From NCBI RefSeq assembly GCF_034259325.1, contig NZ_JAXIVS010000014.1:248001-312000 (forward strand): 64,000 bases of DNA. Reading direction: 5' to 3'. This document shows positions 1-64,000 of the stretch, in pieces (position 1 is the first letter of the stretch; the number at the start of each line of letters is the position of its first letter). The position numbers and the translations under genes were made by a program. The notes under the pieces are model-generated. The model searched no databases, had not been told where the DNA came from, and worked only from the letters and a program-made list of their open reading frames with translations. Source of the stretch: Hyalangium ruber (lineage in GTDB: Bacteria; Myxococcota; Myxococcia; Myxococcales; Myxococcaceae).

Positions 1-1740
1 CAGCGCGGTCGCCGCGCGCCGCAGCACATTGCCGTGCTGCTCCAGCGCCTCGCGGATGAGGTCGCGCTCCACCTGCTCCATGCGCGCCTTCAGCCCGCCT
101 TCCACCGAATTGCCGGCCGGGCGCAGGTTGGCGACCAGCGCCGGAGGCAGCAGCCGCCGCGTCACCATCTCTCCCGGCTGGGACAGCAGCACCGCGCGCT
201 CCATCACGTTGCGCAGCTCGCGCGCGTTGCCCGGCCACACATAGCCGAGCAGCGCCTCCTCGGCGTCCGGGGCGATGCCGCTCGCCGAGCGCTTCAGCGT
301 CCGGTTGAACATCTCCAGGAAGTGCCGCGCCAGCGAGAGGATGTCATCGGCGCGCTCGCGCAGCGGCGGAATGTCGATGGTGAAGCTGTTGAGCCGGTAG
401 AAGAGGTCCGCCCGGAACCGCCCGGCGCGCACCTCCTGGGCGAGGTCCCGGTTGCTCGCCGCCACCACGCGCACGTCCACGTGGCGCACCTGGGTGCCGC
501 CCACCGGCCGCACATCCCCGCCCTCCAGCACGCGCAGCAGCTTGGCCTGGAGGTTGGGCGTGGTGTTTTCGATTTCATCCAGGAAGATGGTGCCGCCGTC
601 GGCCAGTACGAACAGGCCCGGGTGGTCGGCCACCGCGCCGGTGAAGGCACCCTTCACGTGACCGAACAGCTCGCTCTCCAGCAGCGTCTCGGTCAGCGCG
701 CCGCAGTCCTGCACCACCAGCGGCACGTCCCCGCGGCCACTCATCCGGTGGATGATGCGCGCCAGCACCTCCTTGCCCGTGCCCGTCTCGCCCTGCAGCA
801 GCACCGCCACCCGGTGGGGGGCCGCCACGCGCACCAACTCCATCACCCGGTGCATCGCCGGGCTGGAGAAGCCCGGCCCCTCGCTCCCCGACGGCGCCGG
901 CGTCGCGGGCCCGCTGGTGAGCGCCCGTTCGCGCAGCAGGTTGCGCTCCAGCTCCAGCCCCATGCGCCGCTGCTCCGTGCGCACCCCGTACTCGCGCCCC
1001 GCGTCCAGCACGGCCTGCCGTACCATCTCCTCGTCCGGCGCGGGCCCCAGCGCGCGAAAGAGGCTGCCCGAGTTGAACAGGCCGATCAGCCGCTCCGGCG
1101 GCGCGGGCGCGCAGTAGACGATGCGCGCCGCCATGTCGCTCGGAGGCGTAGTGCCCGTGGTGTCCACCTCGTCCATGCGCCGCGCCGACAACTGCTCCAC
1201 CAGCGCCAGCGCCTGCACCTCGTCCCACCCGGCCACCAGCAGCACGCCCACGTCTCCGCGCGTGAGCAGCGCCTGCACCTCCAGGGGCGTCTGCGCGAAG
1301 CCCAGCCGCGCGTGCCCCTCCAGCGCCGCGCGGATGATGCGCATCTGCGAGTCGGCCGCGTAGGCCACCGCCACATGCAGCGCGCTCTCCAGCAGGTAGC
1401 GCACCAGCGTGACACGGTCGGAGCCCTCGAAGGCCCGGAACGCCACGCCCAGCGCCGTCACCGTCTCGCCCTCGGCCCCTTCCGTGTCGTGCCGCCAGCG
1501 CACCTCGCCCCGCACCCGGATGCGCACGTGCGAGTCCGGCAGGCTGAAGGCCATCTCCAGCTCCTGCCCCTCGCGCGGGCCCTCTCCCGAGCCCCCGCGC
1601 GGCATGGCCACCAGCCCAATCCCCGTCTCGCTGATGTTGACCGACCAGCACCCATGCAATGCGGGCTGCGTCACCACCTGCACGTACAGGGGCTTGCGAG
1701 GGCTGCGATCGACGAAGCTGGAGTCGCGGGCGTGCTTCAT
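1..1740 (-). CDS. PilZ / pseudo-receiver / sigma-54 activator (3' end outside window)
   Basis: Bacterial enhancer-binding protein that would activate sigma-54 RNA polymerase. From the ATG at 1740 the frame stays open to the window edge (580 codons). Residues 1 to about 100 look like a PilZ domain (NISETGIGLV, residues 36-45), suggesting c-di-GMP input. About 100-250 resemble a receiver fold, but the strand reading VGVLLVAG lacks the phospho-acceptor Asp. The AAA+ domain has Walker A GETGTGKE (about 316), GAFTGA (364-369), and Walker B with LDEI (about 390). The last visible residues, LIREALEQHGNVLRRAATAL, begin a Fis-type helix-turn-helix whose remainder is cut off. It is divergent from a DUF2378 gene that has a sigma-54-like promoter, an obvious candidate target. 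The family call is secure; the ligand and target are inferred. Confidence 0.9.
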   Translation of the reverse strand, partial: MKHARDSSFVDRSPRKPLYVQVVTQPALHGCWSVNISETGIGLVAMPRGGSGEGPREGQELEMAFSLPDSHVRIRVRGEVRWRHDTEGAEGETVTALGVAFRAFEGSDRVTLVRYLLESALHVAVAYAADSQMRIIRAALEGHARLGFAQTPLEVQALLTRGDVGVLLVAGWDEVQALALVEQLSARRMDEVDTTGTTPPSDMAARIVYCAPAPPERLIGLFNSGSLFRALGPAPDEEMVRQAVLDAGREYGVRTEQRRMGLELERNLLRERALTSGPATPAPSGSEGPGFSSPAMHRVMELVRVAAPHRVAVLLQGETGTGKEVLARIIHRMSGRGDVPLVVQDCGALTETLLESELFGHVKGAFTGAVADHPGLFVLADGGTIFLDEIENTTPNLQAKLLRVLEGGDVRPVGGTQVRHVDVRVVAASNRDLAQEVRAGRFRADLFYRLNSFTIDIPPLRERADDILSLARHFLEMFNRTLKRSASGIAPDAEEALLGYVWPGNARELRNVMERAVLLSQPGEMVTRRLLPPALVANLRPAGNSVEGGLKARMEQVERDLIREALEQHGNVLRRAATAL

Positions 1741-1748
1741 ACGTGAAT

Positions 1749-1769
1749 CTTCATGCTTCAAAAATGAAG
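1749..1769. promoter_or_regulatory. AT-rich inverted repeat upstream of the activator gene
   Basis: CTTCA-AAAA-TGAAG (1756-1769) is a perfect short palindrome, and CTTCAT (1749-1754) pairs with ATGAAG (1764-1769). It lies 9-29 bp upstream of the activator start codon in unusually AT-rich sequence. It could be an operator or part of the core promoter. Function is inferred from position only. Confidence 0.35.
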
Positions 1770-1853
1770 TATGCGCTTGTCCCGTCGGAAAATCACGCCT
1801 TGGCTGGCCTCCCATGACACAGAGGCTTCACTGCTGAAACCAGGCCGCCAGAC

Positions 1854-1876
1854 AACCCCTTGGATTCTCAGGGGTT
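1854..1876. promoter_or_regulatory. Inverted repeat AACCCCT-N9-AGGGGTT, candidate upstream activator site
   Basis: Perfect 7-bp arms separated by 9 bp lie just upstream of the sigma-54-like element at 1883-1898. Enhancer-binding proteins usually bind dyads upstream of -24, although normally farther away than this. It could equally be a repressor site or chance. Confidence 0.35.
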
Positions 1877-1882
1877 GGGGCA

Positions 1883-1898
1883 TGGCCCGGATCCTGCT
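1883..1898 (+). promoter_or_regulatory. Candidate sigma-54 (-24/-12) promoter for the DUF2378 gene
   Basis: TGGCCCGGATCCTGCT matches the consensus TGGCACG-N4-TTGCW at 10 of 12 defined positions and keeps the invariant GG-N10-GC spacing. Transcription would start near 1909, giving a leader of about 60 nt before the ATG at 1968. The adjacent divergent gene is a sigma-54 activator, which strengthens the reading. Confidence 0.5.
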
Positions 1899-1967
1899 CT
1901 TGGGCAGGGGCAGACGGCAGCGGTCTGCGGTCCTCTTCAACAGGTCCATCCGAAAGAGCCTCCACCC

Positions 1968-2591
1968 ATGCACGCGCAACTCGAGACGATACGGCCGGTG
2001 ATGGACCTGGATGTGGAGCGACAGCTTCGCCATCGAATGGCCATGGCGGGACCCACAGATACGGTTCGCGGAATGTTCTTCAACGGGGTCCTGGACGTAG
2101 CGCAGGTGCTCGGTGGAAGCGAGGCCGTGGACCGCTGCCGTGAAGTGTCGGACGAGAAGCGCTTCATCGACTTCTTCAACTATCCAGTCTTCGACTTGCT
2201 GCGCATGACGCTGGCGGCCAGCAACCACCTGGGGCTGCGCGCGGGCGGCGCCGCCGGGGTGCTGCGGCGTCTGGGGACGCAGGGCGCCAAGGACTTCCTG
2301 GCCTCCGCGCCGGGCAAGACGATGCTGCTGCTCACGGGCAACAACCCCCGGCGCCTGCTCAACCAGCTGCCCTCCAGCTACCGCACCGCCGTGAGCTTCG
2401 GTGAGCGGCGGATGATCTGGTCGGTGGGCGAGCGCAACGGCCGGCTGGTGGTCCAGCGCGACTTCATGCCCCCTGCCTACACCAAGGGCTTCCTGCAGGG
2501 GATGTTGGAGGCGGTAGGCGCACGAAACGTAAGTGTGAGCGGGCGACCGACCGGACTGTTGGACAGTGAGTACGAGCTGACCTGGCAGTAA
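1968..2591 (+). CDS. DUF2378 family protein (myxobacterial paralogous family)
   Basis: Predicted soluble protein of 207 residues. The stretch PTDTVRGMFFNGVLDVAQVLGG and the C-terminal half with PPAYTKGFLQGMLEAVG fit the DUF2378/TIGR02265 family, which is expanded in myxobacteria and has no established biochemical role. The frame is open from 1860, but that codon lies upstream of the putative sigma-54 promoter, so the ATG at 1968 is preferred; no strong Shine-Dalgarno sequence is visible. The gene is alone on its strand and divergent from a sigma-54 activator, which may control it. Family call is fairly confident; function unknown. Confidence 0.8.
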   Translation: MHAQLETIRPVMDLDVERQLRHRMAMAGPTDTVRGMFFNGVLDVAQVLGGSEAVDRCREVSDEKRFIDFFNYPVFDLLRMTLAASNHLGLRAGGAAGVLRRLGTQGAKDFLASAPGKTMLLLTGNNPRRLLNQLPSSYRTAVSFGERRMIWSVGERNGRLVVQRDFMPPAYTKGFLQGMLEAVGARNVSVSGRPTGLLDSEYELTWQ

Positions 2592-2686
2592 CGCGCGGGC
2601 GAAAGAGGCATTACCCAATCGCGCGGGAACAACACGATGCCGGACTCGTTGAGAGACGGCCTGGGATGATCCCCTGGGGATGAGGG

Positions 2687-2917
2687 ATGACGATGATGCG
2701 GCTGGATGAGGCGACGGTGCAGGCAGGCAAGGACGCGCAGCTGGTGCTGCCGCCCGAGTGCGTGTGCGGTGCGGGCTCGGCCCCGCGTCTGGCGCAGCCG
2801 GCCACGGTGCCCACCTGCTCCGAGTGCGGAGGCAGCCTCCTTCGGGCGGCCGAGTCCCCGGGCCCGGCTCGCCAGGAGCGCCGGCGCTTGCAGGAGTTCC
2901 TCAGCGCCTTCGTCTGA
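2687..2917 (+). CDS. Small hypothetical protein with paired Cys motifs
   Basis: Up to 76 residues; the true start may be the second or third ATG (2693 or 2696), which are better spaced from the purine-rich GGGGATGAGGG upstream. It contains CVCG and, about 18 residues later, CSECGG, a pattern that could bind one zinc ion as a degenerate zinc ribbon. The C-terminus is basic and helical. I do not recognise a family. The ribosome binding site and cysteine spacing favour a real gene, but the size leaves doubt. Confidence 0.45.
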   Translation: MTMMRLDEATVQAGKDAQLVLPPECVCGAGSAPRLAQPATVPTCSECGGSLLRAAESPGPARQERRRLQEFLSAFV

Positions 2918-3085
2918 AGTTTCAGCCGCAAGCAGTTTTGACGTCGGGTGACGGGTTTGCCCCCCTTGGCGGAGGATTGGGGTGGGGGGCATGCCCGTCA
3001 TCTTCTTTGTGGAGTGTGAGACAACCTGGGGTGGGGTGGTTCCGATAATGGAGGCGTAGCGACTGATCTCCTGGAGCCCGCACCC

Positions 3086-3907
3086 ATGACGCCGTCCCTG
3101 ACCCGCCGAGGGTCTTCCCGTACCACCGCCCCGGCCTCTTTCGCGACCCCGGCCAAGGCGGCGACCCGGAGCGCGCCCTCCAAGGGTGTGCCGGCCGCGG
3201 GCCTCGAGCGGGGCAACACGGGTGCGGCGGTGAAGCAGCTCCAGGACCGGCTCATTGACTTGCACTACCTGCCGGCCTCGGTGAAGCAGGGCGCGGGCTA
3301 CGGCAGCTTCGGGCCGATGACGGAGAGCGCGGTGAAGGCGTTCCAGTCGGACCGAGGGCTGCCGCAGGTGGGCAAGTTCGGCCCGGCCACGCGCGAGGAG
3401 CTGCAGCGGGCGCTCGCCGGACAGCCGCCGCTCAACGGCACGCCGGGGCCCGCGCCGGGCGGAGGCGTCTTCCCGGCGCCGCACGGCTTCGCCGCCATCA
3501 AGGCGACCTTCGGCGAGGCGGGCAAGAACATGGTGACGACGAAGCTGCCGGTGGGCCCTGGGGGCAAGCCGGTGGACGTCACCCTGCACGCGAAGATGGT
3601 GCCGGTGATGAAGGCGTGCCTGGAGGACGCCGCGAAGAAGGACCTGCTCAAGCACATCAAGACCTTCGACGGCATGTACCCGGGCTTCGTGCGCAACAAG
3701 AAGGACGCCAAGACGGGCAAGGACCTGCAGCCGCCGCAGCCCTCGGTGCATTCGTGGGGCGTGGCCTTCGACATCAACGCCAACCCGCGGCCGGGCAAGG
3801 TACACCCCGACCTGGTGAAGCACTTCAAGGAGTGGGGCTTCACCTGGGGCGGGGACTTCAAGGGTAACGTCGACCCGATGCACTTCCAGTACGCCAGCGG
3901 CTACTGA
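3086..3907 (+). CDS. M15-family peptidase with peptidoglycan-binding domain
   Basis: Cell-wall peptidase of 273 residues, probably a D-Ala-D-Ala carboxypeptidase or endopeptidase of the VanY/CwlK type. After a basic, Ser/Thr/Ala-rich N-terminus comes a PG_binding_1 domain (about 40-112; RGNTGAAVKQLQ, FGPATREELQ). The C-terminal domain carries zinc-ligand motifs H222-SWGVAF-D229 and DPMHF with H266. No Sec signal peptide is visible, so export, if any, uses another route; a phage-like or effector lysin is an alternative. GGAG lies about 10 nt upstream of the ATG. It is followed by 266 bp without a recognisable gene. Confidence 0.85.
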   Translation: MTPSLTRRGSSRTTAPASFATPAKAATRSAPSKGVPAAGLERGNTGAAVKQLQDRLIDLHYLPASVKQGAGYGSFGPMTESAVKAFQSDRGLPQVGKFGPATREELQRALAGQPPLNGTPGPAPGGGVFPAPHGFAAIKATFGEAGKNMVTTKLPVGPGGKPVDVTLHAKMVPVMKACLEDAAKKDLLKHIKTFDGMYPGFVRNKKDAKTGKDLQPPQPSVHSWGVAFDINANPRPGKVHPDLVKHFKEWGFTWGGDFKGNVDPMHFQYASGY

Positions 3908-4173
3908 GGCTGCCGAGCGCCCCCACTGGGACAAAATGCCTCAGGGTCCCTGCCCGGGAGGCCATCTACCCGAAAGGACAGGCTGTTCTCGGGGATGGGA
4001 GGGTGTGGCGCGACGCCACAATGCACACCCGCCCCAGTCCCCGCGAGCGCGAGCCGTGAAGGAGTCCCCTGGGATTCCAAGGCTTTGGCGCGGGACAGGG
4101 CGCGGCATCCGGGTTGCTCTGGAGCCTGCCCATGACCCCCCCGGCCCCTGGCCCGCGAAGGCGCGACGGAGCG

Positions 4174-4662
4174 TCACCCTTCGGGGCGCAGCGTGAGAAC
4201 CATCTCGATGTCGGCGCGCGCGTAGCCTGCCTCGCGCGACACCTCGGGGCCGGTGCGCGTGGTGACGAAGCCATGCTTGCGGTACAGGCCGATGGCCGGC
4301 GCGAGCTTCGTGTTCGACACGAGGTAGACGCGCCGGGCGTGGCGCTCGCGGGCGAAGCGGAGCACCTCTTCCATCAGCGCGTCACCCAGGCCGAGCCCTC
4401 GGGCCTCGGGCGCCACGGCCATCTTGCACAGCTCGAAGGTGTCCGCGTCCTCGCGGCGCAGCGCGCATGTGCCCAGCACCTGCCCGCCGTGGAGCGCGAA
4501 GAACACCTCGCCGCCGCCCGCCACGAAGGCGCGGTGCGGATCCGCGAAGCTGGCCAGATCCGCCTCTTCCAGCGCGAAGTCCTGTTCGATCCACTGCCGG
4601 TTGAGCCGGGCGAAGTGCTCGCGCAGGGACTCCTCGTAGCGAACGACCTTCGGTGTCGTCAT
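4174..4662 (-). CDS. GNAT family N-acetyltransferase
   Basis: Acetyl-CoA-dependent acyltransferase of 162 residues, a typical single-domain GNAT length. The acetyl-CoA pyrophosphate loop is visible as ARGLGLGDAL, and the distal part SNTKLAPAIGLYRKHGF is characteristic of the subgroup related to the acetyltransferase half of MarR-GNAT proteins. A strong ribosome binding site (CTGGAGGG) directly precedes the ATG. The substrate cannot be read from sequence. The gene is divergent from the giant adhesin gene across about 130 bp. Confidence 0.85.
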   Translation of the reverse strand: MTTPKVVRYEESLREHFARLNRQWIEQDFALEEADLASFADPHRAFVAGGGEVFFALHGGQVLGTCALRREDADTFELCKMAVAPEARGLGLGDALMEEVLRFARERHARRVYLVSNTKLAPAIGLYRKHGFVTTRTGPEVSREAGYARADIEMVLTLRPEG

Positions 4663-4709
4663 CCCTCCAGCGTACCGGACGTTGGAGACAGCCTTTTTGG
4701 TACCGCGCG

Positions 4710-4724
4710 TACAATCGATAAAAT
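4710..4724 (+). promoter_or_regulatory. Possible -10 region(s) for the giant adhesin gene
   Basis: The only AT-rich patch between the GNAT gene and the giant gene contains TACAAT (4710-4715) and TAAAAT (4719-4724), both near the -10 consensus. No convincing -35 accompanies them; TTGGTA at 4697-4702 is the closest. A start near 4731 would leave about 75 nt of leader. Confidence 0.3.
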
Positions 4725-4808
4725 CTCGCGAACTCGCCTGACTTCACAGGGACGAGACACGAAAGCCGCTCTGGTCCGTGGCGCTCAAACGTGTCTCGCA
4801 CATCTTTC

Positions 4809-15836
<11,028 letters not shown>

Positions 15837-15858
15837 AGCACCTGTAGACCTTTTCGGG

Positions 15859-15898
15859 CTCCTGTCCGTTGAAGGCGAGACCTATCAACGGACAGGAG
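15859..15898 (+). promoter_or_regulatory. Perfect 14-bp hairpin covering the next gene's ribosome binding site
   Basis: CTCCTGTCCGTTGA (15859-15872) and TCAACGGACAGGAG (15885-15898) are exact reverse complements around a 12-nt loop. The right arm contains the Shine-Dalgarno GGACAGGAG of the gene starting at 15906. No T-tract follows, so it is a poor intrinsic terminator; as RNA it would hide the ribosome binding site. It may act as a translational switch, a processing site, or a Rho-assisted terminator after the adhesin/OmpA gene. Confidence 0.65.
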
Positions 15899-15905
15899 TC
15901 ACCCG

Positions 15906-16841
15906 ATGCGAAGTGGAACCTCTCTTCTCGCAGCGCTCGTCGTGTGCCTTGCGAGCGGCACGGCCCTGGCGCAGTACTCGAAGTCGGCGGGGCTCAACGC
16001 GCCCACCGTCGCGGCCACCCAGGAGTACATGGACGAGCAGGGCCAGCGCCAGCGGCGCGAGGTGCAGGTCCGGGCGGCTCCCGACAAGCACGGCAATGCC
16101 GCGGGTAGCCAGCACGACCTGGCGGTGGACGGGGCCTTCGACGGGCAGACGGTGGCCGTCCTCCACTTCTATGCGATGGAGAACTTCGACTTCTCGCTGC
16201 CCAAGCAGGCGCTGGCGGAGAAGGGGTTCTCGGTCTACCGCTGGGTGGGCCGTGCCCCGAGCCCGGAGGAGCTGGAGGAGAAGCTGAAGAAGGCCTGCCA
16301 GCTGTGGATCATCTCCAGCGACCAGCGGCACCTCAACGAGAAGCACCTGGCGGTCATCAAGCGCTTCTTCGACAGCGGCAAGGGCGTCTACATCTGGGGC
16401 GACAACGAGCCGTACTACGCGGACGCGAACGCGGTGGCGCAGAAGCTGCTGGGCACCGAGATGCGCGGCAACCTGATGGGAGACCAGGTGGTGGGCCTGC
16501 AGAAGGGCGCGGGCAAGCCGGGGCTCTTGCCGCGCCACCTGCTGACGACGGGGCTCGAGTACATCTACGAGGGCATCACCATCGCCACCATCCAGCCGAA
16601 CCAGACGCTCACGCCGCTGGTGTACGGCTCGGAGGGCAACCTGGTGGCGGCCTTCCATGACCGTGGCGGCAAGCGGGCCATCCTGGATGGCGGCTTCACG
16701 CGGCTGTACGTGAAGTGGGACACCGCGGGCACGGGCCGCTACGTGAAGAACGCGGCGGCGTGGCTGGTGAACGTGGAGCGCTTCGGCGACACGGTGGTGG
16801 CCGAGCGGCTGCGCAAGGACGGCGCGCAGCCCCAGCAGTGA
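15906..16841 (+). CDS. Exported protein of unknown function, possible GATase-1-like fold
   Basis: A 311-residue protein with a clear signal peptide (MRSGTSLLAALVV..., cleavage after TALA). The body alternates strands and helices with segments such as LWIISSDQRHL, GKGVYIWGDNEPYYAD and RAILDGGFTRLYVKWD. This resembles class I glutamine amidotransferase-like (ThuA/IFT52-type) non-catalytic folds, but I cannot assign a family firmly. The start is fixed by GGACAGGAG 7 nt upstream, which is buried in a 14-bp hairpin. It is downstream of the adhesin/OmpA gene and could be co-transcribed with it. It ends next to the stop of the convergent gene. Confidence 0.75.
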   Translation: MRSGTSLLAALVVCLASGTALAQYSKSAGLNAPTVAATQEYMDEQGQRQRREVQVRAAPDKHGNAAGSQHDLAVDGAFDGQTVAVLHFYAMENFDFSLPKQALAEKGFSVYRWVGRAPSPEELEEKLKKACQLWIISSDQRHLNEKHLAVIKRFFDSGKGVYIWGDNEPYYADANAVAQKLLGTEMRGNLMGDQVVGLQKGAGKPGLLPRHLLTTGLEYIYEGITIATIQPNQTLTPLVYGSEGNLVAAFHDRGGKRAILDGGFTRLYVKWDTAGTGRYVKNAAAWLVNVERFGDTVVAERLRKDGAQPQQ

Positions 16842-16842
16842 G

Positions 16843-17775
16843 TCACAGCTTGGACAGGTGCGTGCCGACGCGGATGATGAAGCGCACCCGGCGCGGATCC
16901 AACCCACCCACCAGGCGCGACGGCTCGGGCCCGGAAAGCGGCCAGCCCTCACTCTTGGGGGAAGCCTCCCCCGGGTTCGGTGCCACCGCTCGTTCTATCT
17001 GGGGCGGCGGAGCCCGGCGGGACTCGAGCGGCGGCACGTGCTCCTCCACCTCGTGGCCAAAGAGCCACGCGCCGCACCGCCAGAGCACCTCGTAGCGTTG
17101 CTTGAGCAGGGTCCAGAAGCGGTTGCGCAGCCCGGAGGCCTCCAGCACGGGGGCCGGCGCGCCGCTCTCTCCCCCGCTCCAGGGCGCCAGCAGTTGCCGC
17201 AGGTTCGTCGCCACCTGCTCCGCCTCCTCGAGGTCCGCCGCCGTCACCGGCGAGCGCCCGGAGATGCTCGCCTCGTGGCGCTTGAGCAGGGCGGTGAGCG
17301 CCAGACAGTCCTCGACGACATTCTGCCGGCCGCCGCTCAGGGAACTCACCTCGTCCTCGGGCAGCAGGCCCACCGCGGCGAGCGCCTCGGCGGCCTTGAG
17401 CAGTTTGCGCCGCGCCCGCAGCGCCTGCTCGAACAGTGGACGGAAGGAGACGGCCCGTAGCTGGCGATGCACCTGGAGCGCGGCGAAGGCCAGGCCTTGT
17501 GCGAGCTGCGGGAGGGACCGCAGCTCCTCGAGTTTCACTCCGGGTAGAGCGCTGACCACGGCCTCCTGGGCGAGGACATGCTCGACACCTTGTTTCACGT
17601 TGTAGCAGGCGAGAGCGATATCGGCCCGACACTCCTCGACAGCACTGGCCTCCAGGGCCTGGGCGGGCGCGAGGAAGGCCTCGTATGCCGCTTGCGAGCC
17701 GAGCGCCTCCAACTCGGCCGCCTCCTCGGTGCCGAGCCCGGATGGCGTGGGTGTGGGGTCCCCTGGCTCGGGCAT
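16843..17775 (-). CDS. Hypothetical helical protein
   Basis: A 310-residue soluble protein with no signal peptide or membrane segment. It is predominantly alpha-helical and acidic in the first two thirds, with leucine- and alanine-rich helices containing ALQVHRQLRAV and ARRKLLKAAEAL; the C-terminal 70 residues are Pro/Arg-rich and look disordered before a final segment RRVRFIIRVGTHLSKL. I recognise no family. It converges with the upstream exported-protein gene, the two stop codons being adjacent, and is divergent from the phosphorelay operon. Confidence 0.65.
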   Translation of the reverse strand: MPEPGDPTPTPSGLGTEEAAELEALGSQAAYEAFLAPAQALEASAVEECRADIALACYNVKQGVEHVLAQEAVVSALPGVKLEELRSLPQLAQGLAFAALQVHRQLRAVSFRPLFEQALRARRKLLKAAEALAAVGLLPEDEVSSLSGGRQNVVEDCLALTALLKRHEASISGRSPVTAADLEEAEQVATNLRQLLAPWSGGESGAPAPVLEASGLRNRFWTLLKQRYEVLWRCGAWLFGHEVEEHVPPLESRRAPPPQIERAVAPNPGEASPKSEGWPLSGPEPSRLVGGLDPRRVRFIIRVGTHLSKL

Positions 17776-17934
17776 GCGGCGAGCCTAGCCGTGGGCCGAT
17801 CGGCCTCACAAGCTGCCCGAGAGGTTACCCTCACCCAGGGTCCCTGGTGCCTCGGCGGACGAGCAGGTTTCTAAGAAGGTGTGATCCGTCTCAAACCCGA
17901 CATCGTGTATCATGAGAGTATTGGGGGAGCGACT

Positions 17935-19242
17935 TTGAGCCAGACATCCCGGGTGGACAGCGAGTCTGAGAGCGCGGAGCCCACGAAGGCCACGCCACCT
18001 GGCAATGACACCTCCATGGAGCAGGTGCTCCAGTTCATCTCGAGGCTGAAGGCCGACGAAGCCAATGTGCGCTACCCGGTGGGACAGGGGCCGCTGGCGC
18101 CTGTGATTCAGGCCCTCAACGGGCTGGCCGCCGACATTGACTCGCGCCGCTCCTCGACGACCGATGCGTTCGGCATCCATGCCCTGGTCCGGCAGGCGCC
18201 CAGCACGATGATCGCGTACGACACCGAGCATCGGATCCGCTTCATCAACTCCATCCCTCCGGGAGTCAGTTCCGAGGAGATCGTCGGCCGGTCCGCCTAT
18301 GACTGGATCGCCCCGCATGACGTCGAGCGGGTGCGCGGTTTCTTCCAGAAGGTCCTCGAGACGGGCGAGCCCGTCGAGTACGAGACCCAGTCGACCCCCG
18401 AGGTGGGCAATGCCTGGTTCTCGGTGAGGCTGGGGCCGGTGCGCTCGGGCTCGGAGATCGTCGGCTTGACGCTGATCACCACCGACGTCACCGCCCAGAA
18501 GCTGGCCCAGCTGCGCCTGGAGGAGAGCCTGCGCCGGCTGGAGCAGTCCAACCGCGAGCTGGAGAGCTTCGCCTCGGTGGCCTCGCACGACCTGCAGGAG
18601 CCACTGCGGAAGATCCAGTCCTTCGGTGAGCGGCTGAAGTCCACCGCCGCCGAGGTGCTCAGCCCCGAGGCGCGCGACTACCTGGAGCGGATGCAGAACG
18701 CGGCCACCCGCATGCGCCGGCTCATCGACGATCTGCTGGCCTTCTCGCGGGTGAGCTCGAAGGCCCAACCCTTCGTCCCGGTGAACCTCTCCAACATCGC
18801 CGGAGACGTGGTGGGCGACCTGGAGGTCGCCATCGAGCAGGCGGGGGCCACGGTCACCGTGGGCCCGCTGCCGACGCTCAAGGCGGACCCCACGCAGATG
18901 CGACAGCTGTTGCAGAACCTGCTGAGCAACGCGCTCAAGTTCCGCCAGGAGAACGTGCCCCCGCGCGTCAACGTGCAGGCCACGGTGGACGCGAAACAGA
19001 AGCGCTGCGAGCTGCGCGTCGAGGACAACGGCATTGGCTTCGACGAGAAGTACCTCGGCCGCATCTTCAACCTGTTCCAGCGCCTGCACGGCCAGGGCAA
19101 GTACGCGGGCACGGGTATCGGCTTGGCCATCTGCCGAAAGATCGTCGAGCGCCACGGCGGAACCATCAGCGCCAGCAGCGTGCCCGGCCAGGGCGCCACC
19201 TTCATCGTCTCACTGCCACTCGAACCCCCCCAGAGCGTGTAG
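17935..19242 (+). CDS. PAS-domain sensor histidine kinase (phytochrome-type HisKA)
   Basis: Cytoplasmic kinase of 435 residues from the TTG at 17935, chosen because GGGGGAG lies 5 nt upstream; the frame is open from a GTG at 17881 but AAGGT there is too close. A PAS domain spans about 82-192 (IAYDTEHRIRFIN). The dimerisation/phospho-acceptor box is SFASVASHDLQEPLRKI with His218, a variant common in bacteriophytochrome-like kinases. The ATPase has NLLSNALKF, DNGIGF and GTGIGLAI boxes. No membrane segment. It is first of three co-directional genes 7-8 nt apart, with a single-domain regulator next, its probable partner. The signal sensed is unknown. Confidence 0.9.
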   Translation: MSQTSRVDSESESAEPTKATPPGNDTSMEQVLQFISRLKADEANVRYPVGQGPLAPVIQALNGLAADIDSRRSSTTDAFGIHALVRQAPSTMIAYDTEHRIRFINSIPPGVSSEEIVGRSAYDWIAPHDVERVRGFFQKVLETGEPVEYETQSTPEVGNAWFSVRLGPVRSGSEIVGLTLITTDVTAQKLAQLRLEESLRRLEQSNRELESFASVASHDLQEPLRKIQSFGERLKSTAAEVLSPEARDYLERMQNAATRMRRLIDDLLAFSRVSSKAQPFVPVNLSNIAGDVVGDLEVAIEQAGATVTVGPLPTLKADPTQMRQLLQNLLSNALKFRQENVPPRVNVQATVDAKQKRCELRVEDNGIGFDEKYLGRIFNLFQRLHGQGKYAGTGIGLAICRKIVERHGGTISASSVPGQGATFIVSLPLEPPQSV

Positions 19243-19250
19243 AGGATTCC

Positions 19251-19706
19251 ATGCAACGAGCCAGGGCAATCACCATCTTGATGGCCGATGACGACGCGGA
19301 TGACCGGGACCTCACCCGGGACGCCATGCGTCAGAGCCGCCTGCGCAACGAGCTGCGCTATGTGGAGGACGGCGAGGAGCTGCTCGACTATCTCAACCAC
19401 CGGGGCCGCTACACCGACCCGAAGGATGCGCCGCTGCCGGGGCTCATCCTCCTGGACCTGAACATGCCTCGGAAGGACGGCCGCGAGGCCCTGCGGGAGA
19501 TCAAGTCGCACCCCGGGCTGCGGCGCATCCCCGTCATCATCCTGACGACCTCCAAGACGGAGGAGGACGTGCTGCGCACCTATGACCTGGGTGCCAACTG
19601 CTTCATCACCAAGCCAGGCACGTTCGAGGAGCTGGTCGAGGTCGTGAAGGTCCTGGATAAGCACTGGGTGCAGACCGCCGAGCTTCCTCAAGTGGCTGTC
19701 TCATGA
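19251..19706 (+). CDS. Single-domain response regulator
   Basis: A stand-alone receiver of 151 residues like the phytochrome-partner regulator Rcp1. Acidic pocket MADDDADD (11-18), phospho-acceptor Asp69 in LLDLNMPRKDG, switch Thr (about 100) in ILTTSKTEEDV and Lys121 in ITKPGTFEEL are all present. No output domain, so it should relay phosphate or act by binding a partner. GAGGA precedes the ATG. It sits between a PAS kinase and a hybrid kinase in one apparent operon, suggesting a phosphorelay linking the two. Confidence 0.92.
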   Translation: MQRARAITILMADDDADDRDLTRDAMRQSRLRNELRYVEDGEELLDYLNHRGRYTDPKDAPLPGLILLDLNMPRKDGREALREIKSHPGLRRIPVIILTTSKTEEDVLRTYDLGANCFITKPGTFEELVEVVKVLDKHWVQTAELPQVAVS

Positions 19707-19713
19707 CCTTCAC

Positions 19714-21666
19714 ATGAACTTCGGAGCCCCCACGCACCCGCTGCGCATCCTCCTCATCGAAGATGATGAGGATGACTTCATCCTGGTGCGGGACGCGCTG
19801 GAGGCGCTGGGCTCCGAGAAGAAGATGACGCTCGAGTGGGTGGAGGACCCGGAGCGGGGGTTGGAGTTGCTGCAGGCCGGCGGCCATGACGTGTGCCTGT
19901 TGGACTACCGGTTGGGCATCTACACGGGGCTGGAGCTGCTGGAGCTGGCGCGCCAGCGCGGGGTGCATACCCCCATCATCCTGATGACGGGGCTGGGGGA
20001 TGACATGGTGGACCGCCAGGCGCTGGAGGCCGGGGCCGCCGACTTCATGGTCAAGTCGCAGATGACGCCGGTGCTGCTGCAGCGCTCCATCCGCTACACG
20101 GTGCAGCACGCGCGCACGCTGGCGGAGCTGCGCCGCTCCCAGTCGAGCTTCCGAGAACTCATCGAGCGGCTGCCCGACGGCATCTGCGTTCTGCGGGAGC
20201 GCCGGCTCATCTATGCCAACCCCGCGCTCGTGGCGCTGGTGGGGTGCGACTCCGCGGACGAGCTGCTGGGGCGGGAGCTCAGTGATCTGGCCAGCGCCTT
20301 CTTCCAGCCGGAGGACTGGCAGGCGCTGCGGCGGGACGAGCCCGGAGTGCTGAAGGCCCGCGGCCCCATGGCCTTTCGGGAGTTCCGCCTGCGGCGCAAG
20401 TCGGGCGACATCATCGTCGCGGAGATGGCCCGCTTCGCGGTGGTGTTCGACGGACAGCCGAGCGCCATGTGCATTGCCCGGGACCTGACGGAGCGCAACC
20501 AGATGCAGTCGCGGTTGATGCTCGCGGACCGCATGGCCGCGCTGGGGATGGTGGCGGGCATGGTGGCGCACGACATCAACAACCCGCTGGCCTACGTGCT
20601 CACCAACCTGCACACGCTGGAGTCGGACGTGCTGCCGCGCCTGCCGCTGGCGACGGGCGAGCGCGAGGAGGTGCGTGGGTTGCTCTCGGACGCCCAGCTC
20701 GGCGCCGTGCGGGCGCGGGAGGTCGTCCAGCAGTTCCGCATCTTCTCCAGCGGAGAGAAGGAGCCCCGCGCCGAGCCCCTGGAGGTCCACCGGGTGCTCG
20801 AGTCGGCGCTGCGCATGGCGGGCAACGAGATTCGCCACCGCGCGCGGCTGGTGCGCGACTACACCGAGCCGCTGACGGCGCAGGCGAGCGAGGGTCCGTT
20901 GGGGCAGGTGTTCCTGAACCTGCTGGTGAACGCGGCCCAGGCCATCCCCGAGGGGGCGGTGGAGGGCAATGAGATCCGCCTGGTGACGCGGCGCGCGGCG
21001 GGGGAAGTGCGCATCGAGGTACACGACACGGGCGTGGGCATTCCGCCGGACCGGCTCACCCGGGTGTTCGACCCGTTCTACACCACCAAGCCGCGCGGGG
21101 TGGGCACGGGGCTGGGGCTGTCTATCTGCCGCGACATCGTCTCGGGCTTCGGCGGGCGCCTGGAGCTCGAGAGCGAGGTGGGGCGCGGCAGTGTCTTCCG
21201 CGTCATCCTCCCCGCCGCGGCGACGCCCGAGGTGGTGGCCCGCTCTCGGCTCACGACCGAGCCAGTCCTCGCCAAGGTCCGGCGTGGGCGCATCCTCATC
21301 GTGGACGACGAGCCGCTGGTCAGCCAGGCCATCCGCCGGGCGCTCCAGCGCGAGCACGAGGTGATGGCGCTCACCAGCGCGCGCGAGGCCCACCAGCGGC
21401 TCACGGGCGGAGAGAGCTTCGACATCATCCTCTGCGACATCATGATGCCGGAGATGAGCGGGATGGACCTACACGAGCAGCTGGCGCGTGTCTCACCCGC
21501 GCAGGCCGAGCGGATGGTGTTCCTGACGGGCGGGGCCTTCACGCCCAAGGCGCGCGAGTTCCTGAGCCATGTGAAGAACCCGCGCATGGAGAAGCCCTTC
21601 CTGCCCAAGGAACTCCAGGCGCTGGTGCACTCCCTGCTTTCTGGGTCGGCTGCCTCCCCCTCCTGA
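19714..21666 (+). CDS. Hybrid histidine kinase REC-PAS-HisKA-HATPase-REC
   Basis: A 650-residue cytoplasmic kinase. The N-terminal receiver has EDDEDD and Asp64 in CLLDYRLG. A PAS domain follows (about 145-270; YANPALVALVG). The H-box GMVAHDINNPLAYV has its His near residue 287, then NLLVNAAQAI, DTGVGIPPDRL and GTGLGLSICRD boxes. A second receiver ends the protein with its Asp near 575 in ILCDIMMPEMSG. Phosphate could enter through the first receiver from the upstream kinase/regulator pair. It starts 8 nt after the regulator's stop. The output target is not encoded here. Confidence 0.92.
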   Translation: MNFGAPTHPLRILLIEDDEDDFILVRDALEALGSEKKMTLEWVEDPERGLELLQAGGHDVCLLDYRLGIYTGLELLELARQRGVHTPIILMTGLGDDMVDRQALEAGAADFMVKSQMTPVLLQRSIRYTVQHARTLAELRRSQSSFRELIERLPDGICVLRERRLIYANPALVALVGCDSADELLGRELSDLASAFFQPEDWQALRRDEPGVLKARGPMAFREFRLRRKSGDIIVAEMARFAVVFDGQPSAMCIARDLTERNQMQSRLMLADRMAALGMVAGMVAHDINNPLAYVLTNLHTLESDVLPRLPLATGEREEVRGLLSDAQLGAVRAREVVQQFRIFSSGEKEPRAEPLEVHRVLESALRMAGNEIRHRARLVRDYTEPLTAQASEGPLGQVFLNLLVNAAQAIPEGAVEGNEIRLVTRRAAGEVRIEVHDTGVGIPPDRLTRVFDPFYTTKPRGVGTGLGLSICRDIVSGFGGRLELESEVGRGSVFRVILPAAATPEVVARSRLTTEPVLAKVRRGRILIVDDEPLVSQAIRRALQREHEVMALTSAREAHQRLTGGESFDIILCDIMMPEMSGMDLHEQLARVSPAQAERMVFLTGGAFTPKAREFLSHVKNPRMEKPFLPKELQALVHSLLSGSAASPS

Positions 21667-21668
21667 AG

Positions 21669-21692
21669 GGGTAGGATCACGTTCGCCTACCC
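21669..21692 (+). terminator. Hairpin after the phosphorelay operon
   Basis: GGGTAGG (21669-21675) pairs exactly with CCTACCC (21686-21692) across a 10-nt loop, starting 3 nt after the stop codon. No T-run follows, so termination may need Rho. Confidence 0.45.
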
Positions 21693-21886
21693 TCGGGAAG
21701 CGTCTGCTTTCCAAGGCTCCCACAGAGCGTCGGTGCCTTCTGGCTTGTAGCGCGCGGTGCGTGTGAATAAATCCGCGCGCGGTGCGTCCGACGGCCAGGT
21801 TTGGGTCCGAAGGGGATGGGCGACGGTGGTTCCTCAGTACGCGGGGCGGGCCAGTAGCTTCTCAAATCCCTGAAGGCAGGCCTCAT

Positions 21887-24394
21887 ATGCGCGTGTCGAA
21901 GTGGTTGGCAGGTGCCCTGGCGGGAACGCTCGTGGGCTGCACCGTCGGCCCTTATCCCGAGGAGCCGGACTTCGATAACCCTCCTGACGGCTGGGAAGGC
22001 CCCATCAACCCGTCGAATCCGAGCACGGGCACGAATCAACCCGACTTCCAGCTCGAGTCGTTGGCGGGGCCCTCGACGGTGGGCTCGGCCTCTCAGGATT
22101 GGGTCCGCGCGCAGCTGTGCAACCGGGGAGATGTGACGGGCACCACCGAGGTGGCCTTCTTCCTGTCGCGCGACCGGAACATCGACACGCAAGACGCGCT
22201 GCTGGCCGTGAGCGCGCGGCTCACGGTGCCGGCGGGGAGCTGCCGCGAGGCGAGCGCGCGCCTCTCGCTGCCGAACCTGGATCAGGGCAGCTACATCCTG
22301 GGCGCCCTCGCGGATCCGCAGGGCAGCGTGCGCGAGGCGAGTGAGCTCAACAACGCCCGTTCGGGGAGCGCCTCCTTCGTGGACCTGACCCCGCCGCAGT
22401 CGCCGTTGCTCTCGTGGCTCCAGCCGGGAGGCGGCTCCTCGCAGCAGCCCCAGCTGGTGGTGCGCTCCGAGGCGAACGCCACCCTTCGCGTCTACGGCGG
22501 CGACGGCTGCGTCGGCGCGCCGGTGTTGACCTCGACGCTGGGCGGGGACTCGAGCGGGTACAGCCAGGTGAGCCTCAACCTCCCGTCCTATTCGGCGACC
22601 AGCTACTCGGTGCGCTCGTATGACTCGGTGGGCAATGCCTCGGGCTGCAGCAACATCCCGGCTCCTTCCGTCTATGACACGACGCCGCCGGCCCCGCCGG
22701 CCATCGTCGACGCGAACTGGCAGTACGGCAGCACCCAGCACCGGCTGCACGTGACTGGCACCGCCGAGCCGCTGAGCGAGGTGGGCATCTTCATCGACGT
22801 GGCGTGTACGGGGTTCCCGGCCGTCACGGTCTTCGCCAACGCCTCGGGCACCTTCACCGCCGTGCTCACGGTGGCGGCGAGCGGCCCGGGCAGCGTCCGC
22901 CGGGTGTACGTGGCGGCGCGGGATGCCGCGTACAACGAGTCCACCTGTGTCGAGGGTCCCACGTATACGACGCCGTGCCCGCAGGGCTACGCCGACTGTG
23001 ACGGCAACCCGGCCAACGGCTGCGAAGCGGACCTGACGGCGGACGCGGACCACTGTGGCACCTGTGGCAACAGCTGCCCGGATCAGGGCAACGCCGAGGG
23101 CGTGTGCGTGGCGAGCACGTGCGGCGTGGCGTGCCCGGTGGGCCACTACGACTGCGATGGGAACCCGGCCAACGGCTGTGAGTCCACTTATGCGTGCGGC
23201 CCGGCCTCATGCACCATCGACCGCTCGGAGGAGCTGGTCATCACCTCGCTCTCGGTGGTGGAGGACATGGTCCGCACGCCGGTGGGCGGCCCGTGGCACT
23301 TCGAGGCGCTGATGCGGGCGATGGCGGGCAATCAAGACCCGTCGACGCTGGTGCGCCAGTGGCTGAGGACGTGGGCCACGCCGCAGACGATCAACGGGTT
23401 GGTCGTGCCGGCGCGCCCGCAGATGCTGACGAAGGTGCTCGGGCCCTGGGAGGACGTGAGCGGCGGGCCGTCGCAGCCGCTGAACTTCGCGCACGCACCG
23501 TTCCGGCTGCTGGCGATCGTCAACCGGATGGACCTGCGGCAGCCGGGGGTGCAGGCCGGAGAGGGGCGCTTCGTGTTCGGCGTGCTGGGCCCGAGCGGCA
23601 ACCCGCTCGAGTTCACGGTCATCTTCGAGTACGCGCTGCCCGGGGCCACGCCGGAGGCCATTCAGCTCTGGGCTCGGGACTGGCATGAGCTGGGGCAGCT
23701 GGGGCTGAGCCACCCGGACTTCAAGATGAAGCTGCAGGCGCTCACGGATCGGTTCACGCTGGCGGGGGTGATGCCGGGGCGGCCGCACGGCAGCGCGCTC
23801 AACCAGATCCGCACCAACGAGGTGGAGCTGGGAGACCCGTGGGAGATGCGAGAGTTCGTGTTGACGGAGTCCGGGCTGCAGCCGACCACGGTGAAGCTGA
23901 CGCCGGACCTGGGGTTCAACAACTCGAACGCGCTGGGCAACTTCATGCGAGAGAACCAGGCGGCCATCATCGCCGAGCAGTACACGGTGCCGGAGACGTT
24001 CTCGGGGCAGCGGTTCCTGGGCGCGGCGTCGCGGGTGCCGGAGAACCTGTTCTGGCGTGCGCCGTCGGTGAACCTGGAGGCGCGGCACAAGTTCTCGCTC
24101 AACACGTGCAGCGGGTGCCACGCGGGGGAGACGGGCACGGAGTTCTTGCACATCTCCAACCGGGCGTTTGGCCAGATGTCCACGCTGTCGCCCTTCATGC
24201 GAGGCGGCACCATCGTGGATCCGGTGACGCAGCAGCCGCGCCAGTTCGATGACCTGGGCCGTCGCGCGCAGGACCTGGCGACGCTGGTGTGCGGGACTCC
24301 GCCGGCGCCGGGCCTCAAGGGTTCAGACCTGACGTTCGAGTCGCTGCTGGGCTTCCCGGCGCCGTCGAACCTGCCTCGCTCGCGCGTCCACTGA
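21887..24394 (+). CDS. CARDB-domain lipoprotein with a CXXCH haem motif
   Basis: An 835-residue predicted lipoprotein. The ATG at 21887 follows AAGGCAGG and starts a signal with lipobox LVGC (Cys about 18); the frame is open further upstream but that part lacks signal features. Residues 40-150 look like a CARDB adhesion-type domain (WVRAQLCNRGDVTGTTEVAF). Cys-rich DCDGNPANGC units occur twice near 370-440. The C-terminal half resembles unannotated myxobacterial exported proteins and contains NTCSGCHAGE, a canonical c-type haem site, in FSLNTCSGCHAG near residue 743. A single haem in a protein this long suggests a redox or oxygen-sensing role, but that is inferred. Confidence 0.8.
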   Translation: MRVSKWLAGALAGTLVGCTVGPYPEEPDFDNPPDGWEGPINPSNPSTGTNQPDFQLESLAGPSTVGSASQDWVRAQLCNRGDVTGTTEVAFFLSRDRNIDTQDALLAVSARLTVPAGSCREASARLSLPNLDQGSYILGALADPQGSVREASELNNARSGSASFVDLTPPQSPLLSWLQPGGGSSQQPQLVVRSEANATLRVYGGDGCVGAPVLTSTLGGDSSGYSQVSLNLPSYSATSYSVRSYDSVGNASGCSNIPAPSVYDTTPPAPPAIVDANWQYGSTQHRLHVTGTAEPLSEVGIFIDVACTGFPAVTVFANASGTFTAVLTVAASGPGSVRRVYVAARDAAYNESTCVEGPTYTTPCPQGYADCDGNPANGCEADLTADADHCGTCGNSCPDQGNAEGVCVASTCGVACPVGHYDCDGNPANGCESTYACGPASCTIDRSEELVITSLSVVEDMVRTPVGGPWHFEALMRAMAGNQDPSTLVRQWLRTWATPQTINGLVVPARPQMLTKVLGPWEDVSGGPSQPLNFAHAPFRLLAIVNRMDLRQPGVQAGEGRFVFGVLGPSGNPLEFTVIFEYALPGATPEAIQLWARDWHELGQLGLSHPDFKMKLQALTDRFTLAGVMPGRPHGSALNQIRTNEVELGDPWEMREFVLTESGLQPTTVKLTPDLGFNNSNALGNFMRENQAAIIAEQYTVPETFSGQRFLGAASRVPENLFWRAPSVNLEARHKFSLNTCSGCHAGETGTEFLHISNRAFGQMSTLSPFMRGGTIVDPVTQQPRQFDDLGRRAQDLATLVCGTPPAPGLKGSDLTFESLLGFPAPSNLPRSRVH

Positions 24395-24405
24395 GGCACG
24401 GTGTA

Positions 24406-24435
24406 GCCACGGGGGCTGACATGAGTCCCCGTGGC
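24406..24435 (+). terminator. Strong hairpin after the haem-motif lipoprotein gene
   Basis: GCCACGGGG (24406-24414) and CCCCGTGGC (24427-24435) pair perfectly over a 12-nt loop, and an outer GGCAC/GTGCC pair (24395-24399/24437-24441) can extend the structure. It begins at the stop codon. There is no long T-tract. Confidence 0.55.
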
Positions 24436-24531
24436 AGTGCCTGCTGTTGAGCGGACGGCGACTGCCCACGTGAAGATGCCGTGGGAGGTCGGTGCGCTCT
24501 GGTAGGGTACAACCGAGGAGGTTCCCTTCGG

Positions 24532-25407
24532 TTGACCCTACCTGCTGGATTCCCTGCCATGCTGCTGGTGTTGGTGTCGTTGCCGGGCCCGGTGGCATGG
24601 GCCCAGGCGGGGTTGTCGCCCGCGCGCGAGGTGAAGGCCCGGCGCGCGGAACTGTCCTCCGGAGCCGTGCCGGAGGTGCGCGTCGCGCCCGGCTATCTCA
24701 CGACGCTGGAGTTCGATTCTCCGCTCGACCGTGACGCGCTCACGGTGGAAGGGCGGGAGAGTCGGTTCGCGTTGCTGGAGACCAACACGCGCACGCTCGT
24801 GCTCCGGCCCGCGGTGGAGCTGGCTTCCGGAGAGCGCCTGCTGGTGACGGTGGGCTTCGCGGATGGGCTGGTTCCCGCGAAGGCCGTGCTTGCGCTCGTG
24901 GCGCACCCGACCGAGGTGGATGGGCAGGTGCAGGTGGTGCGGCAGCCGCTCTCGAGCGAGGCGCTCCAGGCTCGACTGGAGGCAGCGCTGGCCCGGTGTG
25001 AAGCGGGAGGGTTGGCCAAGGTGGTGCTCTCGGGAGCCGTGGATGATCAGGGCGTCACCGTGGAGTTGCTCGAGGGCAGGTGCCACTGGAGGGGTTTGCA
25101 GGGAATTCCTCTTCAATCTCCCATGGTCTATCGCTCCTGGAAGTCCTTCGTGGTGATCATTCCCCTTCACCTTCCTGCTGGAGGAACTCCTTGGACGCCA
25201 GGTGAGGCGAGGCTGCTGGATGCCGAGGGTCGGGTGGTGCAGCGCATGCCCGTGTGGCTGGACGTGGTTCGCCTCACCCCTGGAGGGACGGGTTCTCTCG
25301 CGGTGGAGATGGACTTGCGCCCCGAGGATGCCGGCAGGTTCTTCGTCCTGGAAGTACGCGAGAAGGATGGGGAACGCGGAGTCGTGATCGAGAGAGTGAG
25401 GCTCTGA
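24532..25407 (+). CDS. DUF2381 family exported protein
   Basis: A 291-residue protein beginning at TTG 24532, preceded by GAGGAGG; the frame is open from GTG 24481, but the TTG gives a clean signal peptide (MTLPAGFPAMLLVLVSL..., cleavage after VAWA or AQA). The body is beta-rich and fits the myxobacterial TIGR02268/DUF2381 family, with the region VAPGYLTTLEFDSPL and the late segment EMDLRPEDAGRFFVLEVRE. The family often lies beside Ser/Thr kinase genes, as here: the kinase starts 3 nt after its stop, so the two are translationally coupled. Function is unknown; a periplasmic partner of the membrane kinase is a reasonable inference. Confidence 0.8.
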   Translation: MTLPAGFPAMLLVLVSLPGPVAWAQAGLSPAREVKARRAELSSGAVPEVRVAPGYLTTLEFDSPLDRDALTVEGRESRFALLETNTRTLVLRPAVELASGERLLVTVGFADGLVPAKAVLALVAHPTEVDGQVQVVRQPLSSEALQARLEAALARCEAGGLAKVVLSGAVDDQGVTVELLEGRCHWRGLQGIPLQSPMVYRSWKSFVVIIPLHLPAGGTPWTPGEARLLDAEGRVVQRMPVWLDVVRLTPGGTGSLAVEMDLRPEDAGRFFVLEVREKDGERGVVIERVRL

Positions 25408-25410
25408 GCC

Positions 25411-27369
25411 ATGGATGTGGAAACGCTGATGGTGCATCCCGATGCGCTGAAGCCAGAGACGCTGGTCAGCGGCTGGCGCATCTTGGGTAGGTCCGGCAAG
25501 GGTGGCTTCGGCGCTGTCTACCGCGTCGAGGACGCCGCACGGCCCGGGGAGGTGTACGCGCTGAAGATGTCTCTACGGCTGGGAGACCCAAGAGCCGAGC
25601 GAGAGACGACGCTGCTGATGACGAAGGCGATGCACACCAACATCGTACGTATCCACGGCCACGGACGCTGGCCGCATCCGAAAGAGGGCTACCACTACAT
25701 CGTCATGGACCATGTGGAGGGGCCCAACCTCATTGACTGGGTGGAGGGTACCAACCCCTCTTTCCATCAACTGGGCGCTGTGCTCGACAAGCTCGCTCTG
25801 GCGCTGGGCTTCTTGAATGAGCACGACGCCTGGCACCGCGACGTCAAGCCGGAGAACATCCTGGTGCGTTCCTCGGATGGCGAACCCATCCTGCTGGATC
25901 TGAGCGCCGGCGACTACGAAGGGGCGCAAACCCTGACTGAACAACCCCTGCCGCCGGGAACCCGGCATTGCCGTAGCCCGGAGGCGCTTCGATTCAATCA
26001 GCGCAACTGGGATCGCAAAGGGGTTCACTACGAATACAAGGCCACGGACGAACTGTACGCCCTGGGAGTCACTGCCTACCGTGCCCTGACGGGTCACTGG
26101 CCGTTTCCTCTGGAACTGCCACGAGAGGTGCTCGAAGACGTCATCCTGTGGCGGGTGCCTCCCTCACCCGAGACCGTCAACCGACGGGTGCCGCCGGAGC
26201 TGTCTGCCCTCGTCATGCGGCTGTTGGACAAGGATCCCGAAGCACGTCCCCAGAGTGGCCGGGAACTTCACGAAGCCGTAGTGGCCGCGTCCGCGTTTGG
26301 AGAGGCTGCGGTGTGGGAGGCGACCTGCTTCGAGTGGGAGAACGAGCCAGACGGGCTGCAGCGCCGCATCCGGCGACCGGAGCCACCTACGCTTCTTCCA
26401 GGTCCGAAGCCGCCAGCACCACCCAAGTCTGTGCCCTTTGCGTTGGCGACTGTTCCAGCCCCTGGCGGCGCTCTGCATGCGCAGGACGCTCCAGCTCTTG
26501 ATCCTTCCTTCGCACGAGACGGTATCGCGCGGGAGAGAGCTCCTTCGCGAGCTGTTCCTGTGCCAGCGCGAGCATGGAGACGATGGGTGCTTCGCTTGGG
26601 GCTGATTTTGCTTCTGGGCGGAGGGCTGGCCCTGGGAGTGGTGTATTTCAGTCCTACCTTGCAAGTCGGGTTGCCATCATTCGCGAAGACTACCCATGAA
26701 GTGGCGAATTCGCCCGAGTCCCCCGATGCTAGGGAGGCCGCAGTACCGCCCTCGGCGGAAGCCACCCCTGCGGTCGTCGCGACCCCCGCGACGGGATCGG
26801 AGGAGCCCACTCCCGTGAAGACGAAGAAGGCCACCGGCAACAAGTCCGCGACTCAGCGGAAGTCTAAAAACCTCGAGAAAGCCGCTGCGGCGGTCGCGTG
26901 CCTGGAACTGAGTGCCGGCTGTGCCAGTACCCAGGTAAAGCCCTTTGAAGAAGTAGAGAAGTGCCCACCTGAGGCGCTTGCCGCGATGAAGAAGCTAGGC
27001 CTGAGACTGGGGAGTGCTGGGAATCTCGTGGTCGATGTCCAGCAGCCGGGTACATCGGGCGATACAGGGCGCTACCAGGACGGCCCTATTACGAGTGTCC
27101 TCTTGGGCGAGCCGACTGCAACCCTCCCAGCGGGGAGCCTGATCCTCGGTACGCTCTGGACGAGCAGTGGCAGGATCGACCGGTGGGGGGATGCGAAGGT
27201 CTATGGTCGCTATACGGAGGTGCGCACGCCGAACGGCCAGCGCTATCCCGTCTGTTTCACGCTGGGAGATGAGGACGGTGTTCCCCAGTTGGAGGGATCT
27301 CAGCCCGGTGCCGCTCTGCTCCCGCGCTCCGTGCCCTTCAAGATCGTCAAGCGCTACATCTTTGAGTGA
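25411..27369 (+). CDS. Membrane Ser/Thr protein kinase with divergent DFG motif
   Basis: Eukaryote-like kinase of 652 residues. Gly-loop GKGGFGAVY (29-37), Lys52 in ALKM, HRDVKPEN (142-149), and SPEAL (189-193) are present, while the Mg-binding loop reads LLDLSAGD: Asp163 is kept but DFG is replaced by DLS. After the kinase domain (20-285) comes a Pro-rich linker, one transmembrane helix near 390-412 and a Lys/Ala-rich segment, then an extracytoplasmic domain (about 490-652) with four cysteines. The extracytoplasmic part could sense a ligand, perhaps with the coupled DUF2381 protein. Base composition is slightly less GC-rich than the neighbours. Confidence 0.9.
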   Translation: MDVETLMVHPDALKPETLVSGWRILGRSGKGGFGAVYRVEDAARPGEVYALKMSLRLGDPRAERETTLLMTKAMHTNIVRIHGHGRWPHPKEGYHYIVMDHVEGPNLIDWVEGTNPSFHQLGAVLDKLALALGFLNEHDAWHRDVKPENILVRSSDGEPILLDLSAGDYEGAQTLTEQPLPPGTRHCRSPEALRFNQRNWDRKGVHYEYKATDELYALGVTAYRALTGHWPFPLELPREVLEDVILWRVPPSPETVNRRVPPELSALVMRLLDKDPEARPQSGRELHEAVVAASAFGEAAVWEATCFEWENEPDGLQRRIRRPEPPTLLPGPKPPAPPKSVPFALATVPAPGGALHAQDAPALDPSFARDGIARERAPSRAVPVPARAWRRWVLRLGLILLLGGGLALGVVYFSPTLQVGLPSFAKTTHEVANSPESPDAREAAVPPSAEATPAVVATPATGSEEPTPVKTKKATGNKSATQRKSKNLEKAAAAVACLELSAGCASTQVKPFEEVEKCPPEALAAMKKLGLRLGSAGNLVVDVQQPGTSGDTGRYQDGPITSVLLGEPTATLPAGSLILGTLWTSSGRIDRWGDAKVYGRYTEVRTPNGQRYPVCFTLGDEDGVPQLEGSQPGAALLPRSVPFKIVKRYIFE

Positions 27370-27382
27370 GCTGACAGCTCGT

Positions 27383-27412
27383 GCCCCGGGTGTCCGACGC
27401 AGAGCCCGGGGC
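27383..27412. terminator. Bidirectional hairpin between convergent genes
   Basis: GCCCCGGG (27383-27390) pairs perfectly with CCCGGGGC (27405-27412) over a 14-nt loop, in the 53-bp gap between the kinase gene (plus) and the inner-rod gene (minus). No T-tract is present on either side. Confidence 0.5.
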
Positions 27413-27422
27413 CGGGGAGCGG

Positions 27423-27851
27423 CTACACCTGGGTCTTCACCACGTCCTTGATTCCGGTGGTGGCCTTCTCGACGACCTTGCTCGTCAGGTCCAACTCCAG
27501 CGTGTACTTGTACATGGAGGCCTGTAGCGACAGTAGCTCCGCGTTCGAGAACGTCTTTCCCGAGGCGCTCGTCTCGATGAGCTTCTCCAGGCGCAGGTGC
27601 CCCGCCTCCAGCTCTCGTACGACGTGGGACACCAGGTTGGTCGTTGGCTTCTCCGTGCTGGCGACTGTCTCCACCGCTCGTACGGACTGGGCGGACTGTG
27701 GCTGGGCTGCTCCGCTCGTGGCCTGGGCCTTGTCCGCCAGTACCGCGTCGAACTTCGAGTCTCCCTGCTTGTTTGGCTGCGCCACCCCCTGATCCGGCAA
27801 CGTCTGAAGCGCTCCCTGGGCGGCTGGCACGTTGATCATCGGGCCCGTCAT
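27423..27851 (-). CDS. YscI/HrpB-like type III secretion inner rod protein (orphan)
   Basis: A 142-residue protein. The C-terminal 50 residues (SNAELLSLQASMYKYTLELD, then SKVVEKATTGIKDVVKTQV) match the YscI/HrpB/PrgJ inner-rod pattern, in which an Asn/Pro-aellxLQ segment precedes a long amphipathic helix. The N-terminus is Gln/Ala/Ser-rich and disordered, as in the family. The ATG at 27851 follows GGAGACAG; a longer frame to 27902 lacks a ribosome binding site. No other type III secretion gene lies in the window. It may belong to a dispersed system or be a remnant. The family call rests on the C-terminus only. Confidence 0.7.
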   Translation of the reverse strand: MTGPMINVPAAQGALQTLPDQGVAQPNKQGDSKFDAVLADKAQATSGAAQPQSAQSVRAVETVASTEKPTTNLVSHVVRELEAGHLRLEKLIETSASGKTFSNAELLSLQASMYKYTLELDLTSKVVEKATTGIKDVVKTQV

Positions 27852-27931
27852 CGCTCTGTCTCCTGGCGAAGTGTCTTCCAGCTGCCAGTATCCCCAGCGC
27901 ACCTGACACCTCCCGGCGCTACACTGGCGGC

Positions 27932-29008
27932 ATGCTGCGAGCCCTCGCGCTGCTCTCGTCCGTCCTGGCCCAGGCCCCTGCCGCCACTCCTCCGGCGGTG
28001 GACCCCAAGCTGCCCTTCGTCACGACCCTGCACCTCGAAAATGACGTGCTCGTCCAGAGCGACCGCTATTACTCGAACGGCATCCGCCTCGAACACCATG
28101 GCGAGTATGACGCCTGCCGCGAGCTGGCCCTAGCCCTCGGGTTCCCTGACTCGGTCGATCACCGCTACCCCTGCGGTGGCTCGCTCGCGCAGAACATGTA
28201 CACCCCCAGCCGCATCGTCCCCAACGAAGGCGAGCTGCCCTGGCCCGACCCCAATGACCGCCCCTATGGCGGGTGGCTCCATGGCGGGTTGCTGTTCCAG
28301 CACCTCGCTGTCGATGAGGAGCCCACCGACTCCTCCCGGCTCACGCTTCAGGCCACCGTGGGAGTCATTGGTCCTCCCGCCGGAGCAGGCGTCGTGCAGC
28401 GGGAGTGGCACGGAGCGCTCAACAACATCTTCGGCCACGTCGTGGCCAGGATTCCCGTCGGCTGGGAGGCCCAGCTTCCCACCGAGCCCGCCTTCCACGT
28501 CTCCGCGCTGCGCGAACAGCCCCTGTTGTGGAGCCGCTACGTGGATGCCACCTGGTCCGCTGGCGCCATGGTGGGCACCGTCTTCACCAACGCCAGTCTC
28601 GGCGGCACCGTGCGCGCCGGCCTGCTCGCCCGGCCGTTCGGACTCGCGCCCATCATGCCCTCCGTTCGCAAGGCCAAGCGCGCCCGCGAGGAGGCCGAGG
28701 GCAAGGCTCCCGAGGTCTCCTCGACGCCGGACGTCCCGGAGCGCACCTTCGAGGCCTATCTCTTCGCCCGGGGGCAGGTGCGGTGGGTGGCGCGCAACCT
28801 GTTCCTGGATGGGACGTTCTTTCGCAAGAGCATCAGCGTTCGCAAGACGCCCTTCGTCGGTGACACCGACTTCGGCTTCGCCTTGCGCGGGAGCAAGTTC
28901 GAGTTCGACCTGAGCTTCGTCTTCCGCTCACAGGAGATGGCCGAGCCCCCAGACCCTCGGCTCTCCGGTCACCGCTTCGCGCGGCTTCAGCTCAGCTACT
29001 TCCACTGA
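27932..29008 (+). CDS. LpxR-like lipid A 3'-O-deacylase (DUF2219 family)
   Basis: Predicted 12-strand outer membrane beta-barrel of 358 residues with a short signal peptide (cleavage after VLAQA or APA). LpxR hallmarks are visible: LENDVL (Asn37, Asp38), DRYYSNG (44-50), QNMYTPS, RPYGGWL, and GPPAGAGVVQREWHG with the candidate catalytic His160. The known enzyme removes the 3'-acyloxyacyl chain of lipid A in a calcium-dependent way, altering immune or envelope properties. An insertion rich in Lys/Glu near 245-270 interrupts the barrel. The gene is divergent from the inner-rod gene (80 bp) and overlaps the tail of the RNA-repair gene by 17 bp. Confidence 0.85.
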   Translation: MLRALALLSSVLAQAPAATPPAVDPKLPFVTTLHLENDVLVQSDRYYSNGIRLEHHGEYDACRELALALGFPDSVDHRYPCGGSLAQNMYTPSRIVPNEGELPWPDPNDRPYGGWLHGGLLFQHLAVDEEPTDSSRLTLQATVGVIGPPAGAGVVQREWHGALNNIFGHVVARIPVGWEAQLPTEPAFHVSALREQPLLWSRYVDATWSAGAMVGTVFTNASLGGTVRAGLLARPFGLAPIMPSVRKAKRAREEAEGKAPEVSSTPDVPERTFEAYLFARGQVRWVARNLFLDGTFFRKSISVRKTPFVGDTDFGFALRGSKFEFDLSFVFRSQEMAEPPDPRLSGHRFARLQLSYFH

Positions 29009-32000
29009 GCTGCTCGTAGGGCGTGAGCCGCACCGAGAGCGTCGCGCTCGGGGGGCGATGGCTCCACGCCTGGAAGGACTCGCGGAACTCGTCCAGTGTG
29101 CGCGAGAGCGGGCTGCCAGCACGCACCGAGAGCGCCTCCGCGCCGTTCGCGCCCCTGGCGGCGAGGCCGATGGTGAAGGGGCCCTCTGGGTTCGTGTTCG
29201 GGAACGGTCGGGCGAAGAGCCTCCGGTCTCCCTCCAGTCGGTACACCAGTGCCGTGAGGTGTCCGAGCACCCAGCCCGCGGCCATCTCTCGCGCCTCGGA
29301 CGTCTCGGCCTCGACGGTGACCTCCAGACGGGTGCTCAGGTCCTTTGCGAGGTCCACGGGCGTGAACAGTGCCTGCCAGGCTTCGGGGGTGCCTTCCTCG
29401 CGTGCCCGGTGGAGCAGGTCTTGTGCTCGGGCGAACTCCTCTCGGAGCACCTGCAGCGTCGAGCGCGACACGTTGCGCGCGGTGTTTCGCAGCGGCTGCG
29501 CGGGGGCGATGATCGGCATCAAATCCCTTTTCCCGTTCGGGCTGTAGCGCGCCGTCTCTGGCGTCAGTGTCACCGGCTGGGGCCACGGCCAGGCGGCGAA
29601 TGTCTCGAAGAAGTGCGCCAGCTGGCGCTCCTCCGAGCTCGACGCCTCCCGAGGCGCTCGCACGCAGTCCCAGGCCACCAGCACCGCCCAGGACAGGCCT
29701 CCCAGGTAGCCCAGCGCGTGCGAGTACACACCGTGCGTCTTGGCCCATGCTCGCACCGCGCGCAGGACCGTGCGGAAGCGCTCCAGCCCCGCGCCCTCTC
29801 GTCCCACGACTTCGAGCAGCGCGTTCGTGTCAGCCCAGCCGTTGAGCGAGCGGAAGCCTGCCGTGTCCAGTTGCTCGCCGTGCTGGGTCAGCAGCTCCGC
29901 CGGCGGACAGGGCTCCACGCCCTCGGGACGGCTCGCGTAGGACACGTCGAAATGCACCCCGTCGAGCGTCAGCTTCACCATCGGAATGGCGGCGTCCTCC
30001 ACGAAGCGTCCGCCCCCGAAGCCTTTCTGTCCGGACAGCTCGGCGAGGAGCGCTTTGGCGAAGCCTTCGCGTGACAAGTGCGAGGGGCCGATCGCGATCG
30101 CGTCCACATCGCTGCTCGCGCTGCCCGTTCCGAGCAGGTACGAGCCATAGGGGTGCAGCTCCAGCCCGAGCTTCGCGCACACCGCTTCGAGCCGGCTCAC
30201 CGCCTGCGTGCGTTGCTGGCGGGACTCGGCGGACTCCCACTCCCCGCGCGCCTTCAGCATGGAACGCAGCGCCTCTCCGGACTCCCGAGTGGGAGCAGGG
30301 CTTCCCTCCGAGGGGGGACTGGAGGGCCTTGGCCCCTTGCCTCCACCGAGCGCCACGCGCCGACGCACCTCGAAGGGGTGGTCGCCGTGCCGGCTGATCA
30401 GGCACACCTCGCGCACCTCGAAGGTGAGCGGCTTCCAGTCTCGCTCCCACGCGGCGAAGGTGCGTCTGACCTCAGCGGGGCTGGAGCGCGGGAGCTGGCC
30501 GACGCTCAGGTGTGGCGTGAAGCCTCGCTCGGACTTCCGGCCCTGCTCGTCGCACTGTGGCAGCGCCGCCTCGAGCGCCGACTGCAAGGCTTCGAGCGCG
30601 CCGTGGGGATGGGCCTCCGGGCGGAGCCAGGCGGTCACACTCGAGCGCTGCTCGAAGGAGTCGAAGCTGGTGAGCGTCACCTGGAAGGGCTTCACGTCCC
30701 GGAGCGCCTCGGCGATGAGCGCCTCCGCCTCGGCGAAGTACTCATCCGGAACGAAGGGGTAGAGCAGCGTCACGTGTGGCATCCAGCGCAGGTAGGTCCG
30801 ATCGTGTCGGGACCGGATCGCCTCGATGGGACTCCACAGCTCTTCCGGTGGAATGAGCACCACGGCCGCCTGATGTACCGGCGGCACCGAGAGTACCCGG
30901 GGGGGCCCAGCCGGCTCGGGCGCGGGCGCCGCTCGGGTCGGCGCACCTCGGAGCAGCGTGCAGCTCAGCCCGAAGTGGTCCGAGATGAAGAGCGGATCTC
31001 CTCCCGGCGACGGCTTGCCAGAGATGGGCGTCTCGCCGAAGAGGCTCACCTTTTGAGGCTTCAGTCGCCCCAGCGGTGAGCGCACCAGCATCCGGTCGAG
31101 GCGCTGGCTCCGCTGGGTGGTGGTGGTGAGCGCCGCCATGGCGTTGCGCGCCGGGTCGTACGTGTAGCCGGCTTCTCCCGGGCGCAGCGTGCTCCAGGCA
31201 TCCGTGAAGCCCGCGTCCGCGAAGGCGTGGGCCTCGGGCGCGTCCTCGTCTCCCAGGTTGAAGTCGCCCATCAACAGGAGGTCGGGCGTCTCAGGCGCCT
31301 CATCAAACGTGCGCGCCCAGTCGTTGATCACCCGGACCTGCTTGGCCCGCATGCCGATGCCCGCGGCGTCCCGGCTGCTCGTCAGGTGCAGCGTGGCCAC
31401 CCACAGCGGACCGCCGCGCAGCGAGAGTTCGCCGGCAATCACCCGCTTGTCGCGCGAGAAGACGCACTGGTTCAGCGTGGTGAAGGGGAAGCGGGAGAGG
31501 AGGACCTGGCCGTAGGGCGTCACCGTGGTGGCGGCCGGTCCCTCCGAGAGGAAGAAGTGCTCGCGCACCCAGGGGGCCTCGAGCAGCGCGGAGAGGAAGG
31601 GCCCGGTCACTTCCTGCAAGGCCAGGACATCCGCGTCCACCGAGCGCAGGAGGGAGAGGGCCGCTGCGGTACGTCTCCGGGTGTCGAGCAGCTCCGGGTC
31701 GTACAGGTCGAAGAGGACGTTGAAGGAGGCGACCGTGAGCTCCGCGAGGGAGGGCAGGGGCTCGGAGTCGCTGGCGCCCCTCAGGGCTTCTACCCAGGCT
31801 CCTGTGCGCGCGTCGTAGCGGTAGGAGGGAATCGGGGTGAAGCGCGGTGTCTCGTGGTGGGCGTGGTGATGCGAGGGCGGTGGGGGTGGCGGCGCGGGCT
31901 CTTCCGCGGCCGCCGGGGCCAGCGTCGCCAGGGTGTCGATGCGTTTGCGCCGGTCCCACACCACCTCGGGGCCTCGGCGGAAGTACCAGACGCGGTGCCA

Positions 32001-32159
32001 GGGAATCTCTCCGTCCGGGACGAAGGCCTCGAAGGGCATCTCCTCCATCTCCTCGGAGTGCGCGTCGTAGCCGATGACGAACTCGCGCGCGTCGAGCCGA
32101 GGGTCCCAGCGGATGCGGTGGTACACCTCGCGGCTCGTCGTGAAGCGTTCCTGAGACAT
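28992..32159 (-). CDS. Four-module RNA-repair-type enzyme: MJ1316, EEP phosphatase, 2H phosphoesterase, nucleotidyltransferase
   Basis: A 1055-residue cytoplasmic protein starting at ATG 32159 (GAGGG 9 nt upstream; an open frame to 32342 is unconvincing). Modules: MJ1316/DUF504 domain (about 7-75; SREVYHRIRWDP, GEIPWHRVWYF), proposed to recognise cyclic RNA ends; Pro/His-rich linker with SHHHAHH; endonuclease/exonuclease/phosphatase (140-405) with Asn147, Glu183 in LQEV, GDFN (298-301) and SDHF (393-396); 2H phosphoesterase (425-600) with HVTL (462-465) and HLSV (550-553); poly(A)-polymerase-like nucleotidyltransferase (630-950) with GSYLLGTGS and the metal-binding D684-V-D686. All key residues are intact. 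Together these could open 2',3'-cyclic ends, trim and re-extend RNA. The role is inferred from domains; it stands alone, convergent with lpxR. Confidence 0.88.
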   Translation of the reverse strand: MSQERFTTSREVYHRIRWDPRLDAREFVIGYDAHSEEMEEMPFEAFVPDGEIPWHRVWYFRRGPEVVWDRRKRIDTLATLAPAAAEEPAPPPPPPSHHHAHHETPRFTPIPSYRYDARTGAWVEALRGASDSEPLPSLAELTVASFNVLFDLYDPELLDTRRRTAAALSLLRSVDADVLALQEVTGPFLSALLEAPWVREHFFLSEGPAATTVTPYGQVLLSRFPFTTLNQCVFSRDKRVIAGELSLRGGPLWVATLHLTSSRDAAGIGMRAKQVRVINDWARTFDEAPETPDLLLMGDFNLGDEDAPEAHAFADAGFTDAWSTLRPGEAGYTYDPARNAMAALTTTTQRSQRLDRMLVRSPLGRLKPQKVSLFGETPISGKPSPGGDPLFISDHFGLSCTLLRGAPTRAAPAPEPAGPPRVLSVPPVHQAAVVLIPPEELWSPIEAIRSRHDRTYLRWMPHVTLLYPFVPDEYFAEAEALIAEALRDVKPFQVTLTSFDSFEQRSSVTAWLRPEAHPHGALEALQSALEAALPQCDEQGRKSERGFTPHLSVGQLPRSSPAEVRRTFAAWERDWKPLTFEVREVCLISRHGDHPFEVRRRVALGGGKGPRPSSPPSEGSPAPTRESGEALRSMLKARGEWESAESRQQRTQAVSRLEAVCAKLGLELHPYGSYLLGTGSASSDVDAIAIGPSHLSREGFAKALLAELSGQKGFGGGRFVEDAAIPMVKLTLDGVHFDVSYASRPEGVEPCPPAELLTQHGEQLDTAGFRSLNGWADTNALLEVVGREGAGLERFRTVLRAVRAWAKTHGVYSHALGYLGGLSWAVLVAWDCVRAPREASSSEERQLAHFFETFAAWPWPQPVTLTPETARYSPNGKRDLMPIIAPAQPLRNTARNVSRSTLQVLREEFARAQDLLHRAREEGTPEAWQALFTPVDLAKDLSTRLEVTVEAETSEAREMAAGWVLGHLTALVYRLEGDRRLFARPFPNTNPEGPFTIGLAARGANGAEALSVRAGSPLSRTLDEFRESFQAWSHRPPSATLSVRLTPYEQLSGSS

Positions 32160-32365
32160 GACTGCGGCCCTCGGGAAGGGGAGAGGACTCGGCGCGACCT
32201 CGGTTTCCGGACCGGTATACGCCGAGCATGCCGGGGAGGGGGCCTCCCGAGCGCCGCTCATGACGCCTCTTGCGTATGGGGGCTGACATCTCGCCGCCTC
32301 CAGGGCTTCGAGGGCGTTCATACTGGGAGGCGCCTCGGGCACGCTGCCCTCCAGGAGGTCTCACC

Positions 32366-33592
32366 GTGTCGCGGATCCATGTCGCGGGGAAGGTCGTGCT
32401 GCTCGGGGCGGTGCTGGCCATGCCAGCCTTCGCCCAGGAGAAGGGGGACAAGGATGTGTGCGGCAGCCGTCCCCGCTGCGAGGTGAAGGACTCCACCCCC
32501 GCGCTCAAGGGTCATACAGTGGTGGAGCTGGCGCTCGGGCCCCGTGACCCGGAGGAGGGCGCCGAGTGCGAGCAGCGCGAGTGGTGGCTGCGACGCCCCG
32601 ATAAGTCCGTGGTGAAGCTCCTCGACGCCTGCAACGACGGGTATGGCGCCGCCGGCATGGGCGAGGACGAGGTGGCCATCGACGGCAACCGCTTCACCGC
32701 CACCCGCAGCGGCGGCTCCAACTGGCGCTGGTCCAACACCGTCGTGGCCCAGCTCTCGCCCCTGTCGCTGCTGCGGGAAGAGCACCGCACCTTCGCGACG
32801 GTGTCTCCCGAAACCTCCGAGTCGCGCTTCGACTTCGTCACCTTCGAGAGCCGGGTGAGCCGGCAGGTGGCCGACTGCAAGCTGGACCCCGGAGACGTCT
32901 CCCCCGACAGCGACACCACCTCGACGGAGGCTTCCGTGCTGCCGCGCGTCGAGCTGCCCGCCGACTTCCTCCAGGAGGGCTGGAAGCGCACCGGGCTGGG
33001 GCGCTGCTCGGCTCGGAGTGGCTTCGTGCTCCTGGGCAAGCCGCAGGACAAGGTGGAGGCCGATGCGCACCTCCTGGCGGTGCTCGCCCAGGACAACGTG
33101 CTCTTCCTCGAGGTGAGCGACGACACCTGGACCGGGCCCAGCGCCAAGTGGCTCGCCGATGATCATGTCGAGCTGTGGCTGTCTCCCGAGGGCCCGGAGG
33201 CCGCCGACCCGTGCGAACGCAGCGGCAAGGACGTGGGCCTGGTGCAGTGGGCCATTCGCATCGCCGATGGCAAGGTGTTCCCCGCCTATGGAGATCCGAA
33301 GCCCCCGCTGCAGGCCGAGGTGGTGCGCGAGGCCGGCCGCGCCCGGCTCAAGGTGAAGCTCCCCTCCGAGGTGCGCGCCCTCTCCGCTGTGTACAGCGAC
33401 AGCGACGCGGGCAAGAAGCAGGAGCTCCTGGTCGCCACCAGCCAGGTCCAGTTCGGCCGCGCCGCCACGCTCTCTCCCGTGCGCGAGTTCGAACGCGCCG
33501 AGCTCTCCTGTCAGCTCAAGGGCGCCGAGCTCACCCCCGTGCCCGCCGAGCTGCGCCCCGCGTCCGGAGAGTCCGCGCTCTCGGTCGAGTGA
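32366..33592 (+). CDS. Exported protein with possible CBM9/DOMON-like domain
   Basis: A 408-residue exported protein beginning at GTG 32366, 8 nt after AGGAGG; an upstream open frame lacks a signal. The signal peptide (VSRIHVAGKVVLLGAVLAM) is cleaved after AFA. Cysteines occur in pairs near the N-terminus (VCGSRPRC). The C-terminal half contains LFLEVSDDTW and ADDHVELWLSP, reminiscent of CBM9-like sugar-binding or DOMON sandwiches, but the assignment is tentative. It is divergent from the RNA-repair gene over about 206 bp, with no obvious promoter motif. Confidence 0.7.
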   Translation: MSRIHVAGKVVLLGAVLAMPAFAQEKGDKDVCGSRPRCEVKDSTPALKGHTVVELALGPRDPEEGAECEQREWWLRRPDKSVVKLLDACNDGYGAAGMGEDEVAIDGNRFTATRSGGSNWRWSNTVVAQLSPLSLLREEHRTFATVSPETSESRFDFVTFESRVSRQVADCKLDPGDVSPDSDTTSTEASVLPRVELPADFLQEGWKRTGLGRCSARSGFVLLGKPQDKVEADAHLLAVLAQDNVLFLEVSDDTWTGPSAKWLADDHVELWLSPEGPEAADPCERSGKDVGLVQWAIRIADGKVFPAYGDPKPPLQAEVVREAGRARLKVKLPSEVRALSAVYSDSDAGKKQELLVATSQVQFGRAATLSPVREFERAELSCQLKGAELTPVPAELRPASGESALSVE

Positions 33593-33639
33593 ACCCCACG
33601 CCTCACGCCCAGTGACGCGCCACGCGCCCCCGGTGCGAT

Positions 33640-33661
33640 GGGTGCAGCTACGGCTGCGCCC
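33640..33661 (+). terminator. Hairpin after the CBM9-like gene
   Basis: GGGTGCAGC (33640-33648) pairs with GCTGCGCCC (33653-33661), one G-U pair in nine, around the tetraloop TACG. No T-tract follows. The rest of the 267-bp interval up to the next gene has an AT-richer stretch near 33745-33800 (including the small dyad CTTGG-ATC-CCAAG, 33769-33781) that may hold the promoter of the next gene. Confidence 0.45.
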
Positions 33662-33859
33662 CACATCCGGTGCCGTGACCGCTCAGGCGCTACACCCGCG
33701 CCGTAGAAGTCCGCGCCCGCCGCCTTTCTTCCCCACACAGCACGGCAAAACGCGCTCATTCGTTTTTTCTTGGATCCCAAGGAAATGGGCTGTCTCAAGA
33801 TCCCGAGTGTTGAACAGTCGCAGTAAGCCGGGAATCCCCGAATGAGAAGGAGACGCGAC

Positions 33860-36800
33860 ATGAGTCATGGACGCGGGATCCGTGGAATCGCAGCAGTCGT
33901 CGTACTGGCAACAGGAGGTGGGTGCAGCCTCATCGATTCGGAGGACGGCTCGGGCGCGCGTGGCGCCGGCAACCTCTCGGACACGTGCCAGGTCGTTCCG
34001 CCCTTTACCCCGAACTTCCAGCCCGAGCTCCAGTGGGAGTGGACGGGCAGCACGCTGGCCCCCGAGTTCAAGCAGGTGATGATGACGCCCATCGTCGTGG
34101 AGGTGAACGGCGACGGCATCCCCGACGTGGTCTTCAGCACCTTCGCCGGCAACGACTGGCGCGAGGGCGTGCTGCGCGCCATCAGCGGCGATGACGGGCA
34201 TGACCTCTGGGCCTCCATGGATCCGGCCCACCGCATCAAGGCCGCCGCCAGCATCGCCGCCGGCGACATCGACAACGACGGCCTGGTGGAGATCTGTGGC
34301 ATCCCCCACAACGGTCGCGGAATCATCTGTTACGAGAACGACGGCACCTTCAAGTTCCGCTCGGCCGAGGACGCCTTCGACTACAACGAGTGGGGCGGCC
34401 CCTCGCTGGCGGACCTCGACGGTGATGGCACCGTGGAGATCCTCGACGGCAACCGCGTCTACAGCAACACGGGCGCGCTGAAGTGGGTGGGCTCCGATGG
34501 CATGGGCGGCGCCCAGTACACCGGCCCCGTCTCCTTCGCCGCCGACATCGACCAGGACGGCACGCAGGAGCTCGTCAACGGTCGCTCCATCTACAACCCC
34601 GACGGCTCGCTCCACTGCGCCAACACGGACATCCCCCACGGCTTCGCGGGCGTGGGCAACTTCGATGGCGACATCCAGGGTGAAGTCGTCGTCTCGGGCC
34701 ACGGCAAGGTGAGCCTGATGGATGACAACTGCGCCCTGAAGTGGAGCATCGACATCCCCGGCGGCTGCGCCAACGGCTGCGGCGGCGCGCCCACCATCGC
34801 CGACTTCGACAATGACGGCACCGTCGAGGTCGCCGTCGTCGGTGACAACGCCATCTCCATGCTGGAGACCAACGGCACCGTGAAGTGGACGAGCACCATC
34901 CAGGACTGGAGCTCGGGCAAGTCGGGCTCCTCCGCGTTCGACTTCGAGGACGACGGGCAGATGGAGCTGCTCTACGCCGACGAGGTGTCGCTGCGCATCT
35001 ACAACGGCGCCACCGGCCAGGTGCGCTTCGAGACGCGCCACAGCACCGGCACCACCCACGAGAGCCCCATCATCGCCGACGTGGACGGTGACTTCGCCGC
35101 CGACATCGTCGTGGCCACCAACAACACCGCCTATCCGCCCTACAACGGCATCCGCGTGTACCACGACCGCCTCGAGGGCTGGGCGCGCACCCGCCGCATC
35201 TGGAACCAGTCGGCCTACTCCATCACCAACGTGAACAATGACGGCACCATCCCCGCTCACCCCGTCAGCCACTGGCTCAAGCCCCGCCTCAACACCTTCC
35301 ACTCCAACGTCGCCAACTACTTCGGCGACGGCGAGAGCCCCTACGCCGCTCCGGACATCACCGTCTCCGAGCTGAGCGCCGCGTGCTCCGAGTCCTCGCT
35401 CAACATCAGCGCGCAGATCGTCAACCAGGGCGATACCCCCGTGGCCGCTGGCCTCAAGGTGTCCTTCTACCGGGGCAATCCCGCCTCCGGCGGCACGCTG
35501 CTCGGGGTGACGACGCTGACCTCCGCCATTCCCGTCGATGGCTTCGCCCCCGTCCTGCTGTCGGTGGGGGCCCAGCCGGTGGGCGGCGCCAACCAGATCT
35601 TCGTCGTCGCCGATGACGACGGCTCCGGCTCGGGCCGCGATACCGAGTGCGATGAGACCAACAACGGCGCCTCCGCCGAGGTGGACGTCACCTGCGGCGC
35701 TCCGCCGACCAGCGTGCCGCCCGTGGCCATCTGCCAGAACGTCACCGTCAACGCCAACGCCCAGTGCCAGGGCTCCGGCGACGTGAACAACGGCAGCCAT
35801 GATCCGGACGGCCAGCCCGGTCCGTTCACCGTCACCCAGGCGCCCGCCGGCCCGTTCGGTCTGGGCAGCCACCCCGTCACGCTCACCGCCAACGACGGTG
35901 CCGCCAGCGCCCAGTGCGTCGGCACCGTCACCGTGGTGGACGTCACCCCGCCCGCCCTGAGCTGCCCCGCCTCGCAGACCGTCGACACGTGTGACGCCGA
36001 CGGCGTGGCGGCCACGTTCCAGGCCTCGGCCACCGACAACTGCGGCCCGGCCCCCGTTACTTGCTCGGCCGCCTCGGGCGCCACCTTCCCGCTGGGCCAG
36101 ACGGCCGTCAGCTGCAGCGCGGCGGATGGCTCCGGCAACATGGCCTCGTGCAGCTTCAACGTCACCGTGCGCCCGGAGACCACGGCTCCGTCCATCTCCT
36201 GCCCCGCTCCCATCGTCATCAACGCGTGCGTGGAGGGCGGCCCGGTGGCTCACTTCAACGTGGGCTCCAGCGACAACTGCGGCGCGCCGAGCGTCACCTG
36301 CTCGCACGCCTCGGGCTCCACCTTCCCCGTGGGCCAGACGGTCGTCACCTGCACCGCCACCGACACCCTGGGCAACACCGCCGCGTGCAGCTTCGACGTG
36401 ACGGTGAACAGCGAGGGTGAGGGCGCTCCTGTCCCCGGCGCGTCCCTGGGCAATGAGATCTGGCCCCCCAACCACAAGTACGTGGACCTCACGCTCGCCG
36501 ACTGCGCCGCCCCCGCGCAGGACACCTGCGGTGGTTCGCTGCCCGCGGACCAGTACGGCACCATCCTGCGGGTCTCCTCGGACGAGGTGGAGGACGCGAA
36601 TGGCAACGGCGATGGCCGCACCTGCGATGACATCACCATCGCCGCGAACGGTAAGGCCTTCAAGGTGCGCGCCGAGCGCGAGGGCACCGGTGACGGCCGC
36701 GTCTACACCGTCCACTACGCCATCAACGGCCCGGGCGGCACCGCCCAGAGCAACTGCCGCGTGTTCGTGCCGCACGACCAGTCCGGCAACCACGCGGTCA

Positions 36801-36874
36801 TCGACAGCGGCGTGAAGTTCTGCGTCGGCCAGGGCTGCCCGGCGGGCACCGGCGGCAGCGCGCTCTGCAACTGA
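33860..36874 (+). CDS. Large exported lipoprotein: FG-GAP propeller, CARDB and HYR domains
   Basis: About 1004 residues from ATG 33860, set by AAGGAG 8 nt upstream. A signal sequence ends GGGCS, a weak lipobox. Residues 60-500 hold repeated Asp-rich loops (VNGDGIPDVV, IDNDGLVEI, LDGDGTVEIL, FDNDGTVEVA, VDGDFAADIV) that form an FG-GAP/VCBS-type beta-propeller with calcium sites. A CARDB domain follows (about 505-620), then HYR-like Ig domains (about 640-860) with repeated CSxxSGxxFPLGQTxVxC pattern. The C-terminal 130 residues contain EIWPPNHKY, a motif seen in other HYR proteins. A surface adhesion or ligand-binding role is inferred. A strong terminator follows the stop. Confidence 0.82.
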   Translation: MSHGRGIRGIAAVVVLATGGGCSLIDSEDGSGARGAGNLSDTCQVVPPFTPNFQPELQWEWTGSTLAPEFKQVMMTPIVVEVNGDGIPDVVFSTFAGNDWREGVLRAISGDDGHDLWASMDPAHRIKAAASIAAGDIDNDGLVEICGIPHNGRGIICYENDGTFKFRSAEDAFDYNEWGGPSLADLDGDGTVEILDGNRVYSNTGALKWVGSDGMGGAQYTGPVSFAADIDQDGTQELVNGRSIYNPDGSLHCANTDIPHGFAGVGNFDGDIQGEVVVSGHGKVSLMDDNCALKWSIDIPGGCANGCGGAPTIADFDNDGTVEVAVVGDNAISMLETNGTVKWTSTIQDWSSGKSGSSAFDFEDDGQMELLYADEVSLRIYNGATGQVRFETRHSTGTTHESPIIADVDGDFAADIVVATNNTAYPPYNGIRVYHDRLEGWARTRRIWNQSAYSITNVNNDGTIPAHPVSHWLKPRLNTFHSNVANYFGDGESPYAAPDITVSELSAACSESSLNISAQIVNQGDTPVAAGLKVSFYRGNPASGGTLLGVTTLTSAIPVDGFAPVLLSVGAQPVGGANQIFVVADDDGSGSGRDTECDETNNGASAEVDVTCGAPPTSVPPVAICQNVTVNANAQCQGSGDVNNGSHDPDGQPGPFTVTQAPAGPFGLGSHPVTLTANDGAASAQCVGTVTVVDVTPPALSCPASQTVDTCDADGVAATFQASATDNCGPAPVTCSAASGATFPLGQTAVSCSAADGSGNMASCSFNVTVRPETTAPSISCPAPIVINACVEGGPVAHFNVGSSDNCGAPSVTCSHASGSTFPVGQTVVTCTATDTLGNTAACSFDVTVNSEGEGAPVPGASLGNEIWPPNHKYVDLTLADCAAPAQDTCGGSLPADQYGTILRVSSDEVEDANGNGDGRTCDDITIAANGKAFKVRAEREGTGDGRVYTVHYAINGPGGTAQSNCRVFVPHDQSGNHAVIDSGVKFCVGQGCPAGTGGSALCN

Positions 36875-36902
36875 GGCGCGTCGTCTGCTGAGTGAGTGAG
36901 TG

Positions 36903-36942
36903 AGGGCCCGGGGCCGACTGGCGGCTCCGGGCCCTTTGCTTT
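36903..36942 (+). terminator. Intrinsic terminator
   Basis: AGGGCCCGG (36903-36911) pairs exactly with CCGGGCCCT (36927-36935), followed by TTGCTTT. This is the most canonical terminator in the window. A short TGAGTGAGTGAGTGAG run immediately precedes it. Confidence 0.75.
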
Positions 36943-37218
36943 GAGGAGCCTGGCTCGGAGTGCGTTCGCGGAGTGTGCCTACGACGCTTACGGCCTCACG
37001 TAGGGTATGGCTGGGCGGCCGAACGAGCAGGGCTGATCAGCACAGAGTCCGGAAAGCGCTGGAAGAGCAGCGGAGCGAGCGATTTTCGCGCCTTCCACGC
37101 CTCGGGGATGGCGGGTTTGTAGGTGTTCCTGCTCAGTCATCCTGTCGGGTAGAAAACAGGAGTTCCCGCGCTGCTGCCCCAGGCGCGGATCCCTCATCTC
37201 TCCCGCCTCGAGCCATCT
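36943..37218 (+). other. Gene-free leader and promoter region upstream of the 1951-residue lipoprotein
   Basis: The gene-free interval runs from 36875 to 37218 and starts with the terminator at 36903-36942. In the remainder the best promoter-like element is TTCCTG with an 18-nt gap to TAGAAA near 37126-37155, which is weak. No ribosome binding site precedes the ATG at 37219. I see no gene, repeat or tRNA here. Confidence 0.4.
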
Positions 37219-40200
37219 ATGTCCCTTCGTTCCCCGTCGCTCAGCTGGTGCCTGACTCTGGGCACCCTCCTCGTGGGACTCACCTTCGGCTGCGGTGACA
37301 GTGCGCAGCCGCCCATTCCTCCTCCTTCCAAGCAGCTGCCGGATGCCGCCAAGTCCAGCGTGGAGCTGAGCCGTACCTCCAACGTGCGGGCCGACGGTGC
37401 CGACGAGGTCTCCATCACCGTCACGGTGCGCAAGGGGGACGGCGTGGTGATGGCGGACCGCACGGTGATGTTGGAGGTGTCCGGCGAGGGCAACACGCTC
37501 AGGCCCGCCTCGGGCAAGACGAACACCGAGGGCGTGATGACGGCGAAGCTGGTGTCCACCCGCGGGGGCGCCAAGCAGGTGACGGCCCGGGTGCAGACCG
37601 ACGGCGAGCCGGTGGTGCTCAGCTCGCGGCCCACCGTCGAGTTCGTCGCGCTGCAGCCCAAGAAGCTGGCCTTCACCGCCATGCCCCTCGAGGCCACCGC
37701 GGGCGCGCTCATGAGCCCCGTGCTCGAGGTGTCCATCCAGGACGAGACCGGGGCCACGGTGCGAGAGGTCGTGGGCACCGTCACGCTGGAGCTGGCCTCG
37801 GGCCCCGGCGGCGGACAGCCCGAGGGTTCGCTCACCGTCAGCGCGGTGGACGGCGTGGCGCGCTTCCCCGAGCTCCTCTTCAAGAAGGCGGGCACGGGCT
37901 ACTCGCTGCGGGCCACCTCGGGTGCGCTGACGGCGGCCACCTCTCCGCTCTTCGATGTGGTGCCCGCCGCCGCGAGCGTGCTGGAGCTCAGCGGGCTGCC
38001 GGCCAGCATGACCGCCGGCGACACGACCAGCGTCGACGTGACGGTGAAGGACGCGTTTGGCAACCTGGCCACCAACTACCGGGGCACGCTGCGCTTCAGC
38101 TCCACCGACGGCTTTGCGCCGATGCCCGCCGAGCACACCTTCACCGAGGCCGACGCGGGTCGGAAGACCTTCACCGGGCTGTCCCTCCAGCGCGCGGGCA
38201 CCCAGCGGGTGACGGTGACCGACTCCGTCAACCCGGGCCTCACGGTCGAAGCGGAGGTGCAGGTCGGGGCCGCGGCGACCTTCCGGATCCTCTTCAACCG
38301 GCACCCGCTCAGCCGCTTCTCCGTACGCGCTGCGATGTCCGAGGTCGAGGTGATCTTCCTCGACCGCTTCGAGAACGTCACGGCGGTCAGTGGGCCCGCC
38401 GTCAGTCTGGCCCTCAACCCCGCAAGCGGGGTGCTGGGTGGCACGACGACGCTCTCCCCAGTGGATGGCAGGGCCTCCTTCACCGACCTGAGCGTTACGC
38501 ATGAGGGCACCGGCTACACCCTCGTCGCCACGGCCGGCACGTTCAACAGCGCCACCAGCAGCGCGTTCAACATCGTCGACGACGTGGCCCCGGCCGCGCC
38601 GCAGCTCAGCCAGGGCACCACCGCTCCCACCAGCATCGAGGTGCGGTGGACCGCCGTGGGCGATGACGGCGTGCTGGGCACCGCCACGAGCCAGGAGCTG
38701 CGCTACTCCGCCTCCAACATCGTCTCGGACGCGGACTTCGCCGCGGCCACGCCGGTGGCGACGGGCACGCCCCAGGCCGGCGGCAGCGCGGAGCAGGCCA
38801 CCCTCACCGGGCTCACCCCGGGCTCCAACTACTATGTGGCCCTGAAGGTGACGGACAGCGCGGGCAACTCGGTGCGCTCGGCCACCCTGCCCGTGTCCAC
38901 GCCCAACCCCACCGTCACCCAGCTCGTCTTCACCGTCCAGCCGGTCGATACCGCCGCGGACTCGGTCCTGCCGGAGCTGAAGGTGGCGCTGCGTGACATC
39001 AACGGAGACACCGTGACCTCGGCCACCTCGGCGGTCACCCTGACCCTGCGGGGCGGCCCCACGCTCACGCGCACGGTGAACGCCGTGGCCGGCGTGGCCT
39101 CCTTCCCCGGTCTGAGCATCACCACCGCGGGCACTGGCTACTTCTTCGAGGCCACTGTCGGGGGCACGGTGCCGACGGCGCAGAGCAACGCGTTCGCCAT
39201 CCTTCCTGCGGCCGCGAACCACCTGGAGCTGGTGGGCCTCGTGGCGCCTGTCGGCGCGGGCCAGCCGGGCTCCGTGCAGGTGACGGCGTATGACGCGTTC
39301 AACAACATCGCCTCCGGCTACCGGGGCACGGTGCGCTTCACGTCCAACGACGCCGCCGCCACCCTGCCCGCCGACTTCACCTTCGCCGCCGGGGATGCGG
39401 GCCGCAAGGTGTTCACCAATGGCGTGGTGCTGCGCACCGCTGGCAGCCGCACCGTCACCGTGGCGGACACCGTCAACGGGACGCTGACCGACTCGCTCAC
39501 CGTGGACGTCGTCAACGGCGCGGCGACGCAGCTCGTGCTCACCGCGTCCGCCGCCTCCGTCACCGCCGGCAGCCCCTTCTCCCTTGAGGTGACGCTGCGC
39601 GACAGCGCCGGCAACATCGCCATCGACTACACGGGCACCGTCTCCTTCACCTCCACCGAGACCAACGGGGTGATTCCGTCCGACTACACCTTCACCGCGC
39701 TGGATGCGGGCCAGAAGACCTTCAGCAACGTGGAGCTGCGCACCGCCGGGCCCCAGTCCATCACCGCGCGGGACATTGGCAACGCCAGCCTCACGGACAC
39801 CGAGTCGCTCACCGTGAACGCGGCGGCCGTGGTGAGCCTGGCCTTCTCCGCTCCGGCGAACGCCACCGCGGGCACCGCCTTCAGCGTCACCGTCAGCGCC
39901 ATCGACACGTTCAACAACGTCGTCTCCGGCTACACCGGCACCGTGAGCTTCAGCTCGGATGACACTCAGGCCACGCTGCCGGCCAACTACACCTTCACCC
40001 CGGGCGACGCGGGCAGCCGCATGTTCAGCGCCACCTTTGGCACCGCGGGCACCCAGCCGCTGCGCGTCAGCGACGGCACGCGCAACGCCAGCGCCAGCAT
40101 CCTCGTGGCGCCCGGCGCCGCCACGCGCCTGGCGCTCACCGGGCTGGAGGCCTCGCTCACCGCGGGCACGTCGGACTCCGTCGACGTCACGGCGTATGAC

Positions 40201-43074
40201 GCCTTCAACAACGTGGCCACTGGCTACACCGGCACTGTGCGCTTCACCTCCACGGACCCCGCCGCCGTGCTGCCGCCGAACTACACCTTCACCGCCTCTG
40301 ACTCGGGCACCCAGCCCTTCCTCGTCGAGCTGCGCACCGGCGGGCCTCGCGTCATCGCCGTGACGGACACGGGCAACGCCGCGCTCACGGACGACGAGCA
40401 GACGAACGTCGTCGCCGGCAGCCCCGCGAAGCTCGTGTTCTCCCAGCAGCCGACGAACGGCACCGTGCGCAGCACGCTGAACCCGGTCAGCGTGACGCTG
40501 GTGGATGCCTACGACAACACCACCACCGCGACGGCTCCCCAGGTCACGGTGTCCCTGCTGGGCGGTGGCGGCAATGCCACCCTGAGCGGCACGCGCACCG
40601 TGTCCCCGGCGGGCGGCGTGGCGACCTTCAGCGCGCTCTCCATCGACCAGGAGGCCACCGACTTCCAGCTCGCGGCGAGCGCCGATGACCTCATCGGTGC
40701 GACCAGCACCGTGTTCACCGTCGTGGACAACCTCTCGCCGGACCTGGTGGTGATCACCGCGACCCAGTCTTCCGCCACCAGCGTCACGGTGGCGTGGATG
40801 GCGGTGGGCGATGACGGCTCCCTGGGCCGGGCCTCCAGCTATCAGCTGCGGTACTCGACCTCTCCCATCAACAGCGAGACGGACTTCGCCTCCGCCACCG
40901 AGTTCCCCACGGGGGCGCCGCAGAACCCGGGCACCTCGGAGTCCGTGTTGGTGACGGGCCTGACCCTGGATAACGACCTCTACTTCGCCCTCAAGGTCCT
41001 CGACGGAGCCGGAAATTTCAGCCGCTCCGAGGACGTCATGGTGGGCGGGAGCGGGCCGTGCTCGGGGGTGACGTGTACTCCGCCGGCGACGACCTGTTCG
41101 GCCGATGGCACCTCGGTGGTGAGCTACACCTCCGCCTGCCAGGAGGACACGGGCACGTGCCAGGACACGCCGACCACCACGCGCTGCCAGTCGTATGAGA
41201 CGTGCAGCACCGGGGCCTGCGTGCCGGTGACGCCGGGCAGCCAGGCGGGGCAGATCCTCATCAGCGAGTTCAGCGCCCTGGGCTCGGAGTTCATCGAGCT
41301 GCACAACACCACGGGCGTCCCCCTGGATGTGCATGGCTTCACCCTGCGCAACGCGGCGGGGCAGATGGTGACCCTCCGCGCTGTCACGGACCCGAACGGC
41401 ACGGCGGGCACGCCGGTGACGATCGGCGCCACGGGCTACCTCTATGGCGTGGCCAATCCCTCCGGGGCGATTCCTCCGGGCGTGGGCTTCGTCTATGGCG
41501 ATCCGGGCACGAGCTTCGCCCTGGCGGACACGGGCGACGCGCTGGCGCTCTACTCGGCGGCTCCGGCGGGCAACTTGCAGGACGCGGTGGACTTCCGCTC
41601 CTTCGTCACCAACCCGGACGTGCCACTGACGGCGGCGGACTTCGTGGGCTTCGCGGGTAGCTCCACGCAGCTCGACCTGAGCGGCACGACGGCGGGAGGC
41701 AACGACACGGCCACCAACTGGTGCGTGAGCTTCTACGAGGCGGGCCAGCGCGGCTCGCGCATCACCCACAGCCGGGGCGGTGCCAACGGCAGATGCAAGG
41801 TGGCTGTCATCAACGAGCTGTTCATCGATCCCTCGGGCGGGGACGACGGCAAGGGCTTCATCGAGATCGCCGGGCCGGGCGGCTCCGTCATCGGCGGCGC
41901 GAGGCTCATCGACGTCGAGGGCAAGGGCGCGCAGGCGGGCCAGCCCAACACTGCGGTGAGCTTCACCTTCCCCGCAGGAACCCGTATCCCTGCGGACGGC
42001 ATCCTCCTGGTCGCCGATGCGGCTTTGAGCGGCGTAACCTTGGTGCCCAACTTCGTCAACGGCGTGGATGTGAAGACGGCCACGCTGGATCCGGAGAACA
42101 ACGGTGGCGACAGCATCCAGCTTGTCTCCGCGGCGATTCCGGCGACCCTGTTGGATGCGGTGGGCTATGACCCCGCGGGGGCCAACCTGGACACGAACGT
42201 GGCCAGCAATGGCCTGGCGATGTACGAGGGCGCCACGGCGTTGTACCTGGGGCCGAACGGCAACTCGACCGTGTCCCTGGTCCGCTCGCCCAACAGCACA
42301 GACACGGATAACAACCGCAACGACTTCCGGTCGGATCCGTCGTCGACGCCTGGGCTGCCCAATGACACGATCAACCTCACCGTGACGGGCATGACGCCCG
42401 ATGACGCTCCCAGCATCGCGGCTTCGACCGTCGTCACCGTGATGGGCACGGACTTCGGGCCGGGCATGAGGGCGAGGTTCGGGACCGGGGCGGAGGGCCC
42501 CTGCACCGTGTTGGGGCCGACCGAGGCCACCTGCACCGCCGCGGCGGGCAGCGCCACCCCGACTCGGGTGGATGTGCTTTTCAAGAACAACGTGGCCATC
42601 GGCACGCCGGACCTGACGGTGGGCAACGCCTTCACCTTCACCGGCAGCCTCAACGAGACGGGCAACACGGATGAGGCGGACTACTGCAACCTCCAGTTCC
42701 CCGCCAGCTTCACGGTGACGACGGGACAGGCGACGCCGTTCCTCTACGGCCAGCTCTACGAGGCGGGCGTCACGGATGGCGGCGGTGCGCCCGCGGGGTG
42801 GATCGCCGAGGTGGGCTATGGGCCGACGGCGTCGAGCCCGCTGACCACCAACACGTGGCGGTTCTTCTCGGCGGTCCACAACACGCAGGTGGGCAACAAC
42901 GACGAGTTCGTGGGCTCGTTCGTGGCGCCGGCGGCCGGGAGCTACTCGTACACGTTCCGGTTCAGCTCCGATAACGGGATTCGCTGGACCTACTGCGACC
43001 TGAACGGGGCGGGCTCGAACACTGGCGTCGACTTCCAGACCACTCAGCTCGGTGCCATGACGGTCAGCAACTAG
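37219..43074 (+). CDS. Giant modular lipoprotein: Ig-like repeats, fibronectin III, lamin-tail and IPT domains
   Basis: A 1951-residue protein with a signal peptide ending LTFGC (Cys25), a probable lipoprotein. Modules in order: invasin-like Ig domains (about 45-250); one Ig unit; a module plus fibronectin III domain near 458-560 (AVGDDGVLG...LRYS); four more Ig units (about 660-1065) with FNNxxxGYxGTV cores; a second copy of the module plus fibronectin III near 1170-1270; a linker with ten or so cysteines (1275-1340); two lamin-tail domains starting near 1344 (EFIELHNTTG) and 1528 (VINELFIDPSGG); an IPT/TIG-like domain (about 1722-1800); a C-terminal beta domain. A cell-surface adhesin or matrix protein is likely. 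It is flanked by strong terminators, so probably monocistronic. Confidence 0.85.
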   Translation: MSLRSPSLSWCLTLGTLLVGLTFGCGDSAQPPIPPPSKQLPDAAKSSVELSRTSNVRADGADEVSITVTVRKGDGVVMADRTVMLEVSGEGNTLRPASGKTNTEGVMTAKLVSTRGGAKQVTARVQTDGEPVVLSSRPTVEFVALQPKKLAFTAMPLEATAGALMSPVLEVSIQDETGATVREVVGTVTLELASGPGGGQPEGSLTVSAVDGVARFPELLFKKAGTGYSLRATSGALTAATSPLFDVVPAAASVLELSGLPASMTAGDTTSVDVTVKDAFGNLATNYRGTLRFSSTDGFAPMPAEHTFTEADAGRKTFTGLSLQRAGTQRVTVTDSVNPGLTVEAEVQVGAAATFRILFNRHPLSRFSVRAAMSEVEVIFLDRFENVTAVSGPAVSLALNPASGVLGGTTTLSPVDGRASFTDLSVTHEGTGYTLVATAGTFNSATSSAFNIVDDVAPAAPQLSQGTTAPTSIEVRWTAVGDDGVLGTATSQELRYSASNIVSDADFAAATPVATGTPQAGGSAEQATLTGLTPGSNYYVALKVTDSAGNSVRSATLPVSTPNPTVTQLVFTVQPVDTAADSVLPELKVALRDINGDTVTSATSAVTLTLRGGPTLTRTVNAVAGVASFPGLSITTAGTGYFFEATVGGTVPTAQSNAFAILPAAANHLELVGLVAPVGAGQPGSVQVTAYDAFNNIASGYRGTVRFTSNDAAATLPADFTFAAGDAGRKVFTNGVVLRTAGSRTVTVADTVNGTLTDSLTVDVVNGAATQLVLTASAASVTAGSPFSLEVTLRDSAGNIAIDYTGTVSFTSTETNGVIPSDYTFTALDAGQKTFSNVELRTAGPQSITARDIGNASLTDTESLTVNAAAVVSLAFSAPANATAGTAFSVTVSAIDTFNNVVSGYTGTVSFSSDDTQATLPANYTFTPGDAGSRMFSATFGTAGTQPLRVSDGTRNASASILVAPGAATRLALTGLEASLTAGTSDSVDVTAYDAFNNVATGYTGTVRFTSTDPAAVLPPNYTFTASDSGTQPFLVELRTGGPRVIAVTDTGNAALTDDEQTNVVAGSPAKLVFSQQPTNGTVRSTLNPVSVTLVDAYDNTTTATAPQVTVSLLGGGGNATLSGTRTVSPAGGVATFSALSIDQEATDFQLAASADDLIGATSTVFTVVDNLSPDLVVITATQSSATSVTVAWMAVGDDGSLGRASSYQLRYSTSPINSETDFASATEFPTGAPQNPGTSESVLVTGLTLDNDLYFALKVLDGAGNFSRSEDVMVGGSGPCSGVTCTPPATTCSADGTSVVSYTSACQEDTGTCQDTPTTTRCQSYETCSTGACVPVTPGSQAGQILISEFSALGSEFIELHNTTGVPLDVHGFTLRNAAGQMVTLRAVTDPNGTAGTPVTIGATGYLYGVANPSGAIPPGVGFVYGDPGTSFALADTGDALALYSAAPAGNLQDAVDFRSFVTNPDVPLTAADFVGFAGSSTQLDLSGTTAGGNDTATNWCVSFYEAGQRGSRITHSRGGANGRCKVAVINELFIDPSGGDDGKGFIEIAGPGGSVIGGARLIDVEGKGAQAGQPNTAVSFTFPAGTRIPADGILLVADAALSGVTLVPNFVNGVDVKTATLDPENNGGDSIQLVSAAIPATLLDAVGYDPAGANLDTNVASNGLAMYEGATALYLGPNGNSTVSLVRSPNSTDTDNNRNDFRSDPSSTPGLPNDTINLTVTGMTPDDAPSIAASTVVTVMGTDFGPGMRARFGTGAEGPCTVLGPTEATCTAAAGSATPTRVDVLFKNNVAIGTPDLTVGNAFTFTGSLNETGNTDEADYCNLQFPASFTVTTGQATPFLYGQLYEAGVTDGGGAPAGWIAEVGYGPTASSPLTTNTWRFFSAVHNTQVGNNDEFVGSFVAPAAGSYSYTFRFSSDNGIRWTYCDLNGAGSNTGVDFQTTQLGAMTVSN
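37963..40420 (+). repeat. Five dispersed Ig-like repeat units inside the giant lipoprotein
   Basis: Units starting near 37963, 39208, 39520, 39826 and 40117 share the pattern TAGxxxSVxVTAxDxFNN, GYxGTVxFxSxD and LPxxYTFTxxDAGxxxF (about 95-100 codons each). Two larger modules, each an Ig unit plus a fibronectin III domain containing AVGDDG, occur before (to about 38900) and after (to about 41040), implying duplication of a bigger block. Confidence 0.75.
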
Positions 43075-43088
43075 GTCGGGCCGAAGGG

Positions 43089-43123
43089 CCCGGGAGCCCG
43101 GCCGGTGTGCCAGGGCTCCCGGG
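43089..43123. terminator. Strong bidirectional hairpin
   Basis: CCCGGGAGCCC (43089-43099) and GGGCTCCCGGG (43113-43123) pair perfectly (11 bp) over a 13-nt loop, between the convergent giant lipoprotein gene and the minus-strand exported-protein operon. Confidence 0.65.
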
Positions 43124-43145
43124 TGTCCCTCCGGAGAGGGACGCG

Positions 43146-43958
43146 CTACTGGTCGTCACACGGGGTGCCCAGGCGGGCCCCCGAATACACTCCGAGCTCG
43201 TTGTAGATGAGCGGCAGGTTCTGCTCGACGGGCACCACGCGCAGCTCCAGCTTCTTCTTGTTGCCGGAGATCCATATCGGCGCCTGCGCCCGGTCCACCA
43301 CCAACCGGAGCTCGCCCTTCTTCGTCGAGAAGATCTGCCCCTCCGAGTCGGAGATGATGTCCTTCATCTCCTGCAGCTTCAGGCTCCCCTTGGGGCCCAC
43401 GTGGACTCGGAACTTCTTCTCGTCCTCCGAGCGGAAGCCGCGCTCCACGAAGTAGTAGTTGCCGTCCGTGTCGCGCAGCAGCGCGTGCGGCACGTACTTC
43501 TGCGGGTTCGGCTCGTACTTGGCCCCCGTCAGCAGCTTCGCCGCCGGCTCGGCCTCCATCACCGTGAAGGCAATCGTCTTCTCGCCGCAGCGCACCGAAC
43601 AGGTCTTCTTCTCCTTGTCCAGCTCCACCTCCGAGAACACCCGGTAGTCGATGCCCCGGAAGTTCTCGTTCGCCGTCTTGTTGAAGAAGCGCGGATCCAG
43701 GAACGAGTCGCCCGCCAGGCCCCAGGGCGGCGGCGCTACCTGGACGAACGTCTTTCCATCTCCATAGAAGAGCTGCGTGGTCTTCTGCTCGTCGGGCGCC
43801 AGCACCACGTAGTGGCCCTTGCCGTCCGTGCAGACCGAGGTCTTCTCCAGGATGCGCTGCTCCCCCAGGTTCTCCGCCTTGCCCCAGGGGGGCTCGATGG
43901 CCCAGGAGGTGCTGGACAGCAGGGCGGCCGCGGTGGCCAACAGGTGTCGAGAGTGCAT
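43146..43958 (-). CDS. Exported protein of unknown function (kinase operon, third gene)
   Basis: A 270-residue protein with a signal peptide (MHSRHLLATAAALLSSTSWA, cleavage before IEPP). The ATG at 43958 has GGAG 8 nt upstream; a longer frame to 44093 overlaps the preceding gene and is unlikely. The mature part is charged, beta-rich and has two close cysteines (CSVRCGEK) plus a C-terminal cysteine in TPCDDQ. I recognise no family. It begins 14 nt after the preceding exported-protein gene, downstream of a Ser/Thr kinase; the two exported proteins have the same size and general make-up and may act together. Confidence 0.75.
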   Translation of the reverse strand: MHSRHLLATAAALLSSTSWAIEPPWGKAENLGEQRILEKTSVCTDGKGHYVVLAPDEQKTTQLFYGDGKTFVQVAPPPWGLAGDSFLDPRFFNKTANENFRGIDYRVFSEVELDKEKKTCSVRCGEKTIAFTVMEAEPAAKLLTGAKYEPNPQKYVPHALLRDTDGNYYFVERGFRSEDEKKFRVHVGPKGSLKLQEMKDIISDSEGQIFSTKKGELRLVVDRAQAPIWISGNKKKLELRVVPVEQNLPLIYNELGVYSGARLGTPCDDQ

Positions 43959-43972
43959 GAGACAAGCTCCGG

Positions 43973-44788
43973 TTAGAGGTTCTTCTCGAAGTACTTCGTG
44001 GCGAACTCTTCCTGATTGGCGGCGTCCGGGGCCGTGGTCCAGCTCACGGTGCCCTCCTGGATGGCCAGCTTCAGCTCCGTGCCGAACTGGCACGTGAGCT
44101 TCTTCACCTTGGCCGTGATGGCCTTCTTCCCCGCCGCCGAGTCACACAGCCCCCGCAGCGAGCTGAGCGGGTTCGCGCAGTACGAGGCGATGCTGTACTT
44201 CTTGATGACGTCGTCCGAGACGCTCTTCCAGTCGATGCTGGCCGTCACCTTCGTGCCGCACGCCTCGTTCATTGCCTTGAGCTCATCGGCGAAGGACTGC
44301 TGGTTGCCGTCCTCGCGCTCCTTGCGGTTGAACGCCGCCAGCTTGCCCAGCGTGCCGTCCGACTTCTGCTTCTGGTGCTGGGAGTAGATGTCCTCGGCCT
44401 TGAGCGCCTGGGTGCGCTTCTCGTCGAAGGTGACGGAGAGGCCGTCCTTCCTGCCAGGTACCCACAGCTCGTAGCGCTTGGTGCCCCACGAGTCGCGCAC
44501 CACCAGCGTGTAGAAGTTCTCGCCCCGGTACGGGGTGAAGTAGTCCGCGCCCTTGTTCGTCTCGCTCATCGTGTGCAGGAGCGCCTTGCCGTCGAACTCG
44601 CTGCTGGTGCCCTGCACGTAGAGGAGCACCTGCTTGCCGTCCTTGGACTCCGGGCCGGTGAGCGGGATGATCGCCACCGACTCGCCCTCCTTGCCCGCGT
44701 ACACCTTGCCGGCGCCGACCGGAGCCGCTGCCCATGCGCTGGCGCCGCACAGCGCCCCCGCGATGACCACTGCCAGGGTGATTCTCAT
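43973..44788 (-). CDS. Exported protein of unknown function (kinase operon, second gene)
   Basis: A 271-residue protein with a signal peptide (MRITLAVVIAGALCGASAWA, cleavage after AWA or WAA). The ATG at 44788 follows GGAGG. The mature part opens with a beta-rich region (VAIIPLTGPES, VLLYVQGTSSEFDG, YTLVVRDSWG) and ends in charged helices with cysteines near YCANPLSSLRGLCD and LTCQFG. No family recognised. It starts 53 nt after the kinase stop and is followed at 14 nt by another exported protein, so all three probably share a transcript. Confidence 0.75.
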   Translation of the reverse strand: MRITLAVVIAGALCGASAWAAAPVGAGKVYAGKEGESVAIIPLTGPESKDGKQVLLYVQGTSSEFDGKALLHTMSETNKGADYFTPYRGENFYTLVVRDSWGTKRYELWVPGRKDGLSVTFDEKRTQALKAEDIYSQHQKQKSDGTLGKLAAFNRKEREDGNQQSFADELKAMNEACGTKVTASIDWKSVSDDVIKKYSIASYCANPLSSLRGLCDSAAGKKAITAKVKKLTCQFGTELKLAIQEGTVSWTTAPDAANQEEFATKYFEKNL

Positions 44789-44841
44789 GTGTGCCCCCTC
44801 CCGTGGGGCCGTGGTGCTGCCGCCTCCGGGGCCCTGGAGCC

Positions 44842-46668
44842 TCAGAGGTTGACGTCGTGAGGCTTGCAGTACTTCGCCAGCCGCGCCTTGCCCTTGGAGG
44901 ACAGGTTGCGCCACTGCGCCCTCGCGTTGCCCAGGTCTCCCTTGTGGCAGTAGGCGCGCCCGAGCAGCTCGTACGCGGCCTCCGTCTTGCGCGTCTGCTG
45001 GCTGCGCTGGGCCAGGCGGATGGCCTTGTCGAATTCTCCCGAGGTCAGCGCGCGCTCGGCCTCCTCCAGCTCCTGGCGCACCGACTCGGGCACGGCCTCG
45101 GGCTTGTCCGGGCGCGTCTGCGGACGCGCGGTGTTGGCGGGCTCCGTGTTGGCGGGCTCGGTGGGGGTGGTGGCCACGGTCGGAGGCGTGCTCGGCGGCG
45201 TGGTGGGCGGCGGCTCCGGTTTGACTTCCGGGGGCGGCGTCGGCGCCACGGGGGGCGGCTGCGCGATGGTTGGGTTCGGGGCGGTGACGGTGGGCGTCTC
45301 GGGCGGAGGGCTCGGGGGCGTCTCGGTCTTGAGGAACCGGCTTCCGACGATTCCGACGCCGAGGAGCACCACCGCCACGACGGCCGCCACCCCGAGCTTC
45401 GCGTTGGAGCGGGGGGCAGGTGCCGCGACGGGCGGCGCGGGCGTGGCCGGAGGCGCGGGTTGAGGCGCGGCCGGCTGGACCGCCGGCAACGAGAGGTCCG
45501 TCGGGCGCCGGGAGACGCTCACCGCGAGCGAGGGCTGCGCGGCGGGGGCGGCGGCCTCGGCGGCCCGGAACGCGGCCAGCGTCGAGCCGGGCTCCACGCT
45601 TGGGTCCGCCAGGGCGGCCGGGTTCGGCGAGGCGGGCTGGGCAGCAGGGGCGGGCGCGCCGGCGGCGGACTGGCGCGCGGGGACGAAGGTGGCCTCCGAG
45701 GCGCTCTCGTCGTCATGGAGCGACGGGTTGGAGGGCGGCAGCGCGCCCCGGGGCGAGTAGGGCGTCGGATCCGGCCCCAGGCTGGCGAGCGACTGCAGCG
45801 GCGTGCCGGTCAGCTCGGCGATGAAGGTGGCCACGTCCTGGAAGCGGTCCTTCGGGTTCTTGGCCAGCGCCTTGTCCACCGCGGCCACCGCGCGGGCGGG
45901 CAGGTCCGGACAGCGCACCGCGAGCGACTCGGGCGGCTCGTTGACGACGCGGTAGACCACCTCGGCGATGGTGGCCCCGGCGAATGGCGAGTCTCCGCTG
46001 AGCATCTCGTAGACGATGGTGCCCAGGGCGAAGATGTCCGTGCGCGCGTCGATGTCCTTGTTCTTGCCCATGGCCTGCTCGGGCGACATGTAGCGCGGCG
46101 TGCCCATGAGCACGTCTTCCTGCGTCTGCAGCGTCTGCGAGCCCATGAGCTTCGAGATGCCGAAGTCCATGAGCTTCACCCGCTCGGTAATCATGCCTTC
46201 CGAGTCGGTGGGCACCAGCTGGACGTTGGCGGGCTTCAAGTCCCGGTGGACCACGCCGGCGCGGTGGGCCGCCTGCAGCGCCGAGCCCATCTGCCGGGCC
46301 ACGGAGAAGGCCTCGCGGATGGACATGCGGCCCTTCTTCAGCCGGTGCCCGAGGCTCTCGCCGCGCAGGTACTCCATCACCATGTACGGCGCGCCGTTCT
46401 CCAGGGTGTGGAAGTCCAGCACCTCGACGATGTTGGGGTGGCCCAGCTGGGAGGCGATCTCCGCCTCTCGGCGGAAGCGCGCGAATTGCTCGTCACTCAG
46501 CTCCTCGTCATGCAGGAGCACCTTCACCGCCACTTGCTTGCCCGGCAGGCGCAGGTGCCGGGCGAGGAACACGGAGCCCATGCCCCCCTTGCCCAGCAGT
46601 GAAGTGAGTTCGTACGTGTCCCGCAGGACCGTCCCGATGCGGATGTCAGCAGCGGCGGAGTGGCTCAT
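44842..46668 (-). CDS. Membrane Ser/Thr protein kinase with TPR-like C-terminus
   Basis: A 608-residue Pkn-type kinase from ATG 46668. Canonical motifs: GKGGMGSVF (26-34), VAVKVL with Lys49, Glu70, HRDLKPANV (141-149), DFGISKL (168-174), MSPEQ (194-198). A long Pro/Ala-rich linker leads to a single transmembrane helix (GVAAVVAVVLLGVGIVG, about 430-450), an extracytoplasmic Pro/Thr/Glu-rich stalk, and a short helical C-terminus (EEAERALTSGEFDKAIRLAQ...) that looks like one or two TPR hairpins. Two exported-protein genes lie downstream in the same direction; their products could be ligands or partners of the outer domain. Confidence 0.92.
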   Translation of the reverse strand: MSHSAAADIRIGTVLRDTYELTSLLGKGGMGSVFLARHLRLPGKQVAVKVLLHDEELSDEQFARFRREAEIASQLGHPNIVEVLDFHTLENGAPYMVMEYLRGESLGHRLKKGRMSIREAFSVARQMGSALQAAHRAGVVHRDLKPANVQLVPTDSEGMITERVKLMDFGISKLMGSQTLQTQEDVLMGTPRYMSPEQAMGKNKDIDARTDIFALGTIVYEMLSGDSPFAGATIAEVVYRVVNEPPESLAVRCPDLPARAVAAVDKALAKNPKDRFQDVATFIAELTGTPLQSLASLGPDPTPYSPRGALPPSNPSLHDDESASEATFVPARQSAAGAPAPAAQPASPNPAALADPSVEPGSTLAAFRAAEAAAPAAQPSLAVSVSRRPTDLSLPAVQPAAPQPAPPATPAPPVAAPAPRSNAKLGVAAVVAVVLLGVGIVGSRFLKTETPPSPPPETPTVTAPNPTIAQPPPVAPTPPPEVKPEPPPTTPPSTPPTVATTPTEPANTEPANTARPQTRPDKPEAVPESVRQELEEAERALTSGEFDKAIRLAQRSQQTRKTEAAYELLGRAYCHKGDLGNARAQWRNLSSKGKARLAKYCKPHDVNL

Positions 46669-46812
46669 TAGAAGTCGGAGGGGTGCCTGCGCGCACTTAA
46701 GCCGCTTCCGACGCGATGCGCCAGTCACGTGCGCCGTGGGTTCGGCGGGGAGGACTCCGTGCGTCGGATTGGACGCGCTGTGTCAGGGGAGGCTGCTGGA
46801 GGGGACCCACGG

Positions 46813-47793
46813 TCAGAAGAGGACGACCATGGCGCCTTCGGGGATCTTCTCGTAGAGCGCGGTGATGTCCGGGGTGTGCATCACCACGCAGCCCCAGGAG
46901 AGTCGGCCGCCCGTCTCTTCCAGCGTCCAGGGGCCCACCCAGCCGTGGAAGCCGATGCCGCTGCCCAGGCGCGTGGAGGCCTCCGTGGCCTTGCGCTCGG
47001 CCCAGGCGCGCGCGATGCGGTCTCGTACCTCGCGGGTGATGAGGCCCTGCGTCAGGCCCCGGTCCGCGTCCCAGGGGTTGGGGTAGTTCAGGCGGATCCA
47101 GTGGCCTCCGTAGTACTCGGCATAGGCCCCGGTGAAGCTGCCTCGGTGCTTCTGCACCACGTGGTACATGCCCATGGGCGTGCGGTTGTCGCCGCGCACC
47201 TGCTTGCGGCCCTCGGCCTGGCCGAAGCCCACTTCCACGCGCGTTACCTCGCGGCCGCGCTCGTACAGCCGCATCGCGTAGTTCGTGTGCGAGACGAGCA
47301 GCAGCACGGGCTCCTTCGCTGGCAGCGGCAGGCGGGCGCGGGATTGGAGGAAGGCACGGGCCTCGGCGGCTGAGAGGGCCTTGGTGGTGTGCAGCGTCAC
47401 CGAGAGCTGGGACTTTGCGGCTACTCGGCCCAGGGGGTGACCGCGTGTGACGAGCGCGCCCGTGGGCAGTGTCACGGCTTCCAGCCCCGTGTACTGGGTG
47501 CGGAGGCGCAGCAGTTCGTGGTTCTCGTAATAGAAGTGCTCCAGCGTCAGCGAGCCGCCCTTCGCGTCCACTGTCTCCACGCGTCCGTGGGCCAGGGCTC
47601 GAACCTCGTTCCCTGGAGTCGCACGGGAAGGGGCCGGCAGTGGCTCGAAGCTGTCCGCGGCCGGCGCGGGGGGATTCAGGTAGGTCTCGAAGGCATCCGC
47701 GGCGGGCGTGTTGGAGGCGCTCGCGGAGAGAGAGGTTCCCAAGGTCAGCAGCACCACGAGGAAGCGGAAGAGGGACGAGGACACGATCAGCAC
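46813..47793 (-). CDS. L,D-transpeptidase (YkuD) with N-terminal LytM-like domain
   Basis: A 326-residue envelope enzyme. A signal peptide (about 1-26, ending SASA) leads to a region (60-130) with VRALAHGRVETVD, SLTLEHFYYEN and GALVTRGHPLGRVA, which resembles an M23/LytM beta domain lacking the full zinc set. The C-terminal YkuD domain (about 160-326) has catalytic motif H283-GW and S299-W-G-C302. YkuD enzymes form 3-3 peptidoglycan cross-links or attach proteins to the wall. The combination of a degenerate LytM domain with YkuD is uncommon. The GTG at 47793 is the best start, though its ribosome binding site is weak. Confidence 0.87.
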   Translation of the reverse strand: MLIVSSSLFRFLVVLLTLGTSLSASASNTPAADAFETYLNPPAPAADSFEPLPAPSRATPGNEVRALAHGRVETVDAKGGSLTLEHFYYENHELLRLRTQYTGLEAVTLPTGALVTRGHPLGRVAAKSQLSVTLHTTKALSAAEARAFLQSRARLPLPAKEPVLLLVSHTNYAMRLYERGREVTRVEVGFGQAEGRKQVRGDNRTPMGMYHVVQKHRGSFTGAYAEYYGGHWIRLNYPNPWDADRGLTQGLITREVRDRIARAWAERKATEASTRLGSGIGFHGWVGPWTLEETGGRLSWGCVVMHTPDITALYEKIPEGAMVVLF

Positions 47794-47899
47794 CCGAGGT
47801 GGACACCCGGAGGATGCCAGACGTTCCCGCTCACTTGCCTGCCGTGCGGCCGAGGCCTGCTTGACAACCCGCGGGTAACCCTCGAATCAAGAGGGACCC

Positions 47900-48670
47900 A
47901 TGGCGAACGAAATCCACCACGCCATCGAAGAGCCCGGCCCGTGCAGCTACCTGCCCGACCAGCTCTCTTCGCTCGAGCAGAAGGTCCTGACCGACGTGTC
48001 GCCCGAGGAGTATGAGGCGATGATGGAGCGCGGCTGGCGCCGCTTCGGCCCCGTCTACTTCCGGCCCGCCTGCCAGGCATGCGCTCAGTGCGTCACCCTG
48101 CGCATCCCCACCGCCACCTTCCACCCCAACCGCAGCCAGCGCCGCGCCCGCACCGCCTGCGCCCGCTTCCGCGTCGAGGTCGGCCCCCCTCGCGTCGACA
48201 AGGAGCGGCTCGCCCTCTACCACGCGTGGCACGCCTGGAGAGAGCAGGAGCGCGAGTGGGATGCCTCGCCGATCGGCGAGCGCGAGTACTTCCTCCAGTT
48301 CGCCTTCCCCCACCCCTGTGTGCGCGAGGTGGCCTGGTACGACGATGCGGCCGAGGGCGGGCCCCGCCTCGTGGCCCTCGGCATCTGTGACGAGACGCCC
48401 CACGCCTGGAGCGCCGTGTACTTCTTCTCCCACCCCGACTACGCCCACTGCTCCCTGGGCACCGCCAACGTCGTGAAGCAGGTGGAGCTCGCTCGCCAGC
48501 GCGGCATCCCCCACGTGTACCTGGGCTATCGCGTGTCCGGCTGCGCCTCGCTGCGCTACAAGGCCGCCTTCCGCCCCCACGAGCTGCTCGAGGGCCGCCC
48601 CGGTCCCGACGAAGCCCCCCGCTGGAGCTCCGCCCCGGAGTCCGAGAAGGACGACCCCTCCGCCCCCTGA
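47900..48670 (+). CDS. bpt: Aspartate/glutamate leucyltransferase
   Basis: Leucyl-tRNA-protein transferase of the Bpt/arginyltransferase family, 256 residues (usual about 235-260). It adds Leu from Leu-tRNA to N-terminal Asp or Glu, marking proteins for ClpS/ClpAP degradation. Visible signatures: PGPCSYLP (13-20) and CQACAQCVTLRI near 55-66 in the N-terminal domain, and GYRVSGCASLRYKAAFRPHE in the catalytic C-terminal domain. The last 20 residues are a variable Pro/Glu/Ser tail. No clpS or aat homologue lies nearby; it appears to be a single-gene unit, divergent from the L,D-transpeptidase gene. Confidence 0.92.
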   Translation: MANEIHHAIEEPGPCSYLPDQLSSLEQKVLTDVSPEEYEAMMERGWRRFGPVYFRPACQACAQCVTLRIPTATFHPNRSQRRARTACARFRVEVGPPRVDKERLALYHAWHAWREQEREWDASPIGEREYFLQFAFPHPCVREVAWYDDAAEGGPRLVALGICDETPHAWSAVYFFSHPDYAHCSLGTANVVKQVELARQRGIPHVYLGYRVSGCASLRYKAAFRPHELLEGRPGPDEAPRWSSAPESEKDDPSAP

Positions 48671-48796
48671 GCCGGGCCGCGCAACCCCTTGGTTTCACAG
48701 GCGGGCGTGCCCCAGGCGCAACTTCTCGGAAGCTGAGGGAGATAATTCCGTACCCCCTCCGTCCCGATCAGGGGCTTTCTTCAGGAGACCGGCGCG

Positions 48797-50158
48797 ATGG
48801 CGATCCGTCCGACAGGCCCGAGCCCGGCGCTCATCCCCTCGGTGAAGGTGGGCAACACGGTGGCCTCCGAGCAGGGCAGCTGGAACCGCTCCAGCGCCCG
48901 CGAGGCGCCCATCGCCCAGCTTCAGCAGAAGTTCGGCTGGGCCGAGGGAGGCTGGCAGGCCGAGCTGCTCAAGGCCGCGGACGCCGCCGGCTCCACCGCC
49001 AGCCGCCGGGGCAATGGCAACGTGTCGGCCGCCGAGGTGGATGCCTACCTGGCCAAACCCGAGGACGCGCGCTTCCTGACCTCCACCGCCGTGCAGCAGC
49101 AGCGCACGGCCCTGGAGCAGAAGCTCTCCGGTGGCGCTCGCTCCGTCGCAGTGGACGGCTTCGACAGTGACTGGCAGGACGCCGTGGCGCGCCGCGCGGA
49201 TCAGCTCAGCGGGGATGCCAATGGCCAGCTGTCACGCGCCGAGCTGGACTCCTTCCTGAACGACATGAAGGCGGGCCGCATCCAGGACACCCGGTGGGTG
49301 CCGGATCAACAGACGGCCATGTTCGAGAGCAAGGTGGCCGAGACCGCCGGAGAGCTGGATCCGCTGCGCCCCGACGGCCCCACCAGCGGCCTGTCGCTGG
49401 TGAAGGAGTACATGCGCCTGTCGGCGGATCAGCCGAAGAACGTGCCCACCTTCGTGAGCTACCTGCTGTCGGCCTCGGACATCCAGGAGACTCCGGTGGA
49501 CGTGGACCGGGACCGGAGCAACTTCACGCGCGACCCGGAGCTGGGCAGCGACAGCGTGACGGCCTCGGACTACACCGGCACGGAGATGGACCGCGGGCAC
49601 ATGAAGCCGGCCGAGGACTCGCCCACGCAGGAGGCGATGGACGAGAGCCACCTGATGAGCAACATCGCCCCCCAGCACCCGAACCTCAACCGCCAGGCGT
49701 GGCGCACGCTGGAGGACGCGGTGAACGACCTGGTGCGCTCCAGCGGGGGCAAGGCGCACATCCTCACCGGCAACCTGTTCCTCGACGCGCAGGGCAAGCC
49801 GCTGCCGCCCGAGGCCGTGGACACCCTCGGCGCCAACGCGCGCCGCGTCGCCGTGCCCACCCACCAGTTCAAGACGGTGCTCCTGGAGCTGCCCAACGGG
49901 CACCTGAGCATGTTCGCGTACATGGTCCCCAACGTGAAGGACGCGCCCACGAAGAAGGAGGACATCACCCCCTTCCTCGCCAACGCACGCACCTCGGTGG
50001 ACCACATCGAAGAGCTGCTCGGGCAGGACCTGTACGCACAGCTGCCCAAGTCCGTGCAGGCCCGGCTCGAGACGGACAGCACCGCCGAGGTGAGCTTCCG
50101 CGAGGCCAGCCTGTACGAGGCCGCCTCGCTGCTGTGGCCGCAGCAGCGGACTCCCTGA
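48797..50158 (+). CDS. DNA/RNA non-specific endonuclease (NUC1 family) with EF-hand-like region
   Basis: A 453-residue protein. The nuclease domain (about 205-420) has the DRGH motif (Asp265-His268) followed by SHLMSNIAPQ and NLNRQAWRTLE, the metal-binding Asn segment of the beta-beta-alpha-metal fold. The N-terminal half has two EF-hand-like loops (RGNGNVSAAEVDAYL and GDANGQLSRAELDSFL) that could bind calcium. No Sec signal peptide; the N-terminus (MAIRPTGPSPAL) is Pro/Ser-rich, as in other myxobacterial proteins exported by unknown routes. It could be an extracellular nuclease or an effector toxin, but no immunity-type gene is adjacent. A GATAAT at 48741 may be its -10. Confidence 0.88.
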   Translation: MAIRPTGPSPALIPSVKVGNTVASEQGSWNRSSAREAPIAQLQQKFGWAEGGWQAELLKAADAAGSTASRRGNGNVSAAEVDAYLAKPEDARFLTSTAVQQQRTALEQKLSGGARSVAVDGFDSDWQDAVARRADQLSGDANGQLSRAELDSFLNDMKAGRIQDTRWVPDQQTAMFESKVAETAGELDPLRPDGPTSGLSLVKEYMRLSADQPKNVPTFVSYLLSASDIQETPVDVDRDRSNFTRDPELGSDSVTASDYTGTEMDRGHMKPAEDSPTQEAMDESHLMSNIAPQHPNLNRQAWRTLEDAVNDLVRSSGGKAHILTGNLFLDAQGKPLPPEAVDTLGANARRVAVPTHQFKTVLLELPNGHLSMFAYMVPNVKDAPTKKEDITPFLANARTSVDHIEELLGQDLYAQLPKSVQARLETDSTAEVSFREASLYEAASLLWPQQRTP

Positions 50159-50170
50159 GCGGGCGCGCTC
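50157..50170 (+). terminator. Short hairpin at the end of the nuclease gene
   Basis: GAGCG (50157-50161) pairs with CGCTC (50166-50170), overlapping the stop codon and followed by GGCTTTC. A weak terminator candidate. Confidence 0.35.
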
Positions 50171-50251
50171 GGCTTTCTGCCCTGCCGCCTCGCTTTGCTA
50201 GGGTGCGGGGTGGAGCCCCCCGGCTCCACCCTCGATGGAAGGAGCACCCTC

Positions 50252-50599
50252 ATGTCCAAGCGTTTCACCCAGATGGCTCTCGTCGCAGCCGTGGTGATGG
50301 GTACCGCAACTGTCGCGGCAGCGGGCAGTCAGCTGAACGGCGTCAAGCTCAATGGCATTTGGTTCAACGGCATCGAGATGAACGATGTGTGGCCCAACGG
50401 CATCGAGATGAACACCACCTGGCCGAACGGCTTGAAGGTGAACGGCTTGAAGTTGAACGGCGTCAAGCTCAATGGCATCCGGTTCAATGGCATCTCCCTG
50501 GGCACTGTCTCCGTGAACGCGCCTCAGACGAACAGCTCGCCCGAGTCTCGCGTCACCGCCATCACCCTGCGTGATGGCACGGTGTTGCGTGCTCCGTAG
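50252..50599 (+). CDS. Exported Asn-Gly pentad-repeat protein
   Basis: A 115-residue exported protein starting at ATG 50252 after GGAAGGAG. The signal peptide (MSKRFTQMALVAAVVMGTA) is cleaved after AAA or VAA. The mature part consists mainly of 11 uninterrupted five-residue units, x-N-G-hydrophobic-x (LNGVK, LNGIW, FNGIE, PNGLK, VNGLK), two of which have ND or NT in place of NG. The five-residue period is the same as in pentapeptide-repeat beta-helices, though the motif differs. The final 30 residues are unrelated. It overlaps the next gene, an ADYC protein, implying a functional pair. I know of no assigned function. Confidence 0.8.
   Translation: MSKRFTQMALVAAVVMGTATVAAAGSQLNGVKLNGIWFNGIEMNDVWPNGIEMNTTWPNGLKVNGLKLNGVKLNGIRFNGISLGTVSVNAPQTNSSPESRVTAITLRDGTVLRAP
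50331..50505 (+). repeat. 11 tandem 15-bp units encoding xNG(hydrophobic)x
   Basis: Eleven consecutive codon pentads in perfect 15-nt register. Codon choice varies between units (AACGGC, AATGGC), so the array is conserved at protein rather than DNA level, which argues for selection on structure. Confidence 0.8.
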
Positions 50600-51404
50600 G
50601 TCGCACCTGGGATGCCTCGCCCTGCTTGCCCTCGGCATGGCAGGGCGGGCGTCCGCCGAGGAGTCGCTGCGCGCCCTGCGGGTCGTCGGCACCGAGTTCC
50701 ATGTTGAGACCTCCAGCGGGCGCACGCTGAAGAGCCAGGACCTGGTCGGCGCGACGCTCACGGTTCAGCAGGGCCTGGCGTCCTTGAACATCCGCATCGA
50801 CGACGTCTTCCTGGATCCAAAGGATGGCGCGCGGGAGATCTGGCTCCACCAGTTGTCGGTGCAGGATGCCTCCACGGGAAACTGGCGTCCGCTCTGTGGG
50901 CAGGACCCCGAGGGCAAGCGCCTCGCGTTCCCCTTGGTTGGTGTGGTGGAGGAGGCCACGGCGACTCGGCAGCGCACGCCCGACACCGTCTTCACGCTCA
51001 CCTGCACCAGCGGCGCGGAGGGCAAGTGCGTCCGCTTTGGCTACAAGCCCTGGAAGAAGACCGCTCAGGGTGTCGACCTCTGGGACTATCACCAGGCCTG
51101 TGTTCGCCTCGTCCGCGCCGACTACTGCGGCGATGGCCAGGCGACCACGCGCGCGGGCACGTTGATCGACATCTATGACTCCATCGGCATCCAGAAGTCC
51201 GAGCCGAAGAAGGGGATGCGCTTCGAGGCGGCATGGAGTCCTCAGGGGGCGCTCTGTGTGAACCACCCCCGCGTCCCGGAGAACGTCCGTCTGGAGGCGC
51301 TGCGCAGCTGCCCTCGGCTGGCCAAGGCCGCCCTGGGCGAGGGGTGCCGCGAGGAGCACTTCACTGGCAAGAAGGAGGCGCTCCTGTTCAACAAGTCGCT
51401 CTGA
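50574..51404 (+). CDS. ADYC domain-containing exported protein
   Basis: About 275 residues with a signal peptide (LLALGMAGRASA cleaved before EES). The start may be ATG 50574, or GTG 50589 just before the upstream stop; both overlap the pentad-repeat gene, so translation is probably coupled. It carries the signature VRADYCGDG near residue 180 that names the ADYC domain, plus further cysteines (LCGQD, LTCTSG, GKCVRFGYKPW, ALCVNHPR, SCPRLA, GCREEHF) that probably form disulfides in the periplasm or outside the cell. The domain's function is not established. Confidence 0.82.
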   Translation: MARCCVLRRSHLGCLALLALGMAGRASAEESLRALRVVGTEFHVETSSGRTLKSQDLVGATLTVQQGLASLNIRIDDVFLDPKDGAREIWLHQLSVQDASTGNWRPLCGQDPEGKRLAFPLVGVVEEATATRQRTPDTVFTLTCTSGAEGKCVRFGYKPWKKTAQGVDLWDYHQACVRLVRADYCGDGQATTRAGTLIDIYDSIGIQKSEPKKGMRFEAAWSPQGALCVNHPRVPENVRLEALRSCPRLAKAALGEGCREEHFTGKKEALLFNKSL

Positions 51405-51449
51405 CCGGGGTAGGACTCCCTGCTGCGCAAAGGCTGGGCATCGCCCTCG

Positions 51450-51466
51450 CTCCTATATAAGGAGGG
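51450..51466 (+). promoter_or_regulatory. Inverted repeat around the ribosome binding site of the DMT exporter gene
   Basis: CTCCT (51450-51454), ATATA and AGGAG (51460-51464) form a perfect small hairpin that would mask the Shine-Dalgarno AGGAGGG (51460-51466) 7 nt before the ATG. With a 4-nt bulge the pairing can extend by GCCC/GGGC. TATATAA here could also be part of a -10 region. Confidence 0.4.
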
Positions 51467-51473
51467 CCCCGCC

Positions 51474-52403
51474 ATGGCCCTCGCTTCCTCTGCAGCCGCC
51501 ACCTCCCGCACCACGGCCGTTGGCGCGGGGGCCATCCTGCTCTGGGCCTCGCTGGCGCTGCTGACGACGTGGACGGGCACCCTGCCGCCGTTCCAGACCA
51601 TGGCCCTGTGCTTCGCCGTGGCCTTCGTGCTGTCGCTGGGCAAGTGGCTGGCGCGGCGAGAGGACATCGCGAGCCACCTGCGCCAGCCCGCCTCGGTGTG
51701 GCTCACCGGCGTAGGAGGGCTGTTCGGCTACCACTTCCTCTATTTCGTGGCGCTGAAGACGGCGCCCGCCGTGGAGGCCAACCTCATCAACTACCTGTGG
51801 CCGTTGCTGCTCGTGCTCTTCTCGGCGCTGCTGCCCGGTGAGCGCCTGCGCTGGTGGCACCTCGCCGGTACCGCGCTGGGGCTGTGCGGCACGCTGGTGC
51901 TGGTGACGGGTGGGGGCAGCGTCTCCTTTCGCCCCGAGTACACCGTCGGCTATGCCTCGGCGTTCGGCTGCGCCATCTGCTGGGCCGCGTACTCCGTGCT
52001 CTCGCGGCGCTTCGGCTCGGTGCCCACGGACGCCGTGGGCGGCTTCTGCGGCGTCACGGCCGTGCTCGCGGTGCCGTGTCACCTCGCCTTCGAGCGCACG
52101 GTCTCGCCCAGCCCAGGGGAGTGGCTGGCCCTGCTCGTCATGGGCGCGGGTCCCATGGGCATCGCCTTCTTCTTCTGGGACGTGGGCATGAAGCGCGGGA
52201 ACATCAAGGCGCTGGGGGGGCTCTCTTACGCCACTCCGCTGCTCTCCACGCTGCTGCTCATCCTCGCGGGCCGCGCGCGGCTGAACGTGGGCATCGCCCT
52301 GGCTTGCCTGTTCATCGTCGGGGGCGCGGTGCTTGCCTCGCGGGACCTGTGGGCCCGTGGCTCCGGCTCCGTCAGTACGCCACCGCCACCGCGCGACGGA
52401 TGA
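51474..52403 (+). CDS. EamA/DMT-superfamily transporter, YddG-like
   Basis: A 309-residue inner membrane protein with about ten hydrophobic helices in two EamA halves. The stretch GYHFLYFVALKTAPAVEANL, followed by INYLWPLLLVLFSALL, is close to YddG-type exporters of aromatic amino acids and related compounds. The C-terminus has ASRDLWARG, then a Pro-rich cytoplasmic tail. A good ribosome binding site (AGGAGGG) precedes the ATG and lies in a small hairpin. The 3' end overlaps the tail of the convergent SDR gene by 32 bp. Substrate is inferred only from family. Confidence 0.87.
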   Translation: MALASSAAATSRTTAVGAGAILLWASLALLTTWTGTLPPFQTMALCFAVAFVLSLGKWLARREDIASHLRQPASVWLTGVGGLFGYHFLYFVALKTAPAVEANLINYLWPLLLVLFSALLPGERLRWWHLAGTALGLCGTLVLVTGGGSVSFRPEYTVGYASAFGCAICWAAYSVLSRRFGSVPTDAVGGFCGVTAVLAVPCHLAFERTVSPSPGEWLALLVMGAGPMGIAFFFWDVGMKRGNIKALGGLSYATPLLSTLLLILAGRARLNVGIALACLFIVGGAVLASRDLWARGSGSVSTPPPPRDG

Positions 52404-52998
52404 ACGCGGGGTTCTCGAGCTGCTGCACCAGGAAGTGCGCGAGGTCGGCGCGGGAGATGTGAGCCAGGGCGCCGATGAAGATGTCCTCTCCCGCGCGCCA
52501 GATGCCGCGCGGCCGTCCTTCACTCAGCCGGGGCGGGCGCACGAGCGTCCAGTCAAGAGGGCTGGCGAGGATGAGCTGCTCTTGTTGGAGCCGGTCCTGG
52601 AGCATGTCGCGGAGCGAGGAGCGCATCACCTGGTATAGCCAGCCGAGCCGCTTCGGCGGATGGCCGATCATCGCTCCAGTGATGCAGACCAGCCGCCGCA
52701 CTCCGTGGGACTCCATGGCACGGAGCAGGTTGCGAGTGCCCTGGGCGCACAGCGTGGAAGGTGAGTCTCGGTGCGGGCCCAGGGCGCAGAGCACGGCATC
52801 GCTTCCGGCCACGGCTTGGGTGACGGCGGCCGGGTCGAGGATGTCTCCCGGCACCACGGTGACGCGGTGCTGGAAGTCGCCCAGCGCCTCGGGGTGGCGG
52901 GCGAGGGCGGTGACGCTGAGGCCTTGCGCGAGCGCCTGCTCCACGAGGTGGAGGCCCGTGCGTCCGGTGGCACCGATGATCAGCACTCGCTTGCTCAT
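52372..52998 (-). CDS. Atypical short-chain dehydrogenase, NAD(P)-binding
   Basis: A 208-residue Rossmann-fold protein of the NmrA/BLVRB-like atypical SDR group. The dinucleotide-binding motif GATGRTG (9-15) follows a short strand; VVPGDILDPAAV and CALGPH are the usual second and third segments. The typical active-site Tyr-x-x-x-Lys is not present, so the role may be redox sensing or reduction of a flavin-like or quinone substrate. GAGCCTCCCAT on the plus strand gives AGGAGG-like GGGAGGCTC reading away from the start, so no clear ribosome binding site is visible. Convergent with the exporter. Confidence 0.85.
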   Translation of the reverse strand: MSKRVLIIGATGRTGLHLVEQALAQGLSVTALARHPEALGDFQHRVTVVPGDILDPAAVTQAVAGSDAVLCALGPHRDSPSTLCAQGTRNLLRAMESHGVRRLVCITGAMIGHPPKRLGWLYQVMRSSLRDMLQDRLQQEQLILASPLDWTLVRPPRLSEGRPRGIWRAGEDIFIGALAHISRADLAHFLVQQLENPAFIRRAVAVAY

Positions 52999-53073
52999 GG
53001 GAGGCTCTTTCTAGACGGTAGCCTAAACTGGTGGATGCGTTTGCTGGCTACCTACTCTCAACCCCACCTCTTT

Positions 53074-53724
53074 ATGTCCTCTCGTGGCAGCTTCCGAGCA
53101 ATGTGGTCCCTGGTCTGGATGGCAGCCCTCGTGGGTTGCGGAACGACTGATGGAACGCACGTATCTCCGGGGGCAGCGCCAGCCTCCGCCAAATGGATAG
53201 GTCCCGTCATGGCGGGGCCCGGTGAAGGGCAGACGCGGACGACCCTCTACTATGGCCCCTGGCAGTGCAATCGACGTTGGATGGATCAGTGCCAACGCAA
53301 GTGCGTTTCGGAAGGCCACAGGCTCATGGGCTGCATCTGGCTGGCCGATATCAAGACGGACATACAGGGGCGGTTCCTGGGCTCCCCCATGAGCGCGGGT
53401 GGGCGTTATGCCATCACACACTGCTGCTGCGACTACCCGAAGGTGGCGGATACGGCTGCGCGACGCCAGAAATGGAAGGGAGAGCGAGACGCCTTCCGGC
53501 GGAAGTGGAGCGAGGAGTTCGGAGAGTGGCCAAAGAGTGGAGAGGAGCACTGGCCGGGACACCACATCCATGACCTCCAGCGGGGTGGAGCCCCCACGGC
53601 TGGGCGCAACGTGCTGCCTACGCCCTCCGACGTTCATGCCGTTTTCACCGACGAGTACCCCATGTGCTACGCGGGAGGTGGCAGATGGAGCATGGTGGGG
53701 CCTGATCTGCCCTATACGGATTGA
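53074..53724 (+). CDS. Lipoprotein toxin with HNH-like nuclease motif (SitA-like)
   Basis: A 216-residue predicted lipoprotein from ATG 53074: signal MSSRGSFRAMWSLVWMAALV, then the lipobox LVGC with Cys22. The start at 53035 or the open frame back to 52771 are less likely. The middle has seven or more cysteines (QCNRRWMDQCQRKC, HCCCD). The C-terminus has PGHHIHDLQRGG, NVLPTPSDVH and YPMCY, i.e. His163/His164/His166, Asn179 and His188 spaced as in HNH-type toxin nucleases. The next gene, 11 nt later, encodes an SMI1/KNR4 immunity-type protein. Size, lipobox and neighbour match the SitA toxins that Myxococcus delivers by outer membrane exchange. Nuclease activity is inferred from the motif. Confidence 0.75.
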   Translation: MSSRGSFRAMWSLVWMAALVGCGTTDGTHVSPGAAPASAKWIGPVMAGPGEGQTRTTLYYGPWQCNRRWMDQCQRKCVSEGHRLMGCIWLADIKTDIQGRFLGSPMSAGGRYAITHCCCDYPKVADTAARRQKWKGERDAFRRKWSEEFGEWPKSGEEHWPGHHIHDLQRGGAPTAGRNVLPTPSDVHAVFTDEYPMCYAGGGRWSMVGPDLPYTD

Positions 53725-53735
53725 GGTCCACGGCC

Positions 53736-54206
53736 ATGAAAGCCTTGCTCGAAGAGCTCTCACGCCACCATTTCCCCAACCCACCGGCGACGTCCGAGCA
53801 GATTGACGCTTTCGAGCGCCGTGTCGGCTGGCGCCTGGACCCTGACCTTCGCGCCTTCTATTCGCACTGCGACGGTGCGGCGCTGTTCCGGCGGCGTCCC
53901 GATGCGGACTATCGCTTCCTTTCGCTGGCCGAGATCCGTCGGGCGCGAGTCGCCATCCGTGGCAAGGACGATGACTCTCGCGGTCCGGCCTCCATGTACA
54001 CGATCTGCGACCTTCAGGACGGAGACTACATCCTGGTGGATGTGGGCCAGCAGGAGCACGACCGCTACCCCATCATCGACGGCTGGCACGAAGCCTGGCC
54101 GGATCCGGAGTATTGCAAGCCGATCGCCGGTTCCTTCTCCGCATTCCTGGAGCGAGCCCTTCGCAGCGGTGGAAACTGGTTCTGGCTGGAGCAGCGAGGG
54201 GCCTGA
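53736..54206 (+). CDS. SMI1/KNR4 (SUKH) family immunity protein
   Basis: A 156-residue cytoplasmic protein beginning at ATG 53736, with GAGG about 9 nt upstream overlapping the toxin's end. SUKH hallmarks are visible: ATSEQIDAFERRVGWRLDPDLRAFYSHCDGA reads as the typical helix-loop leading to LPxxxRxFYxxxNGA; then FLSLAEIRRA and, late, SFSAFLERALR. SUKH proteins neutralise diverse nuclease toxins by direct binding. Position immediately after a lipoprotein toxin gene makes it the likely cognate immunity protein. Confidence 0.85.
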   Translation: MKALLEELSRHHFPNPPATSEQIDAFERRVGWRLDPDLRAFYSHCDGAALFRRRPDADYRFLSLAEIRRARVAIRGKDDDSRGPASMYTICDLQDGDYILVDVGQQEHDRYPIIDGWHEAWPDPEYCKPIAGSFSAFLERALRSGGNWFWLEQRGA

Positions 54207-54316
54207 AGCACCCGCCCTGCCGGAACTGGGACTCACCCCGGGTGTCTTGGGGAACGCGGTCCGGAAGCGGTAGCGTGCGGATGTCGGTCGTGGCGCGTCG
54301 CCGCCGAGGACCTGGA

Positions 54317-55954
54317 ATGTCGGCGTACTTCATTGCCTCGTCGGTGGTCGCGCTCCTGGTCGCGCTGTTCAACGCGCTGCTGGCTGGCTACGTGCTCGCC
54401 TCCGGCTGGCGCGACACCCGCCAGCGCCTCTTCGCCCTCGCCCCCGTCGGCGTCGCCCTCTTCGCGCTCTCCTGGTTCGTGCTACTCGTACACCCGGACA
54501 CCCGCGACTCCTCCCTGGTGTTCGCCTCCTGGGCCGCGCTGCTGTCCGTCTCGGGGTTCGTCGGTGATGCCCTGCTGGACCTGGGTCCCTCCCGCACTCG
54601 CCGCGTCCTGCTCTTCCTGCTCGGACTCGGGAGCCTCGTCCTCGCCGCCCTCTCCGGCGTCGTCGCCACGAGCTGGCGCACCGCGCTGGGCTCGGTGTTC
54701 CCCGAGGCCCTGGCCCTCGGCGCGGTGGCCTTCATCGGCGTGGCTCGCCTGCGACTCTGCCGCACTGAGAACGCGGCCATCCGGCGGCTCTCCCGGCACC
54801 TCACCGCCCTGGTCGTCGCCGCGCTGACCGTGGGCCTCTTCCGCGAGGGCATCGAGCTGGCGCGCGGCGGAGCCGTCGGCACCGTCGCCCTCCTGTGCGT
54901 CATCCTCGCCTCGGAGTCGATGGCCCTCAGCTACATCCTCCACGACCGCGTCGAGGTTCGCCTGCCCGTGGCTCGGGCGGTGACCCATGCGCTGCTCGCC
55001 ATCGGCGCGGCCTTCCTCGTCGTCGCGTTGCTGCGGGCGCTGGGCTACTCCGTGGACCTCGGCCAGATGACCGTCACCGTGGGCGTGGCGCTCGTGGCCT
55101 CGCTGCTCTTCGTGGGGCTGGGAGATCCGCTCAGCCGGGGCCTCGAGTTCCTCCTGTTCCCCAAACAGGCCCGGCTCACCGGGATGCTCTCCGCCTCCCG
55201 CGCCGAGGCCGCCGCGCTGCGCAGCCGCCTGGAGCGCGCCGAGCGTCTGGCCATCGCCGGCGAGCTGGCCGCCTCCGTGGCCCATGAAATCAAGAACCCC
55301 CTGGCTGCCCTGCGCGGCTACGCGGAGCTGCTCGGGGATGCTCCGGCCCACGTGGCCCCCGAGCAGCGGGCTCGCTTCGAGAAGGCGGTGCGCATCATCC
55401 GCGAGGAGAGCGACCGCATCGACGCCAAGGTGGCCGAGCTGCTGAGCCTCGGGCGTGCGCCGAAGGGCCGACAGGAGGGGCGGCCGCTGGACGTGGCGCG
55501 CGTGGTGCTCGAGGCGGTGGCCGTGGCCGAGGGCGAAGTGGACATCCCGCACATCTCCGCGAGGCTGGACCCGACGCTGAAGGTGGTGGGAGACGAGGAC
55601 GAGCTGCGCGGCGTGCTGCTCAACCTGCTGAAGAACGCCGGCGAGGCGATGCGCGGCGGCACGGGCGGGCGCATCGAGGTGGTGGCCCAGCGCGAGGAGG
55701 ACAGCGTGGCGATCGAGGTGCGCGATGAGGGCCAGGGGCTCGGCGCGGTGGACCGCGAGCAGCTCTTCCGTCCCTTCTACACGACCAAGTCGGGAGGCAC
55801 GGGGCTGGGGCTGGCCATCTCTCGCTCGGCCATCGAGGCGGCGGGAGGGAAGCTGAGCCTGCTGCCCCGCGAGGACCGCGTCGGCGCGGTGGCTCGGGTG
55901 GTGTTGCCCGCGGCGCCCCAGAACTCCGGTGCCGCCAGGGAGGAGACGCGATGA
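54317..55954 (+). CDS. Membrane sensor histidine kinase, NtrB-like
   Basis: A 545-residue kinase starting at ATG 54317 with GAGGA 7 nt upstream; the open frame to 54113 is an extension. Residues 1-275 hold about eight hydrophobic helices, probably a 7TM-type sensor. After a linker the H-box ASVAHEIKNPLAALRGYAELL has its His at about 322. N-box NLLKNAGEAM, G-box DEGQGLG and FYTTKSGGTGLGLAI follow. The 3' end overlaps the response regulator gene (ATGA overlap), so the two form a coupled two-component system. The ligand of the membrane domain is unknown. Confidence 0.92.
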   Translation: MSAYFIASSVVALLVALFNALLAGYVLASGWRDTRQRLFALAPVGVALFALSWFVLLVHPDTRDSSLVFASWAALLSVSGFVGDALLDLGPSRTRRVLLFLLGLGSLVLAALSGVVATSWRTALGSVFPEALALGAVAFIGVARLRLCRTENAAIRRLSRHLTALVVAALTVGLFREGIELARGGAVGTVALLCVILASESMALSYILHDRVEVRLPVARAVTHALLAIGAAFLVVALLRALGYSVDLGQMTVTVGVALVASLLFVGLGDPLSRGLEFLLFPKQARLTGMLSASRAEAAALRSRLERAERLAIAGELAASVAHEIKNPLAALRGYAELLGDAPAHVAPEQRARFEKAVRIIREESDRIDAKVAELLSLGRAPKGRQEGRPLDVARVVLEAVAVAEGEVDIPHISARLDPTLKVVGDEDELRGVLLNLLKNAGEAMRGGTGGRIEVVAQREEDSVAIEVRDEGQGLGAVDREQLFRPFYTTKSGGTGLGLAISRSAIEAAGGKLSLLPREDRVGAVARVVLPAAPQNSGAAREETR

Positions 55955-57384
55955 CAGCCGAGGCAGGCGAGGCGCACCGGACCGAGGTGGCCATCGTCGA
56001 GGACGAGCGCAACCTGCGCGAGCTCTACCTGGACGTGCTGAGCGCGCGAGGGCTGCACGTGGTGCCGCTCGAGTCGGTGGCGCAGGCGGAGGCGTACCTG
56101 TCCCAGCGCGCGCCGGACCTGCTGGTGCTGGACGTGAAGCTGGGGGACGGGGACGGGCTGGTGCTGCTCGACAAGCTCCGGTCCCAGGGGTCGCGCACTC
56201 CGGTCATCGTGGTGACGGCCTTCGGCACGGTGGAGCGCGCGGTGCAGGCGCTGCGCGCGGGGGCGGCGGATTTCCTCGTGAAGCCGTTCAGCAACGAGCG
56301 GCTGGTGTCCGCGGTGGCGGCGGCGCTGGAGGCCGGGCGGCGCTGGGAGGAGCTGGAGCTGGCGGCGCCGAAGCTCGAGGCGCGCAAGGCACCCGGCGGC
56401 GAGCTCGTCGGCACCGAGGGCGGATTGAAGGACGTGGCGGCGCTGTTGCCCCGGGTGGCCGCCTCGGACGCCACCGTGCTGGTGCGTGGCGAGTCCGGCA
56501 CTGGCAAAGAGCTGGTGGCCCGCGCCATCCACGCCGCCTCGCCCCGCATGGACGGGCCCTTCGTCTCCGTGAACTGCGCGGCGCTGCCGGCCTCGCTGCT
56601 GGAGTCCGAGCTGTTCGGCTTCGAGCGCGGCGCCTTCACGGGCGCTCATGCTCGGCGCAAGGGCCTCATCGAAGCAGCCGACGGAGGCACGCTCTTCCTG
56701 GACGAGATCGGCGACATGGCGCTGGAGGCCCAGTCGCGCCTGCTGCGCGTGCTCCAGGAGCGGGAGCTCACCCGCATCGGTGGACGCGAGGCGGTGCGGG
56801 TGGACCTGCGTGTCATCTCCGCCACGCACCGGGACCTCGACGCCATGGCCTCGGGAGGCCAGTTCCGCGCGGACCTGCTCTACCGGCTGGCGGTCATCCC
56901 CATCCACCTGCCCGCGCTGCGAGAGCGCGCCGAGGACATCCCCGGCCTCATCGAGCACTTCCTGGACAAGCACGCGACGCGCAAGGGCCTGCGCGTGCCC
57001 CGCCCGGACTCCGAGGTGCTGCGGCGCGCGGTGGCGTACCCCTGGCCCGGCAACGTGCGCGAGCTGGAGAACTTCGTCGAGCGCGCCGTGGTGCTCGGTC
57101 GCTTCGATGGGGAGTCGCTCCGGGTCCCCACGAAGGCCCCACCTCCCATGGCTGCGCGAGAGGAGCCCCGGGTCTCCGAGGTGGCACCCGCACCGGAGGA
57201 AGCCGGCTCCGTCGCGACGCTGCGGGAGGCCGTGGCCCGCGCGGAACGTGCCGCCGTCGTCGCCGCGCTCCAGGCGGCGCGAGGGCAGAAGACGGTGGCC
57301 GCCCGACTCTTGGGGGTGAGCTACAAGACCCTCTTCAACAAGATCCACGAGCACGACATCCGCGAGGAGCTGCACATCGGCTGA
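55951..57384 (+). CDS. NtrC-family response regulator
   Basis: A 477-residue sigma-54 activator. Receiver domain (1-125) with EDERN and Asp61 in [12 protein letters not shown], Thr in VVTAFGTVE, Lys in VKPFS. AAA+ domain (about 150-385) with GESGTGKE near 180, GAFTGA near 229, LDEIGDMA, and [16 protein letters not shown] Pro/Glu-rich linker leads to a Fis-type helix-turn-helix (about 430-477; [15 protein letters not shown]). It is coupled to the kinase by a 4-nt overlap. The targets should have sigma-54 promoters; none is obvious next to it. Confidence 0.95.
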
Positions 57385-57386
57385 GC

Positions 57387-58649
57387 TCACCGCACCACGC
57401 CGGGCAGCGCCTCCCGGTCCACGGGGAAGGCGAGCTCGAAGCGCGCGCCCTTGCCCGGCGCCGAATGCACCTCGAGCGTGCCGCCGTGGGCGATGGCGAT
57501 CTGCCGCGCCAGGTACAAGCCGAGCCCCAGCCCCGAGGAGCCCGGGCCCCGCGAGAAGCGCTCGAACAGCCGGGGCAGCAGGTGCGGAGCGATGCCCGGG
57601 CCCTGGTCGGAGACGATGAGGACGGCCCAGGTGCCGTCGTCGCGGACCTGCCGGAGGGCCTCCACCACCACGGGCAGCCCCGCGGGGGAGTGCTTCAGCG
57701 CGTTGGCGACGAGGTTCGAGAGCGCCTGGCGCAGGCGCTCCGGGTCGGCCACCACCACCAGCTCCTCGGGCCCCCGGCGCTGGACCTCGGTTCTGGGGCT
57801 CGTGGCGGCAGCGGCCACCTCCTCTACCAGCCGCACCAGGTCCACCGGCTGGGAGCGCAAGGCGAAGAGCCCCTGGTCCAGTCGCCCCACGTCGAGCAGG
57901 TCAGACGTCAGCCGCGTGAGCGCTTCGAGGACTCGGCTCGCCGCCAGGGCATCGCGCAGGTAGTTCGTGGCGTTCTCGCGCTCCGCCCGCTTGTGGATGA
58001 GTTCGATGCGCGTGCGCAGCGAGAACAGGTGGTTGCCCATGTCATGGGCGAAGACGGTGATGAGCTCGTCCGCGGCGGCGCGGCGGCCCTGCTCGGCGGC
58101 GCTCCGCGTCAACTGCTCCACGAGCTCGGCCCGGTGCGCCACCATGCCGAGCCACCGGGCAACGGTCTCCACGAAGCGCAGGTCATCCAGGGAGAAGAAG
58201 TCGGGCTGCGCCGAGGAGCACTCCAGCACCCCGCGCCGCACCCCGCCCAGTTCGATCGCGGCCGCGATGGCGGACCGGATTCCCAGCCCGAACTTGATGC
58301 CCGGCAGCTCCTCGGGGTCCTCGTCCTGGTGGCCGGTGTGCCAGGGCTTGCCGGTCTCGAAGACCTCGACGACGCGGCCGCGGTTGGCCAGCTGCAGCCG
58401 GTCCAGGCCCAGCCGCTTCTGCTGCCGGCCCATAGGGGTGTCGCTGACGCCCAGGGCCACGAGCGTCTGCGTCTGTGGCTCCAGGACGAAGACGTCCACC
58501 TTGTCGGCACGGAGGATGTCGCCGATGAGTTGGGCCGCACGGTCCAACGTGGGGCGCAGCTCCGCCGCTGGCAGGGCGAGGAGCTGCTCCAGGGTATGCC
58601 ACAGCCGTTCGCGTCGCGCGTTCTCGGGGTCAGAGGCAGGGTCGGACAC
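57387..58649 (-). CDS. GAF-domain sensor histidine kinase with atypical H-box
   Basis: About 420 residues if started at GTG 58649; the frame is open to 58868, but upstream codons cover a palindromic operator and look non-coding, so the start is uncertain. Residues 10-190 form a GAF domain (RADKVDVFVLEP, ALGVSDTPMG, GIRSAIAAAIELGG). The phospho-acceptor region reads VFAHDMGNHLFSLRTRI, a divergent H-box with Gly-Asn where Lys-Asn-Pro is usual. ATPase boxes NLVANALKHS, DQGPGIA and GLGLGLYLARQI are intact. No membrane helix. It converges with the NtrC gene with 2 nt between stops and is divergent from a membrane-protein operon. Confidence 0.85.
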   Translation of the reverse strand: MSDPASDPENARRERLWHTLEQLLALPAAELRPTLDRAAQLIGDILRADKVDVFVLEPQTQTLVALGVSDTPMGRQQKRLGLDRLQLANRGRVVEVFETGKPWHTGHQDEDPEELPGIKFGLGIRSAIAAAIELGGVRRGVLECSSAQPDFFSLDDLRFVETVARWLGMVAHRAELVEQLTRSAAEQGRRAAADELITVFAHDMGNHLFSLRTRIELIHKRAERENATNYLRDALAASRVLEALTRLTSDLLDVGRLDQGLFALRSQPVDLVRLVEEVAAAATSPRTEVQRRGPEELVVVADPERLRQALSNLVANALKHSPAGLPVVVEALRQVRDDGTWAVLIVSDQGPGIAPHLLPRLFERFSRGPGSSGLGLGLYLARQIAIAHGGTLEVHSAPGKGARFELAFPVDREALPGVVR

Positions 58650-58744
58650 GAGGGGAACATGTTCACCCGGCGTGCTGGGGATGAGTGGACGTAGGTCGAA
58701 GTGTCCCCGTGCCCTCTTGTCCGCTCCCCCGCCAGGGATACCTG

Positions 58745-58758
58745 TGTAACGCGTTACA
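58745..58758. promoter_or_regulatory. Perfect 14-bp palindrome TGTAACGCGTTACA, candidate operator
   Basis: An exact dyad in the intergenic region between the GAF kinase gene and the membrane-protein operon. It resembles a TetR/MarR-type operator half-site pair (GTAAC/GTTAC). No dedicated repressor gene is adjacent; either neighbour, or both, could be controlled. Confidence 0.45.
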
Positions 58759-58882
58759 TACCTCTGTCGCGCACGACACGCGCTGGGCCCCTGCTCCTCG
58801 GCCCGAGAGAGGGAAGAGCGCGGGGCACGATGCTTGCTCCCTCCCCGAGCGGCGCGCTGAAGCGCCATCGAAGGAGACCCTC

Positions 58883-59500
58883 ATGGGCGCTACATCCCTG
58901 GTCGCGGCGGGAAACCGACCGCACCGGCTGGACTCACTGTTGTGGTCGCTGGACCGTCCCGCGCGCGCGGCGCTGGAGTTGTCCCAGCGCCCGCTGTCGG
59001 CCACCCTGGCCCCGGCGCTGCTGGGCATCTTCCTGGTGGCGGCGGCCTCCGCGGCGGCCGGTTGCATCTCGCTGTCCGGCTTCAAGCTGGTGCCTCGGCT
59101 GGACGCGCTGCGCGCCGTGTTCGAGGCGCTGCTCGTCGTGGTGCCGGGCACCACCGTCTTCGCCATCTACCTGCGGCTGCGCATCCCCGCGCGCGCGTTC
59201 CTGGCCGCCACCGCCCTGGGGTTGTTCGCCGCTGGCGTGGTGGCCGCCTGCCTCCTGCCGCTCATGGCCTTCCTCGCGGTGGTCGCCATCGAGACGCGCT
59301 CCACGCTGCCCCTGCCCCTGCTCTTCGTGCCGGGCATCGCCCTGGCCACCGTGGGCGTCCTCGCCTCGCGGGTGATGACTTCGCTCGATGGCTCGCGGGC
59401 CGCGTACTGGCTGTCGCGCGCCTTCGTCTTCTTCCTCGTGGCCGTGTTCTTCCTGCGCATCAACGCGGCGGCGATCAAGGTCCACTTCCACGTCTGGTGA
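58883..59500 (+). CDS. Multi-pass membrane protein, unknown function
   Basis: A 205-residue protein starting at ATG 58883 with GAAGGAG 8 nt upstream. After a short cytoplasmic segment containing LLWSLDRPARAALELSQRP it has about five hydrophobic helices (PALLGIFLVAAASAAAGC, LLVVVPGTTVFAIYL, and others). No known family recognised, though the overall layout resembles Yip1-like or other small polytopic proteins. First of three closely spaced co-directional genes (5 and 10 nt gaps), so probably an operon. The second gene begins its membrane part with a comparable leader, suggesting distant paralogy. Confidence 0.75.
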   Translation: MGATSLVAAGNRPHRLDSLLWSLDRPARAALELSQRPLSATLAPALLGIFLVAAASAAAGCISLSGFKLVPRLDALRAVFEALLVVVPGTTVFAIYLRLRIPARAFLAATALGLFAAGVVAACLLPLMAFLAVVAIETRSTLPLPLLFVPGIALATVGVLASRVMTSLDGSRAAYWLSRAFVFFLVAVFFLRINAAAIKVHFHVW

Positions 59501-59505
59501 TTCCC

Positions 59506-60309
59506 ATGCATGCCCTGTCCTCACCGTCCATCGGGGCCTTGAGCCCCATCCCCGAGTCCCTGTCCTCTATCGAATCCCATCACGAGAACCCGAAGTCCGA
59601 GCGAGGGACCGTCGCGAAGAGCGAGCCGCTCTCGCCGTTCATGCCCTGGTCGGCGGAGGAGCGCGCCCCGCTGCCGCAGGTGGAGGCCCCCAGCGGAGAG
59701 CGCTCGCTGCTGGCGGATCTGCTGCGTGAGCCGTCCGCGGTCACCGAGCGGCTGTTGGAGCCGTCACGGCTCCAGGGGTTGGTGCTGGGCTCGGTGGCCA
59801 TCATCACCCTGAGCACGAGCTTCTTCGCCGCCACGGCGAGCGCGGCGCGGGGCAAGGAGGCGTGGTGGGGCGCGGCGGTGCTCACCTCGCTCAACGTGTT
59901 GATGTCGCTGGCGGCCTCGCTGGGCCCCATCTACGCCACGGGCATCCTGGTGGCGGCGCGGGTGCCGCTGGCGCGGCTGGTGGCGGCGCTGCTGGCGGCC
60001 ACGGCGGCGGGCTCGCTGCTGCTGGCGGGGATGGCGCCCGCGCTGTACCTGGTGTGGCGGCTGGATGGGGAGTGGAGCGGGCCGCTGATGCTCGTCTCGG
60101 CGTTCCTGCTCTCGGGCGCGGCGGCGGGGGCGCGCATCCACCGGCTGCTGAGCGTGATGGCGGAGACGGTGACGCGCTCGGCGCTGGGCGAGGCGGCGAA
60201 GCTGAGCCCGGAGGACGCGTTCCGCGTGGGCATCCTCGCGCGCGTCTCCTGGATGATGTTGGCGTTCACCCTGGCCCTGGGTTTCTGGGCCTTCAACGCG
60301 CTGGGCTGA
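59506..60309 (+). CDS. Multi-pass membrane protein, unknown function
   Basis: A 267-residue protein starting 5 nt after the previous stop. Residues 1-75 are a Ser/Pro/Glu-rich cytoplasmic tail; LLADLLREPSAVTERLLEPS then precedes about five membrane helices (GLVLGSVAIITLSTSFFAAT, VLMSLAASLGPIYATGI, and a last helix ending WAFNALG). No enzyme motif. The segment before the first helix parallels that in the upstream gene. Part of the same operon as its two neighbours. Confidence 0.75.
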   Translation: MHALSSPSIGALSPIPESLSSIESHHENPKSERGTVAKSEPLSPFMPWSAEERAPLPQVEAPSGERSLLADLLREPSAVTERLLEPSRLQGLVLGSVAIITLSTSFFAATASAARGKEAWWGAAVLTSLNVLMSLAASLGPIYATGILVAARVPLARLVAALLAATAAGSLLLAGMAPALYLVWRLDGEWSGPLMLVSAFLLSGAAAGARIHRLLSVMAETVTRSALGEAAKLSPEDAFRVGILARVSWMMLAFTLALGFWAFNALG

Positions 60310-60319
60310 GGAGGCGGTC

Positions 60320-60961
60320 ATGACGGCGCTGTGGATTCTTCAGGCGTATGGCGTGCTGGGCGTGCTGGTGGCGGTGCTCGTGCTCGCGCGCGGGACGGGG
60401 GGCCCGCCGCGGGCACGGGTGGGACAGGCGCTGCTCACGGGGGTGCTGTGGCCCTTCATGCTGCCGGTGCTCCTGTCGCCGGGGGAGGCACCCGGGAGCG
60501 CGGTGACGGAGGCGCGCGGGGAGCGGGCGCGGCGGCTGGAGGAGGTAGCGGCGCGGCTCGAGGAGTGCTGGAAGCAGGCGGCGGTGGAGAGCGCGTGGGC
60601 GGCGGAGCCCGCGCGCGAGCACCAGGTGCTGGAGCGCTTCATCTCCCGGCTGCGGGCGCAGGAGCGGCGCCTGAAGGAGATGGAGGTGGCGCTGGCGGCG
60701 GCGCCGGCGAGCGTGAAGGAGCGGCTGGCGCGGCTGTACGAGAGCGCGGTGGCCGAGCTGGAGAACAGCATCGGCTTGGTGGAGGACCTCTCGGCGCAGC
60801 TCACGCTGCTGCGCTTCGCTCACCTGAGCAACCCCTCGGCGGCGCGGGTGGAGCGGGGCCACATCGAGGAGCTGCTGCTGCGCATCGAGTCGCTGGCCGA
60901 GGCCTCGCAGCCTCCGGGCAGTGAGACGGCCGCGCCTCCGCCCGCGGTGGCTCGCGCTTGA
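60320..60961 (+). CDS. Membrane-anchored coiled-coil protein
   Basis: A 213-residue protein with AGGAGG 6 nt before the ATG. An N-terminal helix (LWILQAYGVLGVLVAVLVLA, 4-23) and a second hydrophobic stretch (LLTGVLWPFMLPVLL) anchor it. Residues 65-200 are a long charged coiled coil (ERARRLEEVAARLEEC, SRLRAQERRLKEMEVAL). Third gene of the membrane-protein operon; a scaffold or partner of the two polytopic proteins is plausible. No family recognised. Confidence 0.72.
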   Translation: MTALWILQAYGVLGVLVAVLVLARGTGGPPRARVGQALLTGVLWPFMLPVLLSPGEAPGSAVTEARGERARRLEEVAARLEECWKQAAVESAWAAEPAREHQVLERFISRLRAQERRLKEMEVALAAAPASVKERLARLYESAVAELENSIGLVEDLSAQLTLLRFAHLSNPSAARVERGHIEELLLRIESLAEASQPPGSETAAPPPAVARA

Positions 60962-60971
60962 AGGGGCGGTA

Positions 60972-60989
60972 GGCGCTTTCTTCAGCGCC
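60972..60989. terminator. Bidirectional hairpin between convergent genes
   Basis: GGCGCT (60972-60977) and AGCGCC (60984-60989) pair perfectly over the loop TTCTTC. It overlaps the stop codon of the minus-strand dehydrogenase gene and lies 11 nt after the coiled-coil gene. Confidence 0.5.
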
Positions 60990-61998
60990 AGCCTTCGAGG
61001 GCGAGCTTGCCCACCATCTTCCCGGACTCGAGCTTCGCGTGCGCCTCGCGCAGGGTGGCGGCGGAGATGGGGGAGAGCTTCTCGGTGAGCGTGGTGCGCA
61101 GGCGGCCGGCGTCGAGCCACTCGGACACCTGCTTGAGGATCTGGTGCTGCTCGGCCATGTCGGGGGTGCCGAACATGGGGCGGGTGAACATGAGCTCCCA
61201 GGAGAAGCTCACGCTCTTCTGCATCAGCCGCCCGAGGTCCAGCGGGTCCTTGGTCTCGACGATGGAGGAGATGCGCCCGCGCGGTTTGATGACATCGCCC
61301 ATCACCGTCCAGTAGGCGGAGGTGTTGACGGTGTTGAGGATGTAGTCGACCTCGGGGGTGCCGGCGGCGCGAAGCTGGGCGGCGAGGTCCTCCTTGTGGT
61401 TGATGACGTGGTCGGCGCCCATCTTGCGGCACCAGTCCTGGGACTCGGGGCGGGAGGCGGTGGCGATGACGCGCAGCCCGGCGAGCTTGGCGAGCTGGAT
61501 GGCGATGGAGCCGACGCCGCCGGCGCCGTTGATGACGAGCAGGGAGCGGCCCGCGTGGCGGCCGCCCAGGTCGATGGCCATGCGCTCGAAGAGGGCCTCA
61601 TGGGCGGTGAGGGCGGTGAGGGGGATGGCGGCGGCCTGGGCGAAGTCGAGCGAGCGGGGCTTGGGCCCGACGATGCGCTCGTCGATGAGGTGCAGCTCAC
61701 TGTTGCTGCCGGGGCGGGTGATGCTGCCCGCGTAGAAGACGGCGTCGCCTTTGCGGAAGAGGGTGACGTCGGGGCCTGCGGCCTCCACCACGCCAGCGGC
61801 GTCCCAGCCGAGCACGCGGGGGGAGGACTCGGTCTTGTCCTTGGGGGAGCGGACCTTGGTGTCCACGGGGTTGACGGAGACGGCGTGGACGCGCACGAGC
61901 AGGTCATGCCCCTGGGGCTGAGGGTCGGGCAGCTCCACATCGAGCAGGGACTCGGGATCGGCGATGGGCAGGTAGCGCTTCAGGGCAACGGCCTTCAT
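60982..61998 (-). CDS. Zinc-type alcohol dehydrogenase-like / quinone oxidoreductase family protein
   Basis: A 338-residue medium-chain dehydrogenase. ATG at 61998 with CGGAGCG upstream. GroES-like N-terminal domain (VHAVSVNPVDTKVRSP, GWDAAGVVEAAG), Rossmann motif NGAGGVGSIAIQLAK near 155 for NADPH, and QHQILKQVSEWLDAG near the C-terminus. No structural-zinc Cys cluster is present, so it is of the zinc-independent quinone reductase-like subgroup despite the family name. Likely reduces quinones or enones. The gene is divergent from the toxin gene (about 100 bp). Confidence 0.9.
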   Translation of the reverse strand: MKAVALKRYLPIADPESLLDVELPDPQPQGHDLLVRVHAVSVNPVDTKVRSPKDKTESSPRVLGWDAAGVVEAAGPDVTLFRKGDAVFYAGSITRPGSNSELHLIDERIVGPKPRSLDFAQAAAIPLTALTAHEALFERMAIDLGGRHAGRSLLVINGAGGVGSIAIQLAKLAGLRVIATASRPESQDWCRKMGADHVINHKEDLAAQLRAAGTPEVDYILNTVNTSAYWTVMGDVIKPRGRISSIVETKDPLDLGRLMQKSVSFSWELMFTRPMFGTPDMAEQHQILKQVSEWLDAGRLRTTLTEKLSPISAATLREAHAKLESGKMVGKLALEGWR

Positions 61999-62098
61999 GG
62001 TTCGCTCCGGGGTATGGCTCGAGGCAGCGGCGGTGACCCTATCATCGTGCTTGGAGTGCCGTTCTCGTAGGCTGTAGCCCTTCTCGAGGGAGGGGCCT

Positions 62099-63466
62099 GT
62101 GAGCGCTCGTCTGGCCATTGCGGTCCTTCTGCTGGCCCTGTCTTGCGCGTGCGGAGGCGCACGGGGGGTGCGCCTCGACACGGGACATGGGGAGCCGCTG
62201 AAGTACGAGCCGCCCACCAGGAACAAGTCCATCAAGGTAGACAAGGGCGACTTCGAGGATGCGCTGGCGCGGCTGGTGGTGGAGGTGCCTCTGACCCTCC
62301 GCCCCGCTCGGGCAGGTGGGTTGGTGAGAGCCTCCACCTCCTCGCTCCACGAGGAGGACGCGCCATGGCAGCACCTGCTGCGCAAGAGCGTCGAAGGCTT
62401 ATGCGAGGCAGGCCAGCCGAAAAAGGACTGCCTGTCGCTGCTCGACGATGTGATGGGCCTGAGTGATACGGACAAGCTGGTAGTGGCACTGGGCCTGTCA
62501 TTTGCTCCCATGCGAGAGAGCATCGAGGAAGCGGTGCGGGACACGCTCACACCGAGGTTCTTCTACGCCGCCATCGCCACCAGCATGGTGACCTGGGTCG
62601 TCCTGGCGGCCAACCCCGAGCCGGTATTCACCAAGGCTGCGGCGGTGGTGTCAGCGGTGATGCTGATGTACCTGGGAGTAGACGCCTTCCTGGACATGGT
62701 GAAGGCGAGCTTCGAGCTGAAGCGGGCCACGGCCCAGGCCACCACCTTCGAGGAGCTGGAGGCCGCCGCCCAACGCTTTGGCCGTGTCATCGGGGTACAG
62801 AGCTCACGTGTCTTCATCCTCGCGGTGACGGTGCTGGTGAGCCGGGGCACGGCCGGAAGCGCTTCCTGGCTGGCCTCGAGGTTACCGCTGCTGCCGAGCT
62901 TCTCAGAGGCGGCGGTGCTGGGGGCCTCACAAGTGAACCTGAGGCTGGAAGCAGTAGGGCAGGTGAGCGCGGTGGCGGTGGTGGAAGGCAACCTCGTCAT
63001 CTCCCTGGCCCCTACCGCAATGGCCATGTCCGCAATGGGCTCGGGAGGGAATTCGGGGCCGGGTGGCCCCGCCTCCGGCGGTCCGGGAGAGTGGGTCCAG
63101 GTGAATGAGGGCATGTCCGAGAGTGCCCGCGGCTATCAGGCCCAAGTGACAGGAGCGCCTCGCGGCTATGCCTACCGGGTCAGGAGAGGTGGAGAGGAAG
63201 CGGACTTCGACGGCTTCCATGACGGAGTCCTGCTGGAGGCGAAGGGACCGAACTACGCGCAGTTCTTCGACAACAAGCTCGACCCGGAGAAGTTCTTCAC
63301 GGGTGTTGAGGCCATTCTCGGGCAGGCTCGACGTCAGCTCGTCGTCGCGCAGGGAACTCCCATCCGATGGCTCGTTGCCGAGGAGAAGTTCGCGGCGGCG
63401 CTGAGCAAGCTGTTCCAGGGTAGAAAGCTTCGCATCCAGGTCGTTCATGTTCCCCCCACTCCGTAA
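62099..63466 (+). CDS. SitA-like lipoprotein toxin with Tox-REase-5 domain
   Basis: A 455-residue predicted lipoprotein: signal MSARLAIAVLLLALS followed by CAC (Cys16/Cys18). Residues 150-195 hold two hydrophobic segments. A Gly/Ser/Pro hinge (about 315-335) leads to the C-terminal domain (about 340-455) with ESARGYQAQVTGA, D369-F-D371-GF, LLEAKGPNY (Glu380, Lys382) and QFFDNK. This is the core of Tox-REase-5, a restriction-endonuclease-fold toxin; the residues of a PD-(D/E)xK site are intact. An Imm52-type gene follows after 13 nt. Architecture matches Myxococcus SitA toxins delivered by TraA/TraB outer membrane exchange. Delivery is inferred, as no tra gene is in view. Confidence 0.85.
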   Translation: MSARLAIAVLLLALSCACGGARGVRLDTGHGEPLKYEPPTRNKSIKVDKGDFEDALARLVVEVPLTLRPARAGGLVRASTSSLHEEDAPWQHLLRKSVEGLCEAGQPKKDCLSLLDDVMGLSDTDKLVVALGLSFAPMRESIEEAVRDTLTPRFFYAAIATSMVTWVVLAANPEPVFTKAAAVVSAVMLMYLGVDAFLDMVKASFELKRATAQATTFEELEAAAQRFGRVIGVQSSRVFILAVTVLVSRGTAGSASWLASRLPLLPSFSEAAVLGASQVNLRLEAVGQVSAVAVVEGNLVISLAPTAMAMSAMGSGGNSGPGGPASGGPGEWVQVNEGMSESARGYQAQVTGAPRGYAYRVRRGGEEADFDGFHDGVLLEAKGPNYAQFFDNKLDPEKFFTGVEAILGQARRQLVVAQGTPIRWLVAEEKFAAALSKLFQGRKLRIQVVHVPPTP

Positions 63467-63479
63467 GCGAAGCGGCTGA

Positions 63480-64000
63480 ATGATCGAGACCTACTACGCG
63501 GGTGCTTACTGGTTGGCTCGCCACGAATCCGCCGAGGCATGCGCCCGGCGCGCGGAAGCCCTCTTTGAACGTCTCGGTCGCATCGAGCCGACGTGGCGGC
63601 ACTGGTACGAGACGGGGAGTTCCTTCGCGGAAGCCCGCGAGCGACCGTTCACCCCTGACACCGCGAGCTTCAAGGCGCTCTTCGAGCGGAAGCAGAACCG
63701 CATGGGGGATGGGTTCAGCTTCTGGCTGTGGACGGGTGACAGTCCCGAGGAGACCACGAGCGTCGATGGGTTCTGCGGCTCCGCCAGCTTCGTGCCCCCT
63801 CCAGTCTGTGTGTTCAAGCCACCCTCGGAAGGGCCCCTGGCGCACCGGGTGCTGACCTCCGCCGTGCTGAGCGAGGTGGTGCGCGCCATGGCGCTGGCCT
63901 GGGAGCCGGAGTGGTGCGTTGCCACCTCCGAGCAACACCGGGACATGCTGGCGAACCATGGGGAAGTGCCAGACGTCTTCGTGGGCTGGGTGATGTACTT
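63480..64000 (+). CDS. Imm52-family immunity protein (cut by window end)
   Basis: From ATG 63480, 13 nt after the toxin stop, the frame is open to the last base (173 complete codons). It opens MIETYYAGAYWLARHESAEA, then CARRAEALFERLG, matching the Imm52 pattern, with GFSFWLWTG and later VCVFKPP in the body. Imm52 is associated with Tox-REase-5 toxins, so this is the probable cognate immunity protein. No signal peptide, as expected for cytoplasmic neutralisation. Immunity and toxin would be co-expressed. Confidence 0.83.
   Translation, partial: MIETYYAGAYWLARHESAEACARRAEALFERLGRIEPTWRHWYETGSSFAEARERPFTPDTASFKALFERKQNRMGDGFSFWLWTGDSPEETTSVDGFCGSASFVPPPVCVFKPPSEGPLAHRVLTSAVLSEVVRAMALAWEPEWCVATSEQHRDMLANHGEVPDVFVGWVMY

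Follow-up and report, generated by a model that had tools for sequence, protein, structure and literature searches.

An Asn-pentad repeat protein and an ADYC-domain protein as a probable exported two-part module

Two overlapping genes in the window (the whole stretch of Hyalangium ruber DNA that was analysed, 64,000 nucleotides) encode a small protein with an array of Asn pentads (P0001, the partner) and a protein with an ADYC domain (P0002). The two parts almost certainly work together, because the pair recurs in distant bacteria and many myxobacteria encode the two as a single fused protein. Judged from comparative genomics, they most likely constitute an exported two-part complex in which the partner would be docked by a conserved C-terminal hairpin; that the two genes form a single functional module of this kind, with the docked partner presenting its Asn array, is favoured here with moderate confidence. 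A full-text literature search, covering 5.39 million papers, returned no paper on the ADYC domain and no function for its Pfam family (PF20032), and the ADYC/Asn-pentad pairing appears to be undescribed.

The gene pair and its Asn-pentad array

The features of the pair were assigned as follows.

50252..50599, + strand: P0001, Asn-pentad partner protein of 115 aa, predicted to be exported (open reading frame; orthologue; Asn-register array far beyond chance)
50252..50323, + strand: predicted Sec signal peptide of P0001, residues 1-24 (by inspection: KR, hydrophobic core, AAA-G cleavage-like site)
50327..50491, + strand: eleven Asn pentads, P0001 residues 26-80 (sequence read and shuffling)
50549..50596, + strand: putative C-terminal hairpin motif RVTAITLRDGTVLRAP, P0001 residues 100-115 (common to most partners in other phyla)
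50574..50599, + strand: 26-nt overlap of the P0001 and P0002 genes (overlap length identical in the orthologous locus L012)
50574..51404, + strand: P0002, ADYC protein of 276 aa, predicted to be exported (PF20032, E = 3.5e-55; AlphaFold pLDDT 88, pTM 0.85)
50736..51275, + strand: ADYC domain, P0002 residues 55-234 (invariant Cys, K151, Y157, W160, H173, R181, D183, D202, E218, W221)

P0001 begins with a signal peptide of typical Sec type (MSKRFTQMALVAAVVMGTATVAAA; by inspection), which is followed by the eleven pentads, a short linker and the C-terminal segment. From signal peptides judged by eye, both P0001 and P0002 are probably exported. The pentads (SQLNG, VKLNG, IWFNG, IEMND, VWPNG, IEMNT, TWPNG, LKVNG, LKLNG, VKLNG and IRFNG) are uninterrupted and hold Asn in a fixed register at residues 29, 34 and so on to 79. 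A first, sequence-only reading of this DNA had described eleven perfect x-N-G-h-x units behind a signal peptide; the eleven in-register units stand, but they are not perfect, since nine are N-G, one is N-D and one is N-T. In 200,000 shuffles of mature P0001, the longest in-register Asn run was 8, and a run of more than 6 was obtained in 3 shuffles. The codons, which had been called varied, are so only in part (Asn: AAC 10, AAT 3; Gly: GGC 12, GGT 1), and repeats at the DNA level were detected with Tandem Repeats Finder (30 bp, 2.2 copies, 81 %; 15 bp, 2.5 copies, 95 %), which points to a recent duplication of part of the array.

The overlap of the array gene with an ADYC-domain gene was confirmed: P0002 is a full-length, high-scoring member of PF20032 (a score of 187.3 bits, where the cut-off is 27; the match spans positions 2-175 of the 176-position profile). 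The orthologue of P0001 (58 % identity) was found in a single other genome of the family (L012, genome G036). A DNA/RNA non-specific endonuclease gene (Endonuclease_NS, PF01223; 48797-50158) lies directly upstream of the pair and a gene for a YddG-like EamA exporter is its downstream neighbour; neither recurs as a neighbour of the pair at other loci.

Scanning against NCBIfam gave chance hits only for P0001 and nothing for P0002, and a PDB sequence search with P0001 gave no match. Several candidate roles for the array were rejected. Asn glycosylation sites (N-x-S/T) are absent from most units, T-x-T faces of the ice-binding kind do not occur in the sequence, and Lys-Asn isopeptide bonds within the array would need a Lys that other arrays do not conserve. 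A RiPP-like precursor was set aside as well: the signal peptides of the two proteins are of the ordinary Sec type, and the Pfam and NCBIfam scans revealed no family of modifying enzymes.

Recurrence, fusion and descent of the pair

Loci were gathered by ADYC sequence alone (46 loci from Cyanobacteria, Alphaproteobacteria, Burkholderiaceae, Myxococcota and an Oligoflexia MAG), and the Asn register was scored in all their ORFs of 45 codons or more, as the number of six five-residue units with Asn at a fixed position. A score of at least 4 of 6 was reached by 31 of the 363 same-strand ORFs adjacent to ADYC and by 4 of the 4359 other ORFs (Fisher p about 3e-31), so that arrays adjoining ADYC genes in other genomes, the check that the sequence-only reading had itself proposed, were indeed found. 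A score of at least 5 was obtained for 29 adjacent ORFs and for none of the others; with one locus per genus, the counts were 13 of 172 adjacent and 1 of 1821 other ORFs (p 1e-13). Eight further partners with short or degenerate arrays were recognised by eye (L053, L064, L070, L072, L075, L079, L083 and L085), as was one at L074 that lies one gene further from ADYC. Pairs are thereby present in Cyanobacteria, Alphaproteobacteria, Burkholderiaceae and Myxococcota. Among the 46 loci, no pentad neighbour was found at L076, L084, L087 and L089; two more are partnerless, namely L058, where a contig edge leaves 124 bases ahead of the ADYC match, and L069, which is masked just upstream. In the cyanobacterial loci L069, L074 and L076, the gene immediately upstream of ADYC encodes a related exported protein whose end is PEP-CTERM-like (VPEPTAIVGLLGLGVCMGISRRKQ).

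The order is inverted, with the adjacency kept, in Rhizobium, Neorhizobium, Quisquiliibacterium and two proteobacterial MAGs, where the partner follows just downstream of ADYC; the ADYC proteins of inverted order form one monophyletic clade in the ADYC tree (support 100/96). A partner profile (A4) was run through 17 whole genomes outside the family and gave matches in 16, all but one of them at the ADYC locus; the sole off-locus match (G210:C12) lies inside a 1049-aa frame. A4 was built partly from these partners, and their recovery is partly by construction, which does not hold for the absence of other matches. Clustering of neighbours outside the family gave no other recurrent partner of ADYC, beyond close relatives.

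In the myxobacterial genomes G000 (the window's own) and G036, a search with A4 also gave Asn-pentad proteins away from ADYC; those read in G000 are lipoproteins with a different domain, and the Asn pentad itself is there not exclusive to ADYC. The window's genome encodes, on other contigs (L007-L011), paralogous lipoproteins in which arrays of S-V-N-G-L or S-A-N-G-L precede a domain of some 230 aa that is rich in Cys and is not ADYC; further matches to this lipoprotein family lie at G000:C4:26258, C11:33485 and C11:77266. The Cys-rich domain is without a Pfam domain, and the two proteins scanned gave only GLTT-repeat matches on the array.

Within the window's family (Myxococcaceae; 96 genomes, 26 genera), ADYC was found in 65 genomes, in up to 11 copies each. 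At 42 of the 74 distinct family loci examined, Asn pentads lie between the signal peptide or lipobox and the ADYC domain of one and the same protein (for example NGRNLNGRNLNGRNLNG and, at L014, ANLNGANLNGSDLNGSDLNG). A short QGTxLWG motif takes their place at 29 loci and may, with less confidence, be a remnant of the pentads; of the last three loci, two hold the trans pair and L125 lacks both pentads and QGTxLWG. Nannocystis also has fused forms. Two Nannocystis genomes, G199 (L060) and G214 (L086), hold 26 and 32 ADYC matches, respectively; outside the myxobacteria there is usually one per genome.

Genes that are fused in one lineage and adjacent in others are a classical sign of parts that function as a unit, and the cis fusions of myxobacteria, set beside the adjacent genes elsewhere, argue for such a unit here. 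The proposed tight coupling of the array gene to the ADYC gene is thus borne out by recurrence in distant bacteria, survival of an inverted order, fusion in cis and near-exclusive occurrence at ADYC loci outside the myxobacteria.

Neighbours of the fused genes were searched by tblastn with Pfam-defined domains (family loci L004, L013-L041 and L090-L129). An FGE-sulfatase domain lies beside 41 of the 42 Asn-pentad fusions and 16 of the 29 QG-type proteins; nSTAND1 lies beside 18 of 42 (with short flanks) and 19 of 29, respectively, and TPR-CHAT beside 8 of the 29 QG-type proteins. The complete neighbours at L089 and L124 are Pkinase-nSTAND1 proteins, that at L089 with a C-terminal FGE domain. 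Behind the STAND domain, both have a hydrophobic, probably transmembrane segment; at L089, the FGE domain would then lie on the outer side of the membrane, as ADYC would. Such membrane-anchored kinase-STAND-FGE neighbours suggest a sensing role for the fused forms in the window's family; the link is not seen for the window pair, as kinase, nSTAND1, FGE and CHAT gave no match in its ADYC locus or in the orthologous one.

In the ADYC tree, trans and cis forms lie on separate sides (support 85/62). A trans clade of mostly alphaproteobacterial members (support 100/99) includes the window ADYC protein and its only family orthologue (G036), and both genes of the pair are found together in exactly 2 of the 96 family genomes. 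From its position among alphaproteobacterial pairs in the tree, the window pair probably arrived laterally as a unit. Related ADYC genes are carried on plasmids of Rhizobium and Neorhizobium, two of the four records being conjugative; on the one such plasmid that was looked at, the gene next to ADYC encodes a small unnamed protein.

Hairpin, ADYC domain and alternative readings

Over the partners, the common unit is N-[G/A/R/K/S]-[I/L/V]-x-x. Read across these sequences, the invariant of the family array is Asn and not Asn-Gly: in the clade of inverted order, units such as SNAIT, SNNAL, ANKLG and ANRLT keep the Asn and have lost the Gly. Arrays range from 2 to 24 units, often with 2-6. The 24 pentads (NGIEP type) are those of a Nannocystis partner (L086:3989-4738); at the start chosen for this frame no signal peptide is obvious, in contrast to most partners. 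Outside Mesorhizobium, a hairpin motif forms the C-terminus of most partners (for example DDVIGVELPNGKIITK, LQSLKVEGGQLVAVQ and ITHVVLPDGTAFAVR, to be compared with the window's RVTAITLRDGTVLRAP). When the partner hairpin was compared with the N-terminal hairpins of ADYC by PSSM and shuffling, p was at most 0.05 in 31 of 128 sequences, at differing positions and with several motif windows mis-anchored. With statistics as weak as these, the resemblance is suggestive and would fit docking by mimicry.

P0002 carries R181-A-D183-Y-C185-G186, C108, C144, C152, C176, G156-Y157-x-P159-W160, D202, E218 and W221, which are conserved in 126 aligned ADYC sequences. C108, C144, C152, C176, G156, Y157, P159, D202, E218 and W221 are invariant (126 of 126); K151, H173, R181 and D183 are nearly so. 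The four Cys and a charged/aromatic set are invariant over cis and trans forms alike, a pattern that suggests disulfides plus a functional site. The AlphaFold model of P0002 is confident, as listed above. A Foldseek search of the PDB with this model was empty at E ≤ 0.001, and the best Z from VIA-align was 3.1, with mostly partial coverage; no known fold is recognised for the modelled ADYC domain, which is not proof of a new fold. A likeness to haptoglobin in a PDB sequence search was rejected as a chance match (E = 0.83).

These observations are consistent with the following mechanism. Once exported, the two proteins would come together in the periplasm or on the cell surface, where the partner would bind ADYC through its C-terminal hairpin, which weakly resembles ADYC's own N-terminal hairpins. 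It would present its length-variable, probably flexible Asn array either to the invariant charged/aromatic ADYC site or to a third molecule. The fused form of the window's family would be wired to the membrane-anchored kinase-STAND-FGE proteins for sensing.

The invariant residues could also be read as the active site of an enzyme. The exported ADYC protein would then modify, crosslink or cut the Asn residues of the array, each unit being an independent substrate and the hairpin a recognition tag. Such a relation of enzyme and substrate fits the obligate pairing and an array in which Asn alone is constant while N+1 drifts (G, A, R, K, S) and the unit number varies; near-invariance of K151, H173, R181, D183, D202 and E218 over 126 divergent ADYC sequences is, moreover, more than a scaffold would need. 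It is nonetheless unlikely, because no catalytic fold or motif was recognised in ADYC by Pfam, NCBIfam, Foldseek or VIA-align, and because the fused forms would hold enzyme and substrate on one chain.

In the fused forms, the array follows the lipidated Cys or signal peptide and precedes the domain, a position that lends itself to a plainer account: the Asn pentads might be a flexible stalk, or an export-related low-complexity segment of many envelope proteins, which ADYC needs without forming a specific complex. The low predicted order of the array and the S-V-N-G-L arrays ahead of a different domain in the window's genome agree with this. A separate protein, however, is no stalk unless it is bound to ADYC, pentad proteins outside the myxobacteria are found genome-wide almost only beside ADYC, and a conserved C-terminal hairpin would be superfluous for a spacer, all of which makes a generic spacer distinctly improbable.

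As to the fold of the array, the sequence-only reading had predicted a beta-helix-like rod with Asn ladders or an ice-, mineral- or polymer-binding face. The AlphaFold model of P0001 has a pLDDT of 51, with most repeats below 50, and was obtained from a shallow, indel-rich alignment; the hairpin, modelled as two short strands, is the only part with a pLDDT of about 75. On this model, the array is likely to be disordered or flexible. Proteins of PF00805, which form a right-handed quadrilateral beta-helix, share the five-residue period with P0001, and its register (hydrophobic-x-hydrophobic-N-G) matches the Pfam unit. What sets Asn-pentad arrays apart from them is that every unit has Asn at i+1, that position i is held by Pro/Met/Val or Ala/Ser, that some arrays have as few as 2-5 units and that the predicted order is low. 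The pentapeptide consensus is at least eight contiguous units of [ACSVTLI][DNSKEIR][LF][STREQKVD][GDENRQK] (PMC8145042). None of the eleven contiguous pentads of P0001 fits it, Asn at i+1 being outside, and 4 of 11 fit at the other four positions. No PF00805 match was found in P0001 or its orthologue L012 up to E = 10, in a search whose HMMER filters drop most very weak matches. In relatives, PF00805 scored above the curated cut-off in the fused protein L014 (E = 1.7e-8) and the partners L082 (1e-6) and L080 (21.1 against 20.2). The repeat may thus be kin to pentapeptide repeats, or convergent on them, without qualifying as one in P0001.

A pentapeptide-repeat-type beta-helix is therefore very doubtful: for it speak these scoring relatives and the alignment of V-K-L-N-G with the L-S-G-A-N unit, by which eleven units would make nearly three coils, and against it speak the lack of a match in P0001 itself, the mostly low pLDDT, the exclusion of Asn from i+1 by the published consensus, the many arrays of 2-6 units, which are shorter than two coils of a four-sided helix, and the inward position, which needs Leu or Phe and is Pro twice in P0001 (VWPNG, TWPNG) and Ala or Ser in many rhizobial units. 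Neither the rod with Asn ladders nor the ice-, mineral- or polymer-binding face gains support from the low repeat pLDDT on a shallow alignment, the variable array length and the unmatched consensus.

Relation to known systems and significance

The nearest characterised exported pentad protein found is YjbI of Caulobacter crescentus, a secreted pentapeptide repeat protein that acts in the alphaproteobacterial envelope (PMC12864828); it is likened to the partner by description, and the paper makes no mention of ADYC. A second comparison is offered by the nSTAND1- and FGS-domain counter-invader systems (PMC8195603). Like these, the family's fused ADYC genes adjoin Pkinase-nSTAND1, FGE-sulfatase or TPR-CHAT proteins; unlike them, the window pair is without such a neighbour, and trans pairs in other phyla rarely have one.

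A wider reading is put forward tentatively, as one that is less likely than not to hold. ADYC and its partner would be an exported system that is widespread but undescribed; the fold of ADYC would be new, as would the repeat, in which Asn is the sole constant of the five-residue unit, and ADYC would recognise or chemically alter the arrayed Asn. Myxobacteria would have fused and multiplied the system (26-32 ADYC matches per Nannocystis genome) and coupled the fused forms to transmembrane kinase-STAND receptors.

For PF20032, a domain of unknown function, the pairing provides an apparently dedicated partner, from Nostoc to Rhizobium to Nannocystis, so that experiments on its function can address two genes together and not an orphan domain, and the natural fusions show structural biologists what to express. 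Selection keeps Asn at every fifth residue, which raises the question of what ADYC does with arrayed Asn. In the window's family, the fused proteins beside kinase-STAND-FGE proteins give a way to approach the question of what these receptors may detect beyond the membrane.
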